DNA of 64,000 nucleotides from Christensenellaceae bacterium. GTDB lineage: Bacteria; Bacillota; Clostridia; Christensenellales; Christensenellaceae. Below are positions 1-64,000 of the stretch, piece after piece. A model generated the notes under the pieces. That model saw nothing but the letters and a program-made list of their open reading frames with translations. It did not search any database and was not told the DNA's origin. Position 1 is the stretch's first letter. Each line of letters opens with the position of its first letter. The stretch lies in assembly GCA_022846035.1 (NCBI GenBank), contig AP025580.1:1054001-1118000 (forward strand), in the 5' to 3' direction. The position numbers and the translations under genes were made by a program.

Positions 1-314
1 TGGTGGAAAAACCGTCCAGCGACGAAGCGCCCTCTGATTTGGGTATCATGGGAAGATATGTCATTACGCCGGAGATTTTTAATGCGATCGACAGAACTCA
101 GCCCGGAAAGGGCGGGGAGATACAATTAACGGATGCGCTGCAAAATCTTCTTGAGAAAGAATCCATTTATGCGTATGAGTTCGAGGGAAAACGTTATGAC
201 GTCGGCGACCGTTTGGGATTCCTGAAAGCAACCTGTGAGTTCGCACTGGATCGGGACGATCTCAGGGAGGACTTCCAGGCATATTTGAAAGAAATTACGG
301 GGGGAATGAAATGA
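1..314 (+). CDS. galU: UTP--glucose-1-phosphate uridylyltransferase, C-terminal part (cut by window edge)
   Basis: This is the last ~104 codons of a nucleotidyltransferase that makes UDP-glucose from UTP and glucose-1-phosphate for cell-surface sugars. The frame is open from the left edge (codons start at base 3). It shows the typical GalU C-terminal blocks: VEKP near the start, then GRYVITPEIF, GGEIQLTDAL and RYDVGDRLGFLKA, which hold the sugar-nucleotide binding segment of the family. The stop overlaps the next start by 4 bases (ATGA), so the downstream gene is probably translated by coupling. The N-terminal nucleotide-binding part lies outside the window. Confidence 0.9.
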   Translation, partial: VEKPSSDEAPSDLGIMGRYVITPEIFNAIDRTQPGKGGEIQLTDALQNLLEKESIYAYEFEGKRYDVGDRLGFLKATCEFALDRDDLREDFQAYLKEITGGMK

Positions 315-1549
315 GCGATATTGCAAATATCAAACTGGCGCCCGCCGGTCAGCAGAAAATCGAGTGGGTGAAGCGTTATATGCCCGTTTTAAAAAGCTTT
401 GAAGAGGAAATGGCGCCGCAAAAACCGTTCGCTGGTTACAGGATGTGCGTGTGCTGCCATCTGGAGGCTAAGACAGCTTATCTGATCCAGGTATTAAAGG
501 CGTGCGGCGCACAGGTTGCCGCGTGCGCTTCCAATCCGCTTTCAACGCAGGACGACGTGGTGGCGGCGCTCGTAGCGGACGGCGCGGACGTATATGCGAT
601 TCATGGGGAAACGCCCGAGGTATATGATGAACATATCAAAAGCGCGCTTCGGACGCAGCCGAATTTGATCGTGGACGACGGCGGGGATGTCATCACCATG
701 CTGCACGAGGAATTCCCGCAATTGATTGACAACGTAATCGGAGCGAGCGAGGAAACGACCACCGGAGTGTTGCGCTTAAAAGCGATGGAAAAGGCAGGCG
801 CGCTTAAGATACCGGTTATTCCCGTAAATGATGCGCAGTGCAAATATATGTTTGATAACCGTTATGGCACAGGGCAATCCGTTTGGGACGGTATCATGCG
901 TACCACCAATCTGATCGTCGCGGGCAAGCACGTAGTCGTGGCAGGATATGGCTGGTGCGGCAAGGGCGTTGCCAAACGTGCGGCCGCCCTCGGGGCAAGG
1001 GTCATCGTTACGGAAATCGACCACATCAAGGCCACGGAAGCGCTGATGGATGGCTTTGACGTGATGACAATGGACGACGCTGCTTCGCTAGGCGATATTT
1101 TCGTTACGGTTACGGGCTGTGACGACGTGATCGTGAAGCGTCATTTTGACAAAATGAAAGATGGCGTTATTTTATCGAATGCCGGACATTTCGATTGTGA
1201 GGTCAATGTGGCGCAACTGCATGAGATCAGCGAAAAAGTGGTTGAAATGCGCAACAACGTAGAAGGATATGTGCAAAAGGATGGACGTATCCTGAATGTG
1301 ATTGCAGGCGGACGGCTGGTGAACCTGGCATCCGGCGATGGACATCCGGCAGAAATTATGGACATGAGTTTTGCGCTTCAGTTTTTGGCGCAAAAGTACA
1401 TCAAAGAGAACCATGAGTCCATGAAGCCCGGTCTTATGAACCTGCCCAAGGACATTGATTACAGCGTAGCGGTACGTAAGTTAAAGGCGATGGGCGGCGC
1501 TGTGGATGTGCTTACCCCGGAGCAGCGCAAATATCTGTATGGTGAATAA
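311..1549 (+). CDS. ahcY: S-adenosylhomocysteine hydrolase (or S-inosylhomocysteine hydrolase)
   Basis: NAD-dependent enzyme of 412 residues that splits S-adenosylhomocysteine, the product inhibitor of methyltransferases. Visible signatures are SEETTTGV, the catalytic Lys/Asp block in VNDAQCKYMFDNRYG, the NAD-binding loop GYGWCGKGVA, SNAGHFD, and the C-terminal NLASGDGHPAEIMDMSF. It has the shorter C-terminus of the archaeal/Thermotoga type rather than the longer proteobacterial and eukaryotic form. The ATG at 311 follows a G-rich Shine-Dalgarno and overlaps the galU stop. The next gene, 3 bases on, is a predicted SAH/MTA deaminase. In some methanogens SAH is first deaminated and the inosyl form is then hydrolysed, so the real substrate here could be S-inosylhomocysteine. 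The family call is firm; the exact substrate is inference. Confidence 0.92.
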   Translation: MSDIANIKLAPAGQQKIEWVKRYMPVLKSFEEEMAPQKPFAGYRMCVCCHLEAKTAYLIQVLKACGAQVAACASNPLSTQDDVVAALVADGADVYAIHGETPEVYDEHIKSALRTQPNLIVDDGGDVITMLHEEFPQLIDNVIGASEETTTGVLRLKAMEKAGALKIPVIPVNDAQCKYMFDNRYGTGQSVWDGIMRTTNLIVAGKHVVVAGYGWCGKGVAKRAAALGARVIVTEIDHIKATEALMDGFDVMTMDDAASLGDIFVTVTGCDDVIVKRHFDKMKDGVILSNAGHFDCEVNVAQLHEISEKVVEMRNNVEGYVQKDGRILNVIAGGRLVNLASGDGHPAEIMDMSFALQFLAQKYIKENHESMKPGLMNLPKDIDYSVAVRKLKAMGGAVDVLTPEQRKYLYGE

Positions 1550-1552
1550 GAA

Positions 1553-2839
1553 ATGAAGATAAGAATAGAAAAAGCTGATATTATTACAAATAATGAAAGC
1601 AAGGACATCCTCAAAGATGGAGTTTTGCACATTGACGGAGAAACAATCGTTTATGTCGGAAACGCGGACAGTGAACCGGAGTTTTCCGCAGACAGGGAAA
1701 TCAATGCGCAGGGCAATCTGATTATGCCGGGTTTCTTCAATACGCATACGCATGTTCCGATGAATATGTTTCGTTCTTATGCGGACGATCTCGATCTGAT
1801 GACGTGGCTGAACACACGGATTTTTCCCGCAGAGGACCGCCTGAATGACGAGATCGCCTATTGGGCGAGTATGGCGGCTATGTGCGAGATGGCGGCGGCC
1901 GGTATAGTTGGCTTCAACGAGATGTATTTTTTTATGGATTCTGTGGCCAAAGCGGCGCAGGAGAGCGGCCTTAGGGCAGTGCTTTCTAGGGCGGTAGTAA
2001 CGCCTAATAAGGAAGTTGCGGAGCGTACGTTCCGCGAGGGCGTTGAGCTGTATGAAAAGTATAATGATGAAGGCAGGCTCAGGGTCTACTTGTCGCCGCA
2101 TGCGCAGTACACGGTAAATAACGAGATGCTGGAGCGGATAGCAAGAGAAGCGGCCAACCTCAAGACAGGGATTCATATGCATATTTCGGAGACGAGGGGA
2201 GAGCACGAAAACTGCCTGAAAGACGAGGGAAAAACGCCTGTTGGGCTGTGCGCGGAGCTGGGGCTGCTCGACGTTCCTTTCCTAGCGGCGCATTGCGTCT
2301 GGATCAGCCCGCAGGATATGGAACTGATGGCGCGGCATGATTCTTATGTGCTGAGTTGCCCCAGAAGCAACCTGAAGCTCGCAAGCGGGATTGCGCCGCT
2401 CACGGCGATGCTCAAAAAGGGCGTGAACGTTTCGCTGGGTACGGATGGCGTGGCGTCCAACAATAAGCTTTCGATGATGGAAGAGATGACATACGCTGCG
2501 CTTCTGCAAAAGGGAACAACCTACGATCCGCAGGCGATACCTGCCGCCCAGGCGATCGATATGGCCACGCGGCAGGGCGCGAAAGCAATGGGATTTGAAA
2601 GCGGCGTGATCGAGGCGGGGAAAAACGCGGATATTATTATGCTGAACACGGATGGCATCCGCTATACGCCGGACTATGACATTGTATCCAATGTAGTGTA
2701 CAGCGCCGACGACACAGACGTCTGTATGACTATGGTCGGCGGGGAGATCATCTACGAAAATGGACGCTTCAGCTTTGCGGATCTAGAAGAAATCAAAAGA
2801 AAGCTTGACGAATACGCGGATATTATGAAAGCGATCTAA
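1553..2839 (+). CDS. mtaD: S-adenosylhomocysteine / 5'-methylthioadenosine deaminase (amidohydrolase)
   Basis: A 428-residue member of the amidohydrolase superfamily, close in pattern to the Thermotoga TM0936-type deaminases that convert SAH and MTA to their inosyl forms. Metal-binding motifs are NTHTHVPM (first HxH), HMHISET (third His region), AHCVWIS (fourth His) and LGTDGVASNN with the catalytic Asp. It starts 3 bases after ahcY, so the two are surely one transcript and act on the same metabolite. Guanine deaminase or another nucleoside deaminase cannot be excluded from motifs alone, but the pairing with ahcY supports the SAH/MTA assignment. Confidence 0.85.
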   Translation: MKIRIEKADIITNNESKDILKDGVLHIDGETIVYVGNADSEPEFSADREINAQGNLIMPGFFNTHTHVPMNMFRSYADDLDLMTWLNTRIFPAEDRLNDEIAYWASMAAMCEMAAAGIVGFNEMYFFMDSVAKAAQESGLRAVLSRAVVTPNKEVAERTFREGVELYEKYNDEGRLRVYLSPHAQYTVNNEMLERIAREAANLKTGIHMHISETRGEHENCLKDEGKTPVGLCAELGLLDVPFLAAHCVWISPQDMELMARHDSYVLSCPRSNLKLASGIAPLTAMLKKGVNVSLGTDGVASNNKLSMMEEMTYAALLQKGTTYDPQAIPAAQAIDMATRQGAKAMGFESGVIEAGKNADIIMLNTDGIRYTPDYDIVSNVVYSADDTDVCMTMVGGEIIYENGRFSFADLEEIKRKLDEYADIMKAI

Positions 2840-2868
2840 ACACATAAAAAATTGTAATGAGGGAAAAT

Positions 2869-4683
2869 ATGCACAAAAAACGTTGGATTGTAATAGTTTG
2901 CATTATGTGCGCGGCAGCCTTGCTGTTTGCCGGATGTACGGATTCGCCTGTACCGGCAGCCTCTGCGTCCGAAACGGAGTCAAAAGAGGTAAACGGAACC
3001 ATAGAGGGAGGAGATGCTTCCCTGGGGAAAGATATTAATTTAAAGGATATTAATATTGAAAAGCAGGGCGATAATACGGTTATTACAATGTCGTTTTTAA
3101 ACGGTTCCCGCACGGCGGGGGTAGATGAATCCAAAATTTCATCTGTTCCGCCTTATAAGGTTTCGATCTTGCCTGCGCCGGTGAGGCTGCAGGTGGACCT
3201 TAATATTGGGTTCTGGGATTATTCCAATAAGAGCGAATGGTTTACGGACAGTGTGATTTATGGCATGTTCAATACGGTACATTCGGGCAGCAGCGCGGTA
3301 TCCGTATACTTCCAGATGAATGAAAATATTCAGGCAAAAGTAAGCGAGGAAGCGGATACATTGGTGATTACGCTGACCCCCAAAACCGCACAATCAGAAA
3401 ACGCCTATTTTGTAGGCCTTAATGCCTATGAAGAATATGAGCAAAATCTGATTACGGCAGAGCTTGGTTTTACGCCCACCATGTGCGAAGGGCTTTCAGA
3501 TATTATTCTGATCTCTTCGCCGAAAAAGGATGAAGCCTCGGCAAAGAAGCTGGCGGACGAAACAAATCTGAAAATTGCCAGCGTAGCGCCCGCAAAGCAG
3601 GCCTATGTTTTTGAAATGAGTATGGACGCATTGCCGGTCTATAATAAGGAAGTGGATGCGGAGGGTATCCTCGCAGAGCCGGTGATGATGGTCGCGGGAA
3701 CGCCGGTGACCTTGCCGGTTTTGGTGGAAAACGGCCGTTATTTGTGCCAGCTTCCGGATGGGAGCATCCTCTACGCGCGTTCGTATGTGCCCAATGCTGC
3801 GGAGGATACGGAGCAGGTCTTAAAAGAAAAGCTTTGGCGCATCGAGCCGAACGGCAAGAAAACACAGCTCGAGCTGCCGGATTTTTATGGTATCGATAAG
3901 GCGGCGCCGTCTGCCGACGGCAGGTATATTGCCATACTGGATACGGGTATGGAAAATAAAGTACTGTACGTTTACGACACGCAGGAAAGCGTGCTTCATA
4001 ACCTCGGAGAAGAGGGGTTTGGCGATGCCACGACGTCTTTTGTGTGGGATTCGCAAAAGCCGGTGATTTATGCGATGACAGGGCTGGGAACCTTACAATT
4101 GATGGAATACGATTTCTCGGTGGACGATGCGGACAGGGTGCAGGCCGTTGAGGAGAAGAAAGGCGCCGAATCAAGGATCGCTCTGCGGAACGGGAAAATC
4201 TATTTTGCCGATAAATCCGCAAACAATGGCCAGGGTATGGTGTATGCCTTTGATCTGGGCACCAATGAGCGTTCGGAAGTGACCGCAGGCATTGATTTTG
4301 CGATTTCTCCGGATGGAGTGAACCTTGCGGTGATCGTACCTGTTCAGGAGGATGAAGAAGAGCTCATGTACCGGATCCAGATGCTGAACACGACGACTGG
4401 CGAGATTACGGATGTGATCAGCGATGCGATTATTAACAGCATGACTTTTGGTGCGGATAATGATACGCTGTATTTTACAACGCCGACCTATGATGGAGCG
4501 ACGGAGCCGTATCCGTTTGCTGTAGTAAAATATTCCGTTGCCGGCGGGGAGCAGACCTTGATTGGTTATTCGAAAACTTCGGAAATTGTGCCGGGAACGA
4601 AAACCGGCGAGTTTTACGTCGTAGATTACTTTAATCAGGGAGATAACAGCTTCTATATAACATATACCTATCAGGAAAAATAA
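2869..4683 (+). CDS. Predicted lipoprotein, AMIN-like N-terminus and beta-propeller-like C-terminus
   Basis: A 604-residue exported protein with a lipoprotein signal: a basic start (HKKRW), a hydrophobic core, and the lipobox LLFAGC with the acylated Cys near residue 23. After an acidic, Ser/Thr-rich spacer comes a block reminiscent of AMIN domains (alternating beta strands with PAPVRLQVDL). The C-terminal ~350 residues contain repeated strand patterns and phrases such as SADGRYIAILD and SPDGVNLAVI, as in TolB/WD-like propellers. I chose the ATG at 2869 because a GAGGGA ribosome site lies 4 to 9 bases upstream; a possible ATG at 2857 has no such site. No enzymatic motif is seen. It probably acts at the outer face of the membrane, and its role is unknown. 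Confidence 0.75.
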   Translation: MHKKRWIVIVCIMCAAALLFAGCTDSPVPAASASETESKEVNGTIEGGDASLGKDINLKDINIEKQGDNTVITMSFLNGSRTAGVDESKISSVPPYKVSILPAPVRLQVDLNIGFWDYSNKSEWFTDSVIYGMFNTVHSGSSAVSVYFQMNENIQAKVSEEADTLVITLTPKTAQSENAYFVGLNAYEEYEQNLITAELGFTPTMCEGLSDIILISSPKKDEASAKKLADETNLKIASVAPAKQAYVFEMSMDALPVYNKEVDAEGILAEPVMMVAGTPVTLPVLVENGRYLCQLPDGSILYARSYVPNAAEDTEQVLKEKLWRIEPNGKKTQLELPDFYGIDKAAPSADGRYIAILDTGMENKVLYVYDTQESVLHNLGEEGFGDATTSFVWDSQKPVIYAMTGLGTLQLMEYDFSVDDADRVQAVEEKKGAESRIALRNGKIYFADKSANNGQGMVYAFDLGTNERSEVTAGIDFAISPDGVNLAVIVPVQEDEEELMYRIQMLNTTTGEITDVISDAIINSMTFGADNDTLYFTTPTYDGATEPYPFAVVKYSVAGGEQTLIGYSKTSEIVPGTKTGEFYVVDYFNQGDNSFYITYTYQEK

Positions 4684-4699
4684 ACAAATTGTCATAGAA

Positions 4700-4727
4700 G
4701 GCTGCAAGCGCTTTGCGGCCTTTTTTT
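4700..4727 (+). terminator. Intrinsic terminator after the lipoprotein gene
   Basis: An 8-bp stem (GGCTGCAA with TTGCGGCC, one G-T pair) closes a 5-base loop and is followed by seven T. It ends the galU-to-lipoprotein transcript. Confidence 0.85.
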
Positions 4728-4744
4728 ATCGAAAGGAGCTTGCC

Positions 4745-6241
4745 ATGAGGACGGTTTTAACTGCAATTAACGCAAGCTATGTGCATACCAATCCTGCAGT
4801 GCGCGGTTTGGCTGCTGCGGCGGACGAATGGGATGTTTTCTTCTGCGAATATAATATCAACCAGCCTGCGCAGGATATTTTGCATGATCTCTTGCAAAAA
4901 AAGCCGGTGGTGGTATGCTTCTCCTGTTACATCTGGAATATCGGCATGGTTTTGCGCGTCGCCGAGGATTTAAAGCGGATCGACCCGTACCTGCGGGTAA
5001 TACTCGGCGGCCCCGAGGTCTCGTTTGAAAGCCGCGTGTGGATGAGGAAAGCCCCTTTTATAGATTACATTGTATGCGGAGAGGGGGAAACGGTGCTGCC
5101 CCGGTTGCTGCAGGCAATAGAAAAGGGAAATGTGGGCGGTCTCAAAAGCGTGTTGTACCGCGAAAAGAATACGATTCGCGGCGACGACACCTATGCGGTG
5201 TGCGAGAACCTTGAAGCCTTTCCTGCGCCTTTTTCGGCAGCACAGGACTCTTATGACGAAAACCGGATTTATTATTACGAGTCCTCGAGAGGGTGCCCCT
5301 TTTCGTGCGCCTACTGCCTGTCAGGAGCTATTGGCGGGGGCGTCAGGGAAAAGTCTGTCGGTAAGGTCAAAAGGGATATTGATGTCTTTATACAAAAAAA
5401 TACGCGGCTTGTGAAATTTGTGGACCGGACTTTTAACGCCAATCGGCAACGGGCGAAAGAAATCTGGCGGTACGTGATCGAGCGGACAGGAAACACGTCT
5501 TTTCATTTTGAGGTCGGCCTTGATCTGTTGGATGAAGAAGCGATTATGCTGCTGCAAAGTGCGCCTGCGGGGAAAATACAACTGGAAGCAGGTATCCAAT
5601 CGTGTAATCAGAAGACGCTTGAGACAGTTATCCGCAAAACAAATATGACTGGGATGAAGCATAATGCGCGCGCGATCCTAAAGGCGGGAAATATCCATTT
5701 GCATCTTGATCTCATTGCGGGCTTGCCGCACGAAGATTTGCCAAGCTTCGCGCGTTCTTTCAACGAGGTATATGCGCTGTATCCGGACGCGCTGCAACTT
5801 GGTTTTTTAAAGCTGCTGCGGGGGACGGCCCTGAAAAGGACGGCCGGTGAATATGGAATTGTCGCACGCAGCTATGCGCCATACGAGGTGCTGAAAACGA
5901 ACGATATAACGGCAGATGAACTGCTCTGTCTGCGCGAGATAGCAGGCCTTGTGGACCGATATTATAATACGGGGAGAATGCGGAAAGGATTCGATTATAT
6001 CACAAAAAACAATATCTTGCAGCCGTTCGAACTTTACGCGAAGCTCTATGCGTTTTCCTGTGAGAGCGGGTATGCAGCACGTCCGATTAGCGTACGGGAC
6101 CAGTTTACATTGATAATCTCTTTTGCCAAATACGTATTAAAAGAAAGACAGCTTCTTTCGTTTTTGAAATACCTGAAGCAGGATTACATCCAAACAAAGG
6201 CCAAAGGCGCTATGCCAAACGAACTCGCGCAAATTGATTAA
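4745..6241 (+). CDS. B12-binding-domain radical SAM protein (DUF4080 type)
   Basis: A 498-residue protein with an N-terminal cobalamin-binding-like fold (residues ~1-125, containing PVVVCFSCYIWN and LGGPEVSFE) and a radical SAM core with the 4Fe-4S motif CPFSCAYC at about residue 183. Sequence such as LDLIAGLPHEDL fits the TIM-barrel strands, and the C-terminal ~170 residues match the layout of the DUF4080 family. No DxHxxG is visible, so cobalamin binding may be base-off without a His ligand, or absent. It follows a terminator and has its own AAGGAG site. The substrate is unknown; a methyltransferase or a small-molecule modification role is possible. Confidence 0.82.
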   Translation: MRTVLTAINASYVHTNPAVRGLAAAADEWDVFFCEYNINQPAQDILHDLLQKKPVVVCFSCYIWNIGMVLRVAEDLKRIDPYLRVILGGPEVSFESRVWMRKAPFIDYIVCGEGETVLPRLLQAIEKGNVGGLKSVLYREKNTIRGDDTYAVCENLEAFPAPFSAAQDSYDENRIYYYESSRGCPFSCAYCLSGAIGGGVREKSVGKVKRDIDVFIQKNTRLVKFVDRTFNANRQRAKEIWRYVIERTGNTSFHFEVGLDLLDEEAIMLLQSAPAGKIQLEAGIQSCNQKTLETVIRKTNMTGMKHNARAILKAGNIHLHLDLIAGLPHEDLPSFARSFNEVYALYPDALQLGFLKLLRGTALKRTAGEYGIVARSYAPYEVLKTNDITADELLCLREIAGLVDRYYNTGRMRKGFDYITKNNILQPFELYAKLYAFSCESGYAARPISVRDQFTLIISFAKYVLKERQLLSFLKYLKQDYIQTKAKGAMPNELAQID

Positions 6242-6260
6242 AAAATTTTTCTGAAAACAG

Positions 6261-6288
6261 TTTACAAATCAGGGCAATGGGTTATAAT
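6261..6288 (+). promoter_or_regulatory. Promoter of the ctsR-mcsA-clpC operon
   Basis: TTTACA (6261-6266) and TATAAT (6283-6288) are separated by 16 bases, a good housekeeping-sigma promoter. The CtsR box begins ten bases after the -10 element, so a bound repressor would sit over the start point. Confidence 0.8.
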
Positions 6289-6297
6289 AAATACAAA

Positions 6298-6314
6298 GGT
6301 CAAAGAAAGTCAAA
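6298..6314 (+). promoter_or_regulatory. CtsR operator (heptad direct repeat)
   Basis: GGTCAAA GAA AGTCAAA matches the CtsR consensus RGTCAAANANRGTCAAA at every defined position. It lies between the -10 box and the ctsR ribosome site, as expected for autoregulation of the heat-shock operon. Confidence 0.93.
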
Positions 6315-6330
6315 GAAAGGAGGCGCAAAT

Positions 6331-6798
6331 ATGTCTGTATTGAGCGATCATATCGAAAGCTTTATCAAAGAGCTTTTGATGGAAGACGAGGGAATGGCCG
6401 AGCTACAGCGCAACGAGCTTGCACAGCGATTCAATTGTGCGCCTTCGCAAATCAATTATGTTTTGACGACGCGATTTTCCCCCAGCAGGGGTTATATCAC
6501 GCAGTCAAGGCGCGGCGGCGGCGGCTATATCCGTGTGATCCAGCTTGACGTCGATGAAAACGAATATATTCGCGATATTATCGAAGACAAGCTGACAGGC
6601 GGCGTAGGCATGCGGCAGGCGGCAGAACTGATCGAGGGAATGGTAGAGACGGGCCTGATTGATAAAAAGGCTAAAAATATCATTCTGGCGGCAATATCAG
6701 ATAAGGCGCTTGATGTTCCGAGTGAAGTAAAAAATGGGCTTCGCTCATCGATCTTGAAAGAAATTTTAATATCAACACTTTTGAAGGAGGACGATTGA
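6331..6798 (+). CDS. ctsR: Transcriptional repressor of class III heat-shock genes CtsR
   Basis: A 155-residue repressor of clp genes. The N-terminal winged helix-turn-helix includes AQRFNCAPSQINYVL and the Gly-rich wing SRRGGGGYI, the thermosensing loop of the family. The C-terminal half is the dimerisation domain. The ATG at 6331 is preceded by AAAGGAGG. Upstream in-frame codons back to 6277 would run through the promoter and operator, so they are not coding. It is the first gene of ctsR-mcsA-clpC and is controlled by its own box at 6298-6314. Confidence 0.95.
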   Translation: MSVLSDHIESFIKELLMEDEGMAELQRNELAQRFNCAPSQINYVLTTRFSPSRGYITQSRRGGGGYIRVIQLDVDENEYIRDIIEDKLTGGVGMRQAAELIEGMVETGLIDKKAKNIILAAISDKALDVPSEVKNGLRSSILKEILISTLLKEDD

Positions 6799-6799
6799 T

Positions 6800-7288
6800 A
6801 TGTTATGTGATAAATGTAAACAAAGGGAAGCAAATGTGCATATACAGCAGAGTATAAACGGAGTTACGACAGAACGGAACTTGTGCAGCGAATGCGCGAG
6901 TAAGGAGCCTGGTCTTATGAATGCGTTCTCCATGGATGGATTTTTTGGAGATTTATTCGAGACGAGCCTTTTGAAACGCGGTTCGGGCAGGCTGGGTAAT
7001 ATGTTCGGCCTGAGCGGATTGTCCGGCGGAAGTAAGGTGACGCCGCGCGACCGGCGCAATATGGAATTTGAAGATGTAGAGGGCGCCGCGCTTACCGGTA
7101 TCGAGCTGCCGAAAATCCAATTAAACAATGAGCCGACGCAGGTAGATTCGGCCGCAAAAGAAACGACAGAATTAAAAGCGCAGCTCAAGGCCGCGATCGA
7201 AGAGGAAAACTTCGAAAAGGCCGCCGAGCTCAGGGATCAGATCAGGCAGCAGGAAGAAAAGAATAAAGACGAAAAAACTAAGGAATAA
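6800..7288 (+). CDS. mcsA: McsA-like zinc-binding protein with UVR motif
   Basis: A 162-residue protein with two N-terminal CxxC pairs (CDKC and CSEC, zinc binding) and a C-terminal UVR motif (LKAAIEEENFEKAAELRDQI). In Bacillus, McsA activates the arginine kinase McsB and modulates CtsR. Here the next gene is clpC itself and no mcsB follows, so McsA may work directly on CtsR or ClpC, or mcsB may lie elsewhere. It starts one base after the ctsR stop and is coupled to it. Confidence 0.9.
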   Translation: MLCDKCKQREANVHIQQSINGVTTERNLCSECASKEPGLMNAFSMDGFFGDLFETSLLKRGSGRLGNMFGLSGLSGGSKVTPRDRRNMEFEDVEGAALTGIELPKIQLNNEPTQVDSAAKETTELKAQLKAAIEEENFEKAAELRDQIRQQEEKNKDEKTKE

Positions 7289-7303
7289 GATGGTTTAAGA
7301 CTG

Positions 7304-7385
7304 GCTGGTTCGGTTACATTAGTTACAAAGCGAAGAGAACCAGCAAATGATTGGCAGGCCGTTTGCCGGAAAAACGGCGTCTGCC
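7304..7385 (+). other. Two hairpins between mcsA and clpC
   Basis: The first hairpin is an 8-bp perfect stem (GCTGGTTC 7304-7311 with GAACCAGC 7337-7344). The second (7353-7385) has an outer GGCAG/CTGCC stem and an inner GCCGTTT/AAACGGC stem. Neither is followed by a T run, so they look like RNA processing or stability structures rather than terminators. They occupy the place where mcsB lies in related operons. Confidence 0.55.
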
Positions 7386-7426
7386 GTATCATTTTATGAT
7401 GCGGCGGGATGTAGGAGGATATTATT

Positions 7427-9856
7427 ATGAGTAACATGTCTGGATTTACCGCAGGCGCACAGGAGGCCGTGAACAAGGCGGCACAGTTTGCCAGCGGTAT
7501 GGGAGAAAATTATGTAGGAACAGAACACCTTTTATTGGGCCTCGTTTTGGAAGGCGGTACGGCTGCCGAAATTTTGCAAAAGCAGGGTATTAATGAAAGA
7601 AACGCAAGGGAGTATATTGAATCGGTTTCGGTAGACGGCGGATATGGGAATCCGCAAGTCATGGGATATACGCCCCGTACGAAAAAAATTATTGAAATGA
7701 GCGTGGCGTTCTCAAGACAGCTGGGACAGAACTTCGTCGGTACGGAACACATGCTGCTTGCAATCATTAACGAGAGGGAAAGCATGGGTTTCCGCATGCT
7801 GCATGATTTGAATGCGGATATGGCGGCCATGCAGCAGGAGATCCTTGCCATCGCGCAGGGGGCGCCTACATCAGGAGAGGATAAGTCAAAATCAACAACG
7901 CCTAAGCTCGATAAGTTTGGCCGTGATTTGACGCTTGCTGCCAAAAATGATGAACTCGATCCGGTAATCGGAAGATCTGAGGAAATCGAGAGAATCATCC
8001 AGATTCTCAGCAGAAGGACGAAAAACAATCCTGTTTTGATTGGCGAACCGGGCGTTGGTAAATCTGCGATCGCAGAGGGTCTGGCACAGAAGATCATTGA
8101 GGGAAATATTCCGGATATGCTGAAAAACAAACGTGTCATTATGCTGGACCTGGCGGGAATGCTCGCAGGCTCCAAGTTCAGGGGCGAATTCGAGGAACGG
8201 TTAAAGGATGCCCTTGACGAATTGCAAAAGGACGGAAACGTTATCCTGTTTATCGACGAATTGCATACGCTGATCGGTGCTGGCGCGGCGGAGGGCGCGA
8301 TGGATGCCGCCAATATTCTGAAGCCGATGCTCGCACGCGGCGAGATCCAGGTGATCGGCGCCACGACCATCGACGAATACAGGAAACACATTGAAAAGGA
8401 TGCTGCGCTTGAACGCCGGTTCCAGCCTGTAAACGTGGGCGAACCGACGCCGGAAGAAGCTCTGCAGATATTGGAGGGCTTGCGCGACCGTTATGAGGCG
8501 CACCATAAAGTGACGATCACGGATGAGGCGCTGAAAGCGGCGGTCGATCTTTCGACAAGATATATTATGGACCGCTTCCTGCCGGACAAGGCAATCGACC
8601 TGATCGACGAGGCTGCTTCTAAAGTACGGATTTCGATGTTTACCTCGCCGCCGGATTTGAGAGAGCTGGAAGAAAAGCTCGAAGTGATCGGCAAGGAGAA
8701 AGAAAATGCGATTGCGCACGAGGACTTTGAAAAAGCAGCCAAGCTGCGTGACGAGGAAGCGGATACCAAGCGCGATATTGAGCATTGTTCCGAGGAATGG
8801 CGTAAAGCCGTGGCCAAGGAAAAGGGCGTCGTAACAGAGGAAGATATTGCACAGATTATCTCCAGTTGGACACATGTTCCGGTCAGCAAGCTTACGGAAG
8901 ATGAAAGCAAAAAATTGTTGGCCCTGGAGGAAATGCTGCATGAACGCGTGATCGGGCAGGATGAAGCGGTTTCGGCAGTCGCCAAGGCGATCCGCCGCGC
9001 GCGCGCGGGCCTTAAAGATCCGAACAGGCCAATTGGTTCGTTCATTTTCTTAGGTCCTACGGGCGTCGGCAAGACAGAGCTTACAAAGGCGCTGGCAGCT
9101 TCCATGTTCGGGGACGAAAACGCCATGATCAGGCTGGATATGTCTGAATATATGGAAAAACACAGTGTATCCAAGCTGGTTGGTTCGCCTCCGGGATATG
9201 TTGGTTACGATGAGGGCGGTCAGCTTACGCAGGCTGTAAGGACAAAACCGTACTCGGTGATTCTGTTCGATGAAATCGAAAAAGCGCATCCGGATGTATT
9301 CAACATTCTGTTGCAGGTTTTGGAAGATGGCCGGCTGACGGATTCCAAGGGAAGGACGGTTGACTTCAAGAACACGATCATCATCATGACGTCCAACGTT
9401 GGCGCGCATGAAATTGCAAAAAGCAAGATTGGCTTTACCAATGGTGAGTCTGATGATATGGAGAAGCTGAAAGAATATGATGAAATGAAAGAACGCATGA
9501 TGGAAGCGCTTAAGAACACTTTCCGTCCTGAGTTCATCAACAGGGTAGACGATATTATCGTATTCCATAAGCTCACTGAAAAGGATACGCAGAAAATTGC
9601 TGAGCTGATGCTCGGAAGCGTTGCAAAACGCCTGCATGAGAGGGAAATCGACCTGACATATACAAAGGATGCCGCCAAGCTGATGGCCAAAGATGGTATG
9701 AGCGACCAGTATGGCGCGCGGCCGCTCCGCAGGATGATTCAGCAGACGGTTGAGGATAAGCTCTCGGAGGAAATTCTTGCAGGAAAAATCAACATCGGCG
9801 ACAAAGTCAAGATGTATGTTGAAAATGGAGATGTTGCATTTAAAAAGGAAAGTTGA
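7427..9856 (+). CDS. clpC: ATP-dependent Clp protease ATP-binding subunit ClpC
   Basis: A Hsp100 unfoldase of 809 residues that feeds proteins to ClpP. Two N-terminal Clp repeats (about 1-145) contain YVGTEHLLLGL and FVGTEHMLLAI. NBD1 has Walker A GEPGVGKS near residue 206. The middle domain carries a UVR-type coiled segment (AIAHEDFEKAAKLRDEE), the ClpC hallmark. NBD2 has Walker A GPTGVGKT near residue 543, and the end shows the GARPLRRMIQ sensor-2 region. The start has GTAGGAGG upstream. It is third in the CtsR-controlled operon, and a terminator follows. Confidence 0.96.
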   Translation: MSNMSGFTAGAQEAVNKAAQFASGMGENYVGTEHLLLGLVLEGGTAAEILQKQGINERNAREYIESVSVDGGYGNPQVMGYTPRTKKIIEMSVAFSRQLGQNFVGTEHMLLAIINERESMGFRMLHDLNADMAAMQQEILAIAQGAPTSGEDKSKSTTPKLDKFGRDLTLAAKNDELDPVIGRSEEIERIIQILSRRTKNNPVLIGEPGVGKSAIAEGLAQKIIEGNIPDMLKNKRVIMLDLAGMLAGSKFRGEFEERLKDALDELQKDGNVILFIDELHTLIGAGAAEGAMDAANILKPMLARGEIQVIGATTIDEYRKHIEKDAALERRFQPVNVGEPTPEEALQILEGLRDRYEAHHKVTITDEALKAAVDLSTRYIMDRFLPDKAIDLIDEAASKVRISMFTSPPDLRELEEKLEVIGKEKENAIAHEDFEKAAKLRDEEADTKRDIEHCSEEWRKAVAKEKGVVTEEDIAQIISSWTHVPVSKLTEDESKKLLALEEMLHERVIGQDEAVSAVAKAIRRARAGLKDPNRPIGSFIFLGPTGVGKTELTKALAASMFGDENAMIRLDMSEYMEKHSVSKLVGSPPGYVGYDEGGQLTQAVRTKPYSVILFDEIEKAHPDVFNILLQVLEDGRLTDSKGRTVDFKNTIIIMTSNVGAHEIAKSKIGFTNGESDDMEKLKEYDEMKERMMEALKNTFRPEFINRVDDIIVFHKLTEKDTQKIAELMLGSVAKRLHEREIDLTYTKDAAKLMAKDGMSDQYGARPLRRMIQQTVEDKLSEEILAGKINIGDKVKMYVENGDVAFKKES

Positions 9857-9878
9857 TATAATGTAACAAAGTTCAGGT

Positions 9879-9902
9879 GCGGCAAAGCGCAAGCTTTGCC
9901 GC
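9879..9902 (+). terminator. Terminator-like hairpin after clpC
   Basis: A perfect 10-bp stem (GCGGCAAAGC with GCTTTGCCGC) has a GCAA tetraloop, followed by only a weak T-rich tail (TCTTGT). It probably ends the clpC transcript, perhaps incompletely. Confidence 0.7.
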
Positions 9903-9938
9903 TCTTGTAATATCTATGGAAAGGACCTGAAGATTCAT

Positions 9939-11042
9939 ATGGAGCTTCGCAGCGGTTTATTGATAGTGATAGCGCTTCTGTTTACGTTTTTCATTACGTA
10001 TACGACGACGCCGCTTGTCCGTAAGCTGTCAATCAAGGTCGGGGCTGTAGATATTCCAAAAGATAATAGGAGAATGCATAGCAAGCCAATCCCAACAATG
10101 GGGGGGCTTGCTATATTTGTTGCCTTTGCTTTTGGCGTCATAGTTTTTGTACCTATGGATTCTACGTATGTGGGATTGCTCCTGGGCGCCCTCATGATTA
10201 CGATTATGGGCATGTTTGACGATATTTACGATCTGAAAGCATGGGTCAAGCTGCTGGTCCAGATTGGGGCAGCGCTGGTCGTATGTTTTTCGGGCATTGT
10301 GATCAAACAAGTAACGTTGTTTGACCAGATTATTTACTTCGGTAACTGGGCGATTCCGATCACTGTATTGTGGATCGTGGCGATTACAAACACCATCAAT
10401 CTCATTGACGGCCTTGACGGACTGGCGTGCGGTATTTCCGCCATATCTTCGCTGGCATTGCTGGCCGTATCGCTGTTATCGGCGGGAAATCCGACCGTGA
10501 CGGTGATCGCCGCCGTGCTCGCGGGTTCATGTCTGGGTTTTTTACCCTATAACTTAAATCCGGCTAAGATATTTATGGGGGATGTAGGCGCAACTTTCCT
10601 TGGCTTTGTACTTTCCGTTATTTCAATACAGGGCTTTTTCAAAGTGAACGCGGTGGTTTCGTTTGTTATTCCTTTCCTTGTGCTGGGTCTGCCGATTTTT
10701 GATACGCTCTTTGCAATTATACGGCGCCTGTTTAAAGGACAAAGCCCGTTCCATGCCGACCGCAAGCACCTGCACCACCGCTTGGTGGATATGGGAATGA
10801 ACCAGAAGCAATCGGTTATCCTGCTATACGCGATTTCGGCCCTGCTGGCGATCGCCGCGATTTTATTTGCGGAAAGAATGTTTACGGCGGCCGTTCTTGT
10901 TCTGGTGGTATCTTTTGTGATCGGGTGCATCAACTGGTTTGTCATGAAACGCGAGCACATCGAGATGCTTGAAAAAATGGACGCGGAGCAAGGCGAAACC
11001 GGACAGCCAAAAGAAACAGAAGAAAAAAAGCCGCAAGCATAA
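9939..11042 (+). CDS. tagO: Undecaprenyl-phosphate N-acetylglucosaminyl 1-phosphate transferase (TagO/WecA type)
   Basis: A polytopic membrane enzyme of 367 residues that loads a sugar-1-phosphate onto undecaprenyl phosphate, the first step of teichoic acid or other wall-polymer synthesis. Family motifs are present: DIPKDNRRMHSKPIPTMGG near the N-terminus, MFDDIYDLK (Asp-rich metal site), NLIDGLDGLACG, GDVGATFLGF, and the cytoplasmic HADRKHLHHRL loop that marks the polyprenyl-P HexNAc-1-P transferases. About ten hydrophobic segments are visible, and the tail is charged (K/E rich). The start is the ATG after AAAGGACC. Confidence 0.92.
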   Translation: MELRSGLLIVIALLFTFFITYTTTPLVRKLSIKVGAVDIPKDNRRMHSKPIPTMGGLAIFVAFAFGVIVFVPMDSTYVGLLLGALMITIMGMFDDIYDLKAWVKLLVQIGAALVVCFSGIVIKQVTLFDQIIYFGNWAIPITVLWIVAITNTINLIDGLDGLACGISAISSLALLAVSLLSAGNPTVTVIAAVLAGSCLGFLPYNLNPAKIFMGDVGATFLGFVLSVISIQGFFKVNAVVSFVIPFLVLGLPIFDTLFAIIRRLFKGQSPFHADRKHLHHRLVDMGMNQKQSVILLYAISALLAIAAILFAERMFTAAVLVLVVSFVIGCINWFVMKREHIEMLEKMDAEQGETGQPKETEEKKPQA

Positions 11043-11061
11043 TAATGCCATGCGGTTTTTT
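11031..11061 (+). terminator. Terminator overlapping the tagO stop
   Basis: CCGCA (11031-11035) pairs with TGCGG (11051-11055), with further AT/GC pairs inside the stem, and six T follow. The hairpin starts within the last codons of tagO. Confidence 0.7.
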
Positions 11062-11081
11062 GATAAGGAAGCGTGTGGAAG

Positions 11082-11579
11082 ATGAAGCATTCTGAACCGA
11101 CAACCTGCCTGTACGAAAGCAAGACGGTACCCAAAGACCATCCGCAGATTATGCTGCGGGGAGAAATCGACAGCCTGCTTGCTTATGCGGTATACGCCTG
11201 CGCTTTTGCAAAGGAGAAAAAGGAGCGGGCCGTCGCGCGCGATTTGCAGGATATTATTAAAGCTATACAAAAGGTTATGAGCGCGGAAGCGGGCGCAATG
11301 CCGCTGACAATAGAAACGATCATAGGATTATCATTGGACGAACTCAGGGAATATTCCTACCATCCGCAGAAGTATCTGCAAACGGCGCATATCTTTCCGA
11401 GCGCGGACTGGGACAGTATGACTGCGGTGCTGAATATTCTCAGGACCAAGGTACGGCAAACGGAGCGTATATGTATTGCGGCAGGCCTTAAGCTGTATGC
11501 AAACGAGAGTATACAGAAAGTGCTCAACCGTTTGTCCTCGGCAGTGTATATTATTATGCTCAAGCATAATATGAAATAA
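11082..11579 (+). CDS. Cobalamin adenosyltransferase-like protein (PduO/MMAB family, divergent)
   Basis: A 165-residue protein. Its C-terminal half shows the PduO-type ATP:cob(I)alamin adenosyltransferase signature: LNILRTKVRQTERI (paired Arg and the RxxER helix) followed by KVLNRLSSAVYIIM in place of the family's YLNRLSDLLF. The N-terminal part (YESKTVPKDHPQIMLRGEIDSLLA) matches the segment after the ATP-binding loop, but the usual TRTGDxGxT loop is missing or shrunken. It may therefore bind nucleotide differently or be a non-catalytic relative. It fits the corrinoid protein and B12-binding genes elsewhere in the window. The ATG at 11082 has AAGGAAG nine bases upstream; a GTG at 11073 would be too close to it. 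Confidence 0.68.
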   Translation: MKHSEPTTCLYESKTVPKDHPQIMLRGEIDSLLAYAVYACAFAKEKKERAVARDLQDIIKAIQKVMSAEAGAMPLTIETIIGLSLDELREYSYHPQKYLQTAHIFPSADWDSMTAVLNILRTKVRQTERICIAAGLKLYANESIQKVLNRLSSAVYIIMLKHNMK

Positions 11580-13064
<1,485 letters not shown>

Positions 13065-13868
13065 ATGGATAGCGCACAGAAAGAATTCAGCCGGCTTGTC
13101 GCGTATATGGATAGGTATCCGGACGCGGCGGTCGCCTTTTCCGGCGGGACGGTATCGGCACTGCTGGTGTGCGCCTTGTATGAAGCACAAGGAAAAGGCG
13201 CGTTTGTACTGACGGCGAATACGCCTTTTTTCACACAGGAGGAGCTTTACCGCGTGCATGAGGTGCTGGACGATTATCCCAAAACGCGCGGTGAGCGTAT
13301 CGCGATGCCGGCATTGATGGACATACCACAGCTAACGGAAACAAGCGGGGATATACGTTGCGAGGCGTGTGCGGCGCGGGTATCCGAGAGGTTATCGCAG
13401 GTCGCAAAAAGTATTGGCGCGTCTGTGCTCTTTGACGGTAAAGTTGCGGATGCCAGGGATGCTACATGCAGGCTGCTGAGGCAGGTAATGCCGGAAGTGC
13501 AGGTGATAAGTCCCTGCGTGGAACTGGGATTTACAAGGCAGGATGTGAAAAACATGTTAAAAGCAATTGGCAGGGCATATTATATTTGGCCGGCCAATGA
13601 CTGTCTTGCGCGGCGTTTTTTGAAAGATATGCCTGTTACGGTTACAGGACTTGATTATGTGGAGGCGGCGGAAAAATATATTCGCCGTTATACCCGACGC
13701 GGCCTGCGTGTGTACTTGGACGGGGAAAAAGCGGTTGTATGCTCAGAAGAAATGTTGGATGTGCAGGCAAAGGAAGATGTGATGTGCCAGTTGCTCAACG
13801 ACGGGCGGGCTGGCGTATCGGATGTGATATTTTGTGATGGGAATCATTGGAGGAAGACAAATAGATGA
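13065..13868 (+). CDS. LarE-like PP-loop protein (predicted sulfur-transfer ATPase)
   Basis: A 267-residue protein resembling LarE, the ATP-dependent sulfur insertase of the lactate-racemase nickel-pincer pathway. Shared elements are the N-terminal [10 protein letters not shown] in place of the PP-loop SGGx[12 protein letters not shown] in place of the family's [23 protein letters not shown] (a CxxC motif), [11 protein letters not shown] where LarE has DGxNxDD, and [10 protein letters not shown] where LarE has ACLASR. The Asp of SGGxDS is Val here, so ATP chemistry may differ. The gene is wedged between guaB and guaA: it starts on the base after the guaB stop and overlaps guaA by 4 bases, so it is strictly co-translated with GMP synthesis genes. 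No larA/B/C is seen in the window. The function is open. Confidence 0.7.
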
Positions 13869-15397
13869 GGGAAACAGTTATTGTTCTGGATTTTGGCGGA
13901 CAATATAATCAGTTGATTGCGCGCAGGGTACGCGAAGCGCACGTTTATGCGGAGTTGCTGCCTTACCAGACGAGCGCGGAAGCAATCAGAAAAAAGAATC
14001 CGATCGGCATTATTTTTACCGGCGGACCGAAAAGCGTATATGAGGAAGGCGCTCCGGTGTGTGATACAGAGATCCTTAAACTAGGCGTTCCGGTTCTGGG
14101 GATTTGTTACGGCAGCCAACTCCTTTCCATGAAGCTGGATGGGCATGTGACTTCTGCTCCGGCAGGCGAATACGGAAAGACAGATATTTGCTACGATACC
14201 TCGAATATCCTGCTGCAGGATATGGAGGCGGAGTCCGTATGCTGGATGAGCCATATGGATTATATCGATAAGGCGCCGGACGGATTTGCAATTCTGGCCA
14301 AAACGGCATCCTGTCCGGTGGCGGCTTTCGGAAACGACGAAAAGAAGATTTATGGCGTACAATTCCATCCGGAAGTACAGCACACGGCGGGCGGACAACG
14401 TTTACTGGAACATTTTTTATTTGATATATGTGGTGCAAAAGGAGATTGGGATATGAATGATTATGCAAAACAGTCGATCGAAGCGATCCGAGAGAAAGTA
14501 GGGAACAAAAAGGTTCTGCTTGCCCTGTCAGGCGGTGTGGACAGCTCCGTATGCGCGGTGCTCCTGCACAAAGCGATCGGAAAGAACCTGACGTGCGTCT
14601 TTGTCGACACCGGTTTGATGCGTAAATACGAGCCGGAAGAAGTAGAGAATGTATTCAAAAAACAATTTGACATGAACCTTGTTCACGTGAAAGCGGAACA
14701 ACGCTTTTTGGAAAAACTTGCAGGCGTTACGGAGCCGGAAAAGAAGCGCAAGATCATTGGCGAGGAATTTATTCGCGTATTTGAGGAAGAAGCGAAAAAG
14801 GTCGGCAAGGTAGATTTTCTTGCACAGGGAACAATTTATCCGGATGTGGTGGAAAGCGGTGTGGGCGACGCGGCCCTCATTAAGAGTCATCATAATGTAG
14901 GCGGTCTTCCGGACCATGTCGATTTTGAGGAGATTATTGAGCCTTTGCGCGAGCTCTTTAAAGACGAAGTGCGCGAACTGGGCGAAGAGCTTGGTTTGCC
15001 GCGCCATATGGTCTGGCGCCAGCCGTTCCCGGGGCCAGGGCTTGCCATCCGCGTGATCGGTGAGATTACCAAGGCCAAGCTCGATCTGTTGCGTGATGTG
15101 GACTTTATCTTCCGCGACGAAATCGCCAAAGCGGGGTTGGACGAAAAGATATGGCAGTACTTCGCCGTGTTGACGGATATGCGCTCTGTGGGTGTGATGG
15201 GAGACGAGCGGACATACGATTATACCGTAGCCCTGCGCGGCGTAACGAGCGTGGACGCAATGACGGCGGACTGGGCGCGTATCCCGTACGACGTACTGGG
15301 CGTAATTTCCAACCGTATTATCAACGAGGTACCGCACATCAACCGTATTGTGTATGACATTACGAGCAAGCCCCCGGCGACGATCGAGTTTGAATAA
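13865..15397 (+). CDS. guaA: GMP synthase (glutamine-hydrolysing)
   Basis: Converts XMP to GMP using ATP and glutamine. The 510-residue protein has an N-terminal class I glutamine amidotransferase (GICYGSQ with the Cys nucleophile, FHPEVQHT with the His), the PP-loop ATP pyrophosphatase SGGVDSSV at about residue 221, and the C-terminal dimerisation domain ([12 protein letters not shown]). It normally ends TIEWE; here it ends TIEFE. The last codons lie in the attachment site of the mobile element that begins at 15386, and a copy encoding EWE plus stop stands at the far end of that element. The final residues were therefore probably swapped in by the integration. Confidence 0.97.
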
Positions 15398-15398
15398 A
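15386..15398 (+). repeat. Left attachment site (attL), inside the end of guaA
   Basis: GAGTTTGAATAAA includes the last Glu-Phe-Glu codons and the guaA stop. It is repeated at 24116-24128 with TT changed to GG. The guaA 3' end is a known integration target of islands in many bacteria, and the usual host sequence is GAGTGGGAATAA. Confidence 0.82.
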
Positions 15399-15457
15399 TC
15401 GAGTTGCTTAAAAAAGCCAGTGTTTATGCGGGTTTCAGCGATTTCGATTAGTCTTTT

Positions 15458-15475
15458 GATAACAAATTGATAACA
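15458..15475 (+). repeat. Left arm-type repeat of the element
   Basis: GATAACAAATTGATAACA recurs in the same orientation with one mismatch at 23998-24015, near the other end. Subterminal direct repeats of this sort serve as arm sites for the N-terminal domain of Tn916-type integrases. Confidence 0.65.
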
Positions 15476-15593
15476 GTCATAGCAAGTGCCATTATTCTTG
15501 TTATCCAGTGGTTTATGGGTAACGGAACAATTAACAGGTGGCTTGCAGACTAAAGTTCGGAGCTTGGCTCTGAACAAATTCCATATTATAAAC

Positions 15594-15641
15594 TAAGCCC
15601 TTAGCTGTGGTTAATAACCATAGTTAAGGGCTTTTTTGTCG
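15594..15641 (+). terminator. Terminator inside the left end of the element
   Basis: AAGCCCTTA pairs with TAAGGGCTT, with an inner pairing of TGGTTA and TAACCA, and is followed by a run of six T. The stretch 15399-15689 holds no gene, only the arm site and this hairpin. It can replace the native guaA terminator pushed to 24164. Read the other way it could also end the XRE gene transcript, although there is no strong T run on that strand. Confidence 0.75.
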
Positions 15642-15689
15642 TTGCCAAAGCATCTGTAGGGAGCTGCCAGTGGCAGGTCCTGTAGGTGC

Positions 15690-16220
15690 TTATTTATCTT
15701 TCAAGTGGTCTTTGAATGCTTCCACGAGAGCGTCACTTAATTCCTGTGATGGAACTTTTGCCCAACGCTGTGTGGTGTCGAACTCTGGATAATGGTAACG
15801 CCAGTTATCGTATTCTTCTCTGTTGATTTCTTCGGAAGATAGCTTGTCTGCCTGTTCTTTCCAAGCATACAGCATTTTGAGGAGTTCATATGCTTCTCTG
15901 CCTTTGTCCTTGTTGACCTTTAAGCATACCTCTCCGTCTGCTTCACTGACAGTAAGACCGTAAATATCTTCAAGGGTAAACAGAGTGTGCATAAGACCGA
16001 TATAGCTGTCTATGTCAGGAACATCAAGAGCCTGTGGAGAAACATCAAGCACCTGTGCCAATGCATTTGTAAGGTCTGCTTTCGGTTTGCGTGTACCAGT
16101 TTCGTACTGTGCCAAACGCACATCAGCACTCTTTTCTGGAAAACCGATTGCTGTACCGAGATACTTTTGTGTCATACCACGCATTAGTCTGAAAAAATGT
16201 ATTCTTTCGCTGATAGCCAT
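15690..16220 (-). CDS. XRE-family transcriptional regulator (element repressor)
   Basis: A 176-residue protein with an N-terminal helix-turn-helix of the Cro/cI type: RLMRGMTQKYLGTAIG is followed by VRLAQYETGTRKPKADL (about residues 11-48). The C-terminal part is acidic and has no protease motif, so it is not an S24-type cleavable repressor. It is divergent from the xis-int genes, and five AAATGTTTAGT-like repeats lie between the two promoters. This is the arrangement of a repressor that shuts off excision and transfer genes. The ATG is preceded on its strand by AAGGAG. Confidence 0.82.
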   Translation of the reverse strand: MAISERIHFFRLMRGMTQKYLGTAIGFPEKSADVRLAQYETGTRKPKADLTNALAQVLDVSPQALDVPDIDSYIGLMHTLFTLEDIYGLTVSEADGEVCLKVNKDKGREAYELLKMLYAWKEQADKLSSEEINREEYDNWRYHYPEFDTTQRWAKVPSQELSDALVEAFKDHLKDK

Positions 16221-16237
16221 AATGATACGCTCCTTTT

Positions 16238-16384
16238 ATATTTAGTGAAATAAGTATAGCAGAAATGTTTAGTGGAAGTCAAGAAAAACCGAAACAAAAA
16301 TGTTTAATATTTTCTTTGCAACCACTTGACAATAGCAAATATGTTTAGTAAAATAAATTACGAATTAAACAAATATGCTTAATG
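16238..16384. promoter_or_regulatory. Operator array and divergent promoters between repressor and xis-int
   Basis: Five copies of an AAATRTTTAGTA-like element are visible, near 16238, 16263, 16298, 16339 and 16373. A rightward promoter has TTGACA at 16326-16331 and TAAAAT at 16349-16354 (17-base spacer), with a copy inside the spacer. A leftward promoter (TTGACT, then TATACT after 18 bases) overlaps the copy at 16263. The XRE protein is the obvious candidate to bind. From 16385 to 16668 I see no credible gene, only GC-richer sequence with small inverted repeats such as GCTTGTGTGCAAGC. Confidence 0.7.
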
Positions 16385-16668
16385 CGACAACTGAATGACC
16401 GTCCGAAAAGCCAAACCGCCAAGACCTCGTCGGAGCAAGTTCCGTATCGTTCGCTTGTGTGCAAGCACAAAAGCTCATTCGCTGCACTGCTCCTCCTCTT
16501 CCCCAAAAGTCTCCGACTTTTCGGGAACCCCTATACGAGCGAGCGCCTGATGTACTGCGGTGCATTGGGACAGCACAGCGCCTGCCGACAAGCAGGAGTG
16601 CCTGTTGGAACTTTAACACGGAGAAAGCGGCAAGCAAAAAATTATTTTAAGAAAGGAAGAAAAAGGAT

Positions 16669-16857
16669 ATGGAAAACAGATTTATCCGAGCCGAAGATGT
16701 GGCTCAGGAACTAAACGTATCAAAACCTTATGCATATAAACTCATCAGACAATTAAATGAGGAATTGAAAGCAAAGGGCTTTATTACGATTGCAGGGCGT
16801 GTAAATCGCCAGTATTTTTACGAAAGGCTCTACGGAGCAGGAAAGGGGGAAATGTAA
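16669..16857 (+). CDS. xis: Excisionase-like small DNA-binding protein
   Basis: A 62-residue protein with a winged-helix or MerR-like motif: FIRAEDVAQELNVSKPYAYK matches the DNA-recognition helices of phage and transposon excisionases, and the tail NRQYFYERLYG is typical of Firmicute element Xis-like proteins. It lies directly before int (its stop TAA touches the int ATG) and has an AAGGAAG site. It likely directs excision together with the integrase. Confidence 0.78.
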   Translation: MENRFIRAEDVAQELNVSKPYAYKLIRQLNEELKAKGFITIAGRVNRQYFYERLYGAGKGEM

Positions 16858-17949
16858 ATGCCGGTATTTAAGAATGAAGATAACGGTACTTGGTATGTGA
16901 TGGCAAGGTATGTGAACTGGAAAGGGGAACGCAAGCAGAAATGCAAGCGTGGCTTTGCTACCAAACGAGAAGCACAGGAATGGGAAAGAATGTTCAAATT
17001 GCAGACTTCTTCAGACCTTGATATGAGTTTTGAAGCCTTTACGGAGCTTTATATCAATGATGTGAAGAACCGTTTGAAGGAAAACACGTGGCTTACCAAA
17101 GAGCATATCATACGCACAAAGATACTTCCGTATTTCGGGAAACTGAAAATCAGCGAGATTTCCACAAAGGAGATTATTACTTGGCAGAATGAAATGCTTG
17201 CCTATCGTGATGAGAAGAAAAAGCCTTATTCACAGACGTATCTGAAAACGCTGCACAATCAGTTGTCCGCCATTTTCAATCACGCTGTCCGCTACTATGA
17301 ACTGCGTTCCAATCCTGCGGCAAAGGTGGGAAATATGGGACGTGAGGAACACAAGGAAATGCTGTTCTGGACAAAGGAAGAATACAAGAAATTCTCTTTT
17401 GAGATGATGGACAAGCCTGTTTCCTTTTATGCGTTTGAAATGCTTTACTGGTGCGGTATCCGAGAGGGCGAGCTGTTAGCTTTGACTCCGGCAGATTTCA
17501 ACTTTGATAAGGAAACAGTCACAATCAATAAATCCTATCAGCGTTTGAAAGGGCAGGATGTGATTACTTCTCCGAAAACGAAAAAGAGCAACCGCACGAT
17601 TAAAATGCCGAAGTTTCTGTGTGAGGAAATGAAAGAATATCTCGGTATGCTTTACGGATTGAAGAAGAAAGACCGTATCTTTACGGTGACGAAAAGCTAT
17701 CTTCATCACGAGATGGACAGAGGGGCAAAGGCGGCAGGCGTGAAGCGTATCCGCATTCACGATCTCCGTCACAGCCACATTTCACTCTTGATTGATATGG
17801 GCTTTTCTGCGGTGGCGATTGCTGACCGAGTTGGTCACGAAAGTATTGATATTACTTATCAGTACGCACACCTCTTTCCGTCAAAGCAGATTGAGATGGC
17901 AGAAAAATTAGATGATTTAGGGAAAGGAGATTTTGAAAATGTCAGCTAA
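16858..17949 (+). CDS. int: Site-specific tyrosine integrase (Tn916 type)
   Basis: A 363-residue recombinase with an N-terminal AP2-like arm-binding domain (FKNEDNGTWYVMARYVNWKG), a SAM-like core-binding domain (~60-160) and a catalytic domain. Catalytic residues are visible: Arg in CGIREGEL (~202), His and Arg in HDLRHSH (301 and 304), His in VGHES (327), and the nucleophile Tyr in ITYQYAHLF (336). The N-terminal domain should bind the subterminal repeats at 15458 and 23998. The gene immediately follows xis. Confidence 0.93.
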   Translation: MPVFKNEDNGTWYVMARYVNWKGERKQKCKRGFATKREAQEWERMFKLQTSSDLDMSFEAFTELYINDVKNRLKENTWLTKEHIIRTKILPYFGKLKISEISTKEIITWQNEMLAYRDEKKKPYSQTYLKTLHNQLSAIFNHAVRYYELRSNPAAKVGNMGREEHKEMLFWTKEEYKKFSFEMMDKPVSFYAFEMLYWCGIREGELLALTPADFNFDKETVTINKSYQRLKGQDVITSPKTKKSNRTIKMPKFLCEEMKEYLGMLYGLKKKDRIFTVTKSYLHHEMDRGAKAAGVKRIRIHDLRHSHISLLIDMGFSAVAIADRVGHESIDITYQYAHLFPSKQIEMAEKLDDLGKGDFENVS

Positions 17950-18274
17950 GAACAGAGATAACAAAAATCGTTGGAGGAATATCACAGTAGGGTTTCGAGT
18001 ATCGCCCGAAGAAAACGAACTCATTAACAGAGCTGTAGCTCTATCAGGATTGCCAAAACAGGAGTATTGTTACCGCCGTTGCTTAAATCAGGATGTGGTG
18101 GTACAGGGCAATCCGAGAGTGTATAAGGCGTTGAAAACGGAATTTGCCACAGTCCTTGCGGAACTGAAAAGGATTGAAGCAGGAAAAGGTGTGGATGATG
18201 AACTGCTGAGTGTAATAGAACTGATTTCCATTATTCTCGGCGGTTTGAAAGGAGAGGATGCGAATGGAGAATAA
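17939..18274 (+). CDS. MobC-like / ribbon-helix-helix mobilization accessory protein
   Basis: A 111-residue protein. The N-terminal half (ITVGFRVSPEENELINRAV) looks like the ribbon-helix-helix fold of relaxosome accessory proteins, and the remainder is helical. It overlaps the int end by 11 bases and the next gene's start by 11 bases. ATG 17939 is 8 bases from AAAGGAGA. Given the MobV relaxase downstream, a DNA-nicking accessory role is likely; a copy-control role is the alternative. Confidence 0.65.
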   Translation: MSAKNRDNKNRWRNITVGFRVSPEENELINRAVALSGLPKQEYCYRRCLNQDVVVQGNPRVYKALKTEFATVLAELKRIEAGKGVDDELLSVIELISIILGGLKGEDANGE

Positions 18275-19418
18275 AAAAGAAATGACTATTCCAAATGTAT
18301 CTGCGGCAACAGATGCGGAACAGTCACTTTCCAAATGTACTGACAATAGTATAGTCAATCAGGATACGGATTTCAAGGGGTACGAGCAATCTTTTGAAGA
18401 AATGCAAAGGGAAATACTCAGACAGTTAGACCCTTCCTATCTGAAAACAGTATCAATGACAACGCTGTATGATACGGTGTTTGAGGTTCAGACACCACTT
18501 ATCGACGGTCTGCTCCAAAGGGGAACTTACCTTTTCGTAGGTTCCCCGAAAGTGGGAAAGAGCTTTATGATGGCACAGCTTGCCTATCATATCAGCACAG
18601 GCACACCGCTTTGGGAGTATAAGGTGCGTAAGGCAACGGTGCTTTATTTTGCCCTTGAAGATGATTACCCACGTTTGCAGAAGCGATTGTTTCAGATGTT
18701 CGGTGCAAAGGAGACAGGCAATCTGTATTTCGCAACGGAATGTAAAACGGTCAATGGCGGACTGGAAGAACAGATAAGAGGGTTTATGAGGGAACACCCA
18801 GACACAGGCTTGATTATCATAGACACCTTAAAGCGTGTGCGTGAAGCAGGCGGAGCAGATTACAGCTACGCAAGTGATTATGATGTTGTGGCAAGGCTGA
18901 AAGCGTTGGCAGACAGTTACAAGGTTTCAATGCTTATTGTTCATCATACACGCAAACAAAAATCGGAAGATATATTCGATATGATTTCAGGCACGAATGG
19001 TCTGATGGGTGCGGCAGACGGTGCATTTGTTCTCAGTAAGGACAAGCGTACTTCCAACAATGCCACACTTGATGTTGCTGGCAGAGACCAGCAGGATATG
19101 AAAATCCATCTTGTAAGGGACAGCGAGCGATTGGTGTGGAACTTTGCAAAATCGGAAACGGAGATGTGGAAAGAACCGCCCGAACCTCTGCTTGAGAAGA
19201 TAGCGGATACGCTCTTTTCGGAAAGTGACAGATGGGAAGGAACTGCTTCGGAACTTTGCGAAAGGCTTGCGGTGGATATAAAGCCGAATGTACTTTCTTT
19301 AAGGCTCAGTATCAACGCAAGCAGGCTGTTTCGTGATTACGGTATCCGTTATCAGAACAGCCGCACACACGACGGAAGAAAGGTTTCACTTTGGAAAGAA
19401 ACCGAGCAGACGGCGTGA
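18264..19418 (+). CDS. RepA-like AAA ATPase (hexameric helicase family)
   Basis: A 384-residue P-loop ATPase resembling plasmid RepA/DnaB-like helicases (AAA_25). It shows Walker A GSPKVGKSF near residue 96, YFALEDDYPRLQKRL (family motif 1a), Walker B LIIIDTL and VHHTRKQ. The C-terminus is a small winged domain (TASELCERLAV). Such proteins are common between int and mob genes of small Firmicute elements and suggest that the excised circle can replicate or be unwound during transfer. ATG 18264 is preceded by AAAGGAGAGG. Confidence 0.8.
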   Translation: MENKKEMTIPNVSAATDAEQSLSKCTDNSIVNQDTDFKGYEQSFEEMQREILRQLDPSYLKTVSMTTLYDTVFEVQTPLIDGLLQRGTYLFVGSPKVGKSFMMAQLAYHISTGTPLWEYKVRKATVLYFALEDDYPRLQKRLFQMFGAKETGNLYFATECKTVNGGLEEQIRGFMREHPDTGLIIIDTLKRVREAGGADYSYASDYDVVARLKALADSYKVSMLIVHHTRKQKSEDIFDMISGTNGLMGAADGAFVLSKDKRTSNNATLDVAGRDQQDMKIHLVRDSERLVWNFAKSETEMWKEPPEPLLEKIADTLFSESDRWEGTASELCERLAVDIKPNVLSLRLSINASRLFRDYGIRYQNSRTHDGRKVSLWKETEQTA

Positions 19419-19422
19419 CAAA

Positions 19423-19710
19423 CGGTGTCAAAGGTGTCAATGTTTTTGAGAGCAGCACGCTGTGAAAAACATTGTCACCATCGTCACACTTTGACACCGG
19501 ATAAAGTTTAGGGGAGTGTGCAGAGAGTGCCTTTTCAAAGGCGGCTCTTTGGTCTCGCCTGCTGGCTCGGTCGGTTCGCAGGCGTGTGTGCCACCGGCAC
19601 ACGCTCACCCCTCGGAGAGCCTTCGGAGAACGCAAAACCTGTTTACAGGTCGCATTTTTGATGGGTGTACCCGTCAAAAGTGCTTTTGCGTTACTTTTGA
19701 CAAAAGTAAC
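19423..19710 (+). other. Candidate oriT region: stem-loop cluster upstream of the relaxase
   Basis: The space between the ATPase and the relaxase gene has no convincing gene but many inverted repeats. CGGTGTCAAAG (19423) pairs with CTTTGACACCG (19489) around a second pair GGTGTCAATGTTTTT/AAAAACATTGTCACC (14 of 15). Other elements are GTGTGCC-ACC-GGCACAC near 19588, a TTTTGA-GGGTGTACCC-TCAAAA palindrome near 19660, and GTTACTTTT/AAAAGTAAC at 19690-19710. MobV relaxases nick such hairpin regions just upstream of their own gene. Confidence 0.6.
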
Positions 19711-19752
19711 AAAACCTGAGAATGTTGAAATTTACAGATGGGAGATGAAAAA

Positions 19753-20913
19753 ATGCAGAGAACGATAAGTGCAATGGTCGGTAAAGGCTCGGTCAATCAC
19801 AATAGCCGAAAGTTCCGAGCAGAAAATGTAGACGGAACTCGTACTCATCTCAATATCGACTACTGCAATGAAAATATAAAGACAGTTTATCACGAATTGT
19901 TTGATGAAGCATTGGAAAGATACAATGCCAAGCAGATAAGGTCAGACCGAAAGATAAAAGATTATTATGAAAAAATCCGAAGTTCCAAGCAGGAAAAACC
20001 GTTCCACGAAATCATTTTACAGGTGGGCGGTAAGGGAAATATGAACGCCGATACGGAAAACGGAGAACTGGCAAAGCAGATTTTAGATGAATACTATCAG
20101 GGTTTTCAGGAGCGAAATCCACAGCTTCGGGTGTTCTCGGCTCATCTGCATATGGATGAAGCTACACCACATCTGCACATAGATTTTGTACCTTTTACCA
20201 CAGGCAGCAAGCGTGGACTTGATACAAGAGTGTCACTAAAGCAGGCTCTTGCAACGCAAGGTTTTAAGGGCGGCAGTCGTGGCGATACGGAGTGGTCGCA
20301 ATGGATACAGTCCGAAAAAGAACAGCTTGCGGCGGTGATGGAACGTTATGGGATTGAGTGGGAACATTTAGGCACACACGAAAAACATCTTTCTGTTTTG
20401 GATTATAAAAAGCAGGAAAGAGAAAAAGAAGTGGCGGCATTAGGTGCGAAAATCGAGCAGAAACAGATTGAATTTGATGTGTTGTCGGAACGAGTATTGA
20501 ACTATGATAAGGCAAAAGACGAGCTGTCAAATCTTGAAATAGAGCTTGATACTGCACCGAAATATCAGTTGCCAGAACCAGAGAAATTTATGACTGCAAA
20601 GGCATATAAAACCAAAATGGCAGAGCCGGTTGTAAGGAAATTGAAGCAACTTGTCAAAACGGTGCTTGCCCGCTGCTTTGAGGGGTGGGACAACTATCAT
20701 AGGCTGAATACAGCGAATGCACAGTTATACCGCACCAATCAGCGTTTGGAGAAAGTCAATGAAAGATTGACCGAAGAAAACAAAATCCTAAAAGCAGAAA
20801 ATAAAGATTACAGCCTGCTCCGTAAGGTTTTTGGTCGCAAACAGATAGATGATTTGTTGGAGCAGGCAAGAACAGTTAAAGGTCGCAAGCGTGATAATAC
20901 ACGATCACGATAG
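19753..20913 (+). CDS. mob: MobV-family relaxase (Pre/Mob)
   Basis: A 386-residue plasmid mobilization/recombination protein. The N-terminal relaxase domain carries the MobV three-histidine motif HLHMDEATPHLHID at about residue 131 and the early block VNHNSRKFRAENVDGTRTHL. The C-terminal third is a long coiled coil (about 220-370). It nicks one strand at oriT and pilots the DNA into a helper conjugation channel. ATG 19753 has GGGAG eight bases upstream. Confidence 0.9.
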   Translation: MQRTISAMVGKGSVNHNSRKFRAENVDGTRTHLNIDYCNENIKTVYHELFDEALERYNAKQIRSDRKIKDYYEKIRSSKQEKPFHEIILQVGGKGNMNADTENGELAKQILDEYYQGFQERNPQLRVFSAHLHMDEATPHLHIDFVPFTTGSKRGLDTRVSLKQALATQGFKGGSRGDTEWSQWIQSEKEQLAAVMERYGIEWEHLGTHEKHLSVLDYKKQEREKEVAALGAKIEQKQIEFDVLSERVLNYDKAKDELSNLEIELDTAPKYQLPEPEKFMTAKAYKTKMAEPVVRKLKQLVKTVLARCFEGWDNYHRLNTANAQLYRTNQRLEKVNERLTEENKILKAENKDYSLLRKVFGRKQIDDLLEQARTVKGRKRDNTRSR

Positions 20914-20939
20914 ACAAAAATCACAGGAGGAAAAGGAAA

Positions 20940-21317
20940 ATGACAAAGACAATTTTTGAAGAAATGGGCGGAACTTATAGACAGGTGGGTGATTATTTAT
21001 TGCCGAACATCACAGTACCAGCCGAAGAAGAAATAGAGCCGATTGGTTTATGGGGGAAACGACATGCAAGGCATTTAAAGGAACACTATAAAGTGTTATA
21101 TATGAACCTGCTGACAAGCGGAAAGCTGCATAGTTATCTTGCAGAAGTCGATAAGCAAGCAGAGGATATGTTTCTTCGACTGGTAAAGGAATATGCCGAC
21201 AGACAAGATGTGACGGAACAATTAAAGAAAGATAATCCCTACGAATGGATTGGAAGAATGAATAATATTCAGGCTTGTGTGAGGGAAGTTGTAGGAACGG
21301 AGTTGATTTACACATAA
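20940..21317 (+). CDS. tnpV: TnpV-like protein
   Basis: A 125-residue protein of the TnpV group, named for an accessory gene of Clostridium transposons Tn4451/Tn4453. It has the typical opening FEEMGGTYRQVGDYLLPN and GLWGKRHARHLKEHYKVLYMNLL. Its function is unproven even in those elements. It follows the relaxase after 26 bases with an AGGAGG site, so it is probably co-transcribed. No serine recombinase TnpX accompanies it here. Confidence 0.8.
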   Translation: MTKTIFEEMGGTYRQVGDYLLPNITVPAEEEIEPIGLWGKRHARHLKEHYKVLYMNLLTSGKLHSYLAEVDKQAEDMFLRLVKEYADRQDVTEQLKKDNPYEWIGRMNNIQACVREVVGTELIYT

Positions 21318-21462
21318 GCGTTTTACGGTATGGTGCTCCTGCGTTTGCTGGAGTGCTGTGGTTGTGGTTGTAAAGAGGTTGTGAAAGATTGAATTTCGTA
21401 ATGGTTGGATGTATAATTAGGAAGTGAAAATTTTAATTTGCACTTCCATAAGGTGAAATGTA

Positions 21463-21491
21463 TTGACACAAAAAATACAGTATGATAGTAT
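21463..21491 (+). promoter_or_regulatory. Promoter of the ABC-F resistance gene
   Basis: TTGACA (21463-21468), a 17-base spacer, then TAGTAT (21486-21491). It lies ~280 bases before the ABC-F start and so leaves a long leader. A hairpin at 21420-21447 (GGAAGTG/CACTTCC) just upstream may insulate it from tnpV. Confidence 0.72.
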
Positions 21492-21535
21492 TGCCATTAG
21501 AAGAAAGAAAGGCACATTTTGTGTAAGGTGAGGAA

Positions 21536-21550
21536 ATGATTAATAGATAA
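21536..21550 (+). CDS. Four-codon leader ORF of the ABC-F gene
   Basis: ATG-ATT-AAT-AGA-TAA (peptide MINR) is preceded by a good ribosome site GGTGAGG. Very short upstream ORFs with strong ribosome sites, followed by a terminator, are the hallmark of ribosome-mediated attenuation of ABC-F resistance genes. A drug-stalled ribosome here could change folding of the leader. Translation is inferred, not shown. Confidence 0.5.
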   Translation: MINR

Positions 21551-21683
21551 TTTGATTTAAGTAAGACACATATAGTTATTGAGCCTGTAGAGAATAGGTT
21601 TGTTTTGTGTACGCTTAAGTTGGATTATCGCAAGAGGCATTTCCTTTGTTTTCCTTTTGGAAAAGAAATAAGGGGCTATTTAG

Positions 21684-21721
21684 CGAGTCTATTTTTGCGT
21701 ATGCAAAAAAGACTCGTTTTT
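21684..21721 (+). terminator. Attenuator terminator ahead of the ABC-F gene
   Basis: CGAGTCT plus TTTTTGC pairs with GCAAAAA plus AGACTCG (one bulged A, GTAT loop) and is followed by a T5 tract. It ends 50 bases before the ABC-F start codon. A second hairpin (21639-21669, ATTTC..TTTTCC with GGAAAAGAAAT) lies just before it and may take part in the switch. Confidence 0.85.
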
Positions 21722-21770
21722 GTGTGTTCAAAATAATAATTGGCTCAGACTTCGAAAAGGAGAAACTTTA

Positions 21771-23315
21771 ATGTTGCAGATAAAAAAATTAAATTTAACA
21801 CATAAAAAAGACCTGAGAATAATTCTTAATGATTTCAACCTTGTGCTAAATGATGGAGATAAGGCAGTTATTATTGGAGAAGAGGGAAATGGGAAATCGA
21901 CATTAATGAAGTGGATATACAATCCGTCGCTTGTAGAAAACTATATAGAAGCAGATGGGGAAAGGATAATGGGACACGAACGTCTTGGTTATCTTCCGCA
22001 GGAGATGCTCGATGAAGATAAGGAAAAAACAATATACGAATATTTTTCTGAAGAGGAAATATTCTGGGAGAAAACGCCTAAAGAATTGTCTGTTATTGCG
22101 GGAAAATTTGGAATGAAAAATGATTTTTTCTACAGTAACCAGACAATGGGTAGTCTTTCAGGAGGCGAAAAAGTCAAGACACAACTTATGAGGCTTTTCA
22201 TTCGCGATGTTTCTGTGCTGTTGTTGGACGAACCTTCCAATGACATCGACATTGCGACGCTTACATTACTGGAAAAAATCATAAATGACTGGAAGCACAT
22301 TGTGCTTTTTATTTCACACGATGAAACGCTGATAGAGCGTACTGCCAACATGGTGATACATATCGAGCAGATTATACGAAAAACAAAGGCGAGATATACC
22401 GTGGCAAAGCTTCCCTATAGACGCTATGTGGAAGAACGGCTTCATAAATTTGAAATCCAAAAACAGCGGGCACTGAGTGACCGTAGGGAGAAAAAGATTC
22501 GCGATGAAAAATATCAAAGAGTTATGCAGAGTGTACAAGGTGCATTAAGAAGTTGTACCAGACAAGCACCGTCTGTTGCCAAAAACTTAAAGGACAAAAT
22601 GCATACGGTTAAGGCAATGGAACGAAGATTTGAAAAAGAAGATGAAAATATGACTCAGATGCCGGAACAGGAAGAAGCAATCTTTGTCAAATTAGGGGAT
22701 GAAAACTCACACATTCCCGCAGGAAAAACGGTCATAGAATATGAACTTTCAAAGCTTGTGACTCCGGATGGCAAAAGAATTTTAGCAGAAGGAATTCATT
22801 TAAAAATAAAAGGTTCAGAAAAAATCTGTATGATAGGAGCCAACGGGGCAGGAAAAACGACTCTTCTAAAAAAGATAGCGGAAGAACTCCTAAATCGGAA
22901 TGACATTAAAGCAGAATATATGCCTCAAACTTATGAAGACCTGCTGGATTTGGATGTTACACCGGTTGATTACCTTGATAAAACAGGAGATAAAGAAGAG
23001 CGTACAAGAATTAGAACATACCTTGGTTCACTTAAATACACACCAGATGAAATGGAGCATCCGATTCGGGAGTTATCAGGCGGACAAAAGGCGAAAGTGC
23101 TTCTCTTGAGGATGAGCTTAAGTGGTGCAAATGTTCTTATTCTGGATGAACCGACAAGAAATTTTTCACCATTGTCCGGTCCGGTAATAAGAAAAATGCT
23201 CCGAGAATTTCCGGGGGCTGTCATTAGCATTTCTCACGATAGAAAGTATATTGAAGAGGTGTGCGATAAAATATATCAGCTAAATCCTAATGGATTACAG
23301 CTAATTGGTGATTGA
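21771..23315 (+). CDS. ABC-F ATPase, probable ribosome-protection antibiotic resistance protein
   Basis: A 514-residue soluble protein with two ABC domains and no membrane span. Domain 1 has GEEGNGKST, LSGGEKVK and LLLDEPSNDID. Domain 2 has GANGAGKTT, LSGGQKAK and LILDEPTRNFSP. The charged linker (about residues 205-305) is the segment that reaches into the ribosomal exit site in this class. ABC-F resistance factors displace drugs such as lincosamides, pleuromutilins and streptogramin A from the ribosome. The inducible-type leader and the neighbouring lincosamide transferase support this role, but the exact drug range cannot be read. ATG 21771 has AAGGAG. Codon use is clearly more AT-rich than in the host. 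Confidence 0.82.
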   Translation: MLQIKKLNLTHKKDLRIILNDFNLVLNDGDKAVIIGEEGNGKSTLMKWIYNPSLVENYIEADGERIMGHERLGYLPQEMLDEDKEKTIYEYFSEEEIFWEKTPKELSVIAGKFGMKNDFFYSNQTMGSLSGGEKVKTQLMRLFIRDVSVLLLDEPSNDIDIATLTLLEKIINDWKHIVLFISHDETLIERTANMVIHIEQIIRKTKARYTVAKLPYRRYVEERLHKFEIQKQRALSDRREKKIRDEKYQRVMQSVQGALRSCTRQAPSVAKNLKDKMHTVKAMERRFEKEDENMTQMPEQEEAIFVKLGDENSHIPAGKTVIEYELSKLVTPDGKRILAEGIHLKIKGSEKICMIGANGAGKTTLLKKIAEELLNRNDIKAEYMPQTYEDLLDLDVTPVDYLDKTGDKEERTRIRTYLGSLKYTPDEMEHPIRELSGGQKAKVLLLRMSLSGANVLILDEPTRNFSPLSGPVIRKMLREFPGAVISISHDRKYIEEVCDKIYQLNPNGLQLIGD

Positions 23316-23399
23316 TAACAAAAAGGATGAAAGACTGACAAATTTCAGGCTTTTAGTGAGTTGGAAAGCATACAAAGATTTGAATTTGGAGGATAGATT

Positions 23400-23897
23400 A
23401 TGGTACGTACAGAAGATGCATGTGAAATTATAAAATATGCTTTGCAAAACGAAATTAAAGTATATTTAGATGGCGGATGGGGTGTTGATGCACTTCTTAA
23501 AAGAGAATCAAGAATACACAATGATATTGATTTGTTTGTTGAACTGAAACATTATCATGATTATATTTATGTGATTAAGCAGCATGGATTTGAGGAAGTA
23601 AATACTGATTATACAACGGATGGTCATACTGTCTGGAAAGATGATAAACAAAGAATCATTGATTTACATTGTTTTGAATTTACAGATGACGGAATTGTTT
23701 ATGAGGGAGATATATTTCCATCAAAAACTTTTTCCGGTATTGGAAAAGTTGGAGATATAACTGTTTCTTGTATTGAACCATTGAGTCAGGTAATGCTTCA
23801 TTTGGGATATGAACACGATAAAAATGATGTGCATGATGTGATGCTGTTGTGTGAAACATTTCAAATAGCAATACCAGATGAATATAAGGAAAAGTAA
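23400..23897 (+). CDS. lnu: Lincosamide nucleotidyltransferase (Lnu family)
   Basis: A 165-residue enzyme expected to inactivate lincomycin and clindamycin by adding a nucleotide to a hydroxyl group. It has the nucleotidyltransferase core DGGWGVDALL (residues 24-33) and the metal-binding pair in HNDIDLFVE (Asp42, Asp44). DYTTDGHTVWKD and RIIDLHCFEFTDDG resemble Lnu(C)/Lnu(A)-type proteins. A GGAGG ribosome site precedes the ATG. It lies 84 bases after the ABC-F gene, so the two probably share the inducible promoter and give two mechanisms against one drug class. The precise Lnu subtype is not assigned. Confidence 0.85.
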   Translation: MVRTEDACEIIKYALQNEIKVYLDGGWGVDALLKRESRIHNDIDLFVELKHYHDYIYVIKQHGFEEVNTDYTTDGHTVWKDDKQRIIDLHCFEFTDDGIVYEGDIFPSKTFSGIGKVGDITVSCIEPLSQVMLHLGYEHDKNDVHDVMLLCETFQIAIPDEYKEK

Positions 23898-23997
23898 AAT
23901 TTCAGTTTTGTGTTGAATCTCTAAGCAAAATAGCTTATAATTTGACATGCTACATATAGTTATTATCCACAGTTATCGAGTAGGTGTTATCAATGCC

Positions 23998-24015
23998 GAT
24001 AACAAAATGATAACA
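23998..24015 (+). repeat. Right arm-type repeat of the element
   Basis: GATAACAAAATGATAACA is a direct copy of the left-end repeat at 15458 with one mismatch, 100 bases inside the right end. From 23898 to 24115 I see no other feature apart from further ATAAC/GTTAT half sites around 23960-23995. Confidence 0.65.
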
Positions 24016-24115
24016 TTAGCTCGTATAGGCAGGATAATATGGATATATCAAATAATCAAAAGAACGAGAAACATTACAGAGAATAATTCCTAAACAAAAA
24101 GCGTTAGTCTTTGTA

Positions 24116-24128
24116 GAGTGGGAATAAA
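24116..24128 (+). repeat. Right attachment site (attR) with the displaced guaA end
   Basis: GAGTGGGAATAAA encodes Glu-Trp-Glu-stop, the normal conserved GuaA C-terminus, but with no guaA upstream. It fits the native 3' end left behind on the far side of the element, next to the native terminator. Confidence 0.8.
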
Positions 24129-24163
24129 GTCAGCAACAAATAAAATTGTGATTCGCGACGATG

Positions 24164-24200
24164 AAATAAGGCTCGCCATTTTGGCGAACCTTATTTTTCT
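24164..24200 (+). terminator. Probable native guaA terminator
   Basis: AAATAAGG-C-TCGCC pairs with GGCGA-A-CCTTATTT (one C/A mismatch), followed by T-rich sequence. It stands ~40 bases after the displaced guaA end at 24128, where a guaA terminator is expected, and no element gene runs into it closely. The remaining bases to 24301 show no clear feature. Confidence 0.8.
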
Positions 24201-24301
24201 GTGTTTGCTTGCGGAAGTTTGATAGTGCTTTTCCAGCGGGATAAGTTATAGTAGAATGTAATAAGAGATGATAGAGAGGATAGGAGTGTAGGATTAGCTG
24301 T

Positions 24302-24763
24302 ATGAAGCATTTCTTTGAAGCCCTGACAAGTAAAGAGAAACATAAAGCACTGCCCGAAGAGTTTGATTATTTTGGAAAACTGATTGGCAGTTGGAAAATT
24401 GACTATGTTGACAATAGTAATTCCCGCGTGATAAAAGGCGAGTGGCATTTTTCGCGGATTCTTGAGGGCATGGCGATACAGGATGTTATTGTCTTGCCTG
24501 GATTCGAATACGGAACAACGGTGCGTGTCTACAATCCAAGTACGCATGCTTGGGATGTTGCATATTGCTATACAGGGAAGATCATACGGCTTGAAGCAAA
24601 AAAGCAAGACGAAAAGATCATTCTTACAAATATTGAGGACGCAAGAAGAAAATGGGTCTTTGCTGCAATTGAGGACAATTATTTTCATTGGCAGGATGTT
24701 ACGGTAAAAGAGGACGGCAAGTGGCATGTTCGTTTTGATTTATATGCCGAGCGCGCCCGATGA
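24302..24763 (+). CDS. Conserved hypothetical protein, beta-rich (calycin-like)
   Basis: A 153-residue soluble protein that I do not firmly recognise. The order FDYFGKLIGSWKIDYVDN, GEWHFSRILEGMAIQDV, TTVRVYNPSTHAWDV resembles small DUF1579/nitrobindin-like beta-barrel proteins, in which a GxW near the N-terminus opens the barrel. There is no signal peptide, membrane segment or metal motif. The ribosome site (AGGAG at 24282) is rather far from the ATG. It is the first host gene after the mobile element. The role is unknown. Confidence 0.6.
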   Translation: MKHFFEALTSKEKHKALPEEFDYFGKLIGSWKIDYVDNSNSRVIKGEWHFSRILEGMAIQDVIVLPGFEYGTTVRVYNPSTHAWDVAYCYTGKIIRLEAKKQDEKIILTNIEDARRKWVFAAIEDNYFHWQDVTVKEDGKWHVRFDLYAERAR

Positions 24764-24838
24764 GCGTATGCGCTTCGTTTATAGGTCTGACACGCGGGCG
24801 AATAATAATATCATTTGATACCGAGGGAGGGTACGTAT

Positions 24839-25267
24839 ATGATGGATCACGGATTAAAAATCAAAATGTACTCATTTACAGTGGATTGCAAAGAACCTTA
24901 TGCACTGGCCAAGTTCTACGCGATGCTGCTTAATTGGGAGATCGTATTCTATGACGAGGAATGGGCATGTGTAGGCGCTCCCGAAGCGGAGCAGGGAACA
25001 TACCCCGGTATAACTTTCCAGAGGAATCCAGGGTATCAACCGCCGGTGTGGCCGGAAGAACCGGACGCACAGCAGCAAATGGCGCATTTGGACTTCGCGG
25101 TGAACGATTTGGAAAAAGCGGTCCAATATGCGATTCATTGCGGGGCAACGGTCGCGGAGGAACAATTTTCCGAGGAGTGGCGGGTCATGCTTGACCCTGC
25201 CGGACATCCTTTCTGTTTATGCCAGATGAAAGAGATGATCGAAAGCACACATTTTGCGTTGTTATAA
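24839..25267 (+). CDS. VOC-family (glyoxalase-like) protein
   Basis: A 142-residue protein of the vicinal oxygen chelate fold: two beta-alpha-beta-beta-beta units, opening with IKMYSFTVDCKEPYALAKFY and closing with VMLDPAGHPFCLCQ, both standard for the family. A candidate metal ligand is the His in MAHLDFAVNDLEKAV. Members include glyoxalases, dioxygenases and drug-binding proteins, and no substrate can be named. The ATG at 24839 is seven bases from GGGAGGG (ATG 24842 is possible). A terminator follows. Confidence 0.8.
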   Translation: MMDHGLKIKMYSFTVDCKEPYALAKFYAMLLNWEIVFYDEEWACVGAPEAEQGTYPGITFQRNPGYQPPVWPEEPDAQQQMAHLDFAVNDLEKAVQYAIHCGATVAEEQFSEEWRVMLDPAGHPFCLCQMKEMIESTHFALL

Positions 25268-25294
25268 AGAGCGTCAAGCGGAGGTAAAGACTGG

Positions 25295-25336
25295 ATCCTG
25301 TGGCTGTATTTCAAAAACAGCCGCAGGATTTTTTAT
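25295..25336 (+). terminator. Intrinsic terminator after the VOC gene
   Basis: ATCCTGTGGCTGT pairs with ACAGCCGCAGGAT (one T-G pair) around a 9-base loop, followed by T6. Between it and the permease (25337-25532) is an AT-rich leader with a weak promoter candidate (TTGGCA 25466, TATGAG 25489, 17-base spacer) and no recognisable riboswitch. Confidence 0.85.
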
Positions 25337-25532
25337 TTTGCTATGCAATATAAAAAATGCTTTATTAAAAGGATACCAGGATATAAGGTCGGTTCTTACA
25401 TTCGTTACATATCGAATAATAATGCGTAAATAGGATATAAAGTTCGAATTAATATTGCGGAAAGATTGGCAATTTAGTATGATAACTATATGAGTTTTTA
25501 TACTTATATATTTTAATTGTAGGAGGTATCAT

Positions 25533-26990
25533 ATGGAAAAGTTTTTTAAACTCAAAGAGAATGGCACAAAAGCTTCAACCGAAGTCATTGCCGGATTTAC
25601 AACGTTCTTTGCGATGTCTTACATCATTTTTGTAAACCCGAGCATTCTGTCGGCGACGGGCATGCCTTCTCAGGCGGTATTCCTTGCAACGATCATCGCG
25701 GCAGCGATCGGCACCCTCGTTATGGGCCTGTTTGCAAACGTACCGTATGCGCAGGCTCCCGGTATGGGCTTAAACGCGTTCTTTACCTATACGGTATGCT
25801 TCGCACTTGGCTTTACCTGGCAGCAGGCACTCGCAATGGTATTCATCTGTGGTATCGTAAACATTATTATTACGGTCACGAAACTGAGAAAAGCAATCAT
25901 CAAATCTATTCCTGAATCCTTGCAGAATGCCATTGGCGGCGGTATTGGTATCTTTGTTGCCTATATCGGTATCAAAAATGCGGGTATCATCCAGTTTACG
26001 TCCGATCCGGGAACGATCATGTCCATCAACGGCGCGCCGTTTGCGGCGGACGCGACTTATTCCGGAATTACCAGTATCGTTTCTTCAGGCGGCGCGGTAC
26101 CGGCACTCGTTACTTTCAATTCACCTGCGGTTATCCTGGCGCTGATCGGTATCATCCTGACGATCATACTTTTGGTTGCTAAGGTAAAGGGAGCGATCCT
26201 GATCGGTATCATCGCAACGACAATCATCGGTATCCCGATGGGCGTTGTCGACCTTTCGACGGTCAACTTTGCGGCAGACAGCCTTGGCAATTCTTTCAAG
26301 GACTTGGGCGTGACCTTTGGCGCGGCCTTTGGCCCTGAGGGCATGCAGTCGCTCTTTGCGGTTCCCGATAAGATACTTATGGTAATAATGACGATATTTG
26401 CCTTTAGTATATCAGATACATTCGATACAATCGGTACGTTCATCGGAACGGGCCGTAGAAGCGGTATCTTCAGTGCGGAAGACATGAAGATGATGGAAAC
26501 AAGCAAAGGCTTCAAATCCAAAATGGATAAAGCCCTGTTTGCAGATGCAATCGCGACGTCAGTCGGCGCTGTTTTCGGAACGTCTAATACGACGACATAC
26601 GTAGAAAGCGCCGCAGGTATTGGCGCAGGCGGACGTACCGGCCTTACGAGCGTTGTAACGGCAATCATCTTCCTGGCATGTATGTTCCTTGCTCCGGTGA
26701 TGGGCATCGTGCCTTCCCAGGCGACCGCTCCGGCGCTTATTGCTGTTGGCGTTATGATGATGGCGGCATTCAAGGATATTAAGTGGGGGGATTTCGAGGA
26801 AGCTGTGCCGGCGTTCTTTGCAGGCGTATTCATGGCCCTGTGCTACAGTATTTCCTACGGTATCGCCGCAGGTTTCCTGTTCTACTGCATTGTTAAGATC
26901 ATCCGCGGCAAAGCAAAAGAGCTGCACCCGATCCTGATCGTGGCAACGATCCTGTTCGTACTGAACTTCGTCGTGCTGGCGCTGATCTAA
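25533..26990 (+). CDS. NCS2-family purine permease (guanine/hypoxanthine/adenine type)
   Basis: A 485-residue membrane protein of the AzgA/PbuG branch of NCS2 transporters. Visible family marks are the N-terminal EVIAGFTTFFAMSYIIFVNP, AQAPGMGLNAFFTY, the conserved ESLQNAIGGGIGIF, SDTFDTIGTFIGTG, and TSNTTTYVESAAGIGAGGRTG near helix 10. About 12-14 hydrophobic spans are present. It imports purine bases by proton symport. A GTAGGAGG site precedes the ATG. It lies just before the de novo purine operon but is separated from it by a terminator. Confidence 0.9.
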   Translation: MEKFFKLKENGTKASTEVIAGFTTFFAMSYIIFVNPSILSATGMPSQAVFLATIIAAAIGTLVMGLFANVPYAQAPGMGLNAFFTYTVCFALGFTWQQALAMVFICGIVNIIITVTKLRKAIIKSIPESLQNAIGGGIGIFVAYIGIKNAGIIQFTSDPGTIMSINGAPFAADATYSGITSIVSSGGAVPALVTFNSPAVILALIGIILTIILLVAKVKGAILIGIIATTIIGIPMGVVDLSTVNFAADSLGNSFKDLGVTFGAAFGPEGMQSLFAVPDKILMVIMTIFAFSISDTFDTIGTFIGTGRRSGIFSAEDMKMMETSKGFKSKMDKALFADAIATSVGAVFGTSNTTTYVESAAGIGAGGRTGLTSVVTAIIFLACMFLAPVMGIVPSQATAPALIAVGVMMMAAFKDIKWGDFEEAVPAFFAGVFMALCYSISYGIAAGFLFYCIVKIIRGKAKELHPILIVATILFVLNFVVLALI

Positions 26991-27009
26991 AAAATATGTA
27001 AGTGTAAGG

Positions 27010-27034
27010 TTGAGCCGGCGCCCTGCCGGCTCAA
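27010..27034 (+). terminator. Intrinsic terminator between the permease and purE
   Basis: A perfect 10-bp GC-rich stem (TTGAGCCGGC with GCCGGCTCAA) has a 5-base loop, followed by TCCTTTC. The tail is weak in T, so some readthrough into the pur operon is possible. Confidence 0.7.
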
Positions 27035-27072
27035 TCCTTTCATAGAAAAATTCAATCTAAAGGAGAAACAGA

Positions 27073-27558
27073 ATGAAAGTTGCAGTGATTATGGGTTCGA
27101 AAAGCGACCTGCCGGTATTAAAGCCGACGATTGATACATTGAAAGATTTTGGTATTGAGGTAGAAGCGCATGTCATGTCTGCGCACAGGACGCCAGAGCT
27201 CGCGGCAGACTTCGCAAAGAACGCAAAGGACAACGGGGTCGAGGTAATCATTGCCGCTGCCGGAAAGGCAGCACATCTTGCCGGTGTAATTGCCGGTCAC
27301 AGTATTTTGCCGGTGATCGGACTTCCGATCAAATCTTCTACAATGGACGGGCTGGATTCCCTGCTTTCTACAGTGCAAATGCCCGAGGGTATTCCGGTAG
27401 CCACCGTGGCCATCAACGGCGGAAAAAACGCCGCCCTGCTAGCAGTGCAAATTCTCGCGCTCAAATACGATACGTTAAGCGATTTATTATATAAATTTAA
27501 AGAAGATATGCAGCTTAAGGTTGTAGCTGCGGATGCTGAACTCAGAGAGGAGCTTTAA
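27073..27558 (+). CDS. purE: N5-carboxyaminoimidazole ribonucleotide mutase PurE
   Basis: A 161-residue class I PurE that moves the carboxyl group to give 4-carboxyaminoimidazole ribonucleotide. It has the substrate loop [16 protein letters not shown] with the catalytic His, [16 protein letters not shown] and [16 protein letters not shown]. It is the first gene of purE-C-F-M-N-H-D on one strand with short gaps. No purK is seen in the window. The ATG is spaced from AAAGGAG. Confidence 0.95.
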
Positions 27559-27559
27559 A

Positions 27560-28267
27560 ATGAAAAAAGCAGAACAAATGTATGAAGGAAAAGCAAAAAA
27601 AGTTTTTAAAACGGATGATCCGGATTATGTGATCGTTGATTATAAGGATGATGCAACCGCCTTTAACGGCCTCAAGAAAGGTACGATCGTCGGAAAGGGC
27701 GTGGTCAATAATAAGGTTTCCAATCATATGTTTAAAATGCTGGAAGAGCACGGGATTCCTACGCATTTTGTAGAAGAACTTTCCGATCGTGAAACGGTGG
27801 TTAAGAGCGTTTCAATCGTTCCGGTGGAAGTGATCGTCAGGAATATCGCCGCCGGCAGCCTTTCCAAAAGGCTGGGTATCCCAGAGGGAACAAAGCTCAA
27901 ATCCACGGTACTTGAATATAGCTATAAGGACGACGAGCTCGGCGATCCGATGATTAATGATTATCATGTGTTTGCTATGGATCTCGCAACGCCGGAAGAA
28001 CTCGAGAAAATTGCGACGTATTCCTTTAAGGTCAACGAGATCATGACGGATTACCTCAAGCAATTCGGAATTGAGCTGATCGACTTTAAACTGGAATACG
28101 GCCGCTACAAAGGCGAAATCATCCTTGCGGATGAAATTTCTCCGGACACCTGCCGTTTCTGGGATTCCAAGACTGGGGAGAAGCTGGATAAGGACCGTTT
28201 CCGTCAGGACCTCGGCAATGTTGAGGATGCGTATCAGGAAATCCTGCACCGGCTGATGGGAGAATAA
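27560..28267 (+). CDS. purC: Phosphoribosylaminoimidazole-succinocarboxamide synthase
   Basis: A 235-residue SAICAR synthetase that joins aspartate to CAIR using ATP. It shows [11 protein letters not shown] (ATP loop), [32 protein letters not shown] and [12 protein letters not shown] with metal-binding acids. The ATG at 27560 has GAGAGG upstream; the longer frame reaching back into purE is not needed. It starts 1 base after the purE stop. Confidence 0.96.
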
Positions 28268-28270
28268 AGC

Positions 28271-29728
28271 ATGCTTCTTGCACCAAACATGCAATATGAG
28301 CGATGGAAGCCGGCAGACGACGTTATGCCGGAGGAATGCGGTGTGTTCGGTATCTTTATGGATGACCGCCATTATGATCCGGCGGAGGCGGCATATCTCG
28401 GACTGTACGCCTTGCAGCACAGGGGGCAGGAGAGCGCCGGTATTGCGGTCACGGACGGAAAATGCGTGAAACAGCATAAGGGCATGGGCCTGTGTTCAGA
28501 GGTGTTTAAGGATAATCTCGATAAGCTTTTGGGCGGCCATATCGGTATCGGCCATGTGCGTTACTCCACGACGGGGGAAAGTAAAGGTGAAAACGCGCAG
28601 CCGCTTGTAATATCGTATCGCGGCGGCAAGCTTGCCTTAGCACATAACGGTAACCTGATCAACAGTACGGCGCTGCGCGCAAAGCTGGAGGACGAAGGCA
28701 CCGTTTTTCAAACGTCGCTGGATACGGAGGTAATGGCTAACCTGATCGCCAAATACTCAAAACGCGGCCTGTTGAATGCGATTTCCGCCATGATGAAAGT
28801 CGTGAGGGGCTCTTATGCGTTGGTCATCATGACGCAGGACGAGCTTGTCGCGGTGCGTGATCCGCTGGGGATCCGTCCACTGGCGCTGGGAAAACTGGAC
28901 AACAATTACGTTGTGGCATCCGAGTCGTGCGCTTTTGATACTATAGATGCGGAGTTTGTGCGGGATGTCCGTCCGGGCGAAATTATCATGATCAACAAGG
29001 ACGGTCTGAAATCCTATCAGGCGCAATCGTCGATGCAAACGGCCCTTTGCGTATTTGAATATGTATATTTTGCGCGTCCCGATTCAGACATCGACGGGAT
29101 CAGCGTATACCGGTCGCGTGAAAACATGGGCATTAAACTGGCGCAGGCATTTCCGGTCGACGCCGATCTCGTCAGCGACGTACCGGATTCGGCTACGCCG
29201 GCGGCATCGGGGTATGCGGCGGAATCGGGCATTCCATATGCGAAAGCTTTATCCAAAAACCGCTATGTGGGCAGGACATTCATCCAGCCGTCGCAGGCGC
29301 TTCGGGAACGCGGCGTTAAGCTGAAGCTTAACGCCATGAAGCGGAATGTACATGGAAAAAGGTTGATTTTGATCGATGATTCTATCGTGCGCGGAACGAC
29401 GAGCAGGAAAATCGTAGAAATGCTGCGGCTGGCAGGCGCGCGAGAGGTGCATATGCAAATCAGTTCTCCGCCTGTTATCTGCCCGTGCTTTTTCGGGATC
29501 GATACGCCGTCGCACGATCAATTGATCGGGTCCAAAAATTCGGTGGAAGAGATACGCAGGATCATCGGCGCCGATACCTTGCATTATTTGTCCATCGGGG
29601 ATTTGCTGAAAACGGTGGAGGGCGCGGGATGTAATTTCTGTACCGGATGCTTCGACGGGCACTATCCGGTCGATATGAGAAAAGCTTTGAAAGAAACAGA
29701 AGCAGTGGAACTGTCCGGCATAGAATAG
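28271..29728 (+). CDS. purF: Amidophosphoribosyltransferase PurF (Fe-S type, with propeptide)
   Basis: A 485-residue enzyme that starts purine synthesis by moving the glutamine amide nitrogen onto PRPP. The nucleophile Cys lies in EECGVFGIF, so ~22 residues must be removed as a propeptide. The PRPP-binding site is [15 protein letters not shown]-terminal cysteines in CPCFFGID and [11 protein letters not shown] match the Bacillus-type 4Fe-4S cluster, which makes the enzyme oxygen-sensitive as expected for an anaerobe. It begins 3 bases after purC. Confidence 0.96.
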
Positions 29729-29753
29729 GGCAGAGACTGGAAAGAGAGGGAAT

Positions 29754-30767
29754 ATGGCAGTAACATATAAAGATGCCGGAGTTGACGTAGAACGCGGCTA
29801 TGAGGCTGTAAAGCTGATGAAAGAGCACGTTAAAAAAACTTTTGACGGCAATGTGATCACCGATCTCGGGACGTTTGGCGGGATGTATGATATAGGTAAC
29901 GGACAGGTGCTGGTTTCGGGAACAGACGGCGTCGGTACCAAACTGATGGCGGCTTTCGCTACCAATAAAAACGATACGGTAGGAATCGATTGCGTGGCGA
30001 TGTGTGCAAACGACGTAATATGCCATGGCGCACGGCCTTTGTTTTTCCTGGACTATATCGCTACGGGAGCTCTGGTACCAGGTGTTGCGGCGGATATTGT
30101 CAAGGGGATTGCCGATGGCTGTATACAGTCCGGCTGCGCGCTGATTGGCGGGGAAACGGCGGAAATGCCCGGGTTTTATCCTGAAGGCGAATATGACCTG
30201 GCGGGATTCTGCGTAGGAATCGTAAACAAGGCGGATATTATCAATGGAACGAACATCGCCGTGGGGGACAGAATTATCGGGCTGGGTTCCACGGGTATTC
30301 ATTCCAACGGTTTTTCGCTGGTACGCAAGCTTTATGCTATGGACGATACTTTAAATACTATAAAAATTGCAGAAACGGGAACGACGCTGGGCGAGCTGCT
30401 TCTTACGCCCACGAAAATATATGTAAAGTCGATCCTCGGCCTGATCGAAAAGATCGGGGTCAAAGGAATCGCGCACATCACAGGCGGCGGCTTCTACGAA
30501 AATATCCCGCGCGTGCTGCCGAAGAATGTGGATGCAAGGATTCGGCTGGGCTCATGGGATATGCCGTATGTTTTTGAAAAGCTGGTGGCGGACGCTCAGC
30601 TTTCCCAAAAGGATGCATACAATACCTTTAACATGGGAATCGGCATGATCGTCGTAGTAAAGCCGGAACAGGAAAAAGAGGCACTCGCCATGCTGGAAGC
30701 GTCTGGCGAAAAGGCTTATTCGATCGGCGAGATCGTATCCGGCAGTGGAGGCGTTGAGTTATGCTGA
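29754..30767 (+). CDS. purM: Phosphoribosylformylglycinamidine cyclo-ligase
   Basis: A 337-residue AIR synthetase that closes the imidazole ring with ATP. Family motifs are [60 protein letters not shown] and [16 protein letters not shown]. It is preceded by an AGAGAGGG site. Its end overlaps purN by 7 bases. Confidence 0.96.
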
Positions 30768-31381
30768 AATTTGCCGTTATGGCATCCGGCGGCGGAACGG
30801 ATTTCCAGTCGCTGATCGATGCCGTGGAGTCGGGACAGATCCAGGCCGAGATTTGCTGTCTTGTCGCCGGAAAACCGGATATTTATGCAATCAAGCGTGC
30901 GGAAAGCGCGGGAATTCCTGTGGAGGTCGTGCAAAAAAAGTGTTTTTCTTCACAAGAACAGTTCGACAGCGCCATACTATCCGTATTGCAAAAGTACCGC
31001 GCGGATTTTGTCGTATTGGCGGGATATTTGAGTATTATCGGCGAAAAAACGCTGGCGGCTTATCCCAACAAGATCATCAATGTTCATCCATCGCTCATTC
31101 CAAGCTTTTGCGGAATGGGCATGTATGGAAGCAAAGTACACGAGGCGGCAATCGCATATGGTGTAAAATTTTCGGGCGCAACCGTCCATTTTATCGATGG
31201 ACAGGCGGACACAGGGCCGATTATCATGCAAGCGGCCGTACCGGTACTGGAGGGAGATTCTCCTGCAGACTTAGCAGCGCGGGTGCTGGAGACAGAGCAT
31301 AAAATATTGCCGGAGGCTGTGGCGTTGATGGCAGATGGAAAATTGAGAACAGAGGGCAGGATTGTAAAAATTTTAAAATAG
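30761..31381 (+). CDS. purN: Phosphoribosylglycinamide formyltransferase PurN
   Basis: A 206-residue folate-dependent GAR transformylase. The opening [18 protein letters not shown] is a variant of the usual GxGSNFQA loop. The catalytic Asn-His-Asp set is represented by [11 protein letters not shown] and [18 protein letters not shown]. It makes formyl-GAR from 10-formyl-THF. It overlaps purM, so coupling is expected. Confidence 0.93.
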
Positions 31382-31397
31382 TTTGGAGGATCATAAA

Positions 31398-32939
31398 ATG
31401 GCAAAAAGAGCTTTTTTAAGCGTGTTTGACAAGACAGGCATCGTTGATTTCGCAAAAGGCTTGATTGGCTTGGGATTCGAAATCCTTTCCACCGGCGGAA
31501 CGCAGCGTGAGCTGGAAAACGCGGGGCTAGCGGTGACGAATGTTTCGGATATTACCGGTTTTCCGGAATGCCTTGACGGTAGGGTGAAAACGCTGCATCC
31601 GAAGATCCACGCGGGCATTCTGGCAATGCGCGGCAATGAAGAGCATATGAAGCAGTTAAAGGAACTGGGTGTTGAAACGATCGACGTGGTGGCAGTGAAC
31701 CTCTATCCGTTCAAGCAGACGATTTCCAAAGCAGATGTCACGCTGGAAGACGCGATCGAGAATATCGATATTGGCGGACCGACCATGCTGCGCGCTGCCG
31801 CTAAGAACTGGCAGGATGTTGCAGTTGTGATTGACGCTGCTGACTATGATAGAGTACTTGCTGAGTTCAGTGAGGAGGGGGCGGTATCGCGGGATACCAA
31901 ATTCTATCTGGGCGCAAAAGTGTTTGAAAATACGGCGGCATATGATGCGCTGATCGCGCAATATCTGAGAAAGCAAATGGATGAAGAGGTGCTGCCGGAA
32001 AAACTGACGCTTACCTATGAGAAACAGCAGGAGATGCGGTATGGCGAAAATCCGCACCAGCATGCGGCCTTTTACCGCGAACCCTTATATGTTGCGGGCA
32101 GCTTGGCGAATGCCAAGCAGCTTAACGGTAAAGAGCTTTCCTTTAATAATATCAATGATGCGGCGGGGGCACTTGACTGCCTGCGTGAATTTTCGGATAC
32201 GACAGTCGTAGGCGTAAAGCACGCCAATCCGTGCGGCGTGGGAAGCGCGGATACGGTTTATGACGCGTACATGAAAGCGTATGAATGCGATCCGGTTTCT
32301 ATTTACGGCGGGATCGTAGCCTGCAACAGGGAGATCGACGAAAAAACGGCAAGCCAGATGAGTAAAATATTTTTGGAGATCGTGATCGCGCCCTCTTATA
32401 CCAAAGAAGCGCTCGATATTCTCTGTCAAAAGAAAAACCTGCGCGTACTGCAATTGCCGGAGATCAGCGCGCCGCTTCCCAAGGACGGTATCGATACCAA
32501 GAAAGTTCTGGGCGGACTATTGGTGCAGGGACTGAACGATAAAATGTTTGACGGCGAGTTTAAGGTGGTTACTAAACGCGCGCCCACGGACGAGGAGATG
32601 GAAAATCTTGAGTTTGCATTCAAGGTCGTAAAATATGTGAAATCCAACGGTATTGCGATTGCCAAAGGCATGGGAACGCTGGGGATCGGACCGGGGCAGA
32701 CAAACCGTATCTGGGCGGCGGAAATGGCGTTGGAACGTAGCGGCGAGGACGTTAAGGGCGCGGTACTGGCGTCCGACGCTTTCTTTCCTTTCGACGATTG
32801 CGTCGAGGTGGCGGCAAGAGCGGGAATCACGGCAATCATTCAGCCCGGCGGATCGATCCGTGACGAAGATTCAATCAAAAAATGCGACGAAAACGGGATT
32901 GCGATGGTATTTACCGGTATTCGTCATTTCAGACACTAA
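31398..32939 (+). CDS. purH: Bifunctional AICAR formyltransferase / IMP cyclohydrolase
   Basis: A 513-residue two-domain enzyme for the last two steps to IMP. The N-terminal cyclohydrolase shows [20 protein letters not shown] and [15 protein letters not shown]. The C-terminal transformylase has KHANPCGVG (catalytic Lys-His), [24 protein letters not shown] and [13 protein letters not shown] 31398 lies after TTTGGAGG; a TTG at 31383 precedes that site and is not the start. Confidence 0.96.
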
Positions 32940-32959
32940 AGAAAAAGGAATAATGTGCA

Positions 32960-34216
32960 ATGTATAAGATATTGATAGTAGGCGGCGGTGGCCGCGAGCA
33001 TGCGATTTTATGGAAGCTGAAGCAGAGCGGCAGGCCGGTGGAGCTTTATTGCGCGCCGGGAAACGGTGGTACAGCTCAGATAGCAAGCAATGTGGCGATC
33101 AAAGCGGACGATGTTGACGGAATCGTCAGATGGGCAAAGCAAAACGAAATAGATATGGTATTCGTCGCGCCGGACGATCCGCTTGCGCTGGGCATGGTGG
33201 ACGCACTTACGGCGGCGGGAATCCGCGCGTTTGGACCGACCAAGGCGGCGGCGGAAATTGAATGGTCAAAATCATATTCCAAATGGCTAATGAAAAAATA
33301 CGGCATTCCTACCGCGGACTTCGAGGTTTTTGACGATGCGGCGCAGGCGGTTGCATATCTGGGAACGTCAAAATATCCGACAGTAGTCAAGGCTGACGGC
33401 CTGGCCCTCGGAAAAGGGGTACTCATCTGCGAGAATTTTGAGCAGGCGAAGCAGGCGGTAGAAGATATTATGCTGGATAAAAAATTCGGTAATGCGGGAG
33501 CGCGTGTTGTGATTGAGGAATTTATGACAGGCCCAGAGGTATCTGTGCTTTCGTTCTGCGACGGTAAGACCATCCTGCCGATGGTTTCCGCACAGGATCA
33601 CAAACGGGCGTATGATAACGACGAGGGATTGAATACGGGAGGCATGGGAACCTTTGCGCCGTCACCCAAGTTTACGAATGACCTGCAGGAATATGCGCAA
33701 AAGGAAATTTTTGAAAAAACAGTTCAGGCATTAAACGCGGAGGGCAGGGAATTCAAGGGCATTATTTTCTTTGGCCTAATGCTCACGCCCGACGGGGTAA
33801 AGGTGCTGGAATACAACGCGCGGCTGGGGGATCCGGAGACGCAATCGGTGTTTATGCTTCTTGAAACGGACTTATTAGACGTTATCGACGCAGTAATCGA
33901 CGGCACGCTTGACCGCGTATCGCTCAGTTGGAAAGATGAGAGCGCGGTATGCGTGGTCATGGCTTCTGGCGGCTATCCGCAAAAGTATGAAAACGGTAAG
34001 CTGATCGAGGGGCTGGATAATGTGGACGAGGGAGTGGTCGTTTTCCACGCCGGCACAAAGGCCGAAAATGGCGATTGTTATACAAACGGCGGACGGGTGC
34101 TGGGTGTAACGGCGACAGGAAAAGATATTGCCGAGGCGCGCGAAAAGGCGTATGCGAACGTAGAAAAGATCTCTTTTGACGGGGCGCACTACAGGACGGA
34201 TATTGGAATTAAATAA
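32960..34216 (+). CDS. purD: Phosphoribosylamine--glycine ligase
   Basis: A 418-residue ATP-grasp enzyme that joins glycine to phosphoribosylamine. It shows GGGGREHAILWKL at the N-terminus, ATP-grasp motifs VVKADGLALGKGV and GAGARV-type sequence (FGNAGARVVIEEFMTGPEVS), GGMGTFAPSP, and LEYNARLGDPETQ with metal-binding residues. It is the last gene of the operon. No purL, purQ/S, purB or purK is in the cluster, so FGAM synthase and adenylosuccinate lyase must lie elsewhere. Confidence 0.96.
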   Translation: MYKILIVGGGGREHAILWKLKQSGRPVELYCAPGNGGTAQIASNVAIKADDVDGIVRWAKQNEIDMVFVAPDDPLALGMVDALTAAGIRAFGPTKAAAEIEWSKSYSKWLMKKYGIPTADFEVFDDAAQAVAYLGTSKYPTVVKADGLALGKGVLICENFEQAKQAVEDIMLDKKFGNAGARVVIEEFMTGPEVSVLSFCDGKTILPMVSAQDHKRAYDNDEGLNTGGMGTFAPSPKFTNDLQEYAQKEIFEKTVQALNAEGREFKGIIFFGLMLTPDGVKVLEYNARLGDPETQSVFMLLETDLLDVIDAVIDGTLDRVSLSWKDESAVCVVMASGGYPQKYENGKLIEGLDNVDEGVVVFHAGTKAENGDCYTNGGRVLGVTATGKDIAEAREKAYANVEKISFDGAHYRTDIGIK

Positions 34217-34226
34217 AAGGGCAAAG

Positions 34227-34262
34227 AAAAGCGTCTGCATATCTGCATGCAGACGCTTTTTT
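34227..34262. terminator. Bidirectional terminator between purD and the converging FAD gene
   Basis: A 10-bp stem (GCGTCTGCAT with ATGCAGACGC) is flanked by AAAA on the left and T6 on the right. It can end transcripts from both sides. Confidence 0.9.
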
Positions 34263-34273
34263 ATTACGCTTTT

Positions 34274-35650
34274 TTAGTTACGGCCCAGAATTTTGTCCGC
34301 GACATAAAGCCCGTTTGCCGCCGCCTGAGACAGGGAGCGCGTAAATCCTGCGCCGTCGCCAGTGGCATAAACGCGGGAAAAGCCGTCAAGCTCGAAATCA
34401 TTTGCGTAAGGACGCGCGGAATAATATTTACATTCGATCCCGTAAAGAAGCGTATCGTAATTCGCGGTGCCGGGAGCGACTTTATCAAGCGCGTAAAGCG
34501 TTTCGATGATATTGTCGAGCTGCCGTTTGGGCAGGCACAGGCTCAGGTCCCCGGGAACCGCCTTTAAGGTGGGGCGGGTCGTGGACTGGGCCAAACGGTT
34601 CTGATCCGTCCTGCGTCCGGCCAGAAGATCGCCGAAACGCTGCACAAGCACGCTGTCGCCGCTGATCAGGTTGGCAAGACTCGCAACGTGGCGCGCATAT
34701 TCTATAGGTTCTTTGAAAGGCTCCGTAAAACGTATCGTGGTCAAAAGGGCAAAATTGGAATTGCCGGTCTTACGCGATTGATCGCGGTAAGAATGCCCGT
34801 TGACTGTCAACACGCCGTTGGTATTTTCCGTTACCACGCTGCCTTTTTCATTGAAACAAAACATACGTGTGGTATCGCCGTACGCCTTGCTGCGGTACCA
34901 GATCTTTGGTTCGTAGATGCAGCGCGAGAAATGTTCCCATACGCTGGAAGGAAGTTCTACACGTACGCCGATATCGACCTGATTATTGGTGAGGCCGACG
35001 TTGTTTTTTTTACACCAGCCTGCAAAAAACTGACTGCCGACACGACCGACGGCAAAAATAATATCTTTGGCAGCAAACTCCAATTTTTCTTTTTTGGATT
35101 CGGCATATACGATATGCCTGGAAGCATCAACATCTATGACGCCGGTATCCGTAAAAATATCGCATTTTTCAGCAATATGCTCGATCATTTTACGCATCGT
35201 ATCAAAATTCTCATCCGTACCAAGATGTTTGAGCTGCGCCTGCGACATATGCAGGTCGTACTTTAAACATTCCGACTTTAAATCGTTGTTCGGCATGAAA
35301 CGTTCCGTAGTCGCCCCAAAGGAAACAAGCAGCTTATCTGCCTGCTCGATATAATCGATTACTGTTTCCGGTTCCAGAAAATCGGTCAGCCAGCCGCCGT
35401 ATTCGGTGGAAATGACATATTTCCCATCCGAAAATGCGCCTGCTCCGGCCATGCCCTCCATAATCGCGCAGGAAGCGCATTTGATACAATGGTCGGCTGT
35501 TTTTTTGATAATCGGACAGATACGCTTGGTAATCGTATGGCCCTTTTCCAGCAGCGCCACTTTGAGAGCGGGATTCTTTTCGGTGAGCCGATACGCGGAC
35601 ATAATGCCGCTGATTCCGCCGCCGATGATGACGACATCGTAATTTTTCAA
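34274..35650 (-). CDS. FAD-dependent dehydrogenase (uncharacterised COG2509-like)
   Basis: A 458-residue flavoprotein. The N-terminal dinucleotide loop YDVVIIGGGISGIMSAYRL binds FAD, IIFAVGRVGS is the second FAD segment, and the C-terminal YATGDGAGFTRSLSQAAANG closes the site. A Cys cluster (RICPIIKKTADHCIKCASC, residues ~43-63) could bind a metal or Fe-S cofactor. Proteins of this type are annotated as dehydrogenases without a known substrate. It lies 17 bases after dapB on the same strand, so it belongs to the lysine-riboswitch transcript. Whether it acts in lysine metabolism is unknown. Confidence 0.78.
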   Translation of the reverse strand: MKNYDVVIIGGGISGIMSAYRLTEKNPALKVALLEKGHTITKRICPIIKKTADHCIKCASCAIMEGMAGAGAFSDGKYVISTEYGGWLTDFLEPETVIDYIEQADKLLVSFGATTERFMPNNDLKSECLKYDLHMSQAQLKHLGTDENFDTMRKMIEHIAEKCDIFTDTGVIDVDASRHIVYAESKKEKLEFAAKDIIFAVGRVGSQFFAGWCKKNNVGLTNNQVDIGVRVELPSSVWEHFSRCIYEPKIWYRSKAYGDTTRMFCFNEKGSVVTENTNGVLTVNGHSYRDQSRKTGNSNFALLTTIRFTEPFKEPIEYARHVASLANLISGDSVLVQRFGDLLAGRRTDQNRLAQSTTRPTLKAVPGDLSLCLPKRQLDNIIETLYALDKVAPGTANYDTLLYGIECKYYSARPYANDFELDGFSRVYATGDGAGFTRSLSQAAANGLYVADKILGRN

Positions 35651-35667
35651 GAATAGTTACCTCGTAA

Positions 35668-36879
35668 TTATAATTTAAAGGTCTCGGTAATGACTTTCAC
35701 GGCTTTGGTAGTATCGCCTTTGTCGATACAAAAAGAAGTTCTGGAGGCCGAAGCGGTGAAAACATATGTTTTGATTTCCTCGGATGCAAGCGCGGCAAAC
35801 AATTTGGCCGTGATATTGGCCGGCTTTTGCCCGCCCTTGCCTTCGAGCGTCAGCTTGGTAAGTCCGGAATCCGCATCGACAGTCAAGCCTTTCAGCGTCT
35901 TTAAGATGGATAGGGAACGCGAAAGCTCGGATGCCGCGATCGAAAAGGAAAGTTCCATCGTTTTTCCATCAGGAGAACATTGCTGGACAAGGTCTACACC
36001 GACGCCGCCCTTGGCAAGCGTCTCAAAAATTGCAGACAAAAGGGAGGGATCGCCGGCTATACAGCCTATGTGAACCACGGCGTTATCGTCTTCCGTGTAA
36101 AGGCTCATGGTTGCGTTCGATTCGGAAATAATATCGAACATGGAATACAGTCCGGCAGGCTTATCCATTAAAAACCTGGCCGCACGCATCGCGCCCTCCG
36201 CAAAAACATTTTTGGAAAGGGCGGTGTGATGGACTTCGATGATCTCATCGTTGCCCATAAATAAAACGTCATGCTGGCCGACGACGGTTCCGCCGCGTAC
36301 GGCGTGGATACCGATTTCTTTTTGTTCACGCTTCAAGCGGGTCTTGGGAGTACGACCGTATACGTACTCTTTAGTGTTCATGAACGCCGTATTGATATAA
36401 TCTGCAATGGCCAGCGCCGTGCCGCTCGGAGCGTCGACTTTCTGGTTGTGATGTTTTTCCACGATTTCAATATCAAAGTTATTACCAAGAAACTCGGCCG
36501 CTTTTTTGGCGAGTTCCATCTGCAGATTTACGCCCAGAGACATATTCGCGGAAAAAAATACGGGAATATGTCCGGCGTATTTTGCGATCATCATTTTGTC
36601 GTTGGCAGAATAGCCTGTGGTGGCGAGTACAACAGCAATATTTTTGGATTGCGCAAACTCAAGCAGGCCAAAGAGCGCCTCCGGGCGCGAAAAATCAATG
36701 ATCACGTCTATCGATTCGATGACGTGCGAAAAATCTTCATAGACAGGAAAGGGATTTTCATGCGCCTGCGGCATTTTATCGACGCCGGCCACGACCACCA
36801 TATCTTCCGTTTGGGCTATACAGGCTGCGAGCGTCTGTCCGAGACGCCCGTTTACACCGCTCAATAATATTTTAATCAT
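35668..36879 (-). CDS. dapB: 4-hydroxy-tetrahydrodipicolinate reductase fused to a C-terminal tandem ACT domain
   Basis: A 403-residue fusion. Residues ~1-250 are a complete DapB: the NAD(P) loop SGVNGRLGQT, DFSRPEAL, TTGYS, SANMSLGVN, the catalytic EKHHNQKVDAPSGTAL, and GLYSMFDI at the usual end. Residues ~252-403 resemble the ACT pair of aspartokinases: NAVVHIGCIAGDPSLL, GVGVDLVQQCSPDGKTMELS, then a second unit with ITAKLFAALASEEIKTYVF and a C-terminal AVKVITETF. Ordinary DapB is about 250-270 residues. The tail suggests amino-acid (lysine or threonine) feedback on the reductase. It sits in asd-dapA-dapB. The fusion is seen in one uninterrupted frame; allostery is inferred. Confidence 0.9.
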   Translation of the reverse strand: MIKILLSGVNGRLGQTLAACIAQTEDMVVVAGVDKMPQAHENPFPVYEDFSHVIESIDVIIDFSRPEALFGLLEFAQSKNIAVVLATTGYSANDKMMIAKYAGHIPVFFSANMSLGVNLQMELAKKAAEFLGNNFDIEIVEKHHNQKVDAPSGTALAIADYINTAFMNTKEYVYGRTPKTRLKREQKEIGIHAVRGGTVVGQHDVLFMGNDEIIEVHHTALSKNVFAEGAMRAARFLMDKPAGLYSMFDIISESNATMSLYTEDDNAVVHIGCIAGDPSLLSAIFETLAKGGVGVDLVQQCSPDGKTMELSFSIAASELSRSLSILKTLKGLTVDADSGLTKLTLEGKGGQKPANITAKLFAALASEEIKTYVFTASASRTSFCIDKGDTTKAVKVITETFKL

Positions 36880-36893
36880 TTTTATAACCGCCT

Positions 36894-37778
36894 TTATCCG
36901 ATCAGTCCGTATTGCCGCATCTGCGCTTTCAGCGCGTCGAGATTGGCAGGAGACATTTCCGTCAGGGGCAAGCGCAGAGGGCCCATATCAAAGCCCATGA
37001 GACGCATTGCCGTTTTGATGGGGATAGGATTGACCTCCATAAACATAGCCGAGGCCAGAGGATTGACCTCAAGCTGCATATCCCTTGCGGAATCCGTCTT
37101 GCCGTCAAGGTAATTCATCACCATATTGTGCATGTATTTTGGCATGATATTGGCGACGACGGAGATCACGCCGGCAGCGCCCAGGGAAAGCAGGGGAACG
37201 ACATGGTCGTCGTTGCCGCTGTAAAGCGCCGCCTTTCCGCGCGTCAGGCGCGCAACCTCGGCAATTTGCGAAATATTACCGCTCGCTTCCTTGATGCCTG
37301 CGATCTTGTCATGGCAACAAAGCTCCTCATATACGGCGGGGCAGATATTGACGCCTGTCCTGCCAGGTACGTTATAGAGGATGACAGGCAGGTCCGTAGC
37401 GTCCGCAAGCGCGGTAAAGTGCGCGAGCAGGCCTGCGTTGCTGCACTTGTTGTAGTAGGGGGTAACGGCCAAAAGCGCGTCTGCACCGAGATCCTGAGCT
37501 ATCTTCGCGCATGTAATGACGTGCGCCGTATTATTGCCGCCCACGCCCGCGATCACAGGGATCCGCTTATCCGTTTTCTCCACGGCAAATTTGATTACGT
37601 CATGCTGCTCATCCATGGTCATTGTGGAGGGTTCGCCCGTCGTGCCGCATACGAGTAGGGCATCCGTGTCGTTTGATATTTGGAACTCGATCAGCCGCTC
37701 CAGTTCGCTGAAATTGATGCCGTTCGTCGTAAAAGGCGTAGCGAGCGCAACGGCGGATCCTTGAAAAATCATAGTCAT
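36894..37778 (-). CDS. dapA: 4-hydroxy-tetrahydrodipicolinate synthase
   Basis: A 294-residue TIM-barrel class I aldolase that condenses pyruvate with aspartate semialdehyde. It shows the early VCGTTGEPSTM block, the Tyr of VTPYYNKCS, YNVPGRTGVN, and the Schiff-base Lys in IAGIKEASGN (near residue 162). It lies between asd (12-base gap) and dapB (14-base gap). An in-frame ATG two codons downstream has better spacing to AGGAG and may be the true start. Confidence 0.96.
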   Translation of the reverse strand: MTMIFQGSAVALATPFTTNGINFSELERLIEFQISNDTDALLVCGTTGEPSTMTMDEQHDVIKFAVEKTDKRIPVIAGVGGNNTAHVITCAKIAQDLGADALLAVTPYYNKCSNAGLLAHFTALADATDLPVILYNVPGRTGVNICPAVYEELCCHDKIAGIKEASGNISQIAEVARLTRGKAALYSGNDDHVVPLLSLGAAGVISVVANIMPKYMHNMVMNYLDGKTDSARDMQLEVNPLASAMFMEVNPIPIKTAMRLMGFDMGPLRLPLTEMSPANLDALKAQMRQYGLIG

Positions 37779-37790
37779 AACACTCCTGTT

Positions 37791-38804
37791 TTATTTACTT
37801 TGCATATCCATCCAGACCTGCGCGATCTGGACGGCGTTCGTTGCCGCACCCTTGCGGATGTTGTCGGCAACAACCCAGAGGTTCACGCCGGAATCAACGG
37901 AACGGTCCCGACGGATTCGACCGACATATACCTCGTCTTTGCCGGCAATATCGAGAGCCATCGGATATATGCCCTTGCTTTCGCCTTTCTTCACATCGTC
38001 CATAACGATGAGGCCGGGGAAGTCCGCCAGCGTTTTTTTCAGGTCGTCAAGATCGTAGTCCTTTTCAAACTCAACGTTGATGGATTCGCTGTGACCGTGG
38101 AAAACGGGTACGCGGACCGTCGTCGCAGTGATGCGCATATCGTCGTTATGAAGAATTTTGCGCGTCTCGTTGACCATCTTAAGTTCTTCCTTTGTATAAT
38201 CGTCCTCGTCGAAGACGTCGATCTGCGGCAGGCAGTTTCCAAAAATCGGATAGGGGAATTTTTGTGGGGCATCCCCATTGATACCGTTTTCAAGGTCGCT
38301 GTAACCGCCCATACCTGCGCCGGAAACAGCTTGGTACGTTGAATATACAACACGTTTAATTTTATATTTGTCGTCGAGCGGTTTTAGGGCGACCATTGCC
38401 TGAATCGTCGAACAATTCGGGTTGGCGATGATACCGTTATGCCACTTAATATCCTCCGGATTGACCTCCGGCACGACAAGCGGGACTTTCGGGTCCATAC
38501 GCCATGCGCTGGAATTGTCGATGACAAGCGCGCCTGCTTTGACAGCGCACGGCGCAAACTTTTCACTTGTGCCGCCGCCTGCGGAAAATAAAGCGATGTC
38601 AATATCCTTACCGTCAAAGCACGTTTCCGTGAGTTCTTCTATCGTATATTCCTTGTCCATGAAGTCGACCTTTTTACCGGCGCTCCTCGCGCTTGCAAAG
38701 AGGTAGTAATTCTCGACAGGGAGCTGACGCTCTTCCAAAACCTGCAAGAACTTTCTTCCGACCATTCCCGTTGCGCCGACAACGGCAACATTAAACTTTC
38801 TCAT
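37791..38804 (-). CDS. asd: Aspartate-semialdehyde dehydrogenase
   Basis: A 337-residue NADPH enzyme that reduces aspartyl phosphate. Motifs are VAVVGATGMVGRKFLQVL, FSAGGGTSEKFAPCAV, IIANPNCSTIQAMVAL with the active Cys, YQAVSGAGMGGYSDL, and RVPVFHGHSESINVEF with the catalytic His. The start is the ATG whose complement is 38802-38804, seven bases after GGAG on that strand; a codon four triplets upstream is not needed. It is the first gene after the lysine riboswitch. Confidence 0.96.
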   Translation of the reverse strand: MRKFNVAVVGATGMVGRKFLQVLEERQLPVENYYLFASARSAGKKVDFMDKEYTIEELTETCFDGKDIDIALFSAGGGTSEKFAPCAVKAGALVIDNSSAWRMDPKVPLVVPEVNPEDIKWHNGIIANPNCSTIQAMVALKPLDDKYKIKRVVYSTYQAVSGAGMGGYSDLENGINGDAPQKFPYPIFGNCLPQIDVFDEDDYTKEELKMVNETRKILHNDDMRITATTVRVPVFHGHSESINVEFEKDYDLDDLKKTLADFPGLIVMDDVKKGESKGIYPMALDIAGKDEVYVGRIRRDRSVDSGVNLWVVADNIRKGAATNAVQIAQVWMDMQSK

Positions 38805-38880
38805 ACATATCTCCATTCCCGCGCGTTTTGCACGCGCAACATTTAAAATATTTCAGCAGGGCGGGCCTGCGTAAATTCTG

Positions 38881-39115
38881 CAAAAAAAGAACGGCACACC
38901 TGGCGCGCCGTTTCCTGTATCATTTGTTTGATTCAGCAGCAGCGCAACACCGCGTATGCGGTGACAGTGATACAGATATTCTCTGCATCCCCAGATATAA
39001 GCGCACGGCGGGCAGCTTACTCTTCGGCGTTACGTCCTTTCCCGCAAAATGCAACCGTCTCGCCGAAAGACTGATCATTTGGGGTACTGATGCAATAACG
39101 CTCCTCTGTCTGTTC
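38881..39115 (-). promoter_or_regulatory. Lysine riboswitch (L box) with terminator
   Basis: Read on the minus strand, the leader holds conserved lysine-aptamer blocks: AGAGGAGCG near 39105, GGGAAAGGACG followed by GCCGAAG at about 39020-39043, CTGGGGATGCAGAGAATATC near 38980-39000, and CTGTCACC. A terminator follows: AACGGC (38907-38912) with GCCGTT (38890-38895), then seven U (38882-38888). When lysine binds, the terminator should form and stop asd-dapA-dapB expression. Assignment is by pattern; no covariance model was run. Confidence 0.85.
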
Positions 39116-39121
39116 TGCCTC

Positions 39122-39150
39122 ATTATACATCATACGCGGGATTGTGTAAA
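39122..39150 (-). promoter_or_regulatory. Promoter of the asd-dapA-dapB operon
   Basis: On the minus strand TTTACA (39145-39150) and TATAAT (39122-39127) are 17 bases apart, directly upstream of the riboswitch. Confidence 0.85.
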
Positions 39151-39169
39151 TAGTTTCTGCGTGAAATAC

Positions 39170-39198
39170 TTGCGAAAGGGAATAGAACACGGTATTAT
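39170..39198 (+). promoter_or_regulatory. Promoter of the M20 peptidase operon
   Basis: TTGCGA (39170-39175) and TATTAT (39193-39198) are 17 bases apart. It is divergent from the lysine operon promoter, with ~20 bases between the two -35 boxes. Confidence 0.65.
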
Positions 39199-39234
39199 CA
39201 TAATAGTAATTTTGATAATAAGCGAGGTTATGCA

Positions 39235-40380
39235 GTGAGAGTAAGACCGCTGGCAGAGGAATGCCTGGAAGAACTAAAAAAAATACGCAGGGAGCTGCAC
39301 CGGATTCCGGAGTATTCGTTTGACGTTTTTAAAACGACCGCGTATTTGACGGAGTATCTGAAAAAGCTCGAGCCCGATGTACTTACATCGTGCGCGGGAA
39401 CAGGTATAAAGGCGGTTTTTCGTGCCCCGAACCCGCGGAAAACGGTAGCGATCCGCGCGGATATTGACGGACTGCGCGTGCCGGAGCATACCGGCTGCGA
39501 ATTTGCATCGGTGCATGAGAATATGATGCATGCCTGCGGACATGACGGACACATGGCGATCGCGCTTGTGTGTGCAGCCTTGGTGAGCAGGGCGAGGGAA
39601 TCTTTGAAATATAATTATGTTTTCCTGTTTCAACCGGCGGAAGAGACGGTAGGCGGCGCACAGCCGATGATCGAGGGCGGCGCGCTTTCCGATCCGAGGG
39701 TGGACGAAATATACGGCATTCACTTGTGGCCGGATGTACCTCTGGGAATGATCGGCATGAAGCAGGGACCGATTATGGCGCAAATGTGTGATTTTAATAT
39801 TGATATTACCGGCAAGGGCGGTCACGGCGCAAAGCCGCAGGATGCCAATGACGCGCTTGTTGCCGCCGCCCAGTTGATCACCGCAGTACAGACGATCGTT
39901 TCACGCAATATCGATCCGTATGAAACCGCCGTTCTGACAATCGGCAGGGCGGAGGGCGGAAAAGCCAGAAACGTTATTTGTGAAACGGTCCATCTGGAGG
40001 GAACGATGCGTGGTTTTGAGGCGCGCGTCATGGATACGATCAAGCAAAGGCTGCATGAGTTGCTTGAGGGATTGCGTGTTTCGTACGGCGTACGCTGCGA
40101 ATATTTTGAACCGATGAGCTATCCGGCGGTAGTAAACGATGAAAGCCTGTTTCGTGCCGCGTACGGTAAATTCTCGGCCGATGAGGTTGAGATCGTAAAG
40201 CCGTTTATGATGGCGGAGGATTTTTCGAATTACCAGCGCCAGATCCCGGGGCTTTATACTTTTGTGGGCATCGGCGAAAGCAAGGATACGCCGCCGCTCC
40301 ATGCAAGCAACTTTGATTTTAACGAACAGGCACTGTTAAATGGTGTAGAATACTTTTTGAGGGTCACGGATTTTGAGTAA
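39235..40380 (+). CDS. M20-family amidohydrolase (N-acyl amino acid deacylase type)
   Basis: A 381-residue metallo-amidohydrolase. Metal ligands appear in MMHACGHDGHMAIAL, FQPAEETVGG and GIHLWPDVPLG, and the dimerisation-domain His is in GKGGHGAKPQDANDAL. The group includes hippurate hydrolases, N-acetyl-cysteine deacetylases and N-acetyl-diaminopimelate deacetylase. Its position divergent from the lysine operon hints at the last, but no dapD/dapH partner is in the window. The start is GTG 39235 behind GAGG; a nearby ATG leads to an immediate stop. Confidence 0.85.
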   Translation: MRVRPLAEECLEELKKIRRELHRIPEYSFDVFKTTAYLTEYLKKLEPDVLTSCAGTGIKAVFRAPNPRKTVAIRADIDGLRVPEHTGCEFASVHENMMHACGHDGHMAIALVCAALVSRARESLKYNYVFLFQPAEETVGGAQPMIEGGALSDPRVDEIYGIHLWPDVPLGMIGMKQGPIMAQMCDFNIDITGKGGHGAKPQDANDALVAAAQLITAVQTIVSRNIDPYETAVLTIGRAEGGKARNVICETVHLEGTMRGFEARVMDTIKQRLHELLEGLRVSYGVRCEYFEPMSYPAVVNDESLFRAAYGKFSADEVEIVKPFMMAEDFSNYQRQIPGLYTFVGIGESKDTPPLHASNFDFNEQALLNGVEYFLRVTDFE

Positions 40381-41125
40381 GCAGTATGAGGCTTTGGCGG
40401 GCGTCTACGACGCCCTGATGTACGATGCGGGTTATGATGAATGGGCGGAATACATTGCCGATTTACTGTGCCGCGCGGGAGTCGGACCGGGCGAGCGCGT
40501 GCTGGAATACGCCTGCGGAACGGGAAATATCACTTTGCGGCTGGCGCGGGCAGGGTACCGTATGACGGCGACGGATATTTCAGAGGAAATGCTCTTTTTG
40601 GCGCAGGAGAAAACGCGCCGCAGCGCGGCGCGGGTGGAATACGCTTGCGCTGATATGTGTGAATTCGCGCTTAATAAACCGGTAAAGGCCGCCATAGCGG
40701 CGTGTGACGGTGTAAACTATATATTGGAGCAGGAACGTCTTGAAGCTTTTTTTGCGCAGGTTTACCATAATATTCAGCCGGACGGCGTTTTTCTCTTTGA
40801 TATAAGTTCGGCGCATAAGCTTAAACATGTGCTCGGCAACGAATTCTATTTTGACGATGGAGACGAAGAAACCTATTTCTGGCAGAATACGTATGACGAT
40901 CAAACGGGGCTGCTTAAGATGGATATTACGTTGTTCGTGGCAGAGGAGGGAACCTACCGGCGATTTGATGAAAGACATATGCAGCGCGCGTGGAAGAACA
41001 GGGAAATTACAGACATGCTGGAAAGCGCAGGATTCGGCGAGGTGCGTTCTTACGCTTTCCTTTCAACAGAGCAGGCGAATGAACGCTGCGACAGGATACA
41101 GTTTGCGGCGACAAGGAGACAATAA
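40373..41125 (+). CDS. Class I SAM-dependent methyltransferase
   Basis: A 250-residue Rossmann methyltransferase. Motif I is VLEYACGTGNITLRLA, motif II TATDISEEML, and the FLFDISSAHKLK region is the post-motif III strand. It starts at TTG 40373, overlapping the M20 gene by 8 bases, with GAGGG upstream. The substrate is unknown; similar small clostridial enzymes are annotated only as methyltransferases. Confidence 0.82.
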   Translation: MSKQYEALAGVYDALMYDAGYDEWAEYIADLLCRAGVGPGERVLEYACGTGNITLRLARAGYRMTATDISEEMLFLAQEKTRRSAARVEYACADMCEFALNKPVKAAIAACDGVNYILEQERLEAFFAQVYHNIQPDGVFLFDISSAHKLKHVLGNEFYFDDGDEETYFWQNTYDDQTGLLKMDITLFVAEEGTYRRFDERHMQRAWKNREITDMLESAGFGEVRSYAFLSTEQANERCDRIQFAATRRQ

Positions 41126-41127
41126 AT

Positions 41128-42009
41128 ATGAGTGATATTTTAATCAGGGCGATGGTCAACAACGAAGTAGCGGTATGCGCGTGCGAGGTATCCGATATGG
41201 CGGAGCAGGCGCGCGTGATCCACAACACGCTGCCGGTGGGAACGATAATCCTCGGCAGGGTGCTGGCGGCGGGAACGATGATGGCGTCGATGATGAAAAA
41301 CAAAGATGATAAATTTACGCTGATGCTAAGCGGCGGCGGACCTGCCGGCACGGTTATGGTCGTCGGCGACGCGCAGCTCCATATGAAAGCTTATATTGCC
41401 AACCCGCAGGTCAATACGCCGCCGTCGGAAAGGGGATCTTTCAATATCGCAGACGCGGTCGGTAAGGACGGCTTTGTGACCGTAATCCAGGATATTGGCA
41501 TGAAAGAGCCGTATATTGGCAAAACGCCCATCGTGAGCGGCGAGATCGGAGAAGATATTGCGCATTACTTTTTAACATCCGAGCAACAGCCGTCGATCGT
41601 CTACGTAAACACATGGCTGGAAACGGATATGAGTATTGTAAACGCCGGCGGTATTATCGTTCGCCCGATGCCGGACTGCAGCGAGGAAACGCTCAGGGCA
41701 ATCGAGGAACGGGTGCCGGAGATCACGAATTTTGCGATGTATATGTTGTCGGATTCGGTGGAAAATGTACTGAAAAAACTCTTTGAAGGCCTTGACCTAA
41801 AGATACTTGACAGCGCACAGCCTGTTTTGCAGTGCGATTGCTCTAAACAGCGTCTGGAGCAGATGGTTATTTCACTCGGAAAAAAAGAGATACAGGATAT
41901 GATAGACAAGGACCAGGGCGCGGAAATCGTGTGCAGGTTCTGCAATAAGAAATATTGGTTTGACGCGCAGGAATTGGAAGCTTTACTGGATAAGGCCACA
42001 AAGGAATAG
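41128..42009 (+). CDS. hslO: Redox-regulated chaperone Hsp33
   Basis: A 293-residue holdase chaperone activated by oxidation. The C-terminal zinc-binding redox switch is CDCS at about residue 235 and CRFC at about 268 (CxC...CxxC). The N-terminal domain shows ALIVCACEVSDM-like strands and SGGGPAGTVMVV. It starts two bases after the methyltransferase stop. Confidence 0.95.
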   Translation: MSDILIRAMVNNEVAVCACEVSDMAEQARVIHNTLPVGTIILGRVLAAGTMMASMMKNKDDKFTLMLSGGGPAGTVMVVGDAQLHMKAYIANPQVNTPPSERGSFNIADAVGKDGFVTVIQDIGMKEPYIGKTPIVSGEIGEDIAHYFLTSEQQPSIVYVNTWLETDMSIVNAGGIIVRPMPDCSEETLRAIEERVPEITNFAMYMLSDSVENVLKKLFEGLDLKILDSAQPVLQCDCSKQRLEQMVISLGKKEIQDMIDKDQGAEIVCRFCNKKYWFDAQELEALLDKATKE

Positions 42010-42011
42010 GG

Positions 42012-43709
42012 ATGGGAAAAGCAAAGATACTTGAGTTCAGCAGGCCTGCTGAATTTTATTCGAAAACAGCACAAAAAATGACGGAGTCCGCGAATTATCT
42101 GGGGGCTTTGTCTATGATGCGCCATGCGCTCGAAAAAGACAGGGACAACGCCGAATACACCATGCAAATGGCCGAAATATTGACCGGCCTTGGAAAATAT
42201 GAGGAATCGAACAGCCTGCTGTTCGATCTTTTATTGCATTCACGGGATATGAGGAACGAATGCTTTTTCGGCATGGGATGTAATTTTATCGGGCTCAATG
42301 ATTTTGAAAAAGCGCAGGAAAGCTTTGAGAAATATATGGACGAGGAGCCGGACGGCGAGTTTGCCGATGAGGTTGAGGATTTCCTGATGATGTTCGACGA
42401 CGCGATGGAATATGAGGACCTGCTGCTGGAGGACGCCAAGGAGCGGGAATTCCAGAAACTGGCGCAGGATGGGAAGCGGTTGCTGGACAATGGGGAATAC
42501 GAACAGGCGATCGCGGCGCTTAAAAAGATCGAAACCAACAATCCGGATATGCTGTTTGCCAAAAACAACCTGGCCTTATCGTATTATTGCGTCAAGGACA
42601 TGGACAAGGCGATTGGAACGGCAAAACAGGTTCTTGCCATAGACGCAAATAATATCCACGCGAATTGTAACATGGCTTTATTTATGGCGGAACAGGGAGA
42701 GAGCGATCAGGCGGAAAAGCACCTTAATAATGCTATCAGGCAGCCGCTTGATATGCAGGATGACATTTTCAAGATCGCAATTACGCTATGCGAGCTCAAA
42801 AGGCATGGGGAGGCATTGAAATATCTGGTGAATTTCCTGTCGGCAAGCCCATACGACGAAAAAGCGCTGTTTTTCGCGGCGGTGGCGTCCTATAATCTGC
42901 AGCGCTACACGGAAGCGATCGCTTATCTTTCCGATATTATAAAATTGGAGCCGGAAGACAGTATCGCCTCTTACTATATCAGTCATATCAAGGCGGTCAT
43001 GACTGAGAAGCAGCCGTTTGCGGAGCTGGATTATATCTATCAGGTTCCGCCCAAAGAAGCGCGCAGCCGCATGAAATACTTAAACGATTGTATCAAGCTG
43101 CCGGATGCGGTTTTCAGGAAGATGTGGGAGGCGGATAAAAAGCTTTCGGACGTCATGCTCTGGGGATTAGAATATGGCGATCTCTTTATCAAGCGTGCGA
43201 TTGCGGAAATTATCGGTGGGTTTGGCAGCAAAAAGTCGGAACGCGTCCTGCGGCGGTATCTTTTGCGGCGCAATCAACCGGACGAGGTCAAAAATGATAT
43301 TTTTGTGATTTTGAAACGGATGGACGCGCAGGAGCCGTATGTCGCGTATTTCAACAACGGGATCGTAGAAGTCAACGTGGGTATGGCGGACGAGCATGCG
43401 GACAAGGACAACGGTTATACTACTCTTTTCGATTTGCTGGTGGCGACAGTCAGCAACAGCTATTCCGAGGACCTGGCGGGGAAAGCAGCCAGCCTGCTGC
43501 AGAAATTTAGGAAGCTGGGTAAGGCCGACCGCTATATTTCTGAAACAAACGAGTTTGCGGCGGCGCTTACCTTTGTAACCCTGTATTTTAGCGAGATGAC
43601 GCAGGAGCCGTCGAAAGTCGCCGAATTATTTCATGCGGATGTGGAGAGGATGTCGGTTATGGTCATGGAAATGATCAATGTGATCGACGGTGGTGAGGAA
43701 TCAAAATGA
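42012..43709 (+). CDS. Tetratricopeptide-repeat protein
   Basis: A 565-residue cytoplasmic protein built of TPR helices. Repeats are recognisable at ~35-70 (NAEYTMQMAEILTGLGKYEE), ~155-220 (LDNGEYEQAIAALKKIE, AKNNLALSYYCVKDMDKAI), and ~290-325 (YNLQRYTEAIAYLSDIIKLE). The C-terminal third has helical, HEAT-like character. It has no catalytic motif and is likely a scaffold. It lies 2 bases after hslO, overlaps the HD gene by 4 bases, and is clearly in the same operon. Confidence 0.82.
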   Translation: MGKAKILEFSRPAEFYSKTAQKMTESANYLGALSMMRHALEKDRDNAEYTMQMAEILTGLGKYEESNSLLFDLLLHSRDMRNECFFGMGCNFIGLNDFEKAQESFEKYMDEEPDGEFADEVEDFLMMFDDAMEYEDLLLEDAKEREFQKLAQDGKRLLDNGEYEQAIAALKKIETNNPDMLFAKNNLALSYYCVKDMDKAIGTAKQVLAIDANNIHANCNMALFMAEQGESDQAEKHLNNAIRQPLDMQDDIFKIAITLCELKRHGEALKYLVNFLSASPYDEKALFFAAVASYNLQRYTEAIAYLSDIIKLEPEDSIASYYISHIKAVMTEKQPFAELDYIYQVPPKEARSRMKYLNDCIKLPDAVFRKMWEADKKLSDVMLWGLEYGDLFIKRAIAEIIGGFGSKKSERVLRRYLLRRNQPDEVKNDIFVILKRMDAQEPYVAYFNNGIVEVNVGMADEHADKDNGYTTLFDLLVATVSNSYSEDLAGKAASLLQKFRKLGKADRYISETNEFAAALTFVTLYFSEMTQEPSKVAELFHADVERMSVMVMEMINVIDGGEESK

Positions 43710-44377
43710 TTACTTTTAACGATATAAAAGAAAACGTGAAGATCAGGACACTGGTGGAAAAAGCGAATGAAAATCTGGAGACTCTTGGCTATACGGACCA
43801 CGGACCGCGTCATGTAGGGTATGTCAGCCGGATCGCCGGAGAGATCCTCGAGAAACTGGGGTACAATGAACGTGAGATCGAGCTTGCGAAGATTGCCGGA
43901 TGGACACACGACGTAGGCAACATGATTAACCGCAAATTGCACCCGCTGACCGGAGCGACGATGCTCTTTGACGAATTGCAGGAGATCGGTATGGATTTCA
44001 AAGACGTTTGCGATATTTGTACGGCGGTCGGTTCCCACGACGAGGAAACCGGCGCGCCCGTCAGCACCATATCTGCGGCGCTGATCATTGCGGACAAGGT
44101 GGACGCCTACAAAAAGCGCGTACAGAAAGCGGATCCAAACGATATTCACGACAGGGTCAATCTTTCCATTTATGAAACGGATGTACGGGTTTCCCAGGAA
44201 AAGAACCAGATTACCTTTGAACTCAAGATGAAAGAACACGCGACGCCCATGGAATTCCTGCAAATTTATTTGAAGCGCATGCAGATGTGTGAGGACAGCG
44301 CGCGTTTTTTGGGGTGCACGTTCAAGTTGGTGATCAACGGGCTTGTCATGAATAAAATCGGAGGGCATCAGGCGTGA
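43706..44377 (+). CDS. HD-domain phosphohydrolase
   Basis: A 223-residue protein with the HD metal site: His in DHGPRHVGYV, His-Asp in GWTHDVGN, a further His in SHDEETGAP, and Asp in IIADKVDAYKKRV. Residues ~150-223 form a C-terminal alpha/beta extension. HD proteins hydrolyse nucleotides or phosphodiesters, and the substrate cannot be read. The start overlaps the TPR gene (ATGA), and the end overlaps the next gene by 4 bases. Confidence 0.85.
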   Translation: MITFNDIKENVKIRTLVEKANENLETLGYTDHGPRHVGYVSRIAGEILEKLGYNEREIELAKIAGWTHDVGNMINRKLHPLTGATMLFDELQEIGMDFKDVCDICTAVGSHDEETGAPVSTISAALIIADKVDAYKKRVQKADPNDIHDRVNLSIYETDVRVSQEKNQITFELKMKEHATPMEFLQIYLKRMQMCEDSARFLGCTFKLVINGLVMNKIGGHQA

Positions 44378-45495
44378 ACTATCGCTGTTATGCATCGTGC
44401 GCATTTGGCATGGAGGGGATCCTCGCAAATGAATTACGCGATTTCGGATTTGAGGATGTCAGCGCGCAGGACGCGCGGGTTTATTTTAATACGGATATGC
44501 GGGGAATCGCCAGAGCAAATGTTTTTTTGCGTACGGCAGACAGGATTTATTGGATATTGGGAGAATTCGAAGCGGTTTCTTTCGAGCAGCTTTTCGAGGG
44601 AGTGGCCGCGATTCCTTTCGGTGATATTCTGCCGTCCGACGCGCGTTTTCCGGTAGACGGAAATGCGGTGCATTCCAAGCTCGGAAGCGTATCGGATGTG
44701 CAGTCGATCTCGAAAAAGGCGGTTGTGCGGGCTATGCAGCGCGTATATAAGCAAGAACGTTTTCCGGAAAACGGAAATATTTTCAATATCTATGTCAACA
44801 TCCTGAAAGATCACGTTACGGTGGCGCTCAATACGAGCGGCGCTGGCCTTAACAGGCGTGGCTACCGGTTGAAAAACGCACAGGCGCCCTTAAAGGAAAC
44901 GTTGGCGGCATCCCTGATCATGATTTCCAAATGGCGTACAAGAGATTTTTACGATCCCTTGTGCGGAAGCGGAACGATTGCGATCGAGGCGGCGATGATG
45001 GCGAGCCATATGGCGCCGGGTATAAAGCGCAGGTTCGATGCGCAAAGCTATGATAATGAATTTAAAAAAGCGTTCCAGTTGGAGCGGGAATATGCGAAGA
45101 GCCTGGTTACTTCGCCGCAAATGCAGATTTTCGCGAGCGATATTGACCGCAAGAGCCTTGATCTCGCGCGCGAGCATGCACATAATATGGACGTTGCGCA
45201 GTGGATTCGCTTCGACCGCAGGGATGTGCGGGAATTTGAGCAGCCGGATCGTCCGGCATCGGTGATTACCAATCCTCCGTATGCCGTGCGCATGGGGGAG
45301 CAAAAGGAAGTCGCCGCCTTGTATCGGGATATGGGCAAGGCGTTTTTGCCGCTTACGGATACTCTTGTATTTGTGATTACGGCGGATGAGCAATTCGAAA
45401 ATAAATACGGCGCCAAGGCAGACAAACGCCGGAAACTTTATAACGGCAACTTAAAATGTACTTATTACCAGTATTTTCGCAAGAAGCGCGAATGA
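44374..45495 (+). CDS. THUMP-domain rRNA (guanine-N2)-methyltransferase, RlmL/YpsC type
   Basis: A 373-residue RNA methyltransferase. The N-terminus (CYASCAFGMEGILANELRD) and residues to ~160 form the THUMP domain. The catalytic domain has FYDPLCGSGTIAIEAAMMA (SAM binding), FASDIDRKSLDLAREHA and the NPPYAVRMGE catalytic motif for N2-guanine methylation. It begins at GTG 44374, overlapping the HD gene stop. It probably modifies 23S rRNA. Confidence 0.9.
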   Translation: MNYRCYASCAFGMEGILANELRDFGFEDVSAQDARVYFNTDMRGIARANVFLRTADRIYWILGEFEAVSFEQLFEGVAAIPFGDILPSDARFPVDGNAVHSKLGSVSDVQSISKKAVVRAMQRVYKQERFPENGNIFNIYVNILKDHVTVALNTSGAGLNRRGYRLKNAQAPLKETLAASLIMISKWRTRDFYDPLCGSGTIAIEAAMMASHMAPGIKRRFDAQSYDNEFKKAFQLEREYAKSLVTSPQMQIFASDIDRKSLDLAREHAHNMDVAQWIRFDRRDVREFEQPDRPASVITNPPYAVRMGEQKEVAALYRDMGKAFLPLTDTLVFVITADEQFENKYGAKADKRRKLYNGNLKCTYYQYFRKKRE

Positions 45496-45540
45496 TTCTG
45501 AGGTGAATTCAGAGGGATTAAAGCGAGGTTATAAAAACCA

Positions 45541-45582
45541 AAAACCGCCTGTATGCCTGATAAACAGGGATATAAGCGGTTT
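45541..45582 (-). terminator. Terminator of the tRNA-Thr/tRNA-Pro transcript
   Basis: AAACCGC (45542-45548) pairs with GCGGTTT (45576-45582), and CCTG pairs with CAGG inside. On the minus strand a T-rich tail follows. Confidence 0.75.
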
Positions 45583-45585
45583 CCA

Positions 45586-45663
<78 letters not shown>

Positions 45664-45666
45664 ACT

Positions 45667-45742
45667 TGGAGCCAACGAGCGGATTCGAACCGCTGACCTG
45701 CGCATTACGAATGCGCTGCTCTACCAGCTGAGCCACGTTGGC
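45667..45742 (-). tRNA. tRNA-Thr (anticodon CGT)
   Basis: Minus-strand cloverleaf: acceptor GCCAACG/CGTTGGC, anticodon loop TTCGTAA, T loop GGTTCGAATCC, discriminator T and encoded CCA. It is three bases upstream of tRNA-Pro in the same transcript. Confidence 0.95.
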
Positions 45743-45765
45743 ACCTGATTGTGCTGACTTATAAT

Positions 45766-45793
45766 ATTTTATCAGATTTCAAATAAAAATCAA
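45766..45793 (-). promoter_or_regulatory. Promoter of the tRNA-Thr/tRNA-Pro operon
   Basis: On the minus strand TTGATT (45788-45793) and TAAAAT (45766-45771) are separated by 16 bases, ending 23 bases before tRNA-Thr. Confidence 0.6.
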
Positions 45794-45910
45794 CTGTTTT
45801 ATGAAAAAATATTCTATAAAGTTAGGGAACCTTTTTGGATGCCGGTTCGTCTAAAATGTGAAAGAATCTTAACAATTCTTTAATAATGTATTGTTTTACG
45901 ATTCTGGAAA

Positions 45911-45939
45911 TTGCGCTATATAGCTTGAAATGATATAAT
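45911..45939 (+). promoter_or_regulatory. Promoter of the DUF1002 gene
   Basis: TTGCGC (45911-45916) and TATAAT (45934-45939) have a 17-base spacer. The rest of 45794-45910 is AT-rich with no feature seen. Confidence 0.72.
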
Positions 45940-46033
45940 ATGCAAAAGGGAATATATTACAAAGTCGAAAAATCTTCAGGTGAAACTGAGATTTGCGATA
46001 AAGGAACAAAATACAAATAGGAAGGTATTTGAA

Positions 46034-46876
46034 ATGTTTAAGAAAATTCTCCTTATTCTTTTAACCCTGGTATTGAGCGTTGGCCTTTTGGTTTCTCCGG
46101 CACTTGCCGCGGATAATGAAGCGCGTGTCGTCATCGGCGCAGACAATACGGAATCCCAGATCGCAGATGTATATAGCTTTTTTAATATAAACCGTGGCGA
46201 CGTAAAGGAACTGCAGGTAACCAACAACGAGGAAAGACATTATCTGAGTGGGATTGCTCCTGACGAAAAGATTGGCAATGTAGCTCTTTCGTGCGTATAT
46301 ATTGAACCCAACGACGGTGGCGGGATCGATATGAGTATCAACAACATCAACTGGGTAACGGAAAAAATGTACCAATCCGCCCTGGCGACGGCCGGTATTA
46401 CAGACGCGAAAGTGAAAATCTCCGCATACAAGCCAGTGTCCGGTACGGGCGCGCTGGCGGGTATTTATAAGGCCTATGAGGACATGACAGGCCAGCAGCT
46501 CGATGAGACGGCAAAGAGTACGGCGGTGGAAGAGCTGGTCGTGACGGGCGAGCTGCAGGACGCGCTGGGAGACGTTTCCTCCGATATTATTAACGACCTG
46601 AAAGGCAAACTCAGCGAAACCAAGAATATGACGGACGATGAGATCGTCCAGCTCATCAAGGAGACGGCGGATAAATACGAAGTAACGCTGTCAGAAGATC
46701 AGGTTCAGCAGATTTTGGGTCTGGTTAAAAAGTTCAACGAGCTGAATATCGATCCGGATACATTTTTGAACCTGTTCCAGGCCAAAGAGGGGGTTGAGGG
46801 ATTCTTTACAAGCGTAGGGGATTTCTTTAAGGGCATTGGCGATTTCTTCGTCAACCTGTTCGGCGGCGGCAACTAA
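46034..46876 (+). CDS. Secreted DUF1002-family protein
   Basis: A 280-residue exported protein: a signal peptide (FKKILLILLTLVLSVGLL, likely cleaved after PALAA), then the DUF1002 pattern with ARVVIGADNTESQIADVY, VKISAYKPVSGTGALAGI and KNMTDDEIVQLIKE. The Gly/Phe-rich amphipathic end (GDFFKGIGDFFVNLFGGG) could contact membrane. ATG 46034 has GGAAGG upstream; earlier in-frame codons would spoil the signal peptide. The function of the family is unknown. It is single-gene, with its own promoter and terminator. Confidence 0.88.
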   Translation: MFKKILLILLTLVLSVGLLVSPALAADNEARVVIGADNTESQIADVYSFFNINRGDVKELQVTNNEERHYLSGIAPDEKIGNVALSCVYIEPNDGGGIDMSINNINWVTEKMYQSALATAGITDAKVKISAYKPVSGTGALAGIYKAYEDMTGQQLDETAKSTAVEELVVTGELQDALGDVSSDIINDLKGKLSETKNMTDDEIVQLIKETADKYEVTLSEDQVQQILGLVKKFNELNIDPDTFLNLFQAKEGVEGFFTSVGDFFKGIGDFFVNLFGGGN

Positions 46877-46900
46877 GAAACTCATATAATAAAAGATACA

Positions 46901-46928
46901 AGAGACTGCGGCTGGCGGTCTCTTTTTT
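46901..46928 (+). terminator. Terminator after the DUF1002 gene
   Basis: AGAGACTGC pairs with GCGGTCTCT (one T-G pair) around a 5-base loop, followed by T6. Confidence 0.9.
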
Positions 46929-46956
46929 TGTCGCTTTTGCGCGGATATGGTATAAT
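46928..46956 (+). promoter_or_regulatory. Promoter of the CDF-copA operon
   Basis: TATAAT (46951-46956) lies 17 bases after TTGTCG (46928-46933), partly inside the tail of the preceding terminator. No clear metal-regulator operator was spotted. Confidence 0.55.
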
Positions 46957-47009
46957 ACAGATTAATAAAACCGTATCTGGGTATCTATAATATAAGGGGA
47001 AGTGTAACT

Positions 47010-47885
47010 GTGGAAGATCGTTTCTCAGCGGGGAAAAAGGTTGCGGCGCTTGGAATCGCAATTAATATTTTGTTATTGATATTCAAGCTGACAGCCGGAT
47101 ACGCCGCGGGGAGCCAGGCGATGATTGCCGATGGTTTTAACAGCTTGGGAGATGTTTTTGCGTCCACCGTTACGCTTCTTGGAAGTTTGTATGCAGCGAA
47201 GCCCAAAGATGCCGATCACGTCTGGGGACACGGCAAGGCGGAGTATATTGCGTCCATGATTATCGGTTTTTCCATGATCGTGATGGCAATCTACACCATA
47301 AGCGGATCGGTCGACTCGCTCATGACGCGGGCCTCGTTGGAATTTTCATGGTGGTTGGTCGGCGTAGCGGCGGTAACGATCGGAGCCAAAGCGTGCTTAT
47401 ATGTTTTTTGTATCAAAAAGAGCAAGCAATACCAGAGCGTGTTGATCAAGGCGAACGCGCAGGATCACAGGAACGATGTTTTTGTAACATCGGGAACGCT
47501 GGCCGCTATTTTCCTAAGCGTCGGCGGGCTGCACTGGGTGGACGGCGTGATTGGTATTGCGATCTCCTGCTGGATCATTTATAGTGGATTTGTGATCGTC
47601 AGGGAATCGGCAGGCGTCTTAATGGATACCGGCAGCGACGCAGGAACGCTCAATGAATATAAAGAAGAAATATTGCAAATCGAGGGGATCGACCATATAG
47701 ACAGTGTTAGTACAAAGCCTGTTGGGGCGAAGATTATACTGATCGTAAAGATTTCCGTCGATAAGGATATGACAGTAATCGCAAGCCACAAAATTGCAAA
47801 AGCGATTGAGCTGGAAATGTTGAAAAACAGGCCGGAGATAGACGACGTTATCGTCCATATCAATCCGGATTTGCCGCATCAATGA
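47010..47885 (+). CDS. Cation diffusion facilitator family transporter
   Basis: A 291-residue metal exporter with six membrane spans (first ~12-35, last ~175-195) and a cytoplasmic C-terminal ferredoxin-like domain (~205-291). Metal-site residues occur in IADGFNSLGDVFAS (helix 2) and, in helix 5, in KANAQDHRNDVFVT; DHVWGHGKAEYI marks the 2-3 loop. It probably moves zinc, iron or manganese out of the cell by proton antiport. The start is GTG 47010 after AAGGGGAA. It directly precedes a copper-type P-ATPase. Confidence 0.9.
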   Translation: MEDRFSAGKKVAALGIAINILLLIFKLTAGYAAGSQAMIADGFNSLGDVFASTVTLLGSLYAAKPKDADHVWGHGKAEYIASMIIGFSMIVMAIYTISGSVDSLMTRASLEFSWWLVGVAAVTIGAKACLYVFCIKKSKQYQSVLIKANAQDHRNDVFVTSGTLAAIFLSVGGLHWVDGVIGIAISCWIIYSGFVIVRESAGVLMDTGSDAGTLNEYKEEILQIEGIDHIDSVSTKPVGAKIILIVKISVDKDMTVIASHKIAKAIELEMLKNRPEIDDVIVHINPDLPHQ

Positions 47886-47905
47886 ATGAGGAGGAGTGCA
47901 GAAAA

Positions 47906-50110
47906 ATGCAAAAAGAAACTATTTTGAATATCAAGGGCATGAATTGCGCGGCTTGCTCCGCTTCAGTGGAAGGCGCGCTTTCTCGCGTTGATGGGGTGAT
48001 TTACGCCAGTGTCAACCTGGCAGCCAACAGTGCGGTGGTGGTATCTGAAAATAAGGTTACGGAGGAGGAACTGATTGCTGCTGTCGATAAGGCCGGATTC
48101 GGAGCGTCGGTATCAAGGGACGGGCAAATGATCACGCAGGACGAGCATCGCTTCCATAAATGGGAGATCGCGCTGGCAATCGTATGCGGCATGATCGTCA
48201 TGTATATCGGTATGGGGGCGCATTGGAACTGGCCTTTGCCGGACTTTTTTTCGCCCTCCGCACAGCCGATGAATTACGCGCTGATCCAGCTTATCATTAC
48301 CGTTCCTGTTATTTTCGCGGGTAGGAGCTTCTTTATTAACGGTATGAAAGCGCTGTTAAAAGGACATCCGACAATGGATACCTTGGTTATGCTGGGAACA
48401 GGCAGCGCTCTCGTATACAGCATCGTGATGACGTGCTTTATCCCATCTGATGCACATGCGGTGCACAGTCTCTATTATGAGAGCGCGGCGGTCGTTGTAG
48501 CGCTGGTGCTTTTAGGAAAGTACCTGGAAGAAAGCAGCAAGAACCGTGCCAAAAGCGCGATTTCCAATCTTGCCAGCCTGGTGCCGCAGGACGCGGTGAT
48601 AATAAAGGACGGTAAGGAACAGAAAATAAAGGCGACGCAGGTGAAGCGAGGAGATATTGTACTCGTCAGCGTGGGTCAGCGAATTCCGGTGGACGGCATT
48701 GTAAAGGAAGGGCAGGCCAGCGTGGACGAATCTACGCTTACCGGAGAAAGCCTGCCGGTTTTTAAAGAAACAGATTCCAAGGTTTCGGGCGGTACGTTGG
48801 TTGCTGACGGCGTATTGCATATCGAGGCAACGAATGTGGGGTCGAATACGGCGATTTCCCAGGTTGTGAAACTGGTGGTACAGGCGCAGCAAAAGAAAGC
48901 GAAAATCTCTCGCTTGGCGGACAAAATAGCATCTGTTTTTGTGCCGACGGTAACGGGTATCGCGATTCTCGCGGCAGTGATTTGGGCGATTACCGGCAAG
49001 GACGCTAATTTTGTCGTTAATATTTTCGTATCGGTACTGGTCGTTGCCTGTCCGTGTGCGCTTGGGCTTGCGACCCCGATTGCAGTGATGGTTGGAACGG
49101 GACGCGGCGCGCAAATGGGCATTCTCTTCCGTGGAGGCGACGTTGTGGAGACGACTGGCGCGATTGATACGGTGCTCATGGATAAGACGGGAACCATTAC
49201 AAAAGGACAGTTGCACGTAACGAATGTAGTTGCGGACAATGGGGATGAAGAGACGCTCATCCGCCTCGCCGCAACTGCGGAATACGGCGCAACTCATCCG
49301 ATCGCCAAAGCGATTATTGACTATGCGAAATTTATGGAGATCGAGCCGCGAAAACCGGAAAATATTAAAAACGTTGCCGGACGGGGCGTTATCGCGCAGA
49401 CGAAGCAGGGAGAGATCGTCATCGGTACCAAGGAATTCATGGATTTACAGAATATTCCGACGGAAGAATCACGCACGCCGGGAACAACGCGTGTTTATGT
49501 GGCGTTTAATGGTAATATGCTCGGCGTTATTGCGCTCGCGGACGAGATTAAGGATGACGCGGCGAGTACGGTACGTTTGTTGCATCATGCAGGGATTGAG
49601 ACCGTAATGATTACCGGAGACAACGAAAAGGCTGCTAATCAGATTGCCGCGCAAGCGGGGATCGACCGCTTTGTCGCGGGAGTGCTGCCTGAAGGAAAGG
49701 CGGCGGAAGTCCAGAAAGAAAAGGATCAAGGCAAGAAAGTGGCTTTCGTCGGCGACGGTATCAACGATGCGCCGGCGCTTGCTACGGCGGATGTCGGAAT
49801 CTCTGTTTTTGGCGGTACGGACGTCGCGGCGGATTCATCGGGGATCATATTGATGAAAGATGATACGGACAGCATCGCGCAAAGCATTCTGCTTTCGCGG
49901 CGGATTATGCGTACCATCAAGCAAAACCTGTTTTGGGCGTTTATTTATAACGTAATCGGCATTCCGATTGCGGCGGGCGTATGGTATGCTTTTGGCGGGC
50001 CGACGCTTACGCCGATGTTCGCAGGATTGGCGATGGCGTTTTCATCCGTATGCGTTGTGCTTAATTCGCTGCGGTTATCAGTATATAAGAAAAAAAAATC
50101 TGCTGATTGA
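47906..50110 (+). CDS. copA: Heavy-metal translocating P-type ATPase (copper type)
   Basis: A 734-residue P1B ATPase. One N-terminal HMA domain has GMNCAACSASVEGAL (metal-binding CxxC). The transmembrane metal site is VACPCALGLATP (CPC). TLTGESLPV is the actuator loop, MDKTGTITKG carries the phosphorylated Asp, THPIAKAI has the HP motif, and GDGINDAPAL is the hinge. The CPC with one HMA fits copper(I) export. ATG 47906 is 9 bases after GAGGAGGAG; an upstream ATG at 47882 overlaps the CDF stop and would place that ribosome site inside the gene. The last codons form half of the terminator. Confidence 0.93.
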   Translation: MQKETILNIKGMNCAACSASVEGALSRVDGVIYASVNLAANSAVVVSENKVTEEELIAAVDKAGFGASVSRDGQMITQDEHRFHKWEIALAIVCGMIVMYIGMGAHWNWPLPDFFSPSAQPMNYALIQLIITVPVIFAGRSFFINGMKALLKGHPTMDTLVMLGTGSALVYSIVMTCFIPSDAHAVHSLYYESAAVVVALVLLGKYLEESSKNRAKSAISNLASLVPQDAVIIKDGKEQKIKATQVKRGDIVLVSVGQRIPVDGIVKEGQASVDESTLTGESLPVFKETDSKVSGGTLVADGVLHIEATNVGSNTAISQVVKLVVQAQQKKAKISRLADKIASVFVPTVTGIAILAAVIWAITGKDANFVVNIFVSVLVVACPCALGLATPIAVMVGTGRGAQMGILFRGGDVVETTGAIDTVLMDKTGTITKGQLHVTNVVADNGDEETLIRLAATAEYGATHPIAKAIIDYAKFMEIEPRKPENIKNVAGRGVIAQTKQGEIVIGTKEFMDLQNIPTEESRTPGTTRVYVAFNGNMLGVIALADEIKDDAASTVRLLHHAGIETVMITGDNEKAANQIAAQAGIDRFVAGVLPEGKAAEVQKEKDQGKKVAFVGDGINDAPALATADVGISVFGGTDVAADSSGIILMKDDTDSIAQSILLSRRIMRTIKQNLFWAFIYNVIGIPIAAGVWYAFGGPTLTPMFAGLAMAFSSVCVVLNSLRLSVYKKKKSAD

Positions 50111-50125
50111 TCAGCAGATTTTTTC
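50093..50125 (+). terminator. Terminator overlapping the copA stop
   Basis: ATCTGCTGA (50098-50106) pairs perfectly with TCAGCAGAT (50111-50119). It is preceded by A7 and followed by T6, so it can also work on the other strand. Confidence 0.88.
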
Positions 50126-50199
50126 GGAAGTATCATATATATTTAAACGCCAAGGCGATTATTTGCAAAGGCCTATACGGCCTTGTAAGGGGGTATCTG

Positions 50200-50253
50200 A
50201 TGAAAAAGCTTATTGCTTTTCGTTATGGTTTGATTTTAATGGAAAAATTTTAA
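50200..50253 (+). CDS. Possible 17-codon peptide upstream of the corrinoid protein gene
   Basis: An ATG with a good ribosome site (AAGGGGGT, spacing ~6) opens a 17-residue frame rich in Lys/Leu/Phe (starts MKKLIAFRYG). A hairpin AAGGCC-TATAC-GGCCTT lies 17-32 bases upstream (50168-50183). No terminator follows before the corrinoid gene, so an attenuator is not obvious. It may be a small membrane peptide or chance. Confidence 0.3.
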   Translation: MKKLIAFRYGLILMEKF

Positions 50254-50361
50254 CCCCATATGAATGATTTATGAATATTAAATGAATAATAAAAAGGACA
50301 GGAAAAACTTTTTTGTGATATAATACCTTTGTAAAGCAAGGAACAGAGGGAGTGAAAGAAT

Positions 50362-50994
50362 ATGAGCGTATATGACGACCTGAGCATGTATGTCCAACAG
50401 GGGCGTGTCAATAACATAAAGGATACCATTGCCTCAGAGCTTGAAAAGGGAAGCAATCCTAAGGACTTGCTCCAGAATGGATTGCTTGCCGGTATGGCGA
50501 TTGTAGGCGATAAATTTAAAAACAATCAGGTTTTTGTTCCTGAGGTGCTGATTGCGGCGCGTGCGATGCAATCGGGCATTGACGCTCTCGCCGGCGCGTT
50601 GGCAGATGAAAAATTAGAAACGAAAGGCAAGGTTGTACTGGGAACCGTGAAAGGTGACCTGCACGATATAGGCAAGAACCTGGTCAAAATCATGATGGAA
50701 AGCAAGGGGCTGGATGTCATCGATTTGGGCGTAGACGTATCGGCTGAAAAGTTTGTGGAAACCGCCTTGGCCAATGATGCGCAGATTATTGCCTGCAGCG
50801 CCCTGCTTACAACCACGATGGCCGTTATGAAGCAAGTGGTCGATTTATTGACAGAAAAAGGCCTGCGAGGGCAGATCAAAGTGATGGTAGGCGGCGCGCC
50901 GGTAACGGAGGATTTTAAAAATAAAATCGGCGCTGATTATTATACTGCGGATGCATCCAGCGCAAGCGACGTCGCGTTGTCGGTTTATCAATAA
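50362..50994 (+). CDS. Corrinoid (methyl-carrier) protein, MtbC/MtmC-like
   Basis: A 210-residue B12-binding protein. The N-terminal helical cap (~1-85) contains NGLLAGMAIVGDKF and VPEVLIAARAM. The Rossmann domain has the base-off cobalamin motif DLHDIGKNL (His ligand near residue 103), DLGVDVSAEKFV and GGAPVT. Such proteins carry methyl groups between a substrate-specific and a folate- or CoM-specific methyltransferase. No methyltransferase gene lies beside it; the next gene is a RACo-like activator. A TATAAT at 50319-50324 may be the promoter -10. Confidence 0.9.
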   Translation: MSVYDDLSMYVQQGRVNNIKDTIASELEKGSNPKDLLQNGLLAGMAIVGDKFKNNQVFVPEVLIAARAMQSGIDALAGALADEKLETKGKVVLGTVKGDLHDIGKNLVKIMMESKGLDVIDLGVDVSAEKFVETALANDAQIIACSALLTTTMAVMKQVVDLLTEKGLRGQIKVMVGGAPVTEDFKNKIGADYYTADASSASDVALSVYQ

Positions 50995-51021
50995 CCGCTT
51001 TTTATGAGGAAATGAAGCATG

Positions 51022-51050
51022 AGCCGCCGTGTGAAGGCGGCTTTTCTTTT
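51022..51050 (+). terminator. Hairpin terminator between the corrinoid protein and activator genes
   Basis: AGCCGCC (51022-51028) pairs with GGCGGCT (51036-51042), followed by T4-C-T4. It may reduce expression of the activator relative to the carrier. Confidence 0.7.
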
Positions 51051-51066
51051 CAGGAGAGGAAGATAT

Positions 51067-52329
51067 ATGTCTGCTATCATGACGCAGCTTATGCTGCCGG
51101 ACATCAAAAGCGATAAGCGCGGCTATGGAGCAGCCGTTGATATTGGCACCACGACTGTGGTCGTTTACCTCTACGATATGGGGGCACAGGAGTGTCTTGC
51201 GGTTGTAAGCCGGATGAATGATCAAACGCAATACGGACTGGATGTAATCTCGCGTATCCAGTATTGTAATGAGCATGGAGACGGGGTGCAAATCCTGCAG
51301 AGGACAATCGTAAGTCAGCTAAACGATATGATCGGCGCGGCATCGGAAAAGGCAGGGATTGCCAGAGAAAGAATCAGCCATAGCGTGATCACGGGAAACA
51401 CGACGATGCTGCATTTGCTGAGCGGACTGTCGCCGCACTCTTTAGGGGAACTTCCATTCCGGCCGCTCTCCAGATTTGGCGAATCGGTTCCGCTTTCACG
51501 GCTGGGAATTATTGCCGGAGAGCAGGCCATGTGTTACTTGCCGCCATGTATGTCGGCTTTTGTTGGAAGCGATATTTCCTGCGCCTTGCTGTGCGCGGGC
51601 TTTCTTGAGAGGAAAGAAACAGGCCTTTTGCTGGATATTGGAACCAACGGAGAAGTGGTGATAGGGAACGATACTTTCGTTTACAGCACCTCCACAGCCG
51701 CCGGACCGGCGTTTGAGGGAGCGCACATCAGATGTGGAATGGCAGGCGTAGAGGGAGCGGTCAACCGTGTTTACGAGGCACAGGGCAGGCTTGTAGCAGA
51801 GGTGATTGGCGATGCAGAGGCAAAGGGCATCTGCGGGTCGGGACTGCTGGATGCGACGGCTTTAATGCGACGGTGGGGCGTAATCGATGAAACGGGAAAG
51901 ATAACAGGGAAAAGGGCGGATTTGCAATTTGAATTTGAGGGCCAACCGGCGTTTCGGATCACGGATGACGTATTCCTGACGCAGCAGGATGTTCGTGAGA
52001 TACAAATGGCGAAAGCTGCAATTGCCGCAGGGATTCTAACACTGCTGCACAGCGCGGGGCTAAGGGAAGCGGATATTGCACGGACATATATTGCGGGCGG
52101 TTTTGGAAACTATATGAATCGGGAAAGCGCGCGGGAAATTGGCCTGCTGCCTGCCGGTTTCAGGAACATTACGGGTATTGGGAACGCGGCGGGCGCCGGT
52201 GCGGTGATGGCGCTCCTAAATGACGGCTGCCAGCAGGAAATGCAAAGGATATGCGCAAGGTCAAGGCATATCGAGCTTGGACATAACCCATATTTTATGG
52301 AAAAATACATGGGAGGCATGTTTTTTTAG
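51067..52329 (+). CDS. RACo/RamA-like corrinoid activation ATPase without ferredoxin domain
   Basis: A 420-residue ASKHA-fold protein matching the C-terminal (DUF4445) part of reductive activators of corrinoid proteins. Visible motifs are GAAVDIGTTTVVVYL, TGNTTMLHLLSG, LDIGTNGEVVIG, GICGSGLLDA and YIAGGFGNYMN. Classical RACo has ~200 more residues at the N-terminus with a 2Fe-2S ferredoxin domain, which is absent here; the C-terminal Fe-S cysteines of RamA are also absent. Electrons must come from a separate protein. It sits 72 bases after the corrinoid carrier it probably reactivates. ATG 51067 has AGGAGAGG. Confidence 0.85.
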   Translation: MSAIMTQLMLPDIKSDKRGYGAAVDIGTTTVVVYLYDMGAQECLAVVSRMNDQTQYGLDVISRIQYCNEHGDGVQILQRTIVSQLNDMIGAASEKAGIARERISHSVITGNTTMLHLLSGLSPHSLGELPFRPLSRFGESVPLSRLGIIAGEQAMCYLPPCMSAFVGSDISCALLCAGFLERKETGLLLDIGTNGEVVIGNDTFVYSTSTAAGPAFEGAHIRCGMAGVEGAVNRVYEAQGRLVAEVIGDAEAKGICGSGLLDATALMRRWGVIDETGKITGKRADLQFEFEGQPAFRITDDVFLTQQDVREIQMAKAAIAAGILTLLHSAGLREADIARTYIAGGFGNYMNRESAREIGLLPAGFRNITGIGNAAGAGAVMALLNDGCQQEMQRICARSRHIELGHNPYFMEKYMGGMFF

Positions 52330-52330
52330 T

Positions 52331-52717
52331 ATGGAAATCAGCGTGCAAGAGGGAAACTATGCTGTGGGGAAACTGCAGGACCGCAGAGACATCGGAAAGA
52401 TGATTCCTGGCGATACGTTTTGCAGTATTACTGTAACATCGGAAGAGGTTTCGGTGGTGTGCGAAAAAAATAAAATACCGCCGTGCAGGGAGCTGCAAGA
52501 CGGATTTTCGTTGTTGAAGATTGAGGGTGTATTGGATTTTTCGCTGACCGGTATTCTTGCCGGAGTCAGCGATATTCTGGCGCAGGCGCAAATACCGATC
52601 TTTTGCATTTCGACCTATAATACGGATTATATTCTGGTGCGGAATGAAAGCCTTGAAAAGGCGGTACAGGCTTTGCAGGCGCAGGGTATAGGGATCATCC
52701 GCCAACCACACACGTAA
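52331..52717 (+). CDS. ACT-domain protein (CASTOR-like small regulator)
   Basis: A 128-residue protein of two ACT-like units. The second has GVLDFSLTGILAGVSDILAQA and IFCISTYNTDYILVR, the standard sequence of ACT_7/CASTOR-type amino-acid sensors, and the first has CSITVTSEEVSVVC. It starts one base after the activator stop, so it shares that transcript; its own ribosome site (GGGAGG) is 15 bases away. It likely senses an amino acid. Its 3' end overlaps the convergent activase gene by 23 bases. Confidence 0.8.
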   Translation: MEISVQEGNYAVGKLQDRRDIGKMIPGDTFCSITVTSEEVSVVCEKNKIPPCRELQDGFSLLKIEGVLDFSLTGILAGVSDILAQAQIPIFCISTYNTDYILVRNESLEKAVQALQAQGIGIIRQPHT

Positions 52718-53600
52718 GACTGGCGTTCTCAATACGCCATGCGAGCTCGGCAACGCTGCTTTTTTCAAGAGTAGGAAGTTCCGAAAGCTCATATGATTTT
52801 CCGAGCGCCTTATATTTGTAGCTGCCAAGCTGATGGAAAGGTAGCACGTCAATCCTGTGGATACCATTTTCAAGAGCCAAATCGATGACGCGGTCAATAT
52901 GCTCCGGCGTTTTATTGAAAGACGGAATAATCGGACATCTTAAAATGATATATTTGCCGCGCTCACGCAGCAATTTTACATTATCCAGTACCTGCCGCAA
53001 AGAGAACGAGGAAAATTTTTGGAACTTATCATCGTCAAAAGTCTTGATGTCGTAGAGGATAGTATCTGCATATTCGGCGGCTTTCAGCATTTTATCACTG
53101 GGTGCGCCGCCGCATGTTTCCATAGCGGTATTGATGAACTCCAGCTTGCATAAGCGCATGCATTCGTTGACAAAATCCGCCTGCAGGGAGGGTTCCCCGC
53201 CGGAAAAAGTGACGCCGCCGCCCGAACGTACATAATAGGCCTGGTCCCTGCGTATTTCTTCCATGACTTCTTTCACGGTCATATCCTGTCCGAACAGGGT
53301 CCGCGCATCGTGAAAGCACCGTTTGACGCAGACGCCGCAGGATGTGCATTTTTTGTGGTCTGTAACAATATTGCCATCCTGTATAGAAATAGCATGGACA
53401 GGGCAGGCGGAAATACACCTGCCGCAGCCTACGCATTTATGCATACTCACGGCTAAATCATTTCCGAACGACTGGGATTCCGGATTGCAGCACCATGGAC
53501 AGGAAAGACCGCAGCCTTTCATGAAAATGTTGGTCCGTATTCCGTCTCCGTCATGTATATGGTATCTCTCGATATTATAGATTTTTCCTTGCAACGCCAT
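52695..53600 (-). CDS. Glycyl-radical enzyme activating protein (radical SAM)
   Basis: A 301-residue activase that forms the glycyl radical on the adjacent enzyme. The radical SAM cluster is CGLSCPWC (Cys30, 34, 37), followed by two 4Fe-4S ferredoxin motifs (CVGCGRCISACP and CTSCGVCVKRCF, residues ~55-95), as in the larger activases of dehydratase and decarboxylase type. FSGGEPSLQ is the GGE motif. It lies 15 bases downstream of the glycyl radical enzyme on the same strand. Confidence 0.94.
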   Translation of the reverse strand: MALQGKIYNIERYHIHDGDGIRTNIFMKGCGLSCPWCCNPESQSFGNDLAVSMHKCVGCGRCISACPVHAISIQDGNIVTDHKKCTSCGVCVKRCFHDARTLFGQDMTVKEVMEEIRRDQAYYVRSGGGVTFSGGEPSLQADFVNECMRLCKLEFINTAMETCGGAPSDKMLKAAEYADTILYDIKTFDDDKFQKFSSFSLRQVLDNVKLLRERGKYIILRCPIIPSFNKTPEHIDRVIDLALENGIHRIDVLPFHQLGSYKYKALGKSYELSELPTLEKSSVAELAWRIENASLTCVVGG

Positions 53601-53615
53601 GATTGTATCTCTCCT

Positions 53616-56093
53616 CTATACCGTATGCACGGTCCGCTCAATAATGTCATCCTGAAGAGCCTCGTCTATGGCGGTAAACAAGGCGCTGTAGCCAGCGACC
53701 CTGACCATAAGGTCCTTGTATTGTTCGGGATTCTTCTTGGCGTCGAGCAATATTTTCGAATCGATCATATTGAATTGGATATGCTGCCCTTTAAAATCGC
53801 CGAGGTATGTGCGCAGCAGCGCAATAAACCGTTCCCGCGCTTCGGGCGTTTCCACAGTCTTGGGATCGATGCGCATGTTGTAAAGCGTTCCGCCCGAAAG
53901 CAGAAGATTCGGCAGTTTCGATACAGATTTGAGGGCGGCAGTAGGACCGTGCGTATCCGTGCCATGAGTGGGGGAGGTCGTATCCGCCAAAGGTTCGCCG
54001 CTTTTGCGGCCGTCCGGAAGAGCGCCTACTTTTTCGCCCATGGGAACGTTTGAGGAAACTGTATTGGTAGACGGGACCCATACGCCGCCGATTGGCCCAC
54101 GGCCGTAGCGCGTCGTATGGTATTGCGATTCTTCCTCACAAATGAAGCGGAAATATTCGGACATGATATTATCCACATAATCATCGTCGTTTCCGTATTT
54201 AGGGGCGGCGAGGAGCAACTGGCGTATATCTTCGCCGGTCGGACATGTTGACATATCTTCAAAATTTGTTTTGAGGGCGTGCAGGAGCTCTCCGCCGGTG
54301 ATGGCCTTGTCATCAAATACCGTCTTTTTAATGGCGGCAAGAGAGTTACCTGTATTGGCGATTCCCATGAGAAGCGGCGCGCAAAAGTCATAGACGGCGC
54401 CGCCCTCCTTGATGGTTTTACCACGCTCGATACAGTCGTCTACAAGCATGGAAACCAGTGGATCGGCGATGCCGGTTTCGGTCGCATAGTCAAGCGTATT
54501 ATCATAGATCACATGCATTTTGATATAGTAGCGCATTTGCTCCTGAAATGCGGCGTACACTTCATTATAACTTTTAAAGGTAGATAGATCGCCCGTACCT
54601 TTGTGCAGGCACCTGCCTGTAAGCGGGTCGGTGCCGCCATAAAGCGCCATTTCAAGCGCTTTTGCGATATTGACAAAGGCCGCGCCGTCCGGACGGGTAC
54701 TCTGCTTACCTTCAATCAGAGGCTCTCCACATCCGACGCAGGAATAATTGAGGGCGTCTTTAAGGGGAACGCCACGATTCACCAGGCCAAGGACATAATT
54801 TTCGTCACTATAGTAGGCGGGCTGACCGCCGCCCAACTTGTTAACGTCTAAAATGGCGTTCATAAAGCGATTGGATACACGATTGTGGTAACGCACAGAC
54901 ATAGGATTATTCAGTTGCATAATGGCCTGGCATTCGAGTATCAGATAGGACATCTCGTTGGTGGCGTCGCGGCCGTCATGGTCCTGTCCGCCAATTGTCG
55001 TATTCTGTGCTACAATATAACCACGAAAAGAAGATGTGCTGTTCCAGTCCATGATACGGGTAATTTGGAACATCTTGAGCATAAGATTGGAATAAAGTTC
55101 TTTTATATCATCTTCGGTCATGCCGTCCTCGATCGCCTGCAGGTAGTAGGGATATAGCTTCTGATCCATGCGGCCAAAGGAAAATGCACTCGCGTTTCCT
55201 TCAATATTCAGCACGAGATTAATCAAAAAGATCGATTGGATCGCTTCATGAATATCGCGTGCAGGCCGCAGGGGAACGCGGCTGCATACGTCTGCTATTT
55301 TTAAAAGTTCCTTCCTGCGTTGTTCGTCTGTTTCATAGGATGCCAGTTCAGATGCCAAGCGGGCGTAGCGTCCTGCAAACATAGCGATACTGTCTACATT
55401 GATTAACACCGATTGCAGGAAAGGAAGCTTATTCAAATTGTCCGGAACTGTAAGGTCGAGGGATTCCATCGCGCGTATAGCGCGGTCTTTAAAGGATTCC
55501 AGGCCATACTGCAATACGCGGGTATGGTTTACCGTAATGTGCCCCTCGGCGCAGGTGATCAGGTAATCCGTGTTAATCATGCCGACGTCATAAGCGTCAA
55601 GCGCTTCTCGCGGCATGCGGGAGAGCACATGGTCCTTGTGCGTTTTACCCCGCCAAAAAGGCGCAATACTGCGAATAATCTTTTCATCTCCTGGGTCGAT
55701 GATGTATTTATCGCCGGGGCGGTCTTCCAGCCGGAAAGGGCGGCCGTTGAGTTCATCGATCAGCCAGTCTATGGAATAGTCCGGATAAATTTGCGCGCAA
55801 CGGTCTCGGGGACCGATTTCGCCGACAATGAGCTCGTCGTCCAGAATACGAATATCCATATTTTGCAAGACATTGCGCAATGCTTTCGCCCGCCTGATTG
55901 GAACCGGTTCGCCTTCAGTTTCGATATAACTCTCCGTGACATATTTTGCGCGCGAAGAATCGACCTGGGGAATCGCGTCAAAAATTCTGCGCCTCATTTT
56001 TTCGAGGCGTCCGCTCCTGTAGACCGGGCGTCCTTCAAAAGTCGCATTTAAATCAACGGCTTTTAAACCTTTGTAATTAGAATAATGAAGCAT
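53616..56093 (-). CDS. Glycyl radical enzyme of unassigned substrate (PFL-like)
   Basis: An 825-residue enzyme of the pyruvate formate-lyase superfamily. The glycyl-radical site is RVAGYSALF with Gly near residue 801. The thiyl Cys lies in YSCVGCGEPL. The usual eliminase motif is GCVEP, and here the residue between Cys and the general-base Glu is Gly (CGE). Presence of CxE excludes true PFL (CCxS) and argues for a dehydratase, C-N lyase, sulfite lyase or decarboxylase type. It is not a plain match to the HypD (CVETG), CutC or glycerol dehydratase patterns I know. No microcompartment genes are near. It has its own activase downstream and a divergent AraC regulator. Confidence 0.9.
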   Translation of the reverse strand: MLHYSNYKGLKAVDLNATFEGRPVYRSGRLEKMRRRIFDAIPQVDSSRAKYVTESYIETEGEPVPIRRAKALRNVLQNMDIRILDDELIVGEIGPRDRCAQIYPDYSIDWLIDELNGRPFRLEDRPGDKYIIDPGDEKIIRSIAPFWRGKTHKDHVLSRMPREALDAYDVGMINTDYLITCAEGHITVNHTRVLQYGLESFKDRAIRAMESLDLTVPDNLNKLPFLQSVLINVDSIAMFAGRYARLASELASYETDEQRRKELLKIADVCSRVPLRPARDIHEAIQSIFLINLVLNIEGNASAFSFGRMDQKLYPYYLQAIEDGMTEDDIKELYSNLMLKMFQITRIMDWNSTSSFRGYIVAQNTTIGGQDHDGRDATNEMSYLILECQAIMQLNNPMSVRYHNRVSNRFMNAILDVNKLGGGQPAYYSDENYVLGLVNRGVPLKDALNYSCVGCGEPLIEGKQSTRPDGAAFVNIAKALEMALYGGTDPLTGRCLHKGTGDLSTFKSYNEVYAAFQEQMRYYIKMHVIYDNTLDYATETGIADPLVSMLVDDCIERGKTIKEGGAVYDFCAPLLMGIANTGNSLAAIKKTVFDDKAITGGELLHALKTNFEDMSTCPTGEDIRQLLLAAPKYGNDDDYVDNIMSEYFRFICEEESQYHTTRYGRGPIGGVWVPSTNTVSSNVPMGEKVGALPDGRKSGEPLADTTSPTHGTDTHGPTAALKSVSKLPNLLLSGGTLYNMRIDPKTVETPEARERFIALLRTYLGDFKGQHIQFNMIDSKILLDAKKNPEQYKDLMVRVAGYSALFTAIDEALQDDIIERTVHTV

Positions 56094-56147
56094 GCTGTAA
56101 TACCTCCTCGATTTTGTTACCTGAGATGAACATCCTATTTTACCGGT

Positions 56148-56177
56148 ATTATACCGTTACGGAAAACGGCAATTCAA
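56148..56177 (-). promoter_or_regulatory. Promoter of the glycyl radical enzyme operon
   Basis: On the minus strand TTGAAT (56172-56177) and TATAAT (56148-56153) are 18 bases apart; GAGGAGGT precedes the ATG at 56093. The shared 230-base gap with the AraC gene is the likely regulator-binding region. Confidence 0.68.
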
Positions 56178-56324
56178 TCTATGCGGGGGAAGAACGCAAA
56201 AAAGTAGGGTATCCACAACAAAAAAAACGATTTCAAAGGCAAAATTTCAGGTAAAATTAATGAAACACGTATGTTATGATAGGAGCAGAGAGCATTTATA
56301 TTAAGAGCAGGGAAGGACCGAAAG

Positions 56325-57296
56325 ATGCAAAGCAGTGTAAACAGGAAAGATTACGAGCTGGTTTCCTTATTTGAGGGAATTGGTATCAGGATGCACGTAA
56401 CCAAGGCAATGACGCCGAATAAAACGCGCTTTCATTGGCACCGCGAAATGGAGATTATGCTGATGATGAATGGATCGATGGCGATCCATACGGAACGTGA
56501 GTCGTTCCTGCTTCATTCGAATGACATTTTATTTATCAACGCCAACGAACCGCATTGTCTGCAAAAAACGGATGCAATAGGCGATGTGTTAGTTCTTCAG
56601 TTTCCGGATACTTTCTGTAAGACCTATTATCCCTTGCTGGGATTTTGCGAATTTCAGGACCGGTATCTAACATCATGCAGTCATCCGCAGGCACATGCGA
56701 AGCTGTATGAATTGACAACGGACATTGCGAAGCAGTTTTGCCTCCGGCAAAACGGTTACCAGCTAGCCGTGATCGGAAAATTGAATCTGCTGATGTACGA
56801 GATACTGCAAAATATCAGGTATGAGGTTGTTGCGGAAGAAAAGGTTCAGAGCTACAAGGTGAACCAAAAACGGATCAATGATATTATCAATATTATCCAT
56901 GAGAATTTTACCAGCAAGCTGACACTATCAGACATTGCGGATAAAATTGGATTGGATATGTATTACCTTTCCCATTTCATAAAAAAATATTTAGGGCTTT
57001 CCTACCAGCAGTATGTCACCAAGCTCAGGCTACATAAGGCGGCGTATTTACTGCTGAACCGTAATCTAAAAAAGGTCGATCTTTGCATGGAAAGCGGTTT
57101 TTCGGATTACCGTTATATTCGGGAGGCGTTTTACAAAGAATTTGGATGCGATCCGGATGAATTTAAGGAGAAATACCAAGAGAGAATGATCAATAACGGA
57201 TATACGAACTCTTTGATGGGCGATCAGTATGTTGTACTGGATTTTGAGGAATCCTGCGAAGTTTTTCAAAAATACATAGATCGGCAGGACGGATGA
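56325..57296 (+). CDS. AraC-family transcriptional regulator with cupin sensor domain
   Basis: A 323-residue regulator. The N-terminal cupin-like domain (~20-110) includes FHWHREMEIMLMMNGSM and ILFINANEPHCL. The C-terminal double helix-turn-helix (~185-290) has LTLSDIADKIGLDMYYLSHFIKKYLG and the second unit VDLCMESGFSDYRYI followed by FYKEFGCDPDEF. Its divergent position indicates that it senses the substrate of the glycyl radical enzyme and activates that operon. A GGGAAGGA ribosome site precedes the ATG. Confidence 0.9.
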   Translation: MQSSVNRKDYELVSLFEGIGIRMHVTKAMTPNKTRFHWHREMEIMLMMNGSMAIHTERESFLLHSNDILFINANEPHCLQKTDAIGDVLVLQFPDTFCKTYYPLLGFCEFQDRYLTSCSHPQAHAKLYELTTDIAKQFCLRQNGYQLAVIGKLNLLMYEILQNIRYEVVAEEKVQSYKVNQKRINDIINIIHENFTSKLTLSDIADKIGLDMYYLSHFIKKYLGLSYQQYVTKLRLHKAAYLLLNRNLKKVDLCMESGFSDYRYIREAFYKEFGCDPDEFKEKYQERMINNGYTNSLMGDQYVVLDFEESCEVFQKYIDRQDG

Positions 57297-57412
57297 GTTA
57301 TGGGATATATAATAGGCGTGTGCAAAACGTAACGTCGCCCTATATTATAAAATAGAATAAACAAATATCAAGCATTTGACGGAGTTCTCTGCAAAAAACA
57401 AATTTGGAATAT

Positions 57413-57449
57413 AAAAAATCCTGCCTCTGAAAGAGAAGCAGGATTTTTG
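57413..57449. terminator. Bidirectional terminator between the AraC gene and tRNA-Ala
   Basis: ATCCTGC (57418-57424) pairs with GCAGGAT (57438-57444), flanked by A6 and T5. It serves the tRNA on the minus strand and possibly the AraC gene. Confidence 0.85.
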
Positions 57450-57452
57450 TGT

Positions 57453-57528
57453 TGGTGGAGATAAGCGGATTCGAACCGCTGGCCTCTTACATGCGAAGCA
57501 AGCGCTCTACCAGCTGAGCTATACCCCC
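57453..57528 (-). tRNA. tRNA-Ala (anticodon CGC)
   Basis: Minus-strand cloverleaf with acceptor GGGGGTA/TATCTCC, including the G3-U70 pair that marks alanine tRNAs, a D arm TAGCTCAGCTGGTAGAGC, anticodon loop TTCGCAT, T loop GGTTCGAATCC, discriminator A and encoded CCA. It is 76 nt. Confidence 0.95.
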
Positions 57529-57556
57529 ATAAGGAATTTTACTCGGTGCGATATAT

Positions 57557-57585
57557 ATTCTATCAAAAACGCGATTAAATTACAA
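57557..57585 (-). promoter_or_regulatory. Promoter of tRNA-Ala
   Basis: On the minus strand TTGTAA (57580-57585) and TAGAAT (57557-57562) are 17 bases apart. Confidence 0.6.
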
Positions 57586-57593
57586 GCTAAAAA

Positions 57594-57628
57594 TAAAAAA
57601 AAGCCGCTTTTTCTAAACGGCTTTTTTG
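57594..57628 (-). terminator. Terminator of the NlpC/P60 gene
   Basis: AAGCCG (57601-57606) pairs with CGGCTT (57618-57623) with A/T runs extending both sides; on the minus strand a T8 tail follows. Confidence 0.82.
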
Positions 57629-57637
57629 CAACTATTT

Positions 57638-58930
57638 TTATATGAAGCGCTTTGCCCCCAGAAAGTTTCTGTTGTAATAACCAGAGGTAATACTGCTGAT
57701 GTTAACCCCGCCGCTCGAAGGAGCACAGTGGATCATACTGCCGCCGCCGATGTAAATACCAATATGACTTACAACAGAGCTCTTATCCGATTTAAAGTAA
57801 ATCAGATCGCCGACGGAAAGGGAATTCATGTCCGATATATCCTGCCAGCTTGAAACATTGGAATACCCCGCGGAACTTAAACGGCCTGTAGCCACGCCGG
57901 AGTTTTTCAGGCAATAGTACACAAAACCGGAACAGTCATAAGAACTGGGACCGCTGGAACCATAGGAATATGGTTTGCCCATTTGCGAATTCGCTACATC
58001 TAAAACACGCTGAATCGTCGAATTATCGCTGGATGCCGAAGAGGAACCGCCGGAAGACGCTCCTGAGCCGGAAGCGGAACTGCTGGATTCCGAGGAACCG
58101 CCGGCAGAAGCTTTGGCGTCATCCGAATAAAGTAACCTGCGTGTGTTCTTACCAACGACACCGTCTGTCGAGAGGCCGTTCGTTTCCTGGAAACATTTGA
58201 CCGCATTGGTAGTAATGCTGCCGAAATAACCGGTAGACGTTCCCTCAAAATAACCAAGCTGGGCAAGGCGGTCTTGCATTTCTTTAATGTCGTCGCCACT
58301 GTCACCGGGATACATAGTATAATATTTTGCGCTGTCGGAATAGAGCAGGACAAGACTGTCGGCTGTCATAGAACCTGTGGCCTCAAGACCATGCGTACGC
58401 TGGAATTTTTTAACGGCTTCCGTTGTAACGGGACCATAATAACCGGTAATACTGGAATAATCATAGTATTCACGATCCTTAAGCCGTTGCTGAAGATTGG
58501 AAATATCGGTACCCTTGTCGCCTGGGTTAAGGGCATCGGCAACGCTGGGAGATGATGTCGAACCCTCTACTGTCGCACCCTGACTTGCAAGACGGTTGCT
58601 GATATTTCTGGAACTGTCGATTGCAAAATAACCGTCTCCATAAACGGCTTTTCTGGTATCAGGACCCGCCTTACCGTCAACGGCAAGGCCTTTTTCCGTC
58701 TGAATCTGGATGACGGCGGCCTGTGTGTCTGTACCGAAATAACCCGTAGCCGGAGTTTTAAGATAGCCCATATCGTTTAATGTTTTCTGGAAATCATATA
58801 CCCAGGAATCCTTGCTGTCCTCATCGCCAATCTGTAACACCTCATACCTTTCGACGGCAAACGCAGAAATAGGTGAAAACGCCATTACCGCAAAGACGAC
58901 TGTTACTGCTGCTGCTACTTTTTTAAACAT
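57638..58930 (-). CDS. Secreted NlpC/P60 peptidoglycan endopeptidase with three PG-binding repeats
   Basis: A 430-residue exported wall hydrolase. It has a signal peptide (FKKVAAAVTVVFAVMAF, cleavage near AFAVE). Three PG_binding_1 repeats follow at ~40-95, ~130-195 and ~205-270, each with a GYxG[TPS] turn such as ATGYFGTDTQAAV, ITGYYGPVTTEAV and STGYFGSITTNAV. A Ser/Gly-rich linker (~280-305) leads to the C-terminal NlpC/P60 domain with the catalytic Cys in YDCSGFVYY and His in VVSHIGIYIGGG. It cleaves stem peptides. Single gene; 58931-59175 upstream is AT-rich, and I see no riboswitch there. Confidence 0.93.
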   Translation of the reverse strand: MFKKVAAAVTVVFAVMAFSPISAFAVERYEVLQIGDEDSKDSWVYDFQKTLNDMGYLKTPATGYFGTDTQAAVIQIQTEKGLAVDGKAGPDTRKAVYGDGYFAIDSSRNISNRLASQGATVEGSTSSPSVADALNPGDKGTDISNLQQRLKDREYYDYSSITGYYGPVTTEAVKKFQRTHGLEATGSMTADSLVLLYSDSAKYYTMYPGDSGDDIKEMQDRLAQLGYFEGTSTGYFGSITTNAVKCFQETNGLSTDGVVGKNTRRLLYSDDAKASAGGSSESSSSASGSGASSGGSSSASSDNSTIQRVLDVANSQMGKPYSYGSSGPSSYDCSGFVYYCLKNSGVATGRLSSAGYSNVSSWQDISDMNSLSVGDLIYFKSDKSSVVSHIGIYIGGGSMIHCAPSSGGVNISSITSGYYNRNFLGAKRFI

Positions 58931-59175
58931 ACTGCCTCCTAAAAATCTCCCAATCTATAATGTGTAATAATTGTAACAATTTCTTAACACATTTACAATT
59001 GCGATAAACAAAAATAATTTTGAAATATATTTAATTAGTACACATTGAAAAAGATTAATAAACAAAATACGGCTAAATGCTTATGAATTCGACGAAATGC
59101 TATAGCATATATAAGAAAAGTGTCGGATTGTTTCTATAATATTATATTACAGACACTGTGCGCCGTGCCTGTAAC

Positions 59176-59206
59176 AAAAAAGACATACGTTACCGCATGT
59201 CTTTTT
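59176..59206. terminator. Terminator after aroF (first copy)
   Basis: AAAAAAGACAT pairs with ATGTCTTTTT around a 10-base loop; the T run on the minus strand ends the aroF transcript, and the hairpin is usable on both strands. Confidence 0.82.
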
Positions 59207-59220
59207 GCCTAATATACTAT

Positions 59221-60234
59221 TCAACCGATATGCTTATTTTCCAGCTCCATATAAGATTTCAGACGGCCCATCAATTTGCTGAAAGCCTGCGGCGTCAAAG
59301 ATTGTTTGCCATCGGAAAGCGCATGCTCGGGATCGTTATGTACCTCTATCATAAGTCCGTCCGCGCCTGCTGCGATAGCAGCCTTGGCGAGCGGTTCCAC
59401 CAGCCAGTTGAGGCCTGCGGCATGACTGGGGTCGGCAATCACCGGCAGATGCGATTTGTTTTTGAGAACAGGGATCGCGCTCAAATCAAAGGTGTTGCGC
59501 GTAAATGTTTCAAAAGTTCGGATACCGCGTTCGCAAAGGATTACATTTTCATTACCGCCGGCCATGATATATTCCGCGCTCATCAAAAATTCTTCAATCG
59601 TATTCGCAAGGCCGCGTTTTAGCAGAATCGGCTGTTTTAATTTTCCTAACTCTTTCAAAAGCCGGAAATTCTGCATATTGCGGGCGCCTACCTGTATCAC
59701 ATCAACATGCTCAAAGCAGGGAATATCGGAAATCCCCATAATTTCCGTTACAATGGGGATCGAAAGCTGTTTCTTGCATTCCAGGAGCAAGCGGATACCG
59801 TCTTTCTCCAGCCCCTGGAAAGCATAAGGAGAGGTACGCGGCTTGAAAGCGCCGCCGCGCAGGAAATTTGCACCAGCCTTTTGTATGTCGCGCGTAATAT
59901 CAAGGATCTGTTGCTCGCTCTCCACAGAACAAGGACCGGCGATCATTGCAAAATGCCCGCCGCCGATCAGCTGGCCGCCTGCGTTGATGACGGTATCGTC
60001 CGTATGGAATTTGCGGTTGGCTTTTTTATAGGGCTCGGATACACGACGCACATCTTCCACGATATCCTTAGCTTTAATGCTGTCAATATCGACAAGGGAA
60101 GTGTCGCCAACGAGACCGATAATGGTCGTATTTTCACCCTTGCTCAAATGAATTTTGAAGCTTTGTTCTTCCAGATTATGAATAAGTTCCTTTAGCTTGT
60201 TTTCGGGTGCTTTTTGCTTAACAATAATAATCAA
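59221..60234 (-). CDS. aroF: 3-deoxy-7-phosphoheptulonate synthase (type I beta), copy 1
   Basis: A 337-residue DAHP synthase joining PEP and erythrose-4-phosphate, the first step of aromatic synthesis. An N-terminal ferredoxin-like regulatory domain (~1-70) is followed by the catalytic barrel with [56 protein letters not shown] and IADPSHAAG. The start is TTG 60234 with GAGGT upstream on that strand; it aligns with the ATG of the second copy (60782). It is monocistronic and divergent from copy 2, with TTGCCT (60313-60318) and TATAAT (60290-60295) as promoter. Confidence 0.94.
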   Translation of the reverse strand: MIIIVKQKAPENKLKELIHNLEEQSFKIHLSKGENTTIIGLVGDTSLVDIDSIKAKDIVEDVRRVSEPYKKANRKFHTDDTVINAGGQLIGGGHFAMIAGPCSVESEQQILDITRDIQKAGANFLRGGAFKPRTSPYAFQGLEKDGIRLLLECKKQLSIPIVTEIMGISDIPCFEHVDVIQVGARNMQNFRLLKELGKLKQPILLKRGLANTIEEFLMSAEYIMAGGNENVILCERGIRTFETFTRNTFDLSAIPVLKNKSHLPVIADPSHAAGLNWLVEPLAKAAIAAGADGLMIEVHNDPEHALSDGKQSLTPQAFSKLMGRLKSYMELENKHIG

Positions 60235-60289
60235 TTCGTTTTACCTCGTACATGTATTGGTCTGAAGCGATTTCAACCAGTTTTTTATC

Positions 60290-60318
60290 ATTATATAGCA
60301 ATTTGCGGAGATAGGCAA
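60290..60318 (-). promoter_or_regulatory. Promoter of aroF copy 1
   Basis: On the minus strand TTGCCT and TATAAT are 17 bases apart; the leader to the TTG start is short (~55 bases) and shows no attenuator. Confidence 0.65.
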
Positions 60319-60359
60319 AAAGAAAATTAATATTACCGAAAGTTTACGTAAATCTGACA

Positions 60360-60396
60360 AAAAGGGAACCTCCGCCTGACGCGGAGGTTCCCTTTT
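60360..60396. terminator. Strong orphan hairpin between the divergent aroF promoters
   Basis: A perfect 16-bp stem (AAAAGGGAACCTCCGC with GCGGAGGTTCCCTTTT) with a 5-base loop has A/T ends on both sides. It looks like a bidirectional terminator but no gene ends into it. It may insulate the two promoters or end a small RNA. The bases 60397-60534 show no other feature. Confidence 0.6.
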
Positions 60397-60534
60397 AAAT
60401 ATAGTACTGGAGGAACATCATATAAAAAAATTCTGTTCTTTGATAATAGAATAACATGTCCGAAAGAACTTGTAAAGACTTTTTTGTAATATTATTGTAA
60501 TAAATAGAAGTTTTTTTGCAAAAAATAAAAAAAG

Positions 60535-60563
60535 TTGAATTATTTGGAAAAATCAAATATAAT
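60535..60563 (+). promoter_or_regulatory. Promoter of the leader - aroF2 - aroB - aroA operon
   Basis: TTGAAT (60535-60540) and TATAAT (60558-60563) are separated by 17 bases, in an A/T-rich upstream context. Confidence 0.8.
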
Positions 60564-60592
60564 ACAACTAGTAAATTAAAGGAGCAGTTTAA

Positions 60593-60670
60593 ATGGCACG
60601 GGCATCGAAACGATTTTTTAGCACATTTTGCTTTAGCGGATTTTATCGCTATGGCTTGTTTTTGTGTTAA
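60593..60670 (+). CDS. Phe/Tyr-rich leader peptide of the aromatic operon
   Basis: A 25-codon frame (ATG to TAA) directly behind a strong AAAGGAG site. The peptide has six Phe and two Tyr (for example RFFSTFCF and GFYRYG), a composition expected of a leader whose translation speed reports Phe/Tyr-tRNA charging, as with pheL of enterobacteria. It is followed after ~40 bases by an intrinsic terminator and then by DAHP synthase. Reading frame and site are seen; the regulatory role is inferred. Confidence 0.8.
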   Translation: MARASKRFFSTFCFSGFYRYGLFLC

Positions 60671-60712
60671 TATGTCGGTGTGAGTGCGTATTCTAGGAAA
60701 ATTCAGAATCGA

Positions 60713-60749
60713 ATGCTGTAAGCACCGGCAAGTGTTTACGGCATTTTTT
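60713..60749 (+). terminator. Attenuator terminator before aroF copy 2
   Basis: A 13-bp stem (60713-60725 with 60732-60744; ATGCTGTAAGCAC pairs with GTGTTTACGGCAT, two G-T pairs) has the loop CGGCAA and is followed by T6. Upstream ATTCT (60690-60694) and AGAAT (60705-60709) could form part of a competing antiterminator. Confidence 0.88.
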
Positions 60750-60781
60750 ATTTGCAGGCAAACAGAAAGAGGTAAAAGAGC

Positions 60782-61783
60782 ATGATTGTAGTAATGAAAA
60801 GCGATGCGACGGAAGCGGAAATTCTCAAGGTAACGGACAGGCTGGTGCAAAAGGGCATGCAGGTACAGACCAACCACGGTATTGATTGTACGGTCCTCGG
60901 CGTTTTGGGAGACACCTATACGGTGGACAAGGAAAGGATCGGTCTGATGGGCGGCGTTGAGCGCGTGGTCTCTGTGCAGGAACCCTTTAAAAAGGCGAAT
61001 CGTAAATTCCATCCGGAGGATAGCGTAATCGACGTGGATGGTATCAGAATTGGGGACGGGGATTTAAAAGTGATGGCAGGCCCCTGTTCGGTCGAATCAA
61101 CCGAGCAGCTTACATGCGTAGCGCAGAGCATCCAAAAATCGGGGGCGCAGATTTTAAGAGGCGGCGCTTTCAAGCCGCGTACTTCGCCCTATGCCTTTCA
61201 GGGACTGGGCGAACAAGGCCTCGATATTCTTGTAAATGTCAGGGACAAGGTCCACATGCCGATCGTAACGGAAATTATGGCTCCTAGGTATGTCGAGCTA
61301 TTCGCCGAAAAGGTGGATATGATACAGATCGGCGCACGCAATATGCAGAACTTTGACTTGCTCAAAGAAGTAGGACAGACAAATAAACCAATCCTTTTGA
61401 AACGCGGCCTTTCCAATACCCTGGAAGAATGGCTGATGAGCGCGGAATATATCATGTCCGGCGGTAATGAAAATGTTGTGCTGTGCGAGCGCGGTATTCG
61501 TACCTTTGAAACATATACGAGAAACACGCTTGATTTAAGCGCGATTCCGGCGGTCAAAAAAATGTCGCATTTGCCGATCGTCGTGGATCCCAGTCACGCG
61601 ACAGGACTGCCTTACATGGTGGAGCCGCTCGCCCTTGCGGCAGTGGCGGCGGGAGCGGACGGCCTTATGATAGAGGTGCATAACGATCCCAAGCATGCGC
61701 TGTGCGATGGCGCGCAGTCATTGACGCCGGAGCAGTTCGACAGTATCATGAATAAAATCAACGTTTTAAAAAGCGTGATGTAA
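60782..61783 (+). CDS. aroF: 3-deoxy-7-phosphoheptulonate synthase (type I beta), copy 2
   Basis: A 333-residue paralogue of the divergent copy, with the same layout: a regulatory domain ~1-70 ([20 protein letters not shown]), then [56 protein letters not shown] and VDPSHATG. It heads aroF-aroB-aroA and lies behind the leader peptide and attenuator, so its level should follow Phe/Tyr supply. The ATG is preceded by AAGAGGT. Confidence 0.95.
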
Positions 61784-61796
61784 GGGTGGGCAAAAC

Positions 61797-62816
61797 ATGG
61801 AAAAGGTACAGGTAAATGCGGACAACGGCAGTTATGAGATTTTGATCGGAAAGGATATTCTGAACGACTCTTATTTGAAAGCGTTCACGAATTACGTCGT
61901 GGTTACGGATGAGATTGTATACGGTTTATATAAGGAACGTTTTCCGAATGCGAAATTCATTGTTCTCAAGGCGGGTGAAACGTCCAAAAGTATGGAAAAC
62001 CTTGAGCTGATTTATGATCGGCTGATGGAGTTTAAAATGGACAGGGGCGGCATATTGGCGGCTCTTGGCGGCGGCGTAGTGGGTGATATTTGCGGTTTTG
62101 CCGCGGCAACATTCAAACGCGGTATTCGCTTCGTACAATATCCGACGACCCTGCTTGCGCAGGTCGACAGCTCGGTCGGGGGAAAGGTCGCAGTCAATTT
62201 GAAAAGCGGAAAAAATATGGTCGGCGCTTTTTATCAGCCGGTTGCTGTTTTTGCGGATACCGATACACTCCAAACGTTGGATAAACGGCAATATGCGGCG
62301 GGGATGGCGGAAGTCATCAAGTATGCGTATATCGCGGACAGCAAGCTTCATCAGGATTTACAGCGCGGCGGGGAAAAGATCGACACTATCGTAAAACGTT
62401 GCTGTGAGACCAAGGCAGACTATGTGCGGCAGGATCCTTATGATACGGGAATCCGTATGCAGCTTAACTATGGACATACGATTGGACACGCCATCGAAAC
62501 TGTGGCCGGATATGGGAGATTCCTGCATGGCGAGGCCATAGCGATCGGCATGGTGTATGCTGCCCGTCTTGGCGAAGCTCTGGGGATCTCGCCTGAGGGG
62601 CTTGCGCAGGATACGATCTCGTTGTTGCGCAAATACGGTTTGCCTGTTATGCTGGAAAAGGATATTTTACTGGACGCCCTACAGATATTATTAGCGGATA
62701 AGAAAGCGGAAAACGGCGATATATATTTTGTTTTGATCGACCGCGTCGGACATGCAATCACACGCAAGCTTCCGCTTGACGTAATACAGAAAACGGTAAA
62801 GGAAATGGATATATGA
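61797..62816 (+). CDS. aroB: 3-dehydroquinate synthase
   Basis: A 339-residue NAD- and metal-dependent cyclase that turns DAHP into 3-dehydroquinate. It shows [66 protein letters not shown], the metal-binding [12 protein letters not shown] and HGEAIAIGM. It is 13 bases after aroF2, and its stop overlaps the aroA start (ATGA). Confidence 0.96.
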
Positions 62817-64000
62817 GACGAATTACACCATCGGTAATTTCCGGCAGCATCAAAGTGATTCCTTCCAAGAGTATCTCGCACCGTGCGCTCATTTGCGCCG
62901 CCCTCGCACGGGGAATATCATCTCTGAAAAACATTGCGCTTTCGGACGATATTGAAGCGACCGCAAACGCCCTGAGAGATATGGGCTTATGCGAGTACGA
63001 TATGGTGGGCGACTGCTGCGTCATTTCGGGCGGGCTGCACAAGAAGAGCAAGCCCGTGATCGATTGCAGGGAATCTGGTTCTACGCTGCGTTTCATTTTA
63101 CCGCTTGCGCTTGACGGAAAGGAGCATTCCCTCACCGGACGCGGACGTTTGCTTAAGCGGCCGATGGGCGGTTATGATAAAATTTTCGCGCGTAACCACG
63201 TTCATATGGAGAGGACGGAGGACAAGATCCATATTTGCGGCTCGCTCGACGGCGGAGAATACGACCTGCCAGGCGACGTGTCCTCTCAATTTATTTCGGG
63301 ACTGCTGTTTAAGCTGCCGACCCTGTTCGACGACTCGGGTCTTCATATCTCAACAGAGCCGGAATCGAGGCCGTATATTGAACTGACGCAGGAAGTGCAG
63401 AAAAATTTCAAGGTGAAGAGCCGTTGGGAGGGAAACACCATTGAAATTTCCGGACGACAGGGATATGTGGCCTGTGATATGGAAATTGAGGGCGACTATT
63501 CCCACGCGGCATTTTTCGCAGCGGCTGCCGCTATGGCCGGCAGCGTGGAAATTACGGGCCTTAGCAGCAGTTCTAAGCAGGGAGACCGCGCGATAGTCGG
63601 ATTGCTGAAATGCATGGGCGCCGAAACCGAAGAAACAGAAAGCGCCCTTGTTGTGCGCAAGGCCGCTTTGAAGCCGATTGAAGTGGATGTTTCGCAAATA
63701 CCGGACCTGGTTCCCGTGCTGGCGGTGCTTGGCTGCGCGGCACAAGGAAAAACAAGAATTTTCAACGCGGGACGCCTGCGTTACAAAGAGAGCGACAGGC
63801 TTCACGCCATAACGATGGAATTGGAAAAATTAGGAGCGGACATCGTTGAATATCAGGACAGTCTGGTGATTCATGGGAACGGAAGTATTTCCGGCGGGCA
63901 GGTCGATAGTCATAACGACCACCGCATTGCAATGGCGCTTACCGTTGCATCCTGTATCGCGAAAGATGAAATTACGGTCCATGGCGCAGGCTGTGTCAGA
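62813..64000 (+). CDS. aroA: 3-phosphoshikimate 1-carboxyvinyltransferase (EPSP synthase), cut by right edge
   Basis: The first 396 codons of EPSP synthase, which joins PEP to shikimate-3-phosphate. Visible are the N-terminal SKSISHRALICAAL, CRESGSTLRFILPLAL in place of the usual NSGTTxR block, GRGRLLKRPMGG, SSQFISGLLF, NAGRLRYKESDRL with the catalytic Glu/Arg, and DSHNDHRIAMAL. The gene runs off the window with ~30 residues missing. It overlaps the aroB stop by 4 bases. Confidence 0.95.
   Translation, partial: MRRITPSVISGSIKVIPSKSISHRALICAALARGISSLKNIALSDDIEATANALRDMGLCEYDMVGDCCVISGGLHKKSKPVIDCRESGSTLRFILPLALDGKEHSLTGRGRLLKRPMGGYDKIFARNHVHMERTEDKIHICGSLDGGEYDLPGDVSSQFISGLLFKLPTLFDDSGLHISTEPESRPYIELTQEVQKNFKVKSRWEGNTIEISGRQGYVACDMEIEGDYSHAAFFAAAAAMAGSVEITGLSSSSKQGDRAIVGLLKCMGAETEETESALVVRKAALKPIEVDVSQIPDLVPVLAVLGCAAQGKTRIFNAGRLRYKESDRLHAITMELEKLGADIVEYQDSLVIHGNGSISGGQVDSHNDHRIAMALTVASCIAKDEITVHGAGCVR

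Follow-up and report, generated by a model that had tools for sequence, protein, structure and literature searches.

A probable phenylalanine-responsive, ribosome-mediated attenuator ahead of the aroF operon in a Christensenellaceae bacterium

The aroF operon of a Christensenellaceae bacterium is very likely controlled by a ribosome-mediated transcription attenuator for aromatic (mainly Phe) biosynthesis, in which the ribosome stalls at Phe (and Tyr) codons of a leader. Judged from its sequence, this gut bacterium probably gauges its Phe supply by the speed of the ribosome on this short Phe-rich ORF. The locus lies in a 64,000-nt stretch of contig AP025580.1 (the window), whose coordinates are used throughout; features are on the plus strand unless noted. 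The original prediction had described here a promoter, the Shine-Dalgarno (SD) sequence AAAGGAG, a 25-codon leader containing six Phe codons and two Tyr codons, and a T6 terminator, all in front of aroF-aroB-aroA, and its positions and counts proved right.

A consensus scan found the promoter-like site TTGAAT-17-TATAAT at 60535..60563, with 10 of 12 matches. Sigma-70-like sites are frequent in 60200-60800 (8 seen vs. 2.4 expected), so the promoter match by itself is weak evidence. By eye, TTGAA and TATAAT stand at the equivalent place in loci L003, L004, L005 and L006, and in weaker form in L007 and L009. The SD (60578..60584) is located 8 nt upstream of the ATG at 60593. The leader ORF (60593..60670, 25 codons) encodes MARASKRFFSTFCFSGFYRYGLFLC-stop; its six Phe codons are all TTT and its two Tyr codons both TAT. 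Region 1 (GCAUCGA, 60602..60608, codons 4-6) lies directly 5' of the tandem Phe codons 8-9 (60614..60619), the proposed control codons, and RNAalifold on seven sequences predicted a leader hairpin spanning the Phe/Tyr codons (60618..60670). The ORF is followed by region 2 (UGUCGGUGU + UGCGUAUUC, 60673..60693), the 5' side of the putative antiterminator, with limits taken from the predicted duplex. Region 3 (60711..60730), its 3' side, was placed by pairing with region 2 and overlaps the 5' arm and loop of the terminator.

The intrinsic terminator with T6 (60711..60749) was identified by scanning, folding and covariation. Its stem, predicted earlier as 13 bp, amounts to 15 pairs (60711-60746) once G-U is allowed, with T6 at 60744-60749. 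Two terminator-like sites were found in 60200-60800 vs. 0.3 expected, the second being the inner hairpin of the leader. The 182-nt leader RNA (60571-60752) gave a folding z of -3.55, and none of 200 shuffles was as low. Three hallmarks of a ribosome-mediated attenuator are present: a short ORF with a ribosome-binding site before the operon (by sequence and conservation), conserved enrichment of end-product codons (8 of 24 are F/Y), and an intrinsic terminator between the leader ORF and aroF.

The first regulated gene would be aroF, encoding DAHP synthase (60782..61783; NCBIfam TIGR01361, 409.5 bits, cut-off 267.75). It is followed by aroB (61797..62816; TIGR01357, 344.7 bits, cut-off 305) and by aroA (62813..64000; TIGR01356, 353.3 bits, cut-off 287.25), which runs off the window. 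The operon order in the genome is aroF-aroB-aroA-aroC-pheA-aroK, the last three genes lying beyond the window. NCBIfam cut-offs were passed by aroF, aroB, aroA and aroC. The pheA product, a chorismate mutase/prephenate dehydratase fusion, passed the dehydratase model only (220.5 bits, cut-off 219) and scored below the cut-off of the fused-protein model (226.7 vs. 577); the shikimate kinase (aroK) product also stayed below the NCBIfam cut-offs (best 128.5 vs. 204). Phe as the signal fits the presence of pheA inside the operon.

A second DAHP synthase gene lies divergently at 59221-60234 (minus strand). Upstream of it, at about 60476-60355 (minus strand), is a conserved block, approximately UAUAAUGUUCCUCCAGUACYAUA, with its own promoter-like site; a GC-rich hairpin and then a T-run come after the block, and the hairpin arms vary from species to species. 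A further promoter-like site of the gene lies downstream. By eye, the block is present in all six Christensenella genomes (as a variant in G001) and in G006, and it stays with the gene where the gene is found at another place (G004). The exact pattern occurs in 8 of 61 genomes; the occurrences in G014 and G015 are inside other genes and probably due to chance. The block may represent a small RNA that exposes UUCCUCC, or else a second attenuator. An F/Y leader for this second gene was also considered and rejected: the frame MMFLQYYI in the window is by eye not kept in relatives.

We estimated how easily such a leader could arise by chance. Among the 42 mechanical ORFs of the window with at least 250 aa, F and Y make up 7.5% of codons, and the binomial probability of at least 8 F/Y among the 24 leader codons is 2.4e-4. 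Shuffling the 450 upstream bases, however, yielded in 18 of 2000 trials an ORF that had an SD and 8 or more aromatic residues, so the window leader taken alone is only moderately unlikely. That frequency is what favors the view that the terminator merely ends stray transcripts and that the ORF owes its F/Y richness to AT-rich DNA, as a by-product. In the sequence comparisons it is conservation, not single-case statistics, that settles the reality of the leader, and conservation contradicts the by-product view.

An aromatic-rich, SD-preceded leader followed by a terminator was found in all six Christensenella genomes, with SD matches of 5-6 bases in each. A strict rule was then applied, which asked for 12-50 codons, an SD, and F/Y/W residues that number 7 or more and make up at least 20%. 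Of 18 family genomes, one was dropped with its aroF at a contig end; among the 17 whose upstream DNA could be used, each scored by its best aroF copy, 16 have a leader of this standard. The one remaining genome (L008) carries a weaker leader with 4 F/Y. The tandem codons 8-9 are TTT TTT in six of the seven rows of alignment A1 and TTT TAT in L009. Arg-Phe is invariant across all eight aligned leader peptides, and in Christensenella the aromatic codons are kept while many other residues drift. The conservation of the ORF and its Phe codons, on which the original prediction was staked, is therefore borne out.

Strict leaders also precede aroF well outside the family. In a sample of 106 fetched loci, biased toward close aroF relatives and with some near-identical rows, 63 had a strict leader, whereas shuffles predict 2.3 and the reverse strand gave 1 (the 106 are 111 loci minus three duplicates, a second aroF copy and one locus with 25 upstream bases). 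A class-wide sample of 118 genomes, 86 of them with an aroF match, provided 90 upstream regions from 79 genomes; here 35 had a strict leader vs. 1.6 expected, again with 1 on the reverse strand. The window's own genome and its sister, one contig-edge match, four partial matches and lower-ranked second copies were left out of this set. The two samples overlap, at least two contigs appearing common to both. Loci without a strict leader numbered 43 of 106 and 55 of 90, and a looser scan of the 43 added some. From these sequence counts, a leader-type switch before aroF seems frequent in Clostridia, beyond the Christensenella lineage. The excess over shuffles and over the reverse strand in both samples argues against a by-product of AT-rich DNA, an explanation we find hardly credible. 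The spread is also wider than the original prediction supposed, which had called a pheL-like element unusual here.

In Clostridium and a Bacillota MAG, second copies of aroF are preceded by another kind of frame, one rich in Trp/Tyr, about W-x-W-R-x-W-x-Y-I-S. It starts at -221 (L080), -417 (L068), -292 (L092) and -293 (L094) relative to aroF. This frame could be a Trp-type leader or a chance occurrence.

RNAalifold on the seven sequences of A1 recovered both the leader hairpin and the terminator, and 8 of the 33 predicted pairs changed on both sides (five in the leader hairpin, three in the terminator). For Clostridium, the alignment gave 20 predicted pairs, of which four changed on both sides, all of them in the terminator. 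Region 1 (60602-60608) can pair with part of region 2 (60673-60681), and the same part of region 2 can pair with region 3 (60722-60730). With one row realigned by hand, the 1:2 pairing occupied 55 of 63 cells vs. 12-25 when slid by 1-3 columns, and the 2:3 pairing 53 of 56 cells vs. 12-29; on the unaltered alignment 85.7% of the 2:3 cells were paired. L009 pairs poorly, with most of 1:2 broken and 2:3 partly so. One position changes in step in regions 1/2/3: it is C/G/C in L001 and L003, U/A/U in L004, L005 and L006, and U/G/C, a wobble intermediate, in L007. Such concerted change is as expected for two mutually exclusive pairings, though the tree is small and the triple change stands for just one or two events on it.

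The antiterminator covariation score alone was not above column shuffles for the seven sequences. The predicted antiterminator duplex of the window reached -22.3 kcal/mol vs. -13.1 ± 2.7 in 200 shuffles (p 0.005). Among 67 loci (73 leaders entered, minus six without a detected terminator), pairing of region 2 with the terminator 5' side beat shuffles at p ≤ 0.05 in 32, with a mean z of -1.76; the other 35 were not individually significant, including the family members L005, L006, L007, L008, L009, L016 and L027. Comparison and folding together support an antiterminator that would be mutually exclusive with the terminator and with the 1:2 pairing. The peptide-based attenuation proposed in the original prediction gains support from this exclusive pairing and from the covariation in leader and terminator.

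These elements suggest the following order of events. RNA polymerase would start near 60570, and a ribosome would translate the leader behind it. When Phe-tRNA (and Tyr-tRNA) is plentiful, the ribosome would reach the stop codon and cover region 2; region 3 would then be free, the terminator would form and transcription would end near 60749. When Phe-tRNA is scarce, the ribosome would stall at the tandem Phe codons 8-9, presumably the control codons, and would cover region 1, because these codons stand directly behind it. Region 2 would then pair with region 3 as an antiterminator, and the polymerase would enter aroF-aroB-aroA-aroC-pheA-aroK. Phe probably outweighs Tyr in this sensing.

We modeled the ribosome as a block on the folded RNA of nine family members. 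For the stall we used the second Phe of a pair if the rule found one; in L007 and L009 a Tyr, codon 5, served instead. With the ribosome modeled at the aromatic codon, the terminator 5' arm was predicted to pair upstream in 9/9 nascent RNAs (RNA up to the terminator loop); once the ribosome was placed at the stop codon, formation of the terminator was predicted in 9/9. Even with no ribosome, the terminator 5' arm was already paired upstream by at least nine bases in five of the nine nascent RNAs. When the full-length RNA was folded with the ribosome stalled, energy favored the terminator in six of nine; a working switch would thus need to be kinetic, governed by the order in which events occur as the RNA is made. 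Known attenuators share this dependence.

The leader RNA could instead be a ligand- or protein-binding element (riboswitch, T-box or TRAP-like) with an incidental ORF, as the structured hairpin inside the leader and some codon constraint might suggest. No T-box, riboswitch or other Rfam RNA reached its gathering score in the leader, which speaks against the T-box that the original prediction had named as a competing cause of the terminator. At E up to 5, the 18 weak Rfam matches in 60200-60800 all fell within 60200-60489, short of the leader. No Rfam family reached gathering score in the 39 distinct aroF loci scanned of the 111, which were taken in two sets of 20 with L041 in both. The enterobacterial Phe_leader model gave no match in the window at gathering score or in 60200-60800 at E up to 5. 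The genome has four T-box matches (L112-L115), two over the cut-off, and these lie before other genes: hisS, a TrpB-like gene, glyS and ileS (the last by eye). None of the four precedes Phe or Tyr genes. Together with the recurrence of aromatic enrichment and an SD over the class, these results make a binding element with an incidental ORF very improbable, and we retain ribosome-mediated attenuation.

Two other regulatory-type features were seen in the window. A lysine riboswitch (38932-39116, minus strand, 76.9 bits) is located upstream of the gene at 37791-38816, which by eye reads like aspartate-semialdehyde dehydrogenase. The gene at 4745-6241 is preceded, within 4562-4726 (plus strand), by a short ORF with an SD (MVIRKLRKLCRERKPASFTS) and by a terminator of 13 pairs; this ORF has no obvious residue bias besides basic residues.

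The aroF leaders also carry constraint at the codon level. In alignment A2 (22 leaders picked for likeness, 20 of them from Clostridium-titled records), a nine-codon block, W-G-F-x-F-S-A-G-Y, had 0 synonymous differences in 1891 same-residue pairs, vs. 166/1983 before the block and 85/787 after it. A recount on all 25 Clostridium leaders, five of which are absent from A2, gave 107/2316 in the block, 163/1885 before and 155/969 after. A strict absence of synonymous change is thus true of the 22 picked rows only; in the recount synonymous change is reduced, not absent. The block pattern was found once per genome in 17/17 genomes searched, 15 exact and two with three mismatches; one of these genomes is a Clostridiales MAG.

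In a loosely redundancy-filtered set of 84 leaders, which are related so that motif counts are not independent, the motif Ser was AGC in 33/33 vs. 84/207 elsewhere, and the motif Gly was GGC or GGT in 31/31 vs. 98/128 elsewhere. The pattern T[AG]GC-N3-GG[CT]TA occurred in 20 of these 84 leaders vs. 7.1 (maximum 14) after synonymous re-drawing and 8.1 (maximum 14) after within-leader permutation. The motif Ser was likewise AGC in 25/25 Clostridium leaders.

These counts bear on a further alternative, that the nascent leader peptide is itself the sensor and a free metabolite arrests the ribosome, as with TnaC, in place of codons sensing tRNA charging. Some residues besides Phe/Tyr are indeed shared between genera, such as S/G-x-G-Y/F and, toward the end, C-C, and the synonymous variation of the block in the 25 unselected Clostridium leaders leaves room for peptide-level selection. 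The uniform Ser AGC, on the other hand, points to RNA, and the aromatic codons outlast the drift of many residues in Christensenella. We regard a peptide sensor as unlikely and the reading of codons by tRNA charging as the better account. No leader-peptide family was found in NCBIfam or Pfam for the window leader and one Clostridium leader, and a search of the genome for a second leader copy gave, besides the true one, matches only at E about 0.3 or worse.

The pattern T[AG]GC-N3-GG[CT]TA could fold as a four-pair hairpin with a four-base loop. RNAalifold pairs the motif bases with upstream segments instead, and none of those leader pairs changed on both sides. The window leader is without the exact pattern; it forms UAGCG-GAUUUUAU-CGCUA at a like place, and both arms of this hairpin change together in relatives. 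The window hairpin and the Clostridium motif may be homologous. The motif could be a small hairpin, URGC-NNNG-GYUA, of which Christensenella would carry an enlarged form. That an RNA-level constraint may act on codons within many aroF leaders is an open lead. It is conceivable, although we are inclined to doubt it, that the Clostridia aroF leaders are one old, undescribed leader-RNA family in which the RGC-NNN-GGY codons are held for a second RNA job. Such a family is weakened as a reading because the recount found synonymous change reduced, not absent, and because RNAalifold prefers another pairing. Our guess for the second job is pausing of RNA polymerase until the first ribosome catches up.

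Control of aromatic amino acid genes in Firmicutes is usually told as T-box plus TRAP, and an older comparative study reportedly treated aromatic regulation in low-GC Gram-positives. In the open-access titles, abstracts and passages searched in PubMed Central, we found no account, for Clostridia or Christensenella, of a Phe leader ahead of aroF; the Acholeplasma motif described below came nearest. To that extent the suggestion that the element may be undescribed in its lineage stands, but an aroF uORF from Acholeplasma and his attenuators from Firmicutes are already published. The kind of mechanism is known; the Clostridia member and its spread appear new within the searched literature. If the reading is true, ribosome-mediated attenuation would be a common solution in Clostridia (a leader stands before aroF in 35 of 90 class-wide loci), and transcription and translation there would be coupled closely enough for attenuation to work. 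Should the codon constraint prove to be a pause or timing signal, it would offer a direct test of synchrony between RNA polymerase and the leader ribosome outside enterobacteria. The mechanism is textbook; what merits further attention is its breadth and the constraint at codon level.

Among the closest known systems is the enterobacterial pheL-pheA attenuator, which shares the short Phe-rich leader, mutually exclusive hairpins, a terminator and pheA in the operon. The present leader differs in having no match to the corresponding Rfam model, in preceding aroF and a whole shikimate operon, and in its host lineage. T-box leaders of aromatic genes resemble it in controlling a terminator/antiterminator choice by tRNA charging, whereas no T-box is present here and the aroF leader would read codons via the ribosome. 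The uORFC-13-1 motif is likewise a uORF with Phe codon(s) and a terminator before aroF; it differs in coming from Acholeplasma and environmental DNA, with 24 sequences and at least one Phe codon (PMC8632094). His leader peptides in bacilli were reported in a paper whose authors say that they knew of no demonstrated case beyond Proteobacteria and Actinobacteria, apart from the atypical ermC leader (PMC2965389), and another paper reports His attenuators in several Firmicutes groups (PMC9413887). They are alike in being ribosome-mediated attenuation outside Proteobacteria and Actinobacteria, and differ in using His instead of Phe/Tyr and in serving other operons. Finally, a small-RNA paper on Corynebacterium glutamicum names an aroF leader (PMC4046766), which is alike as a leader before aroF in a Gram-positive and differs in that its host is an actinobacterium.
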